Positions 1 through 42,888 of a stretch of DNA of 42,888 nt are shown here, piece by piece (within the stretch, counting starts at the first letter, position 1; the number at the start of each line of letters is the position of its first letter). Source of the stretch: Candidatus Moraniibacteriota bacterium (GTDB taxonomy: Bacteria; Patescibacteriota; Minisyncoccia; Moranbacterales; UBA1568). The stretch is taken from NCBI GenBank assembly GCA_013336285.1, contig JAAXTX010000007.1:1-42888 (forward strand). Direction: 5' to 3'. Below the pieces are notes generated by a model. The model did not search any database and was not told the DNA's origin. It saw nothing but the letters and a program-made list of their open reading frames with translations. The position numbers and the translations under genes were made by a program.

Positions 1-2
1 TC

Positions 3-275
3 CGGATGCCGTTTTGCTCCCGGACCCGGTCGCTTTGGGAATTCACGCCGGATCGCCGCGCGCTTACGGTCAAGGAGCTTCGTGATCGCGATCCGCGCTA
101 TCTCCCGGAAGTCATGAATGGGAAATTCCGGTCGGTCATCATCATCTTCGACGACAAGGTCGCCTTCGTATCGTCCCTGAACACCCTGTCCGCGGTGCTT
201 ATCCATTCCGACGAGATACGACAGACCATGACCGCGCTTTTTGACGGACTCTGGACCCTGTCGAAAAAAAAATGA
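3..275 (+). CDS. C-terminal fragment of a TrmB-family transcriptional regulator (truncated by window edge)
   Basis: Reading frame is open to the left edge; C-terminus 'FDDKVAFVSSLNTLSAVLIHSDEIRQTMTALFDGLW' resembles TrmB regulator C-termini, as in the complete copies at 11936 and 16161. Confidence 0.55.
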   Translation, partial: RMPFCSRTRSLWEFTPDRRALTVKELRDRDPRYLPEVMNGKFRSVIIIFDDKVAFVSSLNTLSAVLIHSDEIRQTMTALFDGLWTLSKKK

Positions 276-324
276 CGGATACACTGCCGTCATGAGACGG
301 GGAAATGGTCACGAACAAATAAAA

Positions 325-348
325 AAGGGAGTCATTGATTCCCTTTCG
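325..348 (-). terminator. Intrinsic terminator of the HD-domain gene
   Basis: AAAGGGA...TCCCTTT stem followed on the minus strand by a T-run, just past the stop at 363. Confidence 0.7.
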
Positions 349-362
349 TTTCAAAACCTCGA

Positions 363-983
363 TCAGATCATGCCTCGTATTTCCTCGAAGAGACAGACCA
401 ATACATCGCTTTGGATCGAGTCGCGCGCGCTCTCCATGAACGCATCGAGATCCGCACCGTGCTGTAACCGGTAGACGGAAGCCTGAAAGGCCATCTCCAG
501 CTTGTCGATCTGGGCGACGAACTTCGCTTCCTTGGTCGTTTTCGCGTCGTATTCCTCCCACATATCGACATAGACCTCGCCGCCGGGATACGTTTCGAAT
601 ATCCGCTTCACGGAGTCCCGTTCGATGCGATATTTCTCTCCGTCGGATATGCCGTCGACCGGCGTGATATCCCCGCCATACACCTCGCCGAGTTCATGCA
701 GGACGATCATCCTGGCGACTTTCGAAAAATCGAGTCCGATCCCGAAACGGTCGATGATCAGGATGGCCAGGATCATCATGCCGAAACAGTGATCGGCCAC
801 GCTCTCGCAGTGCGCTTCGGAAACCCGGTTCTTGCGCAGCCATCCTCGCCGATACAGCTGTTTCAGGTGACCGATCTGAAAATACGCCTCGATGATCGGA
901 TCGACATTCCTCCCTTTCAGCAACGAGCCCGGGTTCATATTTTTGGCCACGTCGGCAAATCGCCCTTTCCCGTCATTTTGCAT
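363..983 (-). CDS. HD-domain phosphohydrolase (YfbR/HDDC2-like)
   Basis: HCESVADHCFGM ... VLHELGEVYGGDI motifs; ATG at 983 preceded by AAGGGAGG, so the ORF-track start at 1055 is probably too long. Confidence 0.75.
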   Translation of the reverse strand: MQNDGKGRFADVAKNMNPGSLLKGRNVDPIIEAYFQIGHLKQLYRRGWLRKNRVSEAHCESVADHCFGMMILAILIIDRFGIGLDFSKVARMIVLHELGEVYGGDITPVDGISDGEKYRIERDSVKRIFETYPGGEVYVDMWEEYDAKTTKEAKFVAQIDKLEMAFQASVYRLQHGADLDAFMESARDSIQSDVLVCLFEEIRGMI

Positions 984-1079
984 GCATCCTCCCTTTTTTT
1001 CATTATCCGCGTCCTTTCGAATGACCTCCTCAGGCGTTTGCCGAGTAAACGACATGTCCTCATCGGCACGGGAAGCGCT

Positions 1080-1961
1080 TCAAGGAACGAAGACTACCCG
1101 TACCGGAAGGTGATCGCTGAGCATGCGTGTTTTTTCCAGTCCGCCTTCCGACGGAACGATATCGTCGATCGACGACGATACGACCGACATGCCTCTCACA
1201 TACACGTTGTCGAATTCCTTGTTCAGGTATTCTCCCCTCTTCCCGGATTTCGCCTTGAGCGAGGTCTTGCCCTCGATCACATGCCTTCCGCCGAGCACCC
1301 GTTCAAACACGCCGTCCAGGTCGCGATGGCCGAGATTGAAATCCCCGACCAGGATCATCGGACGGCCCAGCAGTTCCTTCGGATTTTCTCCGATCGCGGC
1401 GACTTCGCGTCTCGGATCCTTCCCTTTCCTCCTCTCGTCGGGACAGAGATGGAAACTGACGACGTCGAACGTCTTGCCGCCGGCATGAAATGTCATGATG
1501 GCCGGCTCACGGTCCAATACGTCCCGTAAAGATACCGCCAGCCTGCAATCGCGTCGGTTAATCCATACCTTGCCCGTCTTGAACAAAAACGCGAACCGTT
1601 CCGTTCCCGGACCGATCGTCGGATCGCTCACGATATAATCCCATTTCGCTCCGGTACGGTTGAGTTCGTCGGACAATGCGGCCACGGCTTTGGCACCGGC
1701 ATCGCCGGTACTCACTTCCTGGAGCGCCACGATATCGTCATCACGCAGGATCCGTGCCATCGATACGAGCGTCTCGGCGCTCTTCGACTTGCCGAAATTG
1801 CAGGCATTCCAGGAAACGAGACTGAGACCGTTCGCGGAGCCCCGAGTCCGAACGACTCGGTCTTCCCGGGATACGCGCGATGAATTCACCCACCACATGG
1901 CCGAAAACACGGCAATCACGAGCAATAACACCGCAATGAACCAGCGTAACGGCTGTTTCAT
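1080..1961 (-). CDS. Endonuclease/exonuclease/phosphatase-family protein, membrane-anchored
   Basis: N-terminal TM segment; 'SWNACNFGKSK', 'DIVALQEVS', 'LVGDFNLG', 'LSDHLPV' EEP motifs; GGAGGG SD. Confidence 0.85.
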   Translation of the reverse strand: MKQPLRWFIAVLLLVIAVFSAMWWVNSSRVSREDRVVRTRGSANGLSLVSWNACNFGKSKSAETLVSMARILRDDDIVALQEVSTGDAGAKAVAALSDELNRTGAKWDYIVSDPTIGPGTERFAFLFKTGKVWINRRDCRLAVSLRDVLDREPAIMTFHAGGKTFDVVSFHLCPDERRKGKDPRREVAAIGENPKELLGRPMILVGDFNLGHRDLDGVFERVLGGRHVIEGKTSLKAKSGKRGEYLNKEFDNVYVRGMSVVSSSIDDIVPSEGGLEKTRMLSDHLPVRVVFVP

Positions 1962-2005
1962 GTACCCTCCTTTATTTTGATAGATTATTAGAGAACCAAG
2001 GACGA

Positions 2006-2034
2006 AAAATACGATATTCCGTAAAGCGTGTCAA
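2006..2034 (-). promoter_or_regulatory. Sigma70-type promoter for the EEP gene
   Basis: Minus strand TTGACA (2034-2029), 17-nt spacer, TATTTT (2011-2006). Confidence 0.65.
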
Positions 2035-2098
2035 GAATCGCCACGAAAAGGAATTTGAAAAACCGCCGTATGATTCTCGGAGGCCGTATGATAATAAT

Positions 2099-2125
2099 AA
2101 AGGCCTGCGATGCTTGCAGGCCTTT
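2099..2125 (-). terminator. Intrinsic terminator
   Basis: Perfect AAAGGCCTGC/GCAGGCCTTT stem downstream of the 2137-2577 gene. Confidence 0.75.
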
Positions 2126-2136
2126 CACGTTCAATT

Positions 2137-2577
2137 TCAATTCCTTTTCTCTTCGAGAGGGTTGTTCCTGTACACGGGATGACCGGAAACGTTCTCGAAC
2201 GTAAAGGTCCGTTCGTTTTCATACGGAAATCGTTCCGCCTTTCCGCCTGAGAGCATTGTCGGAACCCCGTTGGCGATCCTGAGACCGAAACTTCGTACCG
2301 CTTTCTCGACATACGACCGTTCCTTGATAGGAATACTGATGAGGGCCCATACGATGTCCTCCCACCTGATAATCCTCATGAGGAAAAGATCGTTTCGACG
2401 CGTATCCGGCTTGTAGTATTCATGCTCCACGAACTCGAGAAGTTCCCGTACGCCGGGACGTGGCGGCGATATCATTCCCACGTAATGCACGAAGCTTTCG
2501 TCTTTCATGAATTCCCGCAACTCCTCCGCCGTTTCGGAAAATTCCTCTCCGAAATCATTATCTCTCGACATAGACAC
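2137..2577 (-). CDS. Hypothetical protein (146 aa)
   Basis: ORF followed by an intrinsic terminator; no family recognised. Confidence 0.6.
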   Translation of the reverse strand: MSMSRDNDFGEEFSETAEELREFMKDESFVHYVGMISPPRPGVRELLEFVEHEYYKPDTRRNDLFLMRIIRWEDIVWALISIPIKERSYVEKAVRSFGLRIANGVPTMLSGGKAERFPYENERTFTFENVSGHPVYRNNPLEEKRN

Positions 2578-2714
2578 CGCCTTTTTTTGGAATTGTTACC
2601 GATATGACTGTTGTTGAAGAACGATCATCGACTGCAAACGTAGCATTTATTGGCGGCAGTGTCCATACGCGCCCCATAAAAATTCCCCCGGGCCCGATGA
2701 CCCGGAGGAACGTT

Positions 2715-4391
2715 TCAATCCGACCGCCTTTTCAGGTGCCGGTTCACGGCGGACAAGGTCGCGAGAAACGCGGCATAGGTCGCGTCCGTATCGATGCCCA
2801 CACCCCAGACATGATCGTGTCCGGACACCTGGACCGCTACGTACGCGACGGCTTTCGAGTCGGATCCGGTTCCCATCGAGCATTCCTCATAAGAAGCGAC
2901 AGCGAAGACCTCCTTCCGGCCGCGGTTGATCGCATGCATGAAGGCGTCGATGGGGCCGTTTCCGGATCCCACGACGATATCCCGTTTTCCTTTGACCTTG
3001 ATTTTCATGACCAGGATTTTATTGTCTTCCGAAATAAGCGACCGGTAGGTGAGAAGCCTGACCGGCGACACCCGGTCGAGATATTCTCGATCGAAGAGTG
3101 CGCCGACCTCGTCTTCCGACACTTCCCTGCCGACTGATTCCGAATACCGCTGGACCACGGCGCTGAAATCCGTGATGAGTCCGCGGGGCGGTTCGATATC
3201 CCGTACCCGTCTCAGGACATGCGCGATTCCTCCCTTCCCGGATTGACTGTTGATGCGAACGAACCGCACCTCACGCCCGATATCGCGCGGGTCGATCGGC
3301 AGGTATGGGACATCCCATATGCCGTCCGTACGGTGCTCCTGATGCCTCAGTCCCTTGTCGATGGCATCCTGATGAGATCCGGAAAACGCGGTATATGCCA
3401 GTTCGCCGGCATACGGCTGCCTCCGAGGGACTGCCATTCCCGTGCAGCGTTCATACGTGCGTACCACCCCCGGAAGATCCGAAAAATCAAGACCCGCATC
3501 CACGCCCTGGCTCATGAGATTGAGCGCCAGTGTGACGAGGTCGACGTTCCCCGTCCGCTCCCCGTTTCCGAAAAGCGTCCCCTCGACCCGATGGGCTCCC
3601 GCGAGGCACGCCTGTTCCGCCGCGGCGATGCCGGTCCCGCGATCATTGTGCGGATGGACGCTCACGGTGACCGACTCCGTCACGGACAGCCTCCGTATCA
3701 TCCACTCGACCATGTCGGCATACGCGTTCGGCGTACAGACTTCCACGGTCGCCGGCAGATTGACGATGACCGGACGAAGGACACCCCCGGCCCGCCACGC
3801 CTTGATGGCCGCTTCACAGGCATCGGCGGCGAAGTCGGGTTCGGTCTGCGTGAAACTCTCCGGGCAAAACTCGAGTATCCACTGCGTTTCCGGTTGCGCT
3901 TCGGCAAGCTCGCGGACGAGTCCCACATACCGGGTCGCCAGATCCACGATCCCATCACGGTCACGGCGCAACACGACTTCACGTTGCGTCTTCGAGGTCG
4001 AGACGTACAGATGCACGATGACGCGCTTCGCGCCACGGACCGCGTCGAACGTCTTTCTGATAAGGTCCTCGCGGGCCTGCGTCAGCACCTGAATCGTCAC
4101 ATCGTCGGGAACGGCACGATTCTCGATCAACGAGCGGATGAAATCGAACTCGATCTTCGAGGCCGCGGGGAAACCGACCTCGATTTCCTTGAACCCGATT
4201 TTGACCAGCAGATCGAACATGGCCCGTTTCTCCTCGGCACCCATCGGTTCTGCCAGCGCCTGGTTCCCGTCCCGCAGGTCGACACTGCACCAACGCGGCG
4301 CATGCGTCACCACGCGATCCGGCCACGTCCGATCCGGAAGATTAACCGCCGCGAAGGGCCGATAGCGTCGAAAAGGCATTCCTGTTTTCAT
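2715..4391 (-). CDS. leuA: 2-isopropylmalate synthase
   Basis: 558 aa; 'WCSVDLRDGNQAL', 'VHPHNDRGTG', 'EGTLFGNGERTGNVDLVTLALN', C-terminal regulatory domain 'GNGPIDAFMHAI'. Confidence 0.96.
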   Translation of the reverse strand: MKTGMPFRRYRPFAAVNLPDRTWPDRVVTHAPRWCSVDLRDGNQALAEPMGAEEKRAMFDLLVKIGFKEIEVGFPAASKIEFDFIRSLIENRAVPDDVTIQVLTQAREDLIRKTFDAVRGAKRVIVHLYVSTSKTQREVVLRRDRDGIVDLATRYVGLVRELAEAQPETQWILEFCPESFTQTEPDFAADACEAAIKAWRAGGVLRPVIVNLPATVEVCTPNAYADMVEWMIRRLSVTESVTVSVHPHNDRGTGIAAAEQACLAGAHRVEGTLFGNGERTGNVDLVTLALNLMSQGVDAGLDFSDLPGVVRTYERCTGMAVPRRQPYAGELAYTAFSGSHQDAIDKGLRHQEHRTDGIWDVPYLPIDPRDIGREVRFVRINSQSGKGGIAHVLRRVRDIEPPRGLITDFSAVVQRYSESVGREVSEDEVGALFDREYLDRVSPVRLLTYRSLISEDNKILVMKIKVKGKRDIVVGSGNGPIDAFMHAINRGRKEVFAVASYEECSMGTGSDSKAVAYVAVQVSGHDHVWGVGIDTDATYAAFLATLSAVNRHLKRRSD

Positions 4392-4450
4392 GATTCACTC
4401 CTTTTGTCTGTCCGCACGGAAGTGCGGGGTTATCGAAAGCACTGCGTTGT

Positions 4451-4490
4451 AAAAAAAACAAAGACCCCTCACGTTTCAGTGAAGGGTCTT
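4451..4490 (-). terminator. Leucine attenuator terminator (3:4 hairpin) upstream of leuA
   Basis: Minus strand AAGACCCTTCAC-TGAAAC-GTGAGGGGTCTT then TGTTTTTTTT, between the leader peptide and leuA. Confidence 0.85.
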
Positions 4491-4516
4491 CGTGTATCCG
4501 GAACGATCGTCGATTT

Positions 4517-4594
4517 CTAGATACAGGCAGAGCCTCCACCATGGGTGGGGATCAGGAGGCTCAGAAGAATGCTGTAGCTAAGAGGATATGTCAT
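4517..4594 (-). CDS. Leucine leader peptide MTYPLSYSILLSLLIPTHGGGSACI (25 aa), not in the ORF track
   Basis: ATG ACA TAT CCT CTT AGC TAC AGC ATT CTT CTG AGC CTC CTG ATC ... ATC TAG; 5 Leu in 25 codons, ending shortly before the attenuator terminator. Confidence 0.85.
   Translation of the reverse strand: MTYPLSYSILLSLLIPTHGGGSACI
4530..4562 (-). promoter_or_regulatory. 1:2 pause hairpin of the leu attenuator
   Basis: GAGCCTCC...GGAGGCTC perfect 8-bp stem whose 5' arm overlaps the Leu codon run. Confidence 0.8.
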
Positions 4595-4604
4595 ATGTGC
4601 GTCG

Positions 4605-4633
4605 ATTGTACCCGAAACGAATCCTCGCGTCAA
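4605..4633 (-). promoter_or_regulatory. Sigma70-type promoter of the leu leader/leuA
   Basis: TTGACG (4633-4628), 17-nt spacer, TACAAT (4610-4605), 10 nt before the leader ATG. Confidence 0.8.
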
Positions 4634-4725
4634 TACCGAAACGCCGGCACAGCGAACGTGCGCAAGGAAAACCCACCTGAACGGACATCCGTAGGCGGGT
4701 TATGTTTTTGAAGAAAGGCATTTCA

Positions 4726-5184
4726 TCACGGATAGTTCATGTAGAAAATACATCGTTTCTCCATGAAGTCTCTTGAGAGTCTGGACATCACACTCTCCAG
4801 ATGACAGTTATAGCGGGTTTTCACCTCACCGTCGGGAGTCTCGTCGAAATGTCGTTTCACTTGATTCTCGAGCAGTTCCCGCGCCATCGAAGAAAGGTCC
4901 CCCATGACCTTTTCATACTCGGAGGCCGAGTACGTTTCCCCTCTCTTATTGAGCGTCTGACCCCAATGATCGAAGATCACGAGTATGACCTTCTTCTCTT
5001 CATACTCATCTTCGGGCGTCAGGATCAAGCCGAATGCCCTGCTCTTTTCGAGTTCCTCGTTGATGACGTCTATGACGTACCGTATCTGCGTTTCGGCCAG
5101 ACGGTTGAATCCGGGAAGAAATTTCTCGTATTCCTCTTGCTTCGGAAAGATCCTTTCCATCAGCGCCACGAATATTTTTTTCAT
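4726..5184 (-). CDS. Hypothetical protein, orphan family A (paralog of 10874-11329)
   Basis: Shares 'QIRYV(I/L)DVI', 'EDEY.EK', 'IFDH.GQ(T/S)LN', 'FDETP(D/E)G', 'ESVMSRLSRDF' with the 151-aa copy; GGAGG SD. Confidence 0.75.
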   Translation of the reverse strand: MKKIFVALMERIFPKQEEYEKFLPGFNRLAETQIRYVIDVINEELEKSRAFGLILTPEDEYEEKKVILVIFDHWGQTLNKRGETYSASEYEKVMGDLSSMARELLENQVKRHFDETPDGEVKTRYNCHLESVMSRLSRDFMEKRCIFYMNYP

Positions 5185-5196
5185 GATCCTCCTTTT

Positions 5197-5210
5197 CCTG
5201 TCGTAACAGG
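5197..5210 (-). promoter_or_regulatory. 5'UTR hairpin CCTGT-TACG-ACAGG (UACG tetraloop) next to the SD
   Basis: Minus strand CCTGTTACGACAGGaaaaGGAGGatcATG. Confidence 0.6.
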
Positions 5211-5249
5211 AATTAATATCCGATTGGTAAGCAACGTTTGTATGACGAG

Positions 5250-5278
5250 TTTATATCACAAGATACTTCATCTGTCAA
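5250..5278 (-). promoter_or_regulatory. Sigma70-type promoter of orphan family A gene
   Basis: TTGACA (5278-5273), 17 nt, TATAAA (5255-5250). Confidence 0.75.
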
Positions 5279-5343
5279 CTATGAAACGTGTAAGCGTAAA
5301 AGGAAAACCTACCGAAGCAGGTTTCCTGCCGGTAGGCTTGAAT

Positions 5344-5844
5344 TCAGAGCAGATCGATCGTAGAAAACTTCCCATGATCACCGATGCGACCGCTTCCGAT
5401 TTTGTTGAGCGGTACTTGTTTCCCGGTCTCGGCATCGAAACCGAAATGAAACGTCACCGATGGCCCGACGAGCACTCGTATCGGACCGGATAACCGTATC
5501 CGCGAGAGTTCCGCTTTCGATCCGGCGACGATCCATCCGACGTACCAATCCCTTCCGGATACCGGTTCGATGACGATATAGTCGCGCCATCCGCCGAAAA
5601 TTGGCATATGGGAAAGGATGGGATGATCGCCTTTCAGGGCATCCGGATTCGCGGCGGATCGTATCATCAGATCCCGCCTGAGATCGAGAGTCCCGTTGCC
5701 GATGATCCTGTTCACGTTCCAACTTCTCGTCCGCTGCGGCGATTCCCGGAACGTTCCGGATACGAGATAGACCAGGGGCGCCGTCAGGAGTTCCCCCGCT
5801 CTTCGCGCCCAGCCGAGCGGAGACACCGTTATCCTTAGTGACAT
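5344..5844 (-). CDS. Hypothetical protein, orphan family B (paralog of 22150-22647)
   Basis: Shares 'YLVSGTFRESPQ', 'FGGWRDY(I/V)V', 'IPLSGP/IRLSGP', 'GRIGD.G(K/E)FS' with the 165-aa copy; AGGAGG SD. Confidence 0.75.
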   Translation of the reverse strand: MSLRITVSPLGWARRAGELLTAPLVYLVSGTFRESPQRTRSWNVNRIIGNGTLDLRRDLMIRSAANPDALKGDHPILSHMPIFGGWRDYIVIEPVSGRDWYVGWIVAGSKAELSRIRLSGPIRVLVGPSVTFHFGFDAETGKQVPLNKIGSGRIGDHGKFSTIDLL

Positions 5845-5885
5845 GTAAACCTCCTCTACGTTATGCGTTTATAAAACAACACGCG

Positions 5886-5914
5886 ATACTATCGTATACC
5901 GTACCATCCGTCAA
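5886..5914 (-). promoter_or_regulatory. Sigma70-type promoter of orphan family B gene
   Basis: TTGACG, 17 nt, TAGTAT on the minus strand. Confidence 0.6.
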
Positions 5915-5954
5915 TGACATGACGCCTCCATCGAATCCGTGGCATTCAAAAAAA

Positions 5955-5974
5955 GCAGCCTTGGTTCAGGCTGC
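5955..5974 (-). terminator. Intrinsic terminator after the pspC-like gene
   Basis: GCAGCC/GGCTGC stem with minus-strand T-run. Confidence 0.65.
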
Positions 5975-5995
5975 ATAACTGTTCGATACTACCCG

Positions 5996-6226
5996 TCACT
6001 GCGACTGCGTCACCGCGTCATAATCGTCCGGGACCGTTTCCCACTGCGGCATGAACATCCAGAGCACGAGATAGAGCATGACTCCGAAGCCGTACAGACA
6101 AACAGCGAGTACGAGTGTTACTCTCAGTATCCACGCCGGCACGCCGAAGCAATACGCGGCCCCGGCACACACGCCTCCCAGGAAATTCTTTCCGTCGCCG
6201 ACCACTCTTTTCAAATCACGGTCCAT
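5996..6226 (-). CDS. PspC-domain membrane protein (76 aa)
   Basis: 'NFLGGVCAGAAYCFGVPAWILRVTLVLAVCLYGFGVMLYLVLWMFMP' is PspC-like; ATG at 6226 has AGGAGG, and the longer ORF start lies upstream of the promoter. Confidence 0.88.
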   Translation of the reverse strand: MDRDLKRVVGDGKNFLGGVCAGAAYCFGVPAWILRVTLVLAVCLYGFGVMLYLVLWMFMPQWETVPDDYDAVTQSQ

Positions 6227-6326
6227 GTATCCTCCTGTTTTATCGTTTATTTTGCAATCGAGCGTCGCCACTACCGTCCATATCTCCGAACATCGCCAGT
6301 ATATTTCGTTTAAAGGACGGTCGGTC

Positions 6327-6355
6327 ATGATATTCCACGTTGCGCCATCCGTCAA
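6327..6355 (-). promoter_or_regulatory. Sigma70-type promoter of the pspC-like gene
   Basis: TTGACG, 17 nt, TATCAT on the minus strand. Confidence 0.6.
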
Positions 6356-6432
6356 TGGTCCGCACAAGAGCGCATCATCCGTATCACGCTCGGATCCGAT
6401 TTCGGATCATCCGCGGCATGTGGCATATAAAA

Positions 6433-6456
6433 AAGCCGATCACGAATGATCGGCTT
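6433..6456 (-). terminator. Intrinsic terminator
   Basis: Perfect AAGCCGATCA/TGATCGGCTT stem with T-run. Confidence 0.8.
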
Positions 6457-6479
6457 CGCCCTTCATGTTCGTTCATGCC

Positions 6480-6821
6480 TCATTCGGGCAGATAGTGGAA
6501 TCTGCCTCCAGGATGCCTTTGCGCGAAATAGAAGAACGCGCGTCCTTTCTCCGTATCTTCCGGCTTGAAGCAGACGACGTCGTACGAGGCATGCCGGTCG
6601 GTGAATTCGATGCCTCCGATCAGATACCGTTTCGCGAGCTCGACAAGATGCGGTTTCGCCTCCGGCGTGACAGCCCTTCCGAAGAACGTTGTTATCAAAG
6701 CCTTCAACATCACTCCGAGTTCGACGGGAAGCGTCCCGTTTTTTTCGAGCTCGTCGATCTCGTACCAATAACGGCCCATCGTGAGCCGTACCGGTGGAAC
6801 AGCGTCGCGTATTCCTGTCAT
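6480..6821 (-). CDS. Hypothetical protein (113 aa)
   Basis: SD AAAGGAG before the ATG, terminator downstream; no family recognised. Confidence 0.6.
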   Translation of the reverse strand: MTGIRDAVPPVRLTMGRYWYEIDELEKNGTLPVELGVMLKALITTFFGRAVTPEAKPHLVELAKRYLIGGIEFTDRHASYDVVCFKPEDTEKGRAFFYFAQRHPGGRFHYLPE

Positions 6822-6899
6822 ACCATTCTCCTTTGCGTTTTGTTTTTGAAGATTTTCCGGTCCGTTGAAATCGTTCAGCGGTCGAATATTTCTTTGTTC

Positions 6900-7790
6900 C
6901 TAAAGGTTCAGGATAGCCCGCGCATTCCGGAACAGGATCATATCCTTTTCCGAGGACGTTATCGGGAGGCGGTCGATGAAGTCGACCGAATCCGCGTACG
7001 ACTGGACGGGAAAATCACTCCCGAACAACACCCGTTCCATCCCGTTTCGGACACGGAGCATCTCCGATATCTCGGCAACTACCCGTTCCTTCACGCGCGG
7101 ATTGTCCTCTTCGGGCCAACCGGTCCTGATCTGTCCCGACGTATCCGTATAAACGTTACGGCACCGCATCATGACGGACCGCAGTTCATCGAAGAACGGG
7201 TTGCCGAGATGTGCGATGACGAACACCACGTCCGGAAACGCGCGCGCGGCGGCAAGCACCCGCTTCGGCGCGGTCAGGAACTCATCCCGTTCCAACGGGC
7301 ACTTCGCGTATCCGCACCGGTATGATCCCTCGCGACGGTCATGCTCGGTCCGTCCGCAGCACGGCTGGAGATCCCCTCCGTGAATCATCACGGGAGCCGC
7401 ATGCGCCCTCGCGATCTCGTATAACGGATACACCGACCGGTCGGAAGGTGAGAACTCCTGATATCCGGGATAGAGTTTGATTCCGGATATGTCCCCTGCC
7501 CGTAACGACGATTCGAGTCCGTCGAACTCGTTTTCCAATTCCGTTTTCGACAACGTCATGTCCACCGTTCCGAATACGGAAAAGAACGGATCCCTTCCGG
7601 TGAGTTCCAGTATGGAACGCGCCGACATACCGCTGCGCTTGTACGGAAAACTTGTCGCGAGCGCTATCACATGCGTTACCCCTGACGCTTCAGCCCGCTC
7701 CCTGAGCACGGCCGGCATCGCACTCGATACATGCAGTCCCTCGAGCGGCCGTGCCGTCACATGGGCGTGCATATCGATGATTCCGTTCAT
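6900..7790 (-). CDS. Amidohydrolase-family (TIM-barrel) metal-dependent hydrolase
   Basis: 'IDMHAHV', 'GIKLYPGYQEF', 'PVMIHGGD', 'VVFVIAHLGNP', 'RVLFGSDFPV' motifs; start set at MNGIID. Confidence 0.85.
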   Translation of the reverse strand: MNGIIDMHAHVTARPLEGLHVSSAMPAVLRERAEASGVTHVIALATSFPYKRSGMSARSILELTGRDPFFSVFGTVDMTLSKTELENEFDGLESSLRAGDISGIKLYPGYQEFSPSDRSVYPLYEIARAHAAPVMIHGGDLQPCCGRTEHDRREGSYRCGYAKCPLERDEFLTAPKRVLAAARAFPDVVFVIAHLGNPFFDELRSVMMRCRNVYTDTSGQIRTGWPEEDNPRVKERVVAEISEMLRVRNGMERVLFGSDFPVQSYADSVDFIDRLPITSSEKDMILFRNARAILNL

Positions 7791-7870
7791 GGTCGTACCC
7801 CTTTTCAGATTTGTTTTCAAAAATTGTGATCACGTATCCCGGACCCGCATCGGTCTCGGGCGGATTTCTT

Positions 7871-7896
7871 GTTAAATGACAGTGCTGTTTTTTAAC
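7871..7896. promoter_or_regulatory. Imperfect palindrome overlapping the amidohydrolase promoter (operator candidate)
   Basis: GTTAAATGACAG-TG-CTGTTTTTTAAC, 10/12 paired positions; overlaps -10 of TTGACA(7917-7912)-17-TAAAAA. Confidence 0.5.
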
Positions 7897-7936
7897 ATCA
7901 TATATAGGATATGTCAACTACATAATCCGGCTACGG

Positions 7937-7957
7937 ATTCGGTCAGGCTGACCGAAT
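7937..7957. promoter_or_regulatory. Perfect operator-like palindrome upstream of the SPFH gene promoter
   Basis: ATTCGGTCAG-G-CTGACCGAAT, ending 3 nt before the -35. Confidence 0.65.
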
Positions 7958-7960
7958 TAC

Positions 7961-7989
7961 TTGACAGAATCAGAAATGTATCCTATAAA
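7961..7989 (+). promoter_or_regulatory. Sigma70-type promoter of the SPFH gene
   Basis: TTGACA (7961-7966), 17 nt, TATAAA (7984-7989). Confidence 0.75.
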
Positions 7990-8065
7990 TCGAAACATTC
8001 TGACATAGTGCCGGAATGTCGTCGCAAGACGGGATGTTCGTTAATATACATAAAAGGAGAGAGTA

Positions 8066-10144
8066 ATGCTTCCAATGCTACTTACCACCGCACTCGGTCT
8101 GATTGTGGTGCTCATAGCACTTCTTTTCCTGTCCAATTCGATCAAGGTTATCGGGCCGACGGAAGTCGGACTGGTCACGAAGCGGATAGGAAAGAAACTG
8201 CCCGGAGACAACCCCATCGCCCTCAACGGCGAAGCAGGTTATCAGGCGGATCTGTTGATGCCGGGACTCAAGTTCGTCCTGTGGCCCATCTATTCGGTGA
8301 AGAAATTTCCATGGGCACAGGTTCCCGCCGGCGAGATCGGTCTGGTGATCAGTCAGGTCGGCAAACCTTTGCCTATCGGCGCGAAATCGGCGAAGTACAA
8401 AAAGGAGTTCGGTTCGTTCACGAATGTCAGGTCGTTCCTGGAACAGGATGGCGAGAAGGGCGTGCAACGTCCCGTATTGTCACCCGGTTCGCTCGTTCCG
8501 ATTCACCCGGTCGCTTTTCTCGTGATAACGAAAAGAAAGGTTTACGGCCAGTTGATTTCACCTGAATTATTGCAAAGGGGTGATAACGCGGACGGCCCGA
8601 TTTCTTGCTCCGCGTTCGGACTCGAACCGAAGCAACTTGACCTCGTGCGCATTCAGCCCAAACCGACGGAAGAAAGTCAAGGCGTCGTGGACATGGTGGG
8701 TATCGTGACCACGTACGAAGGAGATCCGCTCCCTTCGGGACTTATCGCGAGCCGACTGGGCGATTTCGATGACGTCAAGGAGATGGAAGGTAAAAACATG
8801 AAAGACGCCGAGGTCGCTGAGGTGCTCCTGGGAAACAAGAACGATCTTCACAACAACTACCAGGACTATCAGGCATTTCTCGAGCACGGGGGAAAGATCG
8901 GACTTCAACACGATCCGCTGCTGTACGGCGCCTACGCGCTGAATCCGTTCCTGGTACGGGTCGAAATGGTTCCGATGCTCATCGTACGCCAGGGCGAGGT
9001 GGCAGTCATCAAGGGATATGTCGGCCTCTCGACCGAGGACACGTCCGGCGAGGGATTCAAGTTCGGTTCGCTCGTGAAACCGGGACACCGCGGCATCTGG
9101 AGAGAGCCACTTCGTACCGGCAAGTATCCGGTCAATCCGCGCATCTACCAGGCGGAAATCGTGCCGACATCCATCCTGACCCTGAACTGGGCCGAGGCGG
9201 TCTCTCAGGCGCATAATCTCGACCGTCAGCTCTCGCAGATCCAGGCGAAAAGCCGCGAAGGGTTCATCTTCAGGATCGACCTGCAGGTACAGATCCACGT
9301 GCCCGACACGAAGGCGCCGCGCGTCATCTCGACCGTCGGCACCATGCAAAATCTCGTGAACGAAGTCTTGCAGGCGGCGGTGGGCAACCATTTCCGCGAC
9401 AAACTTCAGAGCATGGAGGCGGTCAAGTTCATCGAACAACGCCAAGCGGTTCAGTTGGAAGCGGAGGCTCATATCAAGCAGCAGCTGGAAAAATACGAAA
9501 TTGAAACGAAGGGCGTATACATCCAGGACGTGATATTCCCCGAAGAGCTGGTCGTCGTGCTCAAGGAACGCGAGATCGCGAATCAGGAAATCGCGACCTA
9601 CAAGATGCAGCAGACGGCGGAAACCACCCGTATCGACATGGAAAAGGCGAGGGGTCAGGCCGATATGCAGGCCGAGCTCGCCAGTTCCGAAGTCGGCGTC
9701 GTGATCCAGACGAACAATGCGAACGCTCGAAAACAGGAAGCCGCAGGTGAAGCGGCCTATATCCGCGAAACCGGTGCCGCCAAAGGTGCCGAGGTCGAGT
9801 CCATCGGTCTCGCACATGCCAAGGCGTATGCCAGCCAGGTCTCGGCACTTGGTCAGCAGGGCACGATGTTTGTCAACATCGCCGCATCGCTCGCGGGCGG
9901 AAAGCAGCCGTTCATGCCGAAGGTGCTTGTAGGCGGCGGGAACGGAAACAACGGTTCCCTCGACGGACTGTTCGCGACCCTTATCGAGCAGTTTCAGTCC
10001 GGAAAATTGGCGCTTCCGGCATTCGTCCCGACCGAGAAAGAGCCGACCGAAGAAGTGAAACCGGCTCCGGCAGAAGAGGAGGAGACGGTTCCGGCGGGAA
10101 AAATCATGCCGTCGCCGGCCATTAAAAAGAATGCCGAGGAATAA
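8066..10144 (+). CDS. SPFH/Band-7 domain protein (flotillin-like, 692 aa)
   Basis: N-terminal TM, 'VIGPTEVGLVTKRIGKKL', SPFH core, coiled-coil AE/KQ-rich segment, acidic C-tail; AGGAGAG SD. Confidence 0.88.
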   Translation: MLPMLLTTALGLIVVLIALLFLSNSIKVIGPTEVGLVTKRIGKKLPGDNPIALNGEAGYQADLLMPGLKFVLWPIYSVKKFPWAQVPAGEIGLVISQVGKPLPIGAKSAKYKKEFGSFTNVRSFLEQDGEKGVQRPVLSPGSLVPIHPVAFLVITKRKVYGQLISPELLQRGDNADGPISCSAFGLEPKQLDLVRIQPKPTEESQGVVDMVGIVTTYEGDPLPSGLIASRLGDFDDVKEMEGKNMKDAEVAEVLLGNKNDLHNNYQDYQAFLEHGGKIGLQHDPLLYGAYALNPFLVRVEMVPMLIVRQGEVAVIKGYVGLSTEDTSGEGFKFGSLVKPGHRGIWREPLRTGKYPVNPRIYQAEIVPTSILTLNWAEAVSQAHNLDRQLSQIQAKSREGFIFRIDLQVQIHVPDTKAPRVISTVGTMQNLVNEVLQAAVGNHFRDKLQSMEAVKFIEQRQAVQLEAEAHIKQQLEKYEIETKGVYIQDVIFPEELVVVLKEREIANQEIATYKMQQTAETTRIDMEKARGQADMQAELASSEVGVVIQTNNANARKQEAAGEAAYIRETGAAKGAEVESIGLAHAKAYASQVSALGQQGTMFVNIAASLAGGKQPFMPKVLVGGGNGNNGSLDGLFATLIEQFQSGKLALPAFVPTEKEPTEEVKPAPAEEEETVPAGKIMPSPAIKKNAEE

Positions 10145-10163
10145 TTCCTTTCGGTAACGTAAT

Positions 10164-10209
10164 AAGCCCTGCGCAGATCGGTTCATCCGATTTGCGACAG
10201 GGCTTTTTT
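10164..10209 (+). terminator. Intrinsic terminator after the SPFH gene
   Basis: AAGCCCTG...CAGGGCTTTTTT. Confidence 0.75.
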
Positions 10210-10303
10210 ATTTTCACAAACGACGATGTCGTAACCGACTAGGAACAACAATAAAACCGGGTACCATTGATACCCGGCCTTCATACGTTTTACCGGAAAC
10301 AGA

Positions 10304-10846
10304 TCAGGCTTTGGCGCCTGCTTTTACCCTTTCATCGACCCATGCGATCCCTTTTTCGAGATCTGCAACGAATCTCGTCGTGGGTAGAAGATAGCTTTCG
10401 CCTTCCTTTTCCACGACCTCGACGACGCCTAACCGGCGAAGAATACTCAATCCCGTGAGCCAGTCCGCGACATCGTGTTCGACCGGCTTCGGAATCTTTT
10501 CGAAAAAACGACCTTCTTCCTGTTCCTCCGTCATTTCAGGGAGAATAGCGGGATAGGTCGCATAAACCTTTTTCGCGACCACGGCGTCCCCGATAAAGAA
10601 CCTCCGGAGACTGACTCCCTTCCATTCCGGGAATTTTTCGACGCCGAGCAGACCGGCCATTCTGAGCGCGGCACGATCAGGTTCGTACTTTCCGTAATTG
10701 AAATATCCGTACCCCTCGTACAACGGCGTTGGTTTCAGGGCACATTCCAATACCGGGCTTTTTTCCGTCAGGTCACAATATCCTTTTTTCATGATTCTTT
10801 CGCTTTTTTGTTTCTGAGACTGTTCTTCTGACAAATTCTTCCGCAC
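10304..10846 (-). CDS. Hypothetical protein (start uncertain: 10846 or 10792)
   Basis: Long ORF downstream of orphan family A copy 2; internal ATG at 10792 (MKKGYCDL). Confidence 0.55.
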   Translation of the reverse strand: MRKNLSEEQSQKQKSERIMKKGYCDLTEKSPVLECALKPTPLYEGYGYFNYGKYEPDRAALRMAGLLGVEKFPEWKGVSLRRFFIGDAVVAKKVYATYPAILPEMTEEQEEGRFFEKIPKPVEHDVADWLTGLSILRRLGVVEVVEKEGESYLLPTTRFVADLEKGIAWVDERVKAGAKA

Positions 10847-10873
10847 TTTTTCTTCCGCACTTTCCGAATCGGA

Positions 10874-11329
10874 CTATTTCATGGAGGAAACGCACCGTTT
10901 ATCCAGAAAATCTCTCGACAATCTGGACATGACACTTTCCACGTGACAGGCGTATCGGTTCCTTGTCCCGCCCTCGGGAGTCTCATCGAAATATCTCGCC
11001 AATTGATCTTTAAGAATTTCGTACGCCATGACGGAAACATCCCTCATGGCAGCCTCGTATTCCGAGCCTGATAGGATTTCCCCCTTGTCGTTCAAAGACT
11101 GTCCGAAATGATCGAAAATCGTGAGAACGGTGACTTTCTCCCTGTACTCATCCTCGGAACGAAGCACCAGGCCGAAGTTTCCGCTTTTCCGTATTTCCTG
11201 ATCGATGACATCAAGGACGTACCGTATCTGCATCTCGGACAACCTATCGAATCCGCAAAGCAGCCGCTCGTCGTTCCCTTTCTTCCCGAAAGACATCAGT
11301 CTTCCCAAAGCCGCCGATATTTTTCCCAT
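10874..11329 (-). CDS. Hypothetical protein, orphan family A (paralog of 4726-5184)
   Basis: Clear sequence similarity to the 152-aa copy; G-rich SD. Confidence 0.75.
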   Translation of the reverse strand: MGKISAALGRLMSFGKKGNDERLLCGFDRLSEMQIRYVLDVIDQEIRKSGNFGLVLRSEDEYREKVTVLTIFDHFGQSLNDKGEILSGSEYEAAMRDVSVMAYEILKDQLARYFDETPEGGTRNRYACHVESVMSRLSRDFLDKRCVSSMK

Positions 11330-11341
11330 CCACCCCCCTTT

Positions 11342-11355
11342 TCCGTCGTAACGGA
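11342..11355 (-). promoter_or_regulatory. 5'UTR hairpin TCCGT-TACG-ACGGA (UACG tetraloop) next to the SD
   Basis: Same loop and position as 5197-5210, with stem changes that keep pairing. Confidence 0.6.
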
Positions 11356-11396
11356 TACTGTAACGCAGTTATTAAATGACACATATATGACAAAAA

Positions 11397-11425
11397 TGTA
11401 TAACATGAGACAAGCCTTCTGTCAA
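11397..11425 (-). promoter_or_regulatory. Sigma70-type promoter of orphan family A copy 2
   Basis: TTGACA, 17 nt, TATACA on the minus strand. Confidence 0.7.
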
Positions 11426-11473
11426 CTTTTAGCGACCGACCGCGGCGATATCTGTCGTTTTGATTTAAAAAAA

Positions 11474-11494
11474 GCCGCCTGGTTTACAAGCGGC
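11474..11494 (-). terminator. Intrinsic terminator
   Basis: GCCGC/GCGGC stem with minus-strand T-run. Confidence 0.6.
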
Positions 11495-11504
11495 CGGGAT
11501 CATT

Positions 11505-11822
11505 TCAGATCCGGTTTTTTCTGGTGAACACGAAATACGCGCTGCCCGACTCGTTGTATCCGGGCTTGTCATATACGACCTTCCATCCTGCGGCGCCGTA
11601 CTGACCCTCGATGTCCAACCAGTGCTTATCGAAAATATCATTCCTGTTCAGCCCCTTCTCCACCATCAGTTTGACGACGTCGTCTTGTTTGACGGTCGCA
11701 GAGTTGCCATAGAAGTGGAGACTGATCAGATGGTTGAACGATTCGAACACGGCATCGGGAAAGTCGATCATACTTTTCTTGGCGGCCTCGGCGGGCCTGA
11801 TGGGACGGATATTGCTCGACAT
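11505..11822 (-). CDS. Hypothetical protein (105 aa)
   Basis: GGAGGTGA SD; no family recognised. Confidence 0.6.
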   Translation of the reverse strand: MSSNIRPIRPAEAAKKSMIDFPDAVFESFNHLISLHFYGNSATVKQDDVVKLMVEKGLNRNDIFDKHWLDIEGQYGAAGWKVVYDKPGYNESGSAYFVFTRKNRI

Positions 11823-11900
11823 GAGTCACCTCCTGTAATCGGGTTTTGAAAGGACTGACACCCGGATCGTATCCTATCCCCCGAAGACACGCATTGGCGG

Positions 11901-11929
11901 TCGACAAAGTGTAACATTTATTGTACATT
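11901..11929 (+). promoter_or_regulatory. Sigma70-type promoter, predicted leaderless
   Basis: TCGACA (11901-11906), 17 nt, TACATT (11924-11929), 6 nt then ATG at 11936. Confidence 0.5.
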
Positions 11930-11935
11930 TTTATC

Positions 11936-12667
11936 ATGGACACGAAAAAAATCTTCCGACGGCTCGGACTCCCCAAGCATGCCGATGACATCTACGAATC
12001 GCTCCGTAAAAACGGACCGATGATCGCATCACGCATCTGCGACGCGACCGGCCTTCATCGACCCTCGGTGTATCGCGCCCTTTCCGCATTGCTCTACCGT
12101 CGCTTCGTGTACGTGACGAAAACTGGCAACAGAAAAATCTATCACCCGACAGACCCGGGTGTCATCAACACGACTTTTTCCGAACTCTCGGATACGGTCG
12201 CAAGGAAACTGGCCAAGGAAAACATCGCCGACGATCTCTATGAACAAAAAGCGATCCGCCTGCTCAAGGGCTTCGACGGGATCCGCGCCGCATTCGACGA
12301 TGTCATCTCACATACGAAACGCGGCGAGACCTTCTATCGATACACGTCGGAAAGGGATCTGGACAAGGTGAACCGATACCTTTCGAAAGACTATCGCATC
12401 CTGCGCGACAGGAAGAGACTCGAACGCATGGTCATCAGCAATCCGGTATCCGGAACACGAAAAAAACCGCGGCTGGAGCGGTTCATAAAGTACGTTCCCC
12501 CGAAGGCGAATCTCTTCGATCAGAATATCATCCAACTCGTGTACGGCGACCGGGTCTCGCTGATCGACCTCGACGCCGAACGGGTCATCATCATCGAGAA
12601 CAGGTCCCTCGCCGCCTTCCAGAAAATCATCTTCCGCCAGCTCTACGACAAACTGCCGTTACCATAG
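11936..12667 (+). CDS. TrmB-family transcriptional regulator
   Basis: N-terminal wHTH 'LGLPKHADDIYESLRKNGPMIASRICDATGLHRPSVYRALSAL' and TrmB-like C-terminal sensor region. Confidence 0.75.
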   Translation: MDTKKIFRRLGLPKHADDIYESLRKNGPMIASRICDATGLHRPSVYRALSALLYRRFVYVTKTGNRKIYHPTDPGVINTTFSELSDTVARKLAKENIADDLYEQKAIRLLKGFDGIRAAFDDVISHTKRGETFYRYTSERDLDKVNRYLSKDYRILRDRKRLERMVISNPVSGTRKKPRLERFIKYVPPKANLFDQNIIQLVYGDRVSLIDLDAERVIIIENRSLAAFQKIIFRQLYDKLPLP

Positions 12668-12765
12668 GAGGCGTGCCTGGATATTTTTCGGCATCGGAAC
12701 CGATTAAACAAAAAATGACGCTGCCGAACATGTCGACAGCATCATTAAACCGAACCGATATCTCC

Positions 12766-13596
12766 TCACTTCTTAAAGACGAAGCGGATCACGTCGATCT
12801 CAAGATCGTACAGGATGTGTATCGCGATCGCGGTCGCGAGCCCGTAATGAAGCATCGCGAACATATACACATAACCCGTTATCCAGGAGTTCAACAATCC
12901 GATAGGTCCCTGATACTGATGTCCCGCCCTGAATCTCGCATTCGCGCTCACCAGACCGAACAGGAACAGCTCGGGATAACCGTTGTGGAAAATCCCGTGG
13001 AACTGTCCGAACGTCACGAAGTCGATGACGGGAATGAAGACGTTCCGGTATAGCCAGAACAACGGGTCCCCGCCGATGCTCCATGTCAGATACAGCGCCG
13101 TTGCTCCCAAAACGATCATGCCGGCACCGAGAATCTTGTTTCCCGCGCCCTTATCAAGGAACGCCAGCACCGCGAAGACACACAGACCCAGACCGATGAC
13201 CGTTCCAAGCACCGTCGAAAGGAGAAAGTTCATCACGACTATCGAGATCATCGCGTAGCAGATGAACACGTATCGGAATCCCAGTTCCTCCCAGATTCCC
13301 GCGAGAATACTCGTCGACACTGCCAACACGAGCGAGCTTCGCCCTTCTTCCTTATCCTTGATGGCCGTGATAGCGAGCGACATTGCCAGGCAATACGCGA
13401 ACAACGGCCAAAACCCCTGTATCGTCGACCAGTTCACCTCCCACGAAAGAAACGGGTACTTGAAGAATCCCGGCGAAACGGCTTCCACCACCCAAAGACC
13501 GAGCCATGCCACCCCCACCACGGCAAGATTGAGCAATTGAAAACCGATAAGATTCGCATTGTGCCGATCCCTTTCAGTCGAAACGGATATCCTCAC
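12766..13596 (-). CDS. CPBP-family intramembrane metalloprotease (CAAX protease-like)
   Basis: Multi-TM; EExxxR motif in 'WEELGFRYVF', 'FHGIFHNG', 'IHILYD'. Confidence 0.65.
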   Translation of the reverse strand: MRISVSTERDRHNANLIGFQLLNLAVVGVAWLGLWVVEAVSPGFFKYPFLSWEVNWSTIQGFWPLFAYCLAMSLAITAIKDKEEGRSSLVLAVSTSILAGIWEELGFRYVFICYAMISIVVMNFLLSTVLGTVIGLGLCVFAVLAFLDKGAGNKILGAGMIVLGATALYLTWSIGGDPLFWLYRNVFIPVIDFVTFGQFHGIFHNGYPELFLFGLVSANARFRAGHQYQGPIGLLNSWITGYVYMFAMLHYGLATAIAIHILYDLEIDVIRFVFKK

Positions 13597-13642
13597 GAAT
13601 ACCTCCTTTTTTTTAGATTATGTAAAAAAACTACGAAATGAG

Positions 13643-13671
13643 ATTATAACACCTGCCGGACATTTTGTCCA
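13643..13671 (-). promoter_or_regulatory. Sigma70-type promoter with palindrome over the -35
   Basis: TGGACA, 17 nt, TATAAT; GGACA-TTT-TGTCC at 13658-13670. Confidence 0.6.
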
Positions 13672-13791
13672 TACGATTGGATTAGCTCAAAAGAAGCATA
13701 ATCCATGATCCATCTCCCGATCAACGGCCGAAAACGAAAACCTGACTCATAGAAAGTAAACACAATGAATGACGAAAGTACCTGCTCGGTC

Positions 13792-13887
13792 GGCAGGTGA
13801 CCATAAAGAGTATCCGTTCGTATACACTTTGTATCGGTTAACAATAGAAACGAATCTTACGAGATCCGCAGCAAAAGGTACCTGACC
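13792..13887. repeat. REP/MITE-like dispersed repeat, copy 1 (degenerate)
   Basis: Alignable along ~95 bp with 16931-17025, ending in GTACCTGACC. Confidence 0.6.
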
Positions 13888-13966
13888 TGATATTGTATTC
13901 GCAGCGACCAAGATATGCACCGCTTGAATATGGAAACGGCGGCGGGACCGTCTTGCCGGGTTACCA

Positions 13967-15073
13967 TCACAGCCCTTTGTACTTCTTCAGGTCCTTTTTG
14001 GCGATCTTCATGAATTTTCCGAAGTTCCGATCCTTGTCGCGACGCTCCACCGCGGACGAGCCGTAGAACTCAGCCTCTTTCCGGAGCCTGAGATAGTTAT
14101 CATATCGCTCACGATCGATTTCCCCCGATCCGAGCGCGGCGAGCACCGCACAACCCGGCTCATGTTCGTGCATACAGTCGGCGAACCGGCATTTCGTAGC
14201 GAGTGCAGCGATTTCGTCGAAACTTTCCTCGATCCCGGTTTCCGTATCCGTCATCCCCACCTCCCGGACCCCGGGATTGTCGATCACGATTCCGCCATTC
14301 GAAAGGAAATACATCTCGCGTGAGGTGGTCACATGCTTCCCCCGTCCAGATCGCGTTCCGTTCTCGCCCGTTCGTATACCGTTCGATTCAAGAAGCATGT
14401 TGATGAGCGAGGACTTGCCAACACCCGATGAACCCAGGAAACAAAAGGTTTTCCCCGCTTCGAGCGACTCGAAGAGCGTTTGCACGCCTTCGCCGCTCAC
14501 GGTACTGGTCGTCACGATGCCGATCTCCCCGAACCGTTCCCGAATCTCGGCGATCTTCACATCACGGTCTTCCGGGGAAATCAGATCGATCTTGTTGAGA
14601 ATGACGGCCGGCCGCACGCCCCCGTCGCGCGCGATGGCCGCATAGCGCTCTATCCGGTTCAAATTGAAATCACGGTCCACCGCCTCCACGATGAAGGCCG
14701 TATCCACGTTCGTCGCGATGATCTGCACCCCGCTCTTTCCCTCGTACCCGTTTCCCTTGCCGACGGACTTTCTCTTGATAACCGTCCTCCGTGGCAGAAT
14801 ATCCTGAATCACCGCCTGTCCTCCCGACACGTCGGAGAGTTCCACCCAGTCCCCCACGGCGGGATAATCCTCGCGCGAGGAGGCCGAATGCATGCGCTTT
14901 CCCGTCACTTTCGCGACATATTCCCCATCCACATCCTTCACCCTGTACCCGCCACGCGTCTGCGCGATCACCCGCGCGACGCGAACACCCTCCGACCCGC
15001 GCTCCTCGCGGCTCGATTCGAAAAAGGAGTCATATCCCAAATCCTCGATAGTCAGTGTTTTTCCGTTCATCAT
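13967..15073 (-). CDS. rsgA: Ribosome small-subunit-dependent GTPase A
   Basis: 368 aa; OB fold, circularly permuted GTPase motifs 'LNKIDL', 'GSSGVGKSSLIN', 'DNPGVREVGM', Zn motif 'CRFADCMHEHEPGCAV'. Confidence 0.95.
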   Translation of the reverse strand: MMNGKTLTIEDLGYDSFFESSREERGSEGVRVARVIAQTRGGYRVKDVDGEYVAKVTGKRMHSASSREDYPAVGDWVELSDVSGGQAVIQDILPRRTVIKRKSVGKGNGYEGKSGVQIIATNVDTAFIVEAVDRDFNLNRIERYAAIARDGGVRPAVILNKIDLISPEDRDVKIAEIRERFGEIGIVTTSTVSGEGVQTLFESLEAGKTFCFLGSSGVGKSSLINMLLESNGIRTGENGTRSGRGKHVTTSREMYFLSNGGIVIDNPGVREVGMTDTETGIEESFDEIAALATKCRFADCMHEHEPGCAVLAALGSGEIDRERYDNYLRLRKEAEFYGSSAVERRDKDRNFGKFMKIAKKDLKKYKGL

Positions 15074-15153
15074 CCCAGTGTAGCACTCTCAGCCCCTTTT
15101 TCGTGAAATATGGAAACGTACCATGAATATCTTGAACGGATTTATTATTAAAT

Positions 15154-15180
15154 GAGGCCTCCTGGATTATCGGAGGCCTC
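15154..15180 (-). terminator. Intrinsic terminator
   Basis: Perfect GAGGCCTCC/GGAGGCCTC stem downstream of the methyltransferase gene. Confidence 0.7.
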
Positions 15181-15195
15181 TTCGGTTCGTTGCCG

Positions 15196-15921
15196 TCAGA
15201 CGTGCAATTCGGTGATATACAGCTGTCCTTGCTGTATCCCTCGTCTCGATTCATATATCCAGGTCCTTTCCCCTTTGAATCCGAGAGACGTACCCACCGA
15301 TAACGGGTCCATTGATTCGCCGCCGAAGCTATACGACGGCACCACTATCGCTCCACCTTCCTTCAGATGATGGCGTGATTCGCTTAAGAATCGCCGAAGG
15401 AGCACCGGCGGCATGATCATACTTGCCGAAATAGTATCTCCTTCGGGCGGATGTCCCGGAAAAAACGGGATGTTCCAGAGAATCATATCGAATGTCTCCG
15501 GCACTTGCTCGAAGAGGTCGCTCTTTCGAACATCACAGATGGAATTGACCACGAAGCGGTTTACATTATCCTCTGTATTCCTTACGGCACGCTCGGAGAT
15601 ATCCGACATGATTACTCGCTTCGCTCCACAAAGCGCCATAACAATTCCAAGGAGCCCGGTACCGGAGCCAATCTCCAATACGTTCTTATTCCAGAATAAT
15701 CGGGTGTTGTTTGCCAGGAAGCGCGCATGACGCCCTCCGGATGCTTTAAAAGGATCCCACACCCCACGTTGAATCTGAAATTCACGAAGTATCCTGTCTC
15801 CGAATCCGCTGATATCGAAGTCGACGGATGTATCGGGATGCTGATGAGCCTCCCACTGACTCCGCACGAATGATGCCTGTTCGTCCGTCATGAGACTGAG
15901 ATTTTCTGTTTTTAGGTTCAT
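15196..15921 (-). CDS. SAM-dependent class I methyltransferase
   Basis: 'VLEIGSGTGLLGIVMALCGAKRVIMSDIS', 'FDMILWNIPFFPG'; ATG at 15921 preceded by GGAGG. Confidence 0.8.
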   Translation of the reverse strand: MNLKTENLSLMTDEQASFVRSQWEAHQHPDTSVDFDISGFGDRILREFQIQRGVWDPFKASGGRHARFLANNTRLFWNKNVLEIGSGTGLLGIVMALCGAKRVIMSDISERAVRNTEDNVNRFVVNSICDVRKSDLFEQVPETFDMILWNIPFFPGHPPEGDTISASMIMPPVLLRRFLSESRHHLKEGGAIVVPSYSFGGESMDPLSVGTSLGFKGERTWIYESRRGIQQGQLYITELHV

Positions 15922-16160
15922 TTGTTTTTCCTCCATAGTATTTTTCGCAAAAAATGCACACCTGAGCAGGAAGCTTTCTCCTATTGTTTCTATGCTTTTA
16001 AAGTTCTCTTCCTGTCGCCAGCCGATATGATGGTTGTACGACTCCTGATATTACCAGAAGCGGGAATAAAGAAAATCCCTTTCCTGTGCCGATTTCTTGA
16101 CCGGATTGAGGCTTTGTTATACCCTGAATATTATAAAGTCACAATTTTTTGACTACTTTT

Positions 16161-16898
16161 ATGAAAGAGAAGCTCATTGAGCTCGGATATACGGAACGGG
16201 AAGCAGAACTCTACCTTACCCTCCTTGCTCTTGGCGATACGACTGTCGGCCCGCTCGAACGTCGTCTCGGCCTCCACAAGCAGATCATCTACAATGCCCT
16301 GGAAGACCTGAAACGCGAAGGACTTGCTACCGTCACCGTAAAGAACGGCAGAAGGCATTTCCGTGCCGCCGATCCCGATACCCTGCTTGAACGGAACGTA
16401 CGCAGACAGGAGCTCATCGAAACACTCCTTCCCGACCTCTACGCCCATGCCGGTACCACGACCCGAGGGAACGAGATACGGATTTATGAAGGTGAGGACG
16501 CCTTCCGCGCTTTTCTCCTCAAAATGATCAAAAAAGCTCCCCAAGAAAGCGTCGTCCCGATCCTCGGTGCCGGAGGGGAAGCGTTTCTCCGTATCACAAG
16601 AAAGAAGGCTTTCTTCGAACGGTACGAAAATCTCCGAAAAGACAAGAAAATCCAACACTTACTACTCATGTATGAACAGCAGCGAAACACCGACCCTGCC
16701 TATACGGTACGTCGATACGTGGAAACACGCTTCTTACCCGAAACCTTCGTACAGCCATTTGCCATACAGATTTGGCCGGACCGCATCTCGCTCGCTCTTT
16801 TTGACGAAGTCCCACGCATCATCGAAGTAGAGGGTGTCCAGATCACGAACGGATTCCGTAACTATTTCGACATTCTCTGGAAAATCGGGACGAAGTAA
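16161..16898 (+). CDS. TrmB-family transcriptional regulator
   Basis: 'LIELGYTEREAELYLTLLALGDTTVGPLERRLGLHKQIIYNALEDLKREGL' TrmB wHTH; first ATG at 16161; TTGAGG-17-TATTAT upstream. Confidence 0.85.
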   Translation: MKEKLIELGYTEREAELYLTLLALGDTTVGPLERRLGLHKQIIYNALEDLKREGLATVTVKNGRRHFRAADPDTLLERNVRRQELIETLLPDLYAHAGTTTRGNEIRIYEGEDAFRAFLLKMIKKAPQESVVPILGAGGEAFLRITRKKAFFERYENLRKDKKIQHLLLMYEQQRNTDPAYTVRRYVETRFLPETFVQPFAIQIWPDRISLALFDEVPRIIEVEGVQITNGFRNYFDILWKIGTK

Positions 16899-16930
16899 GC
16901 ACCCTGAGCAACACAAACACCGGTTCCACA

Positions 16931-17025
16931 GGCAAGTAACCAAAAGGGTATACGTGCGTATACCCTTTTATATTGGTTAAGAATAGGAACGAATCAGCTT
17001 AGTTTTACAAAAAACGTACCTGACC
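16931..17025. repeat. REP/MITE-like dispersed repeat, copy 2, with a perfect 28-bp palindrome
   Basis: AAAAGGGTATACG-TG-CGTATACCCTTTT at 16942-16969; tail GTACCTGACCCCTTTTCTG. Confidence 0.7.
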
Positions 17026-17036
17026 CCTTTTCTGGC

Positions 17037-17759
17037 TCAATCGATTTTCCAGTGCCAATTGCTCCTATATATAGTCTCGCCATCCATTGCTGTCCATACT
17101 CTTTCTTCCCACATATTCACCGTGAAATCATTGTTCAACTTACTGATCTTGTTTATCCTGTCGTAGACATCCTTCGAAATGTGCACGTGGTAACCGTCCA
17201 CAGATAGCGAAGACAGCTTGACCGCGTAATTGGTTGCGTTTCCAACCCAGACCAAATCATTATTATTTCCACCCTTTATTCCGCCCCTTACAATCAAGAT
17301 CTTTCCCACATCGACCCCGATTCCGAAATTGAAATCCATGTCCGCCAGCTGTTTATTATTTTGAAAATATGCATCAATTTTTGGTTTCAAAATATACTGA
17401 CAAAACCATTTCATTTGCAACGCTGCTTTTACAGCGTTTGTTCTTTTTCCGTCACCATTAAACACAACAAGGACGCCGTCACCATTGAAACTTCTGAGTT
17501 CTCCACTATTTTCCCTGGCAATCTTTGAAACTCCCCAAAGAAACGATTTGTACATCCGAGCAGCTGTTGTACGCCTGAACCCACCAACTATTTTCGTTGA
17601 TTCCCGAATATCAATGAATAGCATCGCCAGCTCCATTTCTCTTCCCTCTTTTCCAAAGGGTATATCCGTTATTTCTGGAACAACAAGCCCGTCTTTTATT
17701 TCATATTGCCCAGAAAAAAATACGTCTATCTGTTTGTCTAAGTCATCTCTGCCTAACAT
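17037..17759 (-). CDS. Class III nucleotidyl cyclase domain protein (PycC-like), cyclase 2
   Basis: 'MLFIDIRESTKIVGGF', 'SFNGDGVLVVFNG', 'FGIGVDVGKILI', 'VGNATNYAVKLSS' cyclase-fold motifs; start overlaps the TM effector stop. Confidence 0.8.
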   Translation of the reverse strand: MLGRDDLDKQIDVFFSGQYEIKDGLVVPEITDIPFGKEGREMELAMLFIDIRESTKIVGGFRRTTAARMYKSFLWGVSKIARENSGELRSFNGDGVLVVFNGDGKRTNAVKAALQMKWFCQYILKPKIDAYFQNNKQLADMDFNFGIGVDVGKILIVRGGIKGGNNNDLVWVGNATNYAVKLSSLSVDGYHVHISKDVYDRINKISKLNNDFTVNMWEERVWTAMDGETIYRSNWHWKID

Positions 17760-18262
17760 ACGATGCGTCTGATTATGAACTCAGCATAGACGACTATCAA
17801 GATTGATATCCCTGTCACGAACGTGATCATTGAATCTCTAAATTTCACATGCTTGGTCTGTGCAACCCCTGCAGAAGCATGTGTTTGTGATATCAAATCA
17901 TCTAGCAACTCTTCCTCAGTAGCATCTTTCAATTTTTTTCGATAACTACTCAATGAATTATCCGCTATATGCCCGAAAAAAGTAAGCGATTTAATTTTGG
18001 AATGATTTACTATACGTGGAATTATGGCGGAGAAGGATTTGCCGACGCCAAGCAATAAAAGAATGCTCGCCGTAATGAGAAGCGATATCTCCCATTTTGT
18101 GAAATCAAAACTATGTTTCCAAAACCATTTGAAAATCATCGGAAAAAGAAGTGTCAGCAGAACACCCTGAAATGCTAGAAAAATACTGATTTTCTGGTCA
18201 GCTGCTTTTATCCATTCATGGACTCTTGCGAGATTTTTTTCTACGTAGTTTCGTTCAATCAT
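17753..18262 (-). CDS. Pycsar effector-like (DUF5706-like) transmembrane protein (start 18262 or 18274)
   Basis: 'VHEWIKAADQKISIFLAFQGVLLTLLFP', second TM, 'AIIPRI...LTFFGHIADNSLSSYRKKLKDATEEELLDDLISQTHASAGVAQTKHVKFRDSM', third TM; ATG overlaps the cyclase 1 stop. The 277-aa track start is inside cyclase 1. Confidence 0.75.
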   Translation of the reverse strand: MIERNYVEKNLARVHEWIKAADQKISIFLAFQGVLLTLLFPMIFKWFWKHSFDFTKWEISLLITASILLLLGVGKSFSAIIPRIVNHSKIKSLTFFGHIADNSLSSYRKKLKDATEEELLDDLISQTHASAGVAQTKHVKFRDSMITFVTGISILIVVYAEFIIRRIVC

Positions 18263-19085
18263 AACTATTTTCATCAAGAGCAAGAATGGCTTCACAGTAT
18301 CCTTTGCCATGCGTATCGCACCACCCGATGCTATTTGATAATTTATACAGCTTGTCAAAATCAAATTTCGGTTCCTGACTGACATCTTCTTCGGTCCAGA
18401 GATCGGTTTTTTGTCCGCTATTCCCACATCCGCAACTTTTAAGCACCAATTCGGAACCGTCATCGGAAAAAAGATTAAATACCCGCTCCGAAATAAGTAA
18501 ATCGTTTTCCTCTCCCCTCGAAGCAAGCTTGGATGCCATATTAACAGGTTTTCCGGCCCAAACCTCATTCTGTTTGTCCGTACCATCAGATGACCTTCTT
18601 AAACCAATCCTTTTTACCAAAACGGTTTTCCTATCGATGCCGATATGACAGGTTATTTTCCCATCTTCGATTTGGATATGTTTACCAATTTCATTCGCTG
18701 AAAAAGTCTTGAATGAAACTGCTGCAGCCAAAGCATGATAAAGTCGATTCGAATCGAAAAGCCCGAAAGCTCCGTCGCCTCGAACATCGATATAGGTAGC
18801 TCCAAAATGATCAAGGATACGAACCGCGGTATCCGTAAAATACTGATAAATGGCAGCTGTTGATTTGTCATGCTTCTGCGCGCTCAATTGAGTAGAATTT
18901 TTCATATCAATGAAGACGCAGGTAACGTCATCTATCCGGAGCCATTTATTTGATTCTAGTGAAAAATCACCCAGTACTGTTGGAATCGATGAGACAGACT
19001 CTACTTTCGTTTCTTCCTGATACCTCTCATAGGCAGAATTGAGGATATCTGAAATTTCCTCTTGATACCTTTCTTGTTCTGGCAT
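18255..19085 (-). CDS. Class III nucleotidyl cyclase domain protein (PycC-like), cyclase 1, with Cys/His-rich C-tail
   Basis: 'VTCVFIDMKNSTQLSAQ', 'YIDVRGDGAFGLFD', 'CHIGIDRKTVLVKRIG', 'VWAGKPVNMASKLAS'; C-tail has CGC and WCDTHGKGYC. Confidence 0.82.
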   Translation of the reverse strand: MPEQERYQEEISDILNSAYERYQEETKVESVSSIPTVLGDFSLESNKWLRIDDVTCVFIDMKNSTQLSAQKHDKSTAAIYQYFTDTAVRILDHFGATYIDVRGDGAFGLFDSNRLYHALAAAVSFKTFSANEIGKHIQIEDGKITCHIGIDRKTVLVKRIGLRRSSDGTDKQNEVWAGKPVNMASKLASRGEENDLLISERVFNLFSDDGSELVLKSCGCGNSGQKTDLWTEEDVSQEPKFDFDKLYKLSNSIGWCDTHGKGYCEAILALDENSYD

Positions 19086-19089
19086 AAAC

Positions 19090-19734
19090 TTAATTTTTCA
19101 TATTTTTAATAACCTCCACGACTTTCCCGCTCAAGACGTACTGACCAATCTCGCTCTCGCCAATGACGATCGGCGGATAGTCTTTCGTCGATTCGGACAC
19201 GAGCATCACCTGCTGATGCTCCTGGTCGAGATAAAACTTCTTGATGTTCGCAAGGCCATCGATCACGGAAAGCACATACTGACCGTCTTCGGGAGCTTTC
19301 ACGTCAGAATCGACTATCGCATAATCTCCCGGATCGATGCCTCTCTTAGCCTTTCCGATCTTCGCCTTATTCATCGAGAATCCGTCCGCCTGCACGGCGA
19401 ACAGTCCCTTTTTATACGGGATGATGGCACTGGAAACGCGGATGTAGCTCTGGATATAATTCTCGGCCAATTTGGTAGCTCCACCGCAATCAGCGGCGCC
19501 ATAGACCGGAATAGACACCAATCCGGATATGCGAGATACCCCCTCTTTAATCCGCTCAACCACACCACCCTCCTTGTCCAACCTAATATGCCCCTTCTTC
19601 TGAAGCTGTGAAAGGTGATGCTTCACCGTCTGAGCGTTCTTGATGCCAACCAGATCGCCAATGGCGCGATAAGTCATTTTCCCAAGATCGTGTTTTTTGG
19701 CAAGTTCGAGTAGTTTTTCCTGATTCTTATGCAT
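19090..19734 (-). CDS. LexA/UmuD-like S24 autoprotease-type transcriptional regulator
   Basis: N-terminal HTH; 'VQADGFSMNKA' (Ser), 'GLANIKKFYL' (Lys), 'YPPIVIGESEIGQYVLSGKVVEVI'; Cys-Gly candidate cleavage site 'AADCGGA'. Confidence 0.82.
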   Translation of the reverse strand: MHKNQEKLLELAKKHDLGKMTYRAIGDLVGIKNAQTVKHHLSQLQKKGHIRLDKEGGVVERIKEGVSRISGLVSIPVYGAADCGGATKLAENYIQSYIRVSSAIIPYKKGLFAVQADGFSMNKAKIGKAKRGIDPGDYAIVDSDVKAPEDGQYVLSVIDGLANIKKFYLDQEHQQVMLVSESTKDYPPIVIGESEIGQYVLSGKVVEVIKNMKN

Positions 19735-19756
19735 AGGATTTTTTTCTTATTTTTTC

Positions 19757-19785
19757 AGCATAACAAAACTGAATACACCTGTCAA
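19757..19785 (-). promoter_or_regulatory. Promoter of the S24-cyclase-TM-cyclase operon
   Basis: TTGACA (19785-19780), 17 nt, TATGCT (19762-19757). Confidence 0.75.
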
Positions 19786-19794
19786 CTTTGTTTC

Positions 19795-19816
19795 TTTACT
19801 TGTTTACAGTATTTAC
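19795..19816. promoter_or_regulatory. TTTAC direct-repeat cluster upstream of the operon promoter
   Basis: TTTAC at 19795, 19803 and 19812 (spacings 8 and 9). Confidence 0.35.
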
Positions 19817-19836
19817 AAACTATGTCGAATCCACAC

Positions 19837-19980
19837 CATCGTACTCTCGAAAATGTCGCAAGGGTCGCTTTGTGAAGCCTTTTTCTCAATCAAAAACCCG
19901 AGTCCGTGTGGATGGCCGGGTTTTTGGTTGATTTTGGTTGATTCAATCGGGAGAGAAGCTGTGTTTGCCGGGGTAGAGCG
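19837..19980. repeat. Direct repeat copy A flanking the TIGR02391-like gene
   Basis: Strong similarity to 20869-21021; includes terminator-like CCCG..CGGG hairpin and coding remnant ...SLYPGKHSFSPD*. Confidence 0.75.
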
Positions 19981-20000
19981 ACGTAAGCACCGGCTCCGTC

Positions 20001-20055
20001 GAAAAGTAAACAAAAAAGGTATACGTGCCTATACCCTTTTATAAATATTAAAATG
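20001..20055. repeat. REP/MITE-like repeat, partial copy 3
   Basis: AAAAGTAAACAAAAAAGGTATACGTGCCTATACCCTTTTATAAATATTAA aligns with the 16.93-kb copy. Confidence 0.55.
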
Positions 20056-20097
20056 GGTCGTTCAAATCTGCAGAAAAAAATTATACTGAATCCTATT

Positions 20098-20823
20098 CTA
20101 ATCCAAATTAATTGAATCAACGATCCTAAGAAGTTGGTTTGCAAAATGGATTATATCCGCTACCTCATATGGATCAATAAGATCCACATTTCTATGACCC
20201 GACGGATTCCTAAACGTACCATATGCGCCACAAAAAAGGTTCATTCTCGCATTTTTTTCTCCCGAGGCTTCATCAGCATTCTGATCAACCAAAGCTCCGC
20301 TAGTTGGTCCGAAGGCTTTTTTCATAAGAGCCTCTCCAAAGTCTGTATTACTAAGTTTTGCTTTTTTCCTTACTCGAACTTCAACTTCCTTAAAAGCTCC
20401 GAATACTGCCTCATCATAGTCTCCTCTAATAAATGCTGGCTTTACTTTCTTTACCAAAACAGGGTCGAGTCCGTCTGAAGGAAGGAGGTGGCCTTTCTTG
20501 TATGCTTCGAAGTTTTGATCCAGCAGAACCTTTTTTCCCCTATTAGTAATAAATGACCAATCGGTTTGGCCTGGCTTTGGAGCAATAAATAGCTCCTTCT
20601 CTAACCACATCCATGCAACCACTAAGCTTTCCTTTACGCTATCCTTATTCTCGTGACCAGTCCACTCCTTAAAGTCTGATGACGTACCCAGAGAGAAATT
20701 ATGCTTATTGAGATCCTGACTTCCAGCCTGACTCAAATACCTCAATACAAAAGGCGCAAGCTCTTCGGGCTCCATCTCTAAAAGATTTTCAATTGGTGGA
20801 AAGATTTCTTTATAGAGTGACAT
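20098..20823 (-). CDS. TIGR02391 (Ymh)-like protein
   Basis: C-terminal 'AVFGAFKEVEVRVRKKAKLSNTDFGEALMKKAFG...GEKNARMNLFCGAYGTFRNPSGHRNVD' matches the family pattern. Confidence 0.7.
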   Translation of the reverse strand: MSLYKEIFPPIENLLEMEPEELAPFVLRYLSQAGSQDLNKHNFSLGTSSDFKEWTGHENKDSVKESLVVAWMWLEKELFIAPKPGQTDWSFITNRGKKVLLDQNFEAYKKGHLLPSDGLDPVLVKKVKPAFIRGDYDEAVFGAFKEVEVRVRKKAKLSNTDFGEALMKKAFGPTSGALVDQNADEASGEKNARMNLFCGAYGTFRNPSGHRNVDLIDPYEVADIIHFANQLLRIVDSINLD

Positions 20824-20868
20824 AGATGCAAGATAGAAGATAAAACAAACCCTTTCCTGAGTTCATAT

Positions 20869-21021
20869 CATCATACTCCCTCCGGAAGATGTCGGAAAGC
20901 ATCGCTTTGTGAAGCCTTTTTTTGAACAATCAAAAACCCGGGTCCATGCGGATCGCCGGGTTTTGGGTTGGCTTTTCGTTTGATTCAATCGGGATAGAAG
21001 CTGTGCTTGCCGGGGTAGAGC
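20869..21021. repeat. Direct repeat copy B flanking the TIGR02391-like gene
   Basis: Shares GCTTTGTGAAGCCTTTTT, CAATCAAAAACCCG..TCC, TTGATTCAATCGGGA.AGAAGCTGTG.TTGCCGGGGTAGAGC with copy A. Confidence 0.75.
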
Positions 21022-21076
21022 AGCGAAGAGATCTCGTACCCGCCCTCGACTTTCCAGACACGGATCACGCTTTGGT
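20992..21076 (-). pseudogene. C-terminal remnant of an unidentified gene (…SVIRVWKVEGGYEISSLLYPGKHSFYPD*)
   Basis: Minus-strand frame reads through the cupin stop region and ends TAT CCC GAT TGA before a hairpin; same C-terminus in copy A. Confidence 0.4.
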
Positions 21077-21406
21077 CGCGATTCCGAAATAGAGCCACGT
21101 GACTTCCTGATCGGATTCATTCGATTGACGGTGTTTCTCGCCCGGCTCGATCGTAATGCAATCCCCGGCGCTCACTTCCACCCGCTCGTCGTTCACGGCA
21201 AAGACCACTTTTCCCGTTTGGATATGAAATACCTCGAACATCGTATCGTGCGAATGCGTATCGACGGACTGACCGGGCTTGAATGTGGCCTCCCCGAACA
21301 TCATCAGGTTTGGAATCTCCCCTTTCCCGATGAATACTTTTTTCTTAATGTCCGGGTTATGGGATACACCCATTTCCGGAAGTTCTTTCGTCTTGACGAC
21401 GTTCAT
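21065..21406 (-). CDS. Cupin-domain protein
   Basis: 'EATFKPGQSVDTHSHDTMFEVFHIQTGKVVFAVNDERVEVSAGDCITIEPGEKHRQSN' cupin motifs; start assigned to MNVVKT. Confidence 0.85.
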   Translation of the reverse strand: MNVVKTKELPEMGVSHNPDIKKKVFIGKGEIPNLMMFGEATFKPGQSVDTHSHDTMFEVFHIQTGKVVFAVNDERVEVSAGDCITIEPGEKHRQSNESDQEVTWLYFGIATKA

Positions 21407-21430
21407 AGTAGTATCGATGAATTTGATTCT

Positions 21431-21473
21431 ATTCGAAAGTACGCACAACCTAGAAAATCGTGTACTTTCGAAT
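21431..21473. repeat. Perfect 12-bp inverted repeat at the SLOG/cupin junction
   Basis: ATTCGAAAGTAC (21431-21442) / GTACTTTCGAAT (21462-21473), enclosing the SLOG-like gene stop codon. Confidence 0.75.
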
Positions 21474-21965
21474 ATTTACCGGCTTTCCCTTACTCAAAGC
21501 CTTATCTACGGTATCCTGTACACCTTGGCTTTCGTTCACCTGAAAAGCGAGTAGTTCGTCTGAAAGCTCCATAACATGGGTATTTCTCTCATAATACGTG
21601 CTCGTATCCACTACGTCATTCTTAGGATTCGCAAGGATCGAATCCGGGTTTGCGCTCTTCAGCCTCTCCAGCTGGGCAATGAGTGTCTCGGCCTGTTCAG
21701 GGGTTATAACCCCTTCGTCTGCCCGCTTTCGATAATGCGCGGCATAGAGTTCAAGTGCAACCGGCAGACAAACCTTGATATGTGTGCCTAAAGGATCACG
21801 CTTCATCGCTTCGTCGGTGGCGAAATAGTCCACATTCAGCGCACCGCCGGTTACGATGCCATCACCACGCTCTATAATATCCCCGACAGCAGTCCGGACA
21901 TCGGATTCAACGGCTTTATTGGTCGCTCTCCAGGAGCCGGTAATACCTATCCATTTCATATACAC
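21450..21965 (-). CDS. SLOG/DprA-like Rossmann-fold nucleotide-binding protein
   Basis: 'GITGSWRATNKAVESDVRTAVGDIIERGDGIVTGGALNVDYFATDEAM' resembles SLOG/LOG superfamily cores. Confidence 0.6.
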   Translation of the reverse strand: MYMKWIGITGSWRATNKAVESDVRTAVGDIIERGDGIVTGGALNVDYFATDEAMKRDPLGTHIKVCLPVALELYAAHYRKRADEGVITPEQAETLIAQLERLKSANPDSILANPKNDVVDTSTYYERNTHVMELSDELLAFQVNESQGVQDTVDKALSKGKPVNIRKYTIF

Positions 21966-21993
21966 AGTATATCAGAATTTGAACGCACCGTGT

Positions 21994-22014
21994 CAGAAAA
22001 AGGGAGTCAGGTAC
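21994..22014. repeat. Inverted copy of the GTACCTGACyCC repeat tail
   Basis: CAGAAAAAGGGAGTCAGGTAC is the reverse complement of GTACCTGACTCCCTTTTTCTG; compare GTACCTGACCCCTTTTCTG at 17016-17034. Confidence 0.65.
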
Positions 22015-22088
22015 ATTTCCATGGTTCATATCATCATACTCCCTCCGAGGATGTCGAAAAGGAGGACTAAATGAGCCATATCGGTACC

Positions 22089-22114
22089 AAAAGAGCGTCA
22101 TAAGACGCTCTTTT
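22089..22114. terminator. Bidirectional intrinsic terminator
   Basis: AAAAGAGCGTC-ATAA-GACGCTCTTTT. Confidence 0.75.
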
Positions 22115-22149
22115 ACACACGAACCGATCGGATTGATGTCGACTCCGAG

Positions 22150-22647
22150 TTACAACAATTTCACCTTTGAGAATTCCCCTCCGTCGCCGATACGGCCCTT
22201 GCCGATGATCCTTATCGTGATCTGCTCGCCGGTCTTCGCGTCTATTCCGAAAAACGTGGCCGGACCGGGACCGCGAAGCATTCTCACCGGACCCGAAAGC
22301 GGGATCTGCGAAGCTCCTCCGCCCGGACCGGTCTGCCAACCGATGCGCCACCGTGTTTCCCGTTCCGGCGCGAGTACGACGTAGTCCCGCCAACCGCCGA
22401 AAACCGGTATATGGAAGCGGACACCCGTCCGTCCCGGCAACGCGTCCGGTATCGGGTCCGTCTCCACCGCCATTTCGTGATCAAGATTCCGGAACGCTTC
22501 CGGCAGGATATGCACGTTGTTCCACTGATGCGTCCACTGCGGCGACTCGCGGAACGTACCGGATACGAGGTACATGAGCGGCAACATGAGCAGGTCGCCG
22601 AATCTGGAGAGCGGACCCTGCGGATTTATGTTCCATTTCTTCTTCAT
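22150..22647 (-). CDS. Hypothetical protein, orphan family B (paralog of 5344-5844)
   Basis: Sequence similarity to the 166-aa copy. Confidence 0.75.
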   Translation of the reverse strand: MKKKWNINPQGPLSRFGDLLMLPLMYLVSGTFRESPQWTHQWNNVHILPEAFRNLDHEMAVETDPIPDALPGRTGVRFHIPVFGGWRDYVVLAPERETRWRIGWQTGPGGGASQIPLSGPVRMLRGPGPATFFGIDAKTGEQITIRIIGKGRIGDGGEFSKVKLL

Positions 22648-22714
22648 ACGCCGGCGTATTCATGATATTTCTTCCCGTGTGATCGATCCCGCCGTCCATG
22701 GAGATATAGGCGAG

Positions 22715-22978
22715 CTACAAAAGGCCGCCTGCCCTCAGTATTCCCACCAATCCGACCATGATCCAGAAAATATTCAGCAACGAATAAGCATGGTCCTTTT
22801 TCAATACGGAACACCAGGACAATATTATCGCATCGGTCGTATTGAAGATCCAGACGAACATGAACGGGCTTTGCGGTCCGAGCCAACTGACGATCGAGAA
22901 GCTGGTAATCCGCATCAGGACGCCGATCATCTCGATTATCTTGATGTTCTTCAGGATAAATTCATTGAGTTTTGTCAT
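22715..22978 (-). CDS. Small membrane protein (87 aa)
   Basis: About three hydrophobic segments; no family assigned. Confidence 0.6.
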   Translation of the reverse strand: MTKLNEFILKNIKIIEMIGVLMRITSFSIVSWLGPQSPFMFVWIFNTTDAIILSWCSVLKKDHAYSLLNIFWIMVGLVGILRAGGLL

Positions 22979-23014
22979 AGCGGCAGCCGAGGTAATCGGC
23001 TTTTTAGAAATATT

Positions 23015-23596
23015 TCACTTCCCCTTCCAGACCATGTTCATATACCGGTCGCCGCGCTTGAGCTCGGAAAGCATCTGGGAGAGGCGCTTTTGTTTCGTTT
23101 CGTCGCGCTTGGCGCGGTTGATCCAGGAAAGATAGTCGTTTCGCTGATAGGGCGGGCGGGCCGCGTAGGCATCCGCGAGCTTGTTTCGGACGAGTTCCGC
23201 ACGGACGAATACGGGCATTTTCTGCCGGGGCCGCTTCAGCGTCTTCTTGGCGACATGATCGTTCGTGCGCATGCCGGCCTTGACGAGCTTTCGTATCAGC
23301 GCGATCGGAAGATCCTCGTTAAGCGGAAATCGGATGGTCGCCTTCGCTGTCCCATACCTTTCCAACTCTTTCCGATGTTGTTCGATGACGGAAGGCGCCA
23401 GATACAGCCCGATATGGCTTTTCGAGAGTCGGAAGTACGCCAATCGCCCATGGTATCCGTAGTACGGGATGCCATAGCTGATACGCTCCTGTGCCTCCGG
23501 CGCGACGCTCTTGATGATGTCCCGAAGCGTTCGCAGCTTCGGCTGCGCTTCCTTGGGGACGGACACGATATATTCTTTTACGCCTCGCGGTTTCAT
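23015..23596 (-). CDS. DUF1801 domain plus YdeI/OmdA-like C-terminal protein
   Basis: 'RISYGIPYYGYHGRLAYFRLSKSHIGLYL...' DUF1801-like, then 'AYAARPPYQRNDYLSWINRAKRDETKQKRLSQMLSELKRGDR' YdeI-like. Confidence 0.75.
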   Translation of the reverse strand: MKPRGVKEYIVSVPKEAQPKLRTLRDIIKSVAPEAQERISYGIPYYGYHGRLAYFRLSKSHIGLYLAPSVIEQHRKELERYGTAKATIRFPLNEDLPIALIRKLVKAGMRTNDHVAKKTLKRPRQKMPVFVRAELVRNKLADAYAARPPYQRNDYLSWINRAKRDETKQKRLSQMLSELKRGDRYMNMVWKGK

Positions 23597-23810
23597 ATGA
23601 TGAAAGATTGAAAGAAGGACAAATTTCCAAATTTCAATATCAATACTACATTTATCTGTCTTTGCGAGGGCGTACCCGCCCGCGGCAATCCAGTCACGTC
23701 GTTCGCGAACGACGGTGACCAGTACTCATGCCCTGGACCGCCACGAATTTCGAATACGAAATCCTCGCGGAGACGAAAAAAATGGGACGCCCGAAACCCT
23801 GGAAAACATT

Positions 23811-24293
23811 CTACCCTTCGTAGGCGCGTTTCAATTCCGCGATATCGATCTTGATCATATTGAGCATGGCCTCCATGACCCGAGACGCTTTGATCGGGTC
23901 CGGATCGCGCAAGAGTTCGTCGAGGATCGTCGGTACGATCTGCCACGAGACCCCGTACTTATCCTTGAGCCATCCGCACTGCACCTCGGTTCCCCCCTCG
24001 GAGAGTTTTTCCCAAAAATAGTCGACTTCTTTCTGATCCGCACAATTCACGACGAGCGAAATGGCTTCCGTGAACGGAAACATGGGACCACCGTTGAGCA
24101 CCATGAATTCCTGTCCGTCGAGACGGAACGTTCCGGAAAGAAAACTGCCCTCCGGACGACCGGAAACCTTGGCGCTGGACGCATCGTACCTTGTAGAGAG
24201 ACCGATACTCGAATTCCCGAAAACGGACGTATAAAAGCGGATCGCCTCTTCGCCATTGTCATTGAACCACAGACAAGGGGTTATTTTTTGCAT
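23811..24293 (-). CDS. VOC-family (PhnB/3-demethylubiquinone methyltransferase-like) protein
   Basis: 'QKITPCLWFNDNGEEAIRFYTSVFGNS ... FMVLNGGPMFPFTEAISLVVNCADQKEVDYFWEKLSEGG...CGWLKDKYGVSWQIVPTIL'. Confidence 0.88.
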   Translation of the reverse strand: MQKITPCLWFNDNGEEAIRFYTSVFGNSSIGLSTRYDASSAKVSGRPEGSFLSGTFRLDGQEFMVLNGGPMFPFTEAISLVVNCADQKEVDYFWEKLSEGGTEVQCGWLKDKYGVSWQIVPTILDELLRDPDPIKASRVMEAMLNMIKIDIAELKRAYEG

Positions 24294-24534
24294 ACGATGT
24301 ATGAAACGGATGAAGCGTGACGTTGATACGGGTCGGACGCCCTTCCTATGTTCATTAGATTATACTCCCATGTTTGAAAATCTGGAAAATTACTCACTTA
24401 TTCCGATTCGCTTCTCGCCGCACTGCAAAAATGACGGAAAGTCATGAAAAAATGATCGATTTTCAATAAAAAAGAGTCGCAGGGCATGCCATACGACTCT
24501 TGCGTTATATCTCGTGGCCCGTCACGACAACCGT

Positions 24535-24957
24535 TTACGATTGAATGGCCTGCTGCTCGATCGGATCGATCTCATACACCGTGCAACCGCCCTCATCAAG
24601 CGCTATGCATTTGTATCGCCCGTCCTCAGGTTTTTCCAGAAGTGACTCGGCGATATCGGGCAATAGTTTCGCGATATCCTCGCAGATCGGGAAAAATGCG
24701 GTGCCTCTCGCGATCGGCTCCTGGCCCATGTCACGGAACCGTTGCCAATCCTCACCGGGCATCAGGGCATCGACAAGCGGACGCCAATGGCTGTCGACCT
24801 GTATGCACACGACGACCGCCTGTTCGTTCGACAGTCCCCGTACGTGCTTGGCGCGATATGCGAAATGTCGCAACCTTTCGATACTGTCTTCTACCATCGC
24901 ATGACGTTTCTTGCCGGCATCAGACAAATCTTCCCCGTCGGTATATTGCAGACTCAC
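24535..24957 (-). CDS. Hypothetical protein (140 aa)
   Basis: ORF with a hairpin downstream; no family recognised. Confidence 0.55.
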   Translation of the reverse strand: MSLQYTDGEDLSDAGKKRHAMVEDSIERLRHFAYRAKHVRGLSNEQAVVVCIQVDSHWRPLVDALMPGEDWQRFRDMGQEPIARGTAFFPICEDIAKLLPDIAESLLEKPEDGRYKCIALDEGGCTVYEIDPIEQQAIQS

Positions 24958-25133
24958 GCGTTCCTCCTCGTTTGTTTGGTTAGTAGATCGGAAAATAGAT
25001 GAAAATTTTCAAACGCATCGGAAAAGTATCATTTTCCGACATTGATCGTCAACGGAACCTTGAAATTCCGCATGCGATCGTATCGGTCATAAAACCCCTT
25101 TTCGACGTATGACGGAGCTTGTCCGATCGATGC

Positions 25134-25415
25134 TCACATTTTTTTCAACAGCATATCGATCGCCTGTTCCGGAGGCAGGGTCATCGCTTTTTCCATGGTA
25201 CGCTCTTGCTCCTCGCGTTTTCTCCGCATATCTCGCTCAAACGAGTTCTTTTCCGAAAAGAGCGCGTACAATTGCATCGCGAAGCCGATAACGGCCAACG
25301 CGATTGTGACGATTGTGGAATAATACCGGTCCACATGCAGTACCATGAGAATCCCCGACACCGGAAATACGGCAATAAGTAACGCCGTTCCTTTCATAAA
25401 CAGATGACGCATCAT
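25134..25415 (-). CDS. Small membrane protein (93 aa)
   Basis: Two hydrophobic segments then a charged tail; AGGAGAAC SD. Confidence 0.65.
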   Translation of the reverse strand: MMRHLFMKGTALLIAVFPVSGILMVLHVDRYYSTIVTIALAVIGFAMQLYALFSEKNSFERDMRRKREEQERTMEKAMTLPPEQAIDMLLKKM

Positions 25416-25436
25416 TTGTTCTCCTTTTTTAACGAA

Positions 25437-25472
25437 TATTGATCAATACATGAACTATTGCAATTACAATAG
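25437..25472. promoter_or_regulatory. Tandem palindromes with TATTG/CAATA half-sites over the -10
   Basis: TATTGATCAATA (25437-25448) and CTATTGCAATTACAATAG (25455-25472). Confidence 0.55.
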
Positions 25473-25494
25473 CATAATATATGTGTAATGTCAA
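25466..25494 (-). promoter_or_regulatory. Sigma70-type promoter of the 93-aa membrane protein
   Basis: TTGACA, 17 nt, TATTGT on the minus strand. Confidence 0.65.
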
Positions 25495-25712
25495 TATTTT
25501 GAATATGTCAAAAATTCAGCAACATATTCTACATTTTCGTGTCGCGTAATCCGCAACCCGGGAACATAACACGCGGTCAAAAAACTGTAAACCGTCCGGG
25601 TATACCGATCGGAGCCCGATTCCGAACAGACACGGAAACGACGGTTTCCGGATGCCGATATGCGTGGGATAAAAAACGGCCCCTGATAGTTTCAGGGGCC
25701 TCGCGTTTTTCG

Positions 25713-27278
25713 CTATGGACGGAAATGCGCGATCACTTCCACCTTGTCTCCGAGAAGCGCCTGCAGGAACGCGGCAGCCTGCTTCACGTCTTCGTTCGCG
25801 GGCGTGTAACTGCCGGATTCGCCGTTGATGTGGATCTTGAACTTCACGGTACCGCCGGCATCGCACCGTTCCCCCCAGCCTTCCCCGGCGAATCGCACCT
25901 CCTTTTCATAGCCGGAAAGGATCAGATGTTTCGTCATGATCCAATCGGCGAGGTCGTTGCCGACGTGTATCGGCGTGATGACGACCCGGCTGCCTCGCTT
26001 GCTGTTCGATCCACAGATGACGATATTCTGTTTGAGCATCGTCTTACCGTCGGCATCGAGAGGAAGCATGTCGAGCAGCTGCTTGGCGGTGAATTCCTCT
26101 TCCTTGTCGAATTCCATGGCAAGATGATTCCGAAGAAACCCTACCATCGGCTTCGAGAAGGCGACCGACTTCGCCCGGTTGGCGACGCCCTTCACTTTTT
26201 CTCCTTCCCGGTGATACTTGTCCGGAAGATTCTTCGGCAGATAATCATCGACCCGCAGATCGGCGCTTGCCGGAACGATCTCATGCAGGATATGCTGCAC
26301 GCCGGTCAATTTCCGGACAAGGGCACCGAACGTACTCGGCCTCGAACTCCGGTACATCGCCGTATGCGTCAGATCTTCCTCGAATGCGGGAGCGGGAGGC
26401 TTCGGTTCGGCCTTGAGAACTTTCTTCACGTTGGCGATATCCTGTCCGGACATCCCTTTTTCATCGCCGCCACATGATTTCCCGACCACGCGGACGGGAC
26501 TAGCGAGCACTTTCCTATTGACCGAGTCGAAATGATGCTCAAGCGGGTACGACGTCGTATTCAGGATATCGAAGCGAACGTTTTCCCCTTCATGTTCCAA
26601 TCCCTGAACGACAATCCTGCGAAACAGCGAGTACGGCGACATTTCTTCCAGCTTCTTCCCACCGGACGTGAATCCCGCACCGTTCAGAAGATCGACGTTG
26701 GATTTGGCACAGCTGATACCCCGCTTCCCCACGATCTTCTTCATGGATTCGCGCAGGTCGGACAGCATCTTCGGGCTCGTATCCCGCAGGCGGATATAGA
26801 TACCCGACTGCACCTGGTCCGCCTTCGCGACCTGCGCCTTCTTCCGGTAGTACATGAAGGCGTCAAGTTTCTCGTACCCGTTCTTCCCGGACATGACGGT
26901 AAAGACGTTCGGAACACCGAAGCCGATGAATATCTCGTCCGTACCGGTGAAGAGCTGTTTCAGATGTACCATTTTCTTATCCTTCACGATATACTCCTCC
27001 AATCCGCCCGGATTTTCCGGTATCCTGCCGACATTCACGACGGTCTGTGTCGGCAAGTCATAAAGCGAATTGTGATACATCACCGATGGCGGACAGATCC
27101 CATACTGCGGATTCATCCGTTTCAGGCTCTCGATCTTCTCACGATCTTCAACTTCGACGGACACATCCTCGCCGTTTCTCAATTGTTCCAAGAACTGAGG
27201 ATAGCGAGAGGCAAGCTCCTTCAAAAGACTGATAAAACCCCGGCGACCTTCCGGCTTTTCAGACGATGTATCTTGCAT
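25713..27278 (-). CDS. Hypothetical protein (521 aa)
   Basis: Long ORF, AGGAGA SD, own promoter and terminator; no family recognised. Confidence 0.7.
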   Translation of the reverse strand: MQDTSSEKPEGRRGFISLLKELASRYPQFLEQLRNGEDVSVEVEDREKIESLKRMNPQYGICPPSVMYHNSLYDLPTQTVVNVGRIPENPGGLEEYIVKDKKMVHLKQLFTGTDEIFIGFGVPNVFTVMSGKNGYEKLDAFMYYRKKAQVAKADQVQSGIYIRLRDTSPKMLSDLRESMKKIVGKRGISCAKSNVDLLNGAGFTSGGKKLEEMSPYSLFRRIVVQGLEHEGENVRFDILNTTSYPLEHHFDSVNRKVLASPVRVVGKSCGGDEKGMSGQDIANVKKVLKAEPKPPAPAFEEDLTHTAMYRSSRPSTFGALVRKLTGVQHILHEIVPASADLRVDDYLPKNLPDKYHREGEKVKGVANRAKSVAFSKPMVGFLRNHLAMEFDKEEEFTAKQLLDMLPLDADGKTMLKQNIVICGSNSKRGSRVVITPIHVGNDLADWIMTKHLILSGYEKEVRFAGEGWGERCDAGGTVKFKIHINGESGSYTPANEDVKQAAAFLQALLGDKVEVIAHFRP

Positions 27279-27335
27279 CGTTATGTCTCCTTTTTCTATT
27301 TATTAAGGTTTGAAATCAATTTTTTCCGACTGATT

Positions 27336-27364
27336 AATATAACTTATTTTTATTTTTTTGTCAA
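27336..27364 (-). promoter_or_regulatory. Sigma70-type promoter of the 521-aa gene
   Basis: TTGACA, 17 nt, TATATT on the minus strand. Confidence 0.75.
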
Positions 27365-27407
27365 TCCTTCGTGATGCCTCAAAACTCTATTAGGGTAAAT
27401 AAAAGGA

Positions 27408-27425
27408 CCTGCAAGATTTTGCAGG
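27408..27425 (-). terminator. Intrinsic terminator
   Basis: CCTGCAA/TTGCAGG stem, A-rich on the plus strand (T-run on minus). Confidence 0.65.
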
Positions 27426-27478
27426 CCCATGTTTGCTTTCCATCCGGATTGCCGTCAACGACCAGCCGATTTACCTCA

Positions 27479-28384
27479 TTACATATCTTCGAAACCGCTT
27501 GTAGCCTTCCAGGAATCCCGTCCGGCCATCGTCGGCGCAAGCGGCAATGTCGATTCACCCTGCGTCATCCAGACAAGGAAGGGCCGATCGACAACATAGG
27601 CGTTCTTGAGCGTAAAGCTTACCCCTCGCATCACGATTCCGGTAGCTACCTTCGCCCGCGCACCCTTGTCGTTCATGCGGAGTTTGAACCGCTGAATGGC
27701 CTCGGATACGGACCATTCATTACCGGATTCATCAACCGTACCCATGCCAATGAGAAAGCTAAGATCCGGTTCTATATCCATATCCACCATCGGAATTTTC
27801 ACCGAGGTGTAAGAGTGGGCCAGGGATTTCCGGTTCCGCATGAGGTCGAAAACCGAACAGGCCATGTCGAATGCCGTTTCCGGAACCGCGTTCGGGATAT
27901 GCAACCAGAGAGAGTCACCGGTCTTGGTTTTCAGGCGAAGGAGCGGGGCGATATTACCGGGAACTTCGAACGCTTCAAATGCATCCTTCTTGATCTCGAA
28001 TCCGGGGTACTTCGTACCTGCCGAATCTATGTCACACTTCTCTCCGGTTTCGACCCATTCGATCAGCATGTCGAGAATCGATGCGACGCCGATACCGCCG
28101 TTCAGCGCATCGAACATCGGACCGAAGCCGTTCTCGGCAAGGAAAGTGTTGAGAACGTCGGCATCGGTTGCGGCCTTCGCCTTCAGGCTGTGAAGTCCTT
28201 CGAGCTGATCACGAAACAAGGCGTACAACGCGATCAGTCGCTTTTGTGGCTGATTCTTAGCCTGCCAGATACGACCCTGACCGAGGTATGCCCGCTCCAG
28301 CTCAAGCAATGCCCGCATGATAGTTACGAAATCAAGCGCCATGGTCGGCGCACCGTTTGTTTGAGAACTAGCTAAAATGCCCAT
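27479..28384 (-). CDS. Possible serpin-like protein (301 aa)
   Basis: C-terminal 'VKIPMVDMDIEPDLSFLIGMGT...FKLRMNDKGARAKVATGIVMRG...YVVDRPFLVWMTQGESTLPL' resembles serpin hinge/RCL and final-strand pattern; GGAG SD at 28384 start. Confidence 0.5.
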   Translation of the reverse strand: MGILASSQTNGAPTMALDFVTIMRALLELERAYLGQGRIWQAKNQPQKRLIALYALFRDQLEGLHSLKAKAATDADVLNTFLAENGFGPMFDALNGGIGVASILDMLIEWVETGEKCDIDSAGTKYPGFEIKKDAFEAFEVPGNIAPLLRLKTKTGDSLWLHIPNAVPETAFDMACSVFDLMRNRKSLAHSYTSVKIPMVDMDIEPDLSFLIGMGTVDESGNEWSVSEAIQRFKLRMNDKGARAKVATGIVMRGVSFTLKNAYVVDRPFLVWMTQGESTLPLAPTMAGRDSWKATSGFEDM

Positions 28385-28425
28385 GTGTTTTGCTCCTTTT
28401 TTTAGGATTTTTCTTATTATTAAGG

Positions 28426-28441
28426 CGTTGGTCAACCAACG
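28426..28441. promoter_or_regulatory. Perfect palindrome downstream of the serpin-like gene promoter
   Basis: CGTTGGT-CA-ACCAACG. Confidence 0.6.
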
Positions 28442-28445
28442 TAAT

Positions 28446-28474
28446 ATAGTAACACTATCGGTTAGTTATGTCAA
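28446..28474 (-). promoter_or_regulatory. Sigma70-type promoter of the serpin-like gene
   Basis: TTGACA, 17 nt, TACTAT on the minus strand. Confidence 0.7.
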
Positions 28475-28774
28475 CTATTCTTTAAATTATTCGTCCCTGG
28501 TTCGGAATACGAAAAGAAAAGGTTGAAACGGATATTTCATTGCATTCCTGAGAACGATGAAGGGCTCGCTTCGACCAGATGTCCCTGATACGTTCAACGC
28601 ACGTGGCAGAAGATCGAAATACGCGATCTTCACTGTAACTTGATCCAGCAACGGGTAAGCGGCGCCTGAAGTCCTATTTGCTACCGGGGATATTCGATCC
28701 GCACATCCGAAGATATAAAAAAAGCGGATGTCGGCAAACAGCCTCACCGCTTCATATGTTTCAGCCTGAACCTT

Positions 28775-29062
28775 TCAGCCGATAGGTGATACGTGATCCC
28801 ATGGATCATATCGCAGCGTTCCATTTCGGTCCGTTGTCTCGAGGCGGGCAAGCACCGCATCGTCACTCTTTCGACGGATCTCGGCCTTGAAGCCACACTG
28901 CATCAGATCCACACTCACATAGGCTCTTTTCCCGTTTTCCACGGCAAGATCATCCTTGCCGGATGCCGAAACGATATGTTTCGTGCCATGACTGAAAGGC
29001 AACCCGTCGATAAACAGGTTATCACCCTCCCTGGAAATCATTAAGGCAACTCCATCTTTCAT
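28775..29062 (-). CDS. Hypothetical protein (95 aa)
   Basis: ATG at 29062 preceded by AAAGGAGGAATACG; terminator-like hairpin downstream (~28721-28752). Confidence 0.6.
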   Translation of the reverse strand: MKDGVALMISREGDNLFIDGLPFSHGTKHIVSASGKDDLAVENGKRAYVSVDLMQCGFKAEIRRKSDDAVLARLETTDRNGTLRYDPWDHVSPIG

Positions 29063-29202
29063 CGTATTCCTCCTTTGTTGTTGATCGGTTAAAAGCCTTC
29101 TTACGACAATATTTTCAAATGTATTCATTGAAATAACTTCGGTTCTTCCGTCTCTTTTCAATCGTTCTTTTTAAGATGCGATACCTGTCAACCGAAAATG
29201 TT

Positions 29203-29231
29203 ACCTTAGTACATAATCGCAATTCTGTCAA
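29203..29231 (-). promoter_or_regulatory. Sigma70-type promoter of the 95-aa gene
   Basis: TTGACA, 17 nt, TAAGGT on the minus strand. Confidence 0.55.
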
Positions 29232-29441
29232 TATCCACTTTCGCCGATCACTGCCCTACATCATCCGATCCGAAGGTTTTTCTTCTCCTTCGGTACTTCC
29301 TAACGTTCACGGCCGTAGCAACGACCAAAAGCAATCTGTCCGTTGGAACAATCGTTCCGGCATTCTCATCGCGTTTCGCGATGGGACCATGCGACGGATA
29401 GACGATAATCGTAACAACGATAGAAGCTACCGTTACGGACA

Positions 29442-29786
29442 CTAATCCAAAGTAGCCAAAGACAAAAGAAATATCGCGATTAACGCGGTGATGATTCCTA
29501 CGATTCCGATCGCATTCAGCTTTTCATGAAAAATAACCACCCCGATCACGATCGTCGCCAACAAGCCGAGAACCGACCAAATCGCGCCTACGATAGAAAG
29601 CTGGTTTTTAGCAAGGATCGCCGGCAGCCATGCCAACACTCCCACCGAATACAGAATCAGTATGTAGATCACGGAGATGAATTTCGGTTGTATGGCGAAT
29701 TTCTTGGACATGAATTCTCCGGCGGCGAAAAAGAGCGCGGAAATAAGCAGCCAAAAGAGATAATGTACGGATAATAGAAATTTCAT
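29442..29786 (-). CDS. Four-TM EamA/SMR-like (DMT superfamily) membrane protein
   Basis: 'GAIWSVLGLLATIVIGVVIFHEKLNAIGIVGIITALIAIFLL' resembles the DMT C-terminal repeat. Confidence 0.7.
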   Translation of the reverse strand: MKFLLSVHYLFWLLISALFFAAGEFMSKKFAIQPKFISVIYILILYSVGVLAWLPAILAKNQLSIVGAIWSVLGLLATIVIGVVIFHEKLNAIGIVGIITALIAIFLLSLATLD

Positions 29787-30125
29787 ATCTGGAAAAATTG
29801 AGGATACTGCGCCGATTCAGAATATCATAAGTTCGAAATTCTGTTCAGCGGTGACAAAACGAGGATTATTGCGTCCTTATATATATTGACCTCGGAGACG
29901 GAAGTCGATTACGGATATTTTCCTCCCGTCTATTATGATTCCACGACTCAAAAGCCGCCGGCTGAACGGACGCTTGCGCATGAGACGCGCGAGGAACGGA
30001 CTGCCGTGCGCGGGAACCGAAAAACCCTATCGCAAAAAGCGTGCGAATAATAACGGGATAGCTGTTCCATTTCCCGATGGGTTCGCAAGGCCGATCACGG
30101 AACGATCATAGGTAGCCGATTCCGC

Positions 30126-30797
30126 TCAAATGTCCTTTACAAAGGAAAATCGCTTATACGTAGGAAAGACTGTCGTCCGTTCGACCACCCGTAAGCGTGA
30201 CGACTCAAATGCCGTGTCGAAATCGTTTCGTGTATGCCGGTATATTTTTACCCCGAGCCACCATTCCATAACTATCTTTCTCAAGAAGTAGACCGCCAGC
30301 GCACTCACCGTACCCTCATTCTCATAGTCGCGGGTAGTGATGAATCCTTCCGGCATCAACAGCTCGTACCAAACCTGCAAAAGTTTTTCGAGTGAGCCTT
30401 CGTCGAAGAACTCGAAAAATGCATCCGTCTCGATCCAATCGATATTGGACCTTGGAATGATACCCAACAAATCAAGGGCGTTCGTCCTTATTATGCGGAT
30501 ATCGCTGTCCTTGTATTTTTTCGTCACGAGTTTCACGACCTCTTTGAGATGTTCTTCGGCAATGTCGATGATCCATATAATCGCGTCGGGATTCCTGCTT
30601 GTCACGAATTTTATGAACTCGTCCGCGGTTCGTTCGTTTCCGTCTCCGCAGAGCAGACACGAGAAGTTCTTTTTGGAAAAGTCGGGCCTAAAGCCGATAG
30701 TCGCGAGATCTTCGATCCCCTTCCGATACGCCCATCTCAAGTAGGCTCCGGATATGGGGTTGTTCGCGTATAGCTGATAATTCCGATAGTACCTCAT
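30126..30797 (-). CDS. Methyltransferase-like protein
   Basis: 'FSCLLCGDGNERTADEFIKF', 'AIIWIIDIAEEHLKEV', 'IRIIRTNALDLL', 'IDWIETDAFFEFF' Rossmann-like pattern; start set to MRYYRN. Confidence 0.6.
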   Translation of the reverse strand: MRYYRNYQLYANNPISGAYLRWAYRKGIEDLATIGFRPDFSKKNFSCLLCGDGNERTADEFIKFVTSRNPDAIIWIIDIAEEHLKEVVKLVTKKYKDSDIRIIRTNALDLLGIIPRSNIDWIETDAFFEFFDEGSLEKLLQVWYELLMPEGFITTRDYENEGTVSALAVYFLRKIVMEWWLGVKIYRHTRNDFDTAFESSRLRVVERTTVFPTYKRFSFVKDI

Positions 30798-31074
30798 GGT
30801 AAGAATAATATTTTGAGTAATGACCGAACAGACACATGCGACAATAAGACTGACAGGGTGAGATTCCGAATCGCTACGGCGGGTCACATAGGAATGCTGG
30901 TTTCCCCATTTCTTCTCATCCGGATAAATGTTACCACAACCCATGAAAGTACGTGCGATAAAATCGGTGGATACCCATTTTCTCGATGCGCCGCCGTGCG
31001 GACATCCTCTCACCTCGATTAACTGCCCGGTACACCGACTGAACGAAGTATGTCTTTCGAATCGTAACGCAAGC

Positions 31075-31116
31075 GAAACCGTTCACTCGCTCCGTTCGGA
31101 GTCGAAACGAAAACAA
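31075..31116. repeat. 42-bp identical repeat, copy 1
   Basis: GAAACCGTTCACTCGCTCCGTTCGGAGTCGAAACGAAAACAA. Confidence 0.85.
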
Positions 31117-31304
31117 GAGCCTCCAAAAATGATAGCTTTGCTTTGATCGGTTCGCGTTGCGGGACAGCTTTCGAACACTTGGGTAGGAGACGGCGTTTTC
31201 TGATCCGACACTTACATTTAAACGGCTCGACAATCTCAACGCGCTTACGATTTCTTCCTACATACAGAAAACCCACCGAAGCAGATTTTCTGCCGGTGGG
31301 CTCA

Positions 31305-31619
31305 TTATAGTTCCTTCTCTTTTTCTCCATCCTTTTCACGCTCTTTTTCCACCCTATAGCAGACGGCTGCTATAATGATACCCACCCAATAGATAGCCGA
31401 GCATACTAAGATCCACCATTCCCTTTGAATCTCAGGTTCCGATAAGCCGTCCATTTGACTTATCAGAATAATTCGACCTTCCGTCAAATAGGTTCCGATT
31501 TCGACAACGAGATAAGATCCGGATCCTAATGTCAATAAAAGTACGATACAAGCCAAAAAAATAGAAATGATAGGCTTAATTATCGCCCTGTACCAGATCT
31601 TCAAGCTACCACTTACCAT
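31305..31619 (-). CDS. Small two-TM membrane protein (104 aa)
   Basis: Two hydrophobic segments, charged KEREKDGEKEKEL tail. Confidence 0.55.
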   Translation of the reverse strand: MVSGSLKIWYRAIIKPIISIFLACIVLLLTLGSGSYLVVEIGTYLTEGRIILISQMDGLSEPEIQREWWILVCSAIYWVGIIIAAVCYRVEKEREKDGEKEKEL

Positions 31620-31893
31620 CTGATTTTCCTCCCGTTTACATTATTAAATATCAAACATCGCTGATCGGCTAATATAGCATACTTTATAGGTCCTGTCCAG
31701 TGTAAACCAGTAAAAGCAACACACCCGATACATTTCGAAAATAGAGTCTGAATCAAGACTCTTTCTTTACTCTGCTCGGGCGGCAGGATTCTCCCTCGCC
31801 TCCCGGTGCGCCGTCGCGCTCCTCGGGCTGGGCACTGCCTCACGATTATTCCAACAGGAACAATTGCTCCGGCGCTCTCATCCTGACGCGAGT

Positions 31894-31935
31894 GAAACCG
31901 TTCACTCGCTCCGTTCGGAGTCGAAACGAAAACAA
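31894..31935. repeat. 42-bp identical repeat, copy 2
   Basis: Identical to 31075-31116; upstream extension completes CGAGTGAA-ACCG-TTCACTCG hairpin. Confidence 0.85.
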
Positions 31936-32146
31936 AGACCGCGCATAATATGACACCCTTGTTTTCGTCGTCTCCACTTACCGAACAATCTTAGAACTTT
32001 TATCGGACCAAGTTTTGTATTTATTACAAGTATTTGAGTTAAATATGAAAACAAATAACTCACCAAATGCAGACGAGACTTCTATTGCTGGGTGGTTTAT
32101 AAAGTTACCGATTGAAAATCGTATCAGGTAATGCACGTATAAAAAA

Positions 32147-32166
32147 GCCCGCAAAAATTTGCGGGC
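32147..32166 (-). terminator. Intrinsic terminator of the vWA gene
   Basis: GCCCGCAAA-AA-TTTGCGGGC with minus-strand T-run. Confidence 0.8.
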
Positions 32167-32189
32167 TCCCCTCGACGCTTCGCGCAGGG

Positions 32190-33254
32190 TCAAACGTCTT
32201 CTACTTCGTAGAGGAACAACGTTCCACCGATGAGCTTTCTGTTGTACGACGTGCTCTGGACGAACACGTGATATTTTTCCAAGCTCGTCGGTTTTATCTT
32301 GCCCCTCATTCCGAGCGGCAGACCGATGATTTCCCTGGCCTGTGCGCCGGAGTACATGTCACCGGTCGTTTTGTCCATCAGAACGACTTCCTTGCGTTCC
32401 TGGATGGTCTCCGGCTTCGTGAACTGATAGAAACCGCGGCCGGTCTTGAACGTCAGCCCCTGTTCCTCGACGAATTCCCTGATCGCCTGGTTCGCATCGA
32501 TTCCCATGACCTGGAAACGACCGGCCGGAACAGGAATTAGACCACTGGCTGCAGCCACTTTCACATGACGGCCGGTGAGTGTCTCGAAAACCGAAGCCAT
32601 GTTCCGGCTCATGCGGTTTCCGCGCTGGACCTCTTCCTGGAACGATTGGAGATCCACCTCGCCGACCTGCTTGTAGCAGATGGCATAGATGATATCCGTG
32701 ATCGCGGCAAACTGATCGAGGGTAAGATAGTATCCGCCGGTTTTGCGCGCGATCTCTTCGTAGAAACCCTTGGAATGACGACGGATCCCAGGCATGGCGT
32801 GTACGCCATAGACATGGATTCCAGCCTCCAGCAGCAGTTCCAGTTCGTTGCGCCAGTCGACCCGTTTAACGTTGCCGGGATAGCTTTTCTCATGCGGCAC
32901 ATCGTCGCCGATCATGACAAAGACTTTTTCATTGCCTGCCTTCCAGGACAACGAGCGGGCTTCGTGAAGCACGAGCTCGTAGCACTCCGGGGCATCGCCG
33001 CCATAGGTAGCACCGACATTCCTGATAAACCGACATATCGTCTCCAGATCGGTGGAAAAATCCAACGACTTGGTTACATAGGTTATGCCCGCATCACAGT
33101 AGTCGCCGTGAGCGGTTATCGCGATCCGTAGATTCGGTATGTCGCGGAACAGCCTGCGAACTGTTTCTTCAACATGGCGACGTACCTGCGTAAGGCACGG
33201 ATACACCGAACCCGTGGTGTCAAACGAGAAAAGCGCATCGACTCCTTTTGCCAT
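32190..33254 (-). CDS. von Willebrand factor A-domain protein
   Basis: MIDAS-like 'FSFDTTGS', 'VGATYGGDAPECYELVLHEA', 'VFVMIGDDVPH'. Confidence 0.75.
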   Translation of the reverse strand: MAKGVDALFSFDTTGSVYPCLTQVRRHVEETVRRLFRDIPNLRIAITAHGDYCDAGITYVTKSLDFSTDLETICRFIRNVGATYGGDAPECYELVLHEARSLSWKAGNEKVFVMIGDDVPHEKSYPGNVKRVDWRNELELLLEAGIHVYGVHAMPGIRRHSKGFYEEIARKTGGYYLTLDQFAAITDIIYAICYKQVGEVDLQSFQEEVQRGNRMSRNMASVFETLTGRHVKVAAASGLIPVPAGRFQVMGIDANQAIREFVEEQGLTFKTGRGFYQFTKPETIQERKEVVLMDKTTGDMYSGAQAREIIGLPLGMRGKIKPTSLEKYHVFVQSTSYNRKLIGGTLFLYEVEDV

Positions 33255-33366
33255 CTTTCCCTCTCTTTTTTTATGTTGCGTTAATTGGATTTACCCCTGA
33301 GATTGCCTCTACTTAAGCCTTTTCCTCCTTTTTTTTGCGAGAATTATTGTAAAAGTGCAACTTTGA

Positions 33367-33395
33367 ACATTATCATATTAAACGATTTCTGTCAA
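33367..33395 (-). promoter_or_regulatory. Sigma70-type promoter of the vWA gene
   Basis: TTGACA, 17 nt, TAATGT on the minus strand. Confidence 0.65.
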
Positions 33396-33596
33396 TACAC
33401 GAGAAATGGCTCCTGAAAGTCTACTATCGATAGTTAATGATGGAGTTCATAGTTGTCGAAACCTCAGATTGGGCGCCACTCCGCGATTATTCCCGCTGAA
33501 ATATCGCCCGACGTTCTCATCCTGACGGAAGTCGAATCGTCGGCTTCCTCCGCCTACGCAAAAAGAAAACCGCCCTTTCGGGCGGATTTCATTTTG

Positions 33597-33668
33597 CTCC
33601 GGCGGCAGGATTCGAACCTGCGACCAAGGGATTAACAGTCCCCTGCTCTACCGCTGAGCTACACCGGA
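33597..33668 (-). tRNA. tRNA-Asn (GTT), no encoded CCA
   Basis: TCCGGTGTAGCTCAGCGGTAGAGCAGGGGACTGTTAATCCCTTGGTCGCAGGTTCGAATCCTGCCGCCGGAG folds as a cloverleaf; anticodon loop CTGTTAA. Confidence 0.95.
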
Positions 33669-33766
33669 ATAAATTTTCAAGCGAACTTGAAACAGAGACA
33701 GTATAACCAAACCATTTCGCATTGGCAAGAATCCAGCCTCCCAAGCGGATTCCATTCGTGAATAGC

Positions 33767-36001
33767 CTATTTCGCCTGTTTCAGGAGATCCGCGGCAGGA
33801 TTTGGCTTCAGGGCCGATCTGAACTTCTCCACTTTATCCTTCCTGGTCGGATCATCCTTGTACCGTTCGACATATTTCGACGCTACCAAGGCGGCTTCCT
33901 GGGTGTTTCCCGTCTTGATGAGGGCTACGGCGTAGTTATACCAGGTCTCACCGAGTTCGGGAACGGTCTCATATATATCCTTCAGTTGTCGAACGACTTC
34001 CACGTAGTCATTCTCCCCTATGGCGATATTCGCAAGATTGTATCTGGCAGGAAAGAGCCACGGATTCAAAACGATCGCCCGTTGATAATAGCGTTTAGCG
34101 AGCGCGGTATCGTTCGAGTCCTTCGAATAGGCCGCGAGTTGAAACAAGACCTCTTCCGACTCACCGAGACGACTGATCGACGTCTCGAGCGCGGACTTCG
34201 CCGAAGCGGTATCCTTTCGGAACAAGAACCGACCTGCTTCATAGGCCCATGGGTCGTATGACCGTTCATCAAGCTTACGCTGTTCCGCTTCGACGAACGC
34301 TTTCAGGTCCCCGTCGGAAATCGATTCGCTTTCCTTGTACAGTCTGAGCTTATCGAAATTTGAGAGATCGTCGGGACGGATCCGAATCAGATACCTCAGA
34401 TTCTCGAATGAACGTTCCCGGCCTCCTTGTTTGAGCGCGATAAGGAACAGATTGGAATACGCCCAGGCATATTTGTCATCTGCCGCCTTCGCCGCCTCGA
34501 AATACTCCGATGCTTTCGCCTCGTTTCCAGACTCGCGATATCCGTCACCGATCGTAAACAGCGCGTTGGCCTCGCCGACGGCCTTGAATACAGGAAGCGG
34601 AAGAATGGAGAAGACAAGGAATATTCCGGCTATCAAGGAAAGTTGCAACGCGCCGCGTTTGGTCCGTTCCAGATACATATCCAGGACGGATATGACCGAA
34701 TATGCCGAAAATACGATAAGGAACGGGAATAACGGCAAGCGGTATCGGCTATTTATGTTGGTCGCGATGAGTACGGAAATATACCCGCCGATCAGAATAA
34801 GAAGCAGGATCTTTCGTTGACTTCCGAAATCCGGATCTACGTTCCCGCCGATAGGAACGAGTCCGTCTTTTTTTCGGGACAGGAACCGGACGAACCCCGC
34901 GAATCCTAATATCAGGATCGGCCACGCACCGGGGAGAAAACGTAGGACCGGTATCCGTGAAGCATAATAGTCGTAACTGTAATTATCACTCACTTCCCCG
35001 CGATTCAACACGAGCAATGCCTTGTTACCGAGTGTGGATATGAAATGTCCCGGATTATCCGATATTTCCGTGAGCGTCTTTCCTATCCAGAAACGTGAGA
35101 CTTCGGACGGCTTCAGAGAGTGACCGGCAAACGCTTCCGCCATGCCGACGGCGTCCTTTTCCTCGAACTTCGGATGCGGACGGAGAAACGGCGGTGCGAG
35201 TGCGGTCGTGCCGTCACCCCCGTACCAGTTCCCCTGATACAAGACGAGGCCGATGGAATAATTCGTAGGCACGAAGTCATGACCGACCGCATAGTTCCTT
35301 GCGGCGACGGGAACGATGAATACCATCAATCCGAACGTGAACAGCCCCGCCAAGACGAAACGTTCCGAGCGCGCCAGCTTCCGATGCAGCCAGAACGCGG
35401 CTCCGACGAGCAAGGGCCAGAAAACGAGATTGTTACCTTTAATAAGAACGGTGACCCCGAGCAGAAGTCCGAGTGTGAAGTACCGCTTCCTATCGACGCC
35501 GGAAAACACCCGGAACAGATACAGCGCGAACGATGTGAGTATCCAGACTTCGAGTCCTGTCTTGAGCAGCAACCCTTCGTAAAAAACGAACGGTCCGTAC
35601 ACCGCGGCGATGATACCGGAAAGAAGCGCCACCCTGACATCGAACAGACGTTTCGCCAACAGATATACCGCGACCGGAAGCGTAGCGCCCAACAACCATT
35701 GAAATACGAGTACGAGCGACGCGGCGGACCCACCGAAGAATTTTATGAAACCGGCAAGGAAATACGCATAGAACGGCTCCGTAAAAAATATCCTGTTCCC
35801 GATCCAACCCTGCGCGATAATATCCTTGGCCCACTCCACATAGTATTCGGCGTCAAGGATGGGAAGACGAAGCTCCTCATACCGGAACAGAAAAATCGCG
35901 TAAACGATGCGAATGACTGCCGCAAGGACCATGAGGCCCCACAATTTTGCCTTTTCGGTACGAAACGCTGACGAGAAAAAAAGTTTCACCGACAAGAACA
36001 T
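33767..36001 (-). CDS. GT39/ArnT-like membrane glycosyltransferase with C-terminal TPR region
   Basis: Multi-TM N-terminal half 'YYVEWAKDIIAQGWIGNRIFFTEPFYAYFLAGFIKFFG', then TPR-like 'AYSKDSNDTALAKRYYQRAIVLNPWLFPARYNLANIAIGENDY'. Confidence 0.78.
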   Translation of the reverse strand: MFLSVKLFFSSAFRTEKAKLWGLMVLAAVIRIVYAIFLFRYEELRLPILDAEYYVEWAKDIIAQGWIGNRIFFTEPFYAYFLAGFIKFFGGSAASLVLVFQWLLGATLPVAVYLLAKRLFDVRVALLSGIIAAVYGPFVFYEGLLLKTGLEVWILTSFALYLFRVFSGVDRKRYFTLGLLLGVTVLIKGNNLVFWPLLVGAAFWLHRKLARSERFVLAGLFTFGLMVFIVPVAARNYAVGHDFVPTNYSIGLVLYQGNWYGGDGTTALAPPFLRPHPKFEEKDAVGMAEAFAGHSLKPSEVSRFWIGKTLTEISDNPGHFISTLGNKALLVLNRGEVSDNYSYDYYASRIPVLRFLPGAWPILILGFAGFVRFLSRKKDGLVPIGGNVDPDFGSQRKILLLILIGGYISVLIATNINSRYRLPLFPFLIVFSAYSVISVLDMYLERTKRGALQLSLIAGIFLVFSILPLPVFKAVGEANALFTIGDGYRESGNEAKASEYFEAAKAADDKYAWAYSNLFLIALKQGGRERSFENLRYLIRIRPDDLSNFDKLRLYKESESISDGDLKAFVEAEQRKLDERSYDPWAYEAGRFLFRKDTASAKSALETSISRLGESEEVLFQLAAYSKDSNDTALAKRYYQRAIVLNPWLFPARYNLANIAIGENDYVEVVRQLKDIYETVPELGETWYNYAVALIKTGNTQEAALVASKYVERYKDDPTRKDKVEKFRSALKPNPAADLLKQAK

Positions 36002-36162
36002 GCGACGACCTCCTGCCGACTCAGCCGCTCCGCCCCCCCCTTGAAACGCGAGTGATATTCCTTCGCTTCCTTATAATCAAGACGGAACTTATCCTGAAGA
36101 CGTTTGACGGACGCTCCCGGATGATCCTTGAGGTATCGCTCCATCTTTTCACTTCGACGCAT
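35986..36162 (-). CDS. Small protein (58 aa), not in ORF track
   Basis: ATG at 36162: MRRSEKMERYLKDHPGASVKRLQDKFRLDYKEAKEYHSRFKGGAERLSRQEVVACSCR*; lies between rpoD and the GT gene, overlapping the GT start by 16 nt. Confidence 0.55.
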   Translation of the reverse strand: MRRSEKMERYLKDHPGASVKRLQDKFRLDYKEAKEYHSRFKGGAERLSRQEVVACSCR

Positions 36163-36181
36163 ACCTTTCCGTGTAACAATC

Positions 36182-37666
36182 CTAGTAATGCCGCAGTTTT
36201 TTCACGTTATCGTGCTCTCGGATCTTCTCGAGCGCCTTGGCCTCGATCTGTCGTATACGCTCGCGCGTGACACCGAATTCCTGCCCTACCTCCTCAAGGG
36301 TATGCGTAATACCGTCGTCGAGACCGAAGCGGATCTTGAGAATCTTCTGCTCGCGGGGAGTAAGCTCACTCAGAATGTCGGCGATATGCTCGCGGAGGAG
36401 CTTTCGCGCCGCCGACTGACTCGGCATGACCGTCTCGGTATCCTCGATGAAGTCTCCGAGTACGGAATCGTCGTCGCTGTCGCCGATCGAGGTCTCGAGT
36501 GAGACGGTCTCTTGTGAAATTTTCTGAATATGACGTACTTTATCGACTTCCATACCCATTTCCGCGGCAATTTCCTCGGGAAGAGGTTCTCGACCGAGTT
36601 CCTGAACCAATCGACGGGTCACCTGAAGGTATTTGTTGATGGTCTCGACCATGTGCACCGGGATGCGGATCGTGCGGGACTGATCGGCAAGCGCACGGGT
36701 GATAGCCTGGCGGATCCACCAGGTCGCGTACGTCGAGAACTTGTACCCCTTGCGATAATCGAACTTTTCAACTGCCCTGAACAAACCCATATTCCCTTCC
36801 TGGATCAGATCAAGAAGCGAAAGATTATGAGACCGACCGACATATTTCTTGGCGATAGAGACGACGAGACGAAGGTTCGCTTCGGTCAAACGCTGCTTCG
36901 CCTGGACATCGCCTTTCTCTATCAATTTGGCAAGGCGCACCTCGTCCTCGCCTGAAAGCAGTGAGACGCGACCGATTTCCCGAAGATACATCTGTACGAG
37001 ATCCGCCGTTCCTTCACCTTCTTCCGGCGGAAGGCGATCGAAATTGGATTCTTTCTTCGCGGCCCGTCCCTTTCCCTTCTCTTTTTCCTTCTCGAACTCG
37101 GCTCCGAGTTTCTCCGTTTCGACCTTGAGTACCTCGGCGGACGTTACGACACGAACACCGGCGATCTCCAGACTCTCATAGAGGTTTTCAAGCGCATCGA
37201 GATCGGCTTCGACATCCGGAAGAATATGAATGATCTCGTCTTCCGTCACGAAACCGCGCTGCTTTCCCCGTGCGACGATCTCATCGAAAGCACCCTTCTT
37301 GGCTTCGGCCCGAAGCTCCGTTTTCGTCTTCTTTTCCGGCTTCCTTGCGACACTTTTTTTTGCGGGCGACTTTTTTCCGTTAAATGCCTTCTTTGGCGTC
37401 ATTTTCTTCGCCGTCTTTTTTTCGGCAACTTTCTTTGCGGGAGTTTTTTTCACGACCGCCTTCTTAACAAGTTTCGTCGTAATTTTCTTACCCTGCTTTT
37501 TCACGACAGGCTTCGTTTTCGGCATAACCTTCTTCACATGCGCCTTCTTTGCAGGCTTCGCTTTCTTCGAAGCGGGCTTCTTCGACACGGCTTTCTTTAC
37601 CGGCTTTTTCGGAGCGGCTTTGGCAGATTTCTTCACGGCCTTCTTCGTCATGGATTTCTTGTTCAT
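36182..37666 (-). CDS. rpoD: RNA polymerase primary sigma factor with Lys/Ala-rich N-terminal extension
   Basis: Regions 2-4 '[62 protein letters not shown]' and '[18 protein letters not shown]'. Confidence 0.97.
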
Positions 37667-37786
37667 AGGCTATTCGTTTCGCATTAAATATATACGGTAT
37701 GAAAAATGTAGAGGCGGTCCGCACTGCGATGCGGTATCCGCCGTTCACTTGAAAAAATACCCTGTTTCAGGGAAAAAGTCAATTTT

Positions 37787-39589
37787 TTACCCACGTTTGG
37801 AGGTCATTCCGCTCAAGCGTCCGAGCAGTTCTTGTTCTTTCTTCTTGTCACCGTTACGTTTCGCTTCCTCTATGTCCGCCGCAAGCGTCGTCAGTTGCTC
37901 TTTGCGAAGTTCCGATACCAATTGCGAAACAAGTTCCGCGAAGACGCCCTTTCTTCGTTCCCGGAGTTCGAAATCATATCCTTTTTCCTCGGAAACGAAC
38001 TTGTCGGCTTCAAAAAGGAGCCCGGCCGCCCGCCGTTTCATTGCTTCGTCTGAGAACGAATCCGTAACCGATACCCCTCCTTTGGCAACTATCGCGGTGT
38101 AGATGGGATCAAGCGACAGATACTCACGGACAGCTTCGGGAAGCCGTATATCCTTCAAAAGGTTCGCTTCCGAAAGCAACAATCCTATGATACTATCGCG
38201 CACGGTATCCGATCTCCTTGAAAAGGACGCTCCTACCGCACGAACATCCTCCTTGGCTTCCACGCGTGTCCTTCCGAAATCTCGCGCCCGATCTTCGTCC
38301 GACCGACGTAAGACCCCGATCAACGCCCTCTCTTCCACTCTCAGCCTCGAAGAAAGCTGTTGCCTCCAATAATTCCGATCGATATCACTGTTCATCGCCG
38401 AAAGTAAGGGAGCGAAATCCGATGCTACCATCTTCTTTCCTTCGGGAAGAGAAATATCATACCTGTCAGCGAATCTGTTTAAGAAAAATTCCGGTGCCGG
38501 AACGGCGTTTCGTATGGCAACACGAAGAGCTTCGGGATTTTCAAGAGCCGCATCTGCCGCATCTTTGCCTTCCGTAAGTACTACGATCGAAACGGACATT
38601 TCTTTTCCCAGCGCGAGCAGTGTCCCTTTCCACGCGGCTTCCTGTCCGGCGCCGTCCATATCGAAAAACAGCCTGATTCCGTTTCCGTAGCGCTTGAGAA
38701 TATCAAGATGTTCCCCCGTTAGGGCCGTTCCGGACGCGGCGACCGTATTGCGGATGCCTGCCTGATGACATGCGATGACATCCATCTGACCCTCCACTAA
38801 AATCGTCTCCCCGACTTCTTTTATCGCCTGTTTTGCCTGGAATATGCCATAAATCGCACGGCTTTTATGATACAGAGGGGTCTCCGGCGTATTGATATAT
38901 TTTGCCTGGCTTTCGTCGCTTCCCGGTGCGACACGAGCCGAATAACCTATGATGCGTCCTACTATGTCGGTAATGGGAAACGTTATCCGATCACGAAACC
39001 GGTCATAGTACCCGGCTCGACCGTCTTTGGCGATGACAAGGCCGACTTCCTCGAGTTCGTCGGGGTCATATCCGCGTGAAACGAGAAAATCATTCAGATG
39101 CCTCCAACCCGGAAGTGAGTATCCGACACGGAATGTCGCCAAGCTTTCGTCCGAAATACCACGTTTCCGGAGATACGGAAGCGCCGTCTTGCTTCCTTCT
39201 CCTTCCCTAAGCTGTTTTTCGAAGAATTTAGTCGTGAGTTCGAGAATTTCCCTGCCTCTGTCGGGGCGTTCCACCCCATCCTGGGTCAGGATACCCGTAC
39301 GGCGATGTTCCGGAACTTCCACACCGGCACGGTCAGCGAGTAACTTGAGCGCTTCACGAAAGTCGATTCCCTCGATTTCCTGGACGAACGAGAACATATC
39401 GCCACCTTTTCCGCATCCGAAACAATGGAACATCTGCCGTTCCTCATTTACCATGAACGACGGCGATTTCTCATTATGAAAAGGGCAGCACGCCTTCCAA
39501 TGCGTGCCGGACTTCGTGAGACGGAGATACGATCCGACCACATCAACGATATTGAGTCTCGATTTGACTTCCGGAACGATCGAATCCAT
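37787..39589 (-). CDS. dnaG: DNA primase
   Basis: Zn-finger 'CCPFHNEKSPSFMVNEERQMFHCFGCGKGGDMFSF', Toprim 'ILVEGQMDVIACHQAG'; start set at MDSIVPEVK. Confidence 0.97.
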   Translation of the reverse strand: MDSIVPEVKSRLNIVDVVGSYLRLTKSGTHWKACCPFHNEKSPSFMVNEERQMFHCFGCGKGGDMFSFVQEIEGIDFREALKLLADRAGVEVPEHRRTGILTQDGVERPDRGREILELTTKFFEKQLREGEGSKTALPYLRKRGISDESLATFRVGYSLPGWRHLNDFLVSRGYDPDELEEVGLVIAKDGRAGYYDRFRDRITFPITDIVGRIIGYSARVAPGSDESQAKYINTPETPLYHKSRAIYGIFQAKQAIKEVGETILVEGQMDVIACHQAGIRNTVAASGTALTGEHLDILKRYGNGIRLFFDMDGAGQEAAWKGTLLALGKEMSVSIVVLTEGKDAADAALENPEALRVAIRNAVPAPEFFLNRFADRYDISLPEGKKMVASDFAPLLSAMNSDIDRNYWRQQLSSRLRVEERALIGVLRRSDEDRARDFGRTRVEAKEDVRAVGASFSRRSDTVRDSIIGLLLSEANLLKDIRLPEAVREYLSLDPIYTAIVAKGGVSVTDSFSDEAMKRRAAGLLFEADKFVSEEKGYDFELRERRKGVFAELVSQLVSELRKEQLTTLAADIEEAKRNGDKKKEQELLGRLSGMTSKRG

Positions 39590-39619
39590 GTTTTTGCGCA
39601 AAATTTTGCAATTTCCGAT

Positions 39620-39937
39620 CTATTTTCCTCCTTTTTTCTTCCGTTCACCGTCCATATCCCGGACAATCCTCCTCATAGACAGGATACCTGCCAAGAAAAA
39701 CACGGAGAATAGGGTGCGTAGCGTATCCGCCACAAGGACGGCTATTTCCCTGGTCCCAGGAACATACCAGAAATTCGCGATTTCCGCCAGCAGGAAACAG
39801 ACGATTCCCGCGAGAAACAATTTATAAGCTACGTCGAGCCTCATTTCGACACGCCAGACGACTCCGGCCGTAAAGACGATGGAGAGAAGCAGAGCGACGA
39901 TCATTACCGAATTGACGAGAAGTGAAAATATTTCCAT
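39620..39937 (-). CDS. Small membrane protein (105 aa)
   Basis: Three hydrophobic segments, basic tail; immediately follows the upstream CDS. Confidence 0.65.
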   Translation of the reverse strand: MEIFSLLVNSVMIVALLLSIVFTAGVVWRVEMRLDVAYKLFLAGIVCFLLAEIANFWYVPGTREIAVLVADTLRTLFSVFFLAGILSMRRIVRDMDGERKKKGGK

Positions 39938-39938
39938 A

Positions 39939-41357
39939 TCAGCCTGACACCCCCTTTCCTTTTCCTGAGCCGAAAAATCCCGCCCTTATCAGATTCCGTT
40001 CGGTAATCCGTCGCGCCGATTCCATGAACATGCGATATTCCTCCGCGAAAAGCGACGCCCAAAGCAATAAAAGCAGGAGGAGAAGCAGCGATATCGTCCC
40101 CAGTTGACTGAGTAGCTGCGGGTATGTCACCTGGACACCCCCACCGAAGTTCAGAATCGGCAGCGGAAGCAATAAGAACGACACTTCACGGCTTACATCG
40201 AAGTTCCCGAAGAGAAGATCCGCGCGCAAACGATACCTTCCTTCCCGCAGATACGAAGGAATCGTGATGGATCCGGCAGTCTTGTTTCCCCGTTTAAGTA
40301 TTATGTTTTCAGTCAAAGAAAGGACGGCTTTTCCTTCCTGGTCTACCACTGCATACGTAGCGACAGCCGTAGTACCCTCGTACGCGGGATCGAGGCTCTT
40401 GATTTCGACGGTAAACGGCAAGTCTCGGCCCTGATATGTCTCGGACACCGCTGACCGAAGAACGAAATCCAGCGGAATGGTACAAGATGCCGAGTCCGGG
40501 CCGTTTGTCGTAGATGATGTCGGTACGACCGTGGTCATCGGTTTCGATTCCGATACCTTCTTCTCTTCTTTTTTCTCGCTCACCTTGAAAAGCAGGCTTT
40601 TCGATACGGTCACGGTCGGATCGGTCGGATCCGTCGAAGTAACGAAGACTGTCATTGTACCGTATGGAAGATTGATCGGCGGTTTCCAGCTGAAGTAACC
40701 GTTCATATTCGCGTATACCCTTGCTGAGACCGACACGGATCCGCCCGTAACGAGAAAGTCCATTTGTGCGGAAGGAATATTGGTCGTTCCAGAAAAGACG
40801 GGCTTTCGCGATTCGGTTTCCGGTATTCCGGTATAGCTGGCAACCGCTTTTCCATCGAACGATACGATTTCAAGCGTGGGAACGAACGTAATTACGCATT
40901 CGGAAGGGGTAGCGACCGATATCGGATCCGATATCGCCGATCCGGGGCCCATAGGGCCGTTCGCGGTAACTTCGTAGGCGTATGTCGTTCCGACCGAGAC
41001 GGTCGAATCGCTAAAGTCTGACGCCGTAAGGCCGCTCACCAGAGGTAGTCCGTCCCGACTGATATCGTACGACACGGAATTCTCGTCATCCGCCCAATCG
41101 ATCGACACGGACAGATTTCCAGACACGCAGGCGGTATTCGCCGTAACGGTCGGTTTTTGCGGCGGACCCATGACGCGGGCCGTTATCGTTATCGTATCAT
41201 CGGCAAGAGCGCTCCACTTATGCCGGATGTCGGACATGAGAAATTCCGGGCTGTATGCGACGGATAATGCGAGATATGAGACGAACATCCAAACGGAGAC
41301 ACGGACATGCGCCCCGGCTACGTTTTTCAATATCGTTTTCGTCTTTTTTTTACCCAT
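39939..41357 (-). CDS. Surface protein with fibronectin-III/Ig-like domains and C-terminal TM anchor
   Basis: N-terminal hydrophobic signal; FN3-like 'SVSIDWADDENSVSYDISRDGLPLVSGLTASDFSDSTVSVGTTYAYEVTANG'; C-terminal L-rich TM; ATG at 41357. Confidence 0.75.
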   Translation of the reverse strand: MGKKKTKTILKNVAGAHVRVSVWMFVSYLALSVAYSPEFLMSDIRHKWSALADDTITITARVMGPPQKPTVTANTACVSGNLSVSIDWADDENSVSYDISRDGLPLVSGLTASDFSDSTVSVGTTYAYEVTANGPMGPGSAISDPISVATPSECVITFVPTLEIVSFDGKAVASYTGIPETESRKPVFSGTTNIPSAQMDFLVTGGSVSVSARVYANMNGYFSWKPPINLPYGTMTVFVTSTDPTDPTVTVSKSLLFKVSEKKEEKKVSESKPMTTVVPTSSTTNGPDSASCTIPLDFVLRSAVSETYQGRDLPFTVEIKSLDPAYEGTTAVATYAVVDQEGKAVLSLTENIILKRGNKTAGSITIPSYLREGRYRLRADLLFGNFDVSREVSFLLLPLPILNFGGGVQVTYPQLLSQLGTISLLLLLLLLLWASLFAEEYRMFMESARRITERNLIRAGFFGSGKGKGVSG

Positions 41358-41363
41358 ATTCAC

Positions 41364-41369
41364 ATTATA
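41364..41369 (-). promoter_or_regulatory. Consensus -10 (TATAAT) 6 nt before the FN3-protein ATG; predicted leaderless
   Basis: Minus strand ...CCGTGTATAATgtgaatATG. Confidence 0.6.
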
Positions 41370-41431
41370 CACGGAAAACACTGAGAAAAATAAAAATCCC
41401 CCTTGCGGAGGATCTTCCCCTATAAAGTCCG

Positions 41432-42376
41432 CTACTTTTTCACATTTCCGATAATGATCAGGATATCCGCACCATCTGGCACCCTTTCCCCTTCCGGCAG
41501 ACCGGATGACGAAACGGTCCCGCCAGTGAGACCCGCGAGTTCCGATGCTTCCTGCGACCTGATCCCGGACAGATCGACGATAAGCGTACCTTCATAATCC
41601 TTTTTCGATGCCGCGTCCTTAGTCACCACTTCCATGGTTTCGGCATACGTTCCAACCACCTGCTTCTCGGTCTTCGCGGTAACACCGGCGATCGGACTTC
41701 CGTTGTACAGGGCGATTTTTGCCTTTCCGGCTGGTGCCGGGACCGATACGGGTTGCGTCTGGTTCGGATTTTCCGTCGTCGAAGCCGAAATGTCCGACGT
41801 CACCGACGCCGTATCGGAAGGTTGTGCGGAAGTGTCGGCCGATTCCTGACCCTGTGTCGGGTCCTTGGTGCTGACCGGAGAGACATTCATGATTCGCCCG
41901 GTCGACGGACGAAATAAGATCGCCCTTCCCGACTGCTGATAGATGAGAACCTTATCCCCGTTCTCAGCCGGCCTGAAGAATTCCTGGTCAACGAGCTTTT
42001 CTTTGTCGGTCACGGTCGCCAGAGTCGGCGTCTCGCCTCGTGGGAGTTCCATGACACGATCGATCCTGGAAATAAGCTGTTCGATTTCGCTTCCTTCGGG
42101 CTTCACCTCGCTCGCGACCTTATAGGCCCGGTAGAAATATATCGCCGCCCCTATGGCTGAAAAAAGAAGTACCGACGTGACGGCCCATATCGATACGGCG
42201 GTTAAGTCGATCTTTTGGGTCCTTGATTCGATCGCGGATTTTTTCTTCGTCCTTGAAACGGTCGGTTTCGGTTTCAACACGTCTGTCTCCTTTCGGAACG
42301 ATCGTATCGATGCGAGGGACTTCTTCGGTTCCGTCGCCGGCACCTCGGCAGATTCCGATTTTTTCTTTTTCGGCAT
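41432..42376 (-). CDS. Membrane-anchored LytR_C-domain protein
   Basis: TM near N-terminus; C-terminal 'KAKIALYNGSPIAGVTAKTEKQVVGTYAETMEVV...GADILIIIG' is LytR_C-like. Confidence 0.75.
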   Translation of the reverse strand: MPKKKKSESAEVPATEPKKSLASIRSFRKETDVLKPKPTVSRTKKKSAIESRTQKIDLTAVSIWAVTSVLLFSAIGAAIYFYRAYKVASEVKPEGSEIEQLISRIDRVMELPRGETPTLATVTDKEKLVDQEFFRPAENGDKVLIYQQSGRAILFRPSTGRIMNVSPVSTKDPTQGQESADTSAQPSDTASVTSDISASTTENPNQTQPVSVPAPAGKAKIALYNGSPIAGVTAKTEKQVVGTYAETMEVVTKDAASKKDYEGTLIVDLSGIRSQEASELAGLTGGTVSSSGLPEGERVPDGADILIIIGNVKK

Positions 42377-42438
42377 ACTGGTCCTTTATGTTTCTCTTTG
42401 GTGCCATTATACCCTTCAACAAATCGACACGCAAGAAA

Positions 42439-42462
42439 AATCCCTTCCGATTGGAAGGGATT
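42439..42462 (-). terminator. Intrinsic terminator
   Basis: Perfect AATCCCTTCC-GATT-GGAAGGGATT stem with minus-strand T-run. Confidence 0.75.
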
Positions 42463-42489
42463 CGATGCCACGCGATATGTGGAAAGAAA

Positions 42490-42888
42490 TCAATTATCGC
42501 TTTCAACAATCAATCCCGCCTCGTCTTGTCCGGATACGTTCAGACCATCCGATGAAAGAAAGCCGGCCATATCGATACCGGATACCGCATCGGACACTTC
42601 ACTCTGCCCGTTCGCCGACTCCGGTGATGTTCCGTCGGTCTCATATCCAGCGACCTGTTCCGTATCATCCTTGATCGTATTTTCGGATGACATCGTTTCA
42701 TCCGGGATAACCAAGTTTCCGGCCTCTGACGTGAACAGCAAATCCGTCATTGAACCGGCTATCTTGTCGATCCCATCAATCGCCTTATCCAGGCTCATCT
42801 TTACCACCTCCGGATAGTCCGAATCGGCGAGGCGGATCCGCATATCCAGCAGGGATTGCTGCAGCGCGACGAACGCATCCAAGAATCG
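42490..42888 (-). CDS. C-terminal part of a hypothetical protein (runs off the window)
   Basis: Frame is open to the right edge; the track's start is a TTG and probably internal. Confidence 0.55.
   Translation of the reverse strand, partial: RFLDAFVALQQSLLDMRIRLADSDYPEVVKMSLDKAIDGIDKIAGSMTDLLFTSEAGNLVIPDETMSSENTIKDDTEQVAGYETDGTSPESANGQSEVSDAVSGIDMAGFLSSDGLNVSGQDEAGLIVESDN

Follow-up and report, generated by a model that had tools for sequence, protein, structure and literature searches.

Why would a bacterial defense operon carry two different cyclases for a single effector? The question is raised by a 42,888-nucleotide stretch of DNA from a Candidatus Moraniibacteriota bacterium (contig JAAXTX010000007.1; here, the window), in which two cyclase genes flank the gene of a putative membrane effector behind a LexA-like S24 gene. 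A sequence-only reading had proposed a candidate dual-cyclase Pycsar system at this locus, and that proposal is supported by the protein families, by fold, and by recurrent synteny. We regard it as very likely that the operon is a Pycsar system. The usual published make-up of Pycsar is one cyclase per system, which is not a strict requirement. Here, a PycC enzyme with its metal-binding Asp pair occurs in two copies next to a PycTM gene, a departure from the one-cyclase make-up; because the family definition does not exclude cyclase pairing, we treat the operon as a Pycsar variant.

The operon consists of four contiguous genes, all on the minus strand, from 19734 to 17037 (Table 1). The compact arrangement first noticed is all present in the sequence: genes 1 and 2 are separated by 4 nt, and start/stop overlaps join genes 2 and 3 (ATGATTGA at 18262) and genes 3 and 4 (ATGTTAG at 17759), so that the PycTM gene overlaps the cyclase genes on both sides. 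PycTM is read here from an internal ATG, the mechanical open reading frame extending further upstream. That all four genes are coding is not in doubt, given their matches to curated families and the recurrence of the same gene set in distant genomes.

Table 1. Features of the operon and its surroundings (positions in the window).
Feature	Position	Strand	Remark
Gene 1, LexA-like S24 protein	19090..19734	-	214 aa
Gene 2, PycC clade D	18255..19085	-	276 aa
Gene 3, PycTM effector	17753..18262	-	169 aa
Gene 4, second PycC (NG type)	17037..17759	-	240 aa
Candidate sigma-70 promoter TTGACA-17-TATGCT	19757..19785	-	10/12 consensus matches, TG extension
Short inverted repeat TTCAG-N10-CTGAA	19773-19754		overlaps -10 of candidate promoter
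Palindromic hairpin with T-run, candidate bidirectional terminator	16942..16969		between operon and convergent TrmB-like gene
Related repeat	16906-16972
Related repeat	19860-20043
Related repeat	20902-21021
Copy of 35-nt hairpin stretch	20009-20043		91%, across the operon
Hypoth_Ymh (HEPN-like) gene	20098-20823	-	PF09509, 88.8 bits

The expression signals are less distinctive. The promoter reported earlier is present as described, yet the region holds 14 promoter-like sites against 6.6 +/- 2.9 expected, and since consensus-like sites are this frequent, the match is weak on its own. The inverted repeat over its -10 element could be an operator, although a weak candidate for one. A 140-base scan returned no palindrome with 6-bp arms, and a search for an operator motif common to the upstream regions of S24 genes found none. 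At the other end, the hairpin probably terminates the operon.

To which families do the two cyclases and the membrane protein belong? The middle protein had been described as having the layout of DUF5706 Pycsar effectors, and it does match the PycTM/DUF5706 family above threshold (Pfam PF18967, 45.6 bits; cut-off, 27.2) as well as the PADLOC PycTM model (118.6 bits). Hydropathy places three hydrophobic segments at about residues 24-47, 55-81, and 144-169, and the structure model is all-helical (pLDDT, 85.7). A fold search with this model yielded coiled-coil noise and nothing significant. CBASS was considered as an assignment and rejected, there being no CD-NTase among the operon proteins.

Gene 2 matches PADLOC PycC model PDLC00763 (328 bits), and its nearest solved structure is AnPycC (8jsz; 230 bits, E = 2.4e-67). 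Clade D is defined by the AnPycC zinc ligands C221/C223/C260/H263, with a base pocket of F60/K104/F109 (PMC11224242). In alignment to AnPycC, gene 2 holds the complete zinc-ligand set (C218/C220/C256/H259) and a pocket of F58/R102/F107, in which both Phe residues are kept and Lys is replaced by an Arg shared with the related locus L055. By the zinc ligands, we assign gene 2 to the PycC enzymes of zinc-finger clade D. The transition-state residues N182 and K186 are present. The metal-binding Asp motifs that the sequence-only reading quoted for both cyclases are there as quoted, at D60/D104 in gene 2 and D50/D94 in gene 4.

Gene 4 matches a different PADLOC PycC model (PDLC02367, 262 bits). BcPycC (7r65) is its nearest solved structure by sequence (112 bits, about 32% identity) and also the best Foldseek match (TM, 0.87/0.91) of its AF2 model (pLDDT, 90.5). 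N177 and K181 are kept. BcPycC, a clade B uridylate cyclase, reads UTP with Y50/D94/R97 (PMC11224242), and canonical clade B cyclases share the Y.D / DGDR motif. Gene 4 is without these UTP-reading residues, having F48/N92/G95 in their place. In all five loci where it pairs with a clade D enzyme (see below), the second cyclase has NGDG where clade B has DGDR, and its first position is F or Y, so that two or three UTP-reading residues are altered; we refer to these enzymes as NG type. In our tree, the NGDG enzymes lie outside a supported group made up of the 51 DGDR enzymes, so that the change is a lineage difference rather than five separate events. Gene 4 is by this placement a PycC sister to clade B, outside the canonical clade.

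We then examined how often such a pair occurs. PycC searches in samples of the window's phylum (genomes of 0.4-1.7 Mb), followed by inspection of the loci, gave eight PycTM loci with intact flanks. A clade D plus NG pair lies around or beside PycTM in five of these eight, in three gene orders: D-TM-NG (the window, G606/L055, and G363/L057), D-NG-TM (G655/L003), and TM-NG-D (G128/L058). In none of the five are the two cyclase genes more than one gene apart. The other three loci have a single cyclase (G203, clade B; G232, NG-like with a GDR motif; G1124, clade C), and two more NG loci (G469 and G1173), cut by contig ends, were left out of the counts. The linkage of two cyclases with DUF5706 claimed for the window is thus borne out elsewhere in the phylum. 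A single-query scan of genome contigs returned L003 only; scans of viral contigs gave no match with single-sequence queries (genes 4 and 2) or with a clade D alignment.

Beyond the phylum, PycTM loci with two cyclases turn up on plasmids of actinobacteria and clostridia, on viral contigs, and in a Ruminococcus phage, with D+C, C+long cyclase, B+B, or D+B+B as the combination. Since the plasmid and phage loci were picked for having two matches, they give no frequency, and the phylum survey is the less biased sample. The long PycC-like cyclase (457-476 aa; L007 4977-6407, L064 3929-5353, and L078 5733-7106) is paired there with a GDC-type cyclase and PycTM, and its C-terminal half has no family assignment. 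At L010 (4861-5448), a PycTM gene in the DNA between two cyclases is missing from the distributed annotation. Cyclases also occur alone: clade D in L008, clade C in L109 and L131, and the NG type in L092, and AnPycC is itself a clade D cyclase standing alone in the Anabaena Pycsar system (PMC11224242). L092 (1897-5741) is a viral contig with PycTM, an NG enzyme as the only recognized cyclase, and a CI-like S24 repressor upstream. L131 (64-8012), from the same order as the window's genome, has a single GDC-type cyclase and PycTM within a type I restriction-modification gene row.

For the sequence-only reading, this exact layout was not known to have been described. No description of two PycC lineages with one PycTM was found in the literature searched, to which the founding Pycsar paper (Cell 2021) did not belong, but the two-cyclase layout is not peculiar to the window and recurs with several pairings. 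As far as the literature searched shows, two PycC lineages with one PycTM make a new variant of Pycsar, each part of which is in or close to a known family.

Do the two cyclases work separately or together? Three arrangements had been put forward for the pair: two inputs, a heterodimer, or one active and one regulatory enzyme. In an obligate heterodimer, NG would give the Asp pair and clade D the Asn and Lys of one composite site, as in C1/C2 of mammalian adenylyl cyclase. L003 fits this arrangement, since its NG enzyme keeps the Asp pair and has Tyr and Glu in place of the transition-state Asn and Lys while its clade D partner is intact; at least one relative, then, cannot work as a homodimer. 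The close spacing of the two genes in all five loci points the same way. However, if the heterodimer were obligate, losses in the two partners should complement each other and the pair should always be inherited together. One of the five loci shows complementary loss, and in the other four (the window, L055, L057, and L058) the metal Asp pair and the transition-state Asn and Lys are intact in both partners. Partner change is also seen: L003 and the window are 63% identical in clade D and only 31% in NG, so that the NG partner has been replaced or is diverging fast. Two self-sufficient cyclases therefore account for the data better. Because the D, C, and NG types are each also found alone and clade D swaps partners, we prefer two inputs, the first of the three arrangements, and consider an obligate heterodimer unlikely. 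The cyclases probably both function and feed one effector, and two independent homodimers are slightly favored over an obligate heterodimer.

With two self-sufficient enzymes, the products could still differ. Clade D would make cUMP, and NG, with the amide of Asn92 in place of the uracil-reading carboxylate, would make cCMP or another nucleotide that acts as a second activator or as an inhibitory decoy. Such decoy logic is reportedly known for Panoptes, a different system, which would count in favor of this alternative. The carboxylate-to-amide change makes an altered base preference possible, and, relative to the Asp motifs, F48 and N92 match the positions of F100 and Q144 of the cytidylate cyclase EaPycC, whose base-reading residues are F100, Q144, and R142 (PMC11224242). 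Against it, R142 has no counterpart (Ser90 in gene 4), and some actinobacterial clade D enzymes also have Gln at this position, so that the residue alone does not set specificity. We rate a division of labor by nucleotide as rather improbable. Given the lost UTP-reading residues, the NG cyclase may use another NTP or have poor activity.

Poor activity, taken further, would make NG a pseudo-enzyme, either regulatory or in decay, with a role in modulating the clade D cyclase or in blocking a phage inhibitor. The specificity residues are lost in all NG enzymes and the catalytic ones in L003, whose NG member also sits on a long branch of the tree. Yet all PycC enzymes compared in the residue survey, the NG type included, keep both metal Asp residues; the NG enzymes of the window, L054, L055, L057, and L058 keep the catalytic Asn and Lys; intact NG reading frames occur in several families of the phylum; and NG is the sole recognized cyclase of L092. 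A pseudo-enzyme is accordingly quite improbable. The better reading is that two cyclases would be kept for different triggers or for different products.

What, then, might control the operon? The gene 1 protein combines a winged helix-turn-helix with an S24 domain and passes the curated cut-offs for both the S24 domain (PF00717, 48.1 bits; cut-off, 23.3) and the LexA DNA-binding domain (PF01726, 25.7 bits; cut-off, 23.7). It falls under the NCBIfam lexA equivalog cut-off (71.7 versus 110.95 bits), and we class its predicted product as LexA-like without filing it as LexA. Together with a candidate cleavage site of the UmuD/LexA type (Cys83-Gly84) and a candidate Ser120/Lys165 dyad, the domain matches support its initial description as a LexA/UmuD-like S24 regulator. 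Of the two other LexA-like proteins in the same genome, one is 35% identical to it.

Synteny of such a gene with the two cyclases and DUF5706 was found in part. The cyclase pair and PycTM recur in five of eight loci, and an S24/LexA-like gene adjoins three of those five (the window, L003, and L057) and is absent from two (L055 and L058). It lies on the same strand as the operon in the window and L057, where a small reading frame of about 68 codons (read by eye) intervenes, and is divergent in L003. With one to three S24 genes per genome, the chance of an S24 neighbor in three of five loci is about 1e-6 for immediate neighbors and 3e-5 within three genes, values computed after the pattern was seen and assuming random gene placement. 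A profile of the S24 proteins linked to D+NG pairs gave no convincing match among the other surveyed loci and one weak match, the distant CI-like protein of L092. In L003, the S24 protein (4375-5904, minus strand) is fused to an N6/N4 DNA methylase, an unusual fusion.

Repressors that respond to DNA damage and sit in front of immune operons, Pycsar among them, are already a well-established theme (CapW/BrxR, CapH+CapP, and CapK+CapS; PMC13373217), and no description of a LexA-like controller of Pycsar was found in the literature searched. Control of the operon by self-cleavage of the S24 protein seems slightly favored. In two Lactobacillus plasmids (L112 1650-4807 and L113 1555-4714), Pycsar pairs adjoin a divergent Y-family DNA polymerase gene, a further hint of an SOS link.

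The surroundings of the operon bear on whether it is a defense system at all. Three related repeats flank the operon and the neighboring Ymh gene, are found nowhere else in the genome, and may mark successive insertions. A search for an empty site in the sister genome G003 gave no clean example: the two sequences agree as far as the terminator palindrome, G003 diverges just after it, and its contig ends. By the repeats and this comparison, the operon occupies a variable spot. The Ymh product also has weak matches to the PD-Lambda-3_B and Aga_HEPN defense models and is a possible second defense gene. PycTM was absent from the five other genomes of the genus that were searched. Were the operon instead a host signaling unit, SOS regulated and built of class III cyclases and a membrane protein, the S24 regulator would fit as a sign of stress control. 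Such a role is very improbable, given the specific PycC and PycTM family membership, the sporadic presence within the genus, the variable spot with its unique repeats, and the relatives on plasmids, in phage, and beside SIR2-like or type I restriction-modification genes. Instead of phage, the operon may be directed against some other type of mobile element.

Taken together, we favor, with reasonable though not strong confidence, a Pycsar-type abortive infection system in which two PycC lineages serve one PycTM under a probably self-cleaving S24 repressor. Of this picture, the sequence, families, fold, synteny, and residue states are observed, and the activity, products, triggers, regulation, and defense role are inferred. 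As its domains and recurrent linkage suggest, the S24 protein would hold expression low until single-stranded DNA from infection, or RecA-type damage, leads to its cleavage and to derepression. The two cyclases, each capable on paper of forming a homodimer, would be triggered separately, possibly by different phage cues. Both would make a cyclic pyrimidine mononucleotide, which in the case of the clade D enzyme is, from its clade, most likely cUMP. By analogy with characterized Pycsar systems, PycTM would bind the signal and disrupt the membrane, the cell dying before phage release.

Should both cyclases be functional, two sensors, or two nucleotides, would act on one death effector, and what triggers Pycsar could then be tested directly by mutating the cyclases singly. 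Such a pair could explain how a host with a very small genome covers a wider range of phages, or withstands phage enzymes that destroy one of the signals. The recurring pairings, varied in make-up (D+NG, D+C, C+long, and B+B), suggest repeated selection for two cyclases, and the linkage of the S24 gene points to an abortive system under SOS-type control by one protein. We consider doubtful the stronger combination in which the cyclases make different cyclic pyrimidines or form one composite enzyme, the effector integrates two signals, and, in addition, self-cleaving LexA-like S24 proteins constitute one more class of controllers that tie immune operons to DNA damage.

How does the operon compare with known systems? 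Like the Anabaena Pycsar system (AnPycC with AnPycTM; 8jsz; PMC11224242), it has a PycTM and a clade D cyclase with the same zinc ligands and an F/basic/F pocket; unlike it, the window also has an S24 gene and a second cyclase from a different lineage, and Arg stands in place of K104. Gene 4 resembles BcPycC in fold, identity, and metal Asp pair and differs in its three UTP-reading positions and its place outside canonical clade B. The arrangement of two PycC genes around or next to a single PycTM is shared with Mycobacterium marinum pRAW (L006), Curtobacterium (L009 and L010), Paraclostridium sordellii pCS1-5 (L007), and Ruminococcus phage NatCom_28274 (L064), whose second cyclase is of the GDC type (PDLC02368) instead of NG and near which no S24 gene was detected. 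As with CapW/BrxR, CapH+CapP, and CapK+CapS (PMC13373217), a putative repressor gene precedes the immune operon and would link it to DNA damage; in contrast to them, the window has one LexA-like S24 protein that carries a candidate cleavage site and Ser/Lys dyad of its own.
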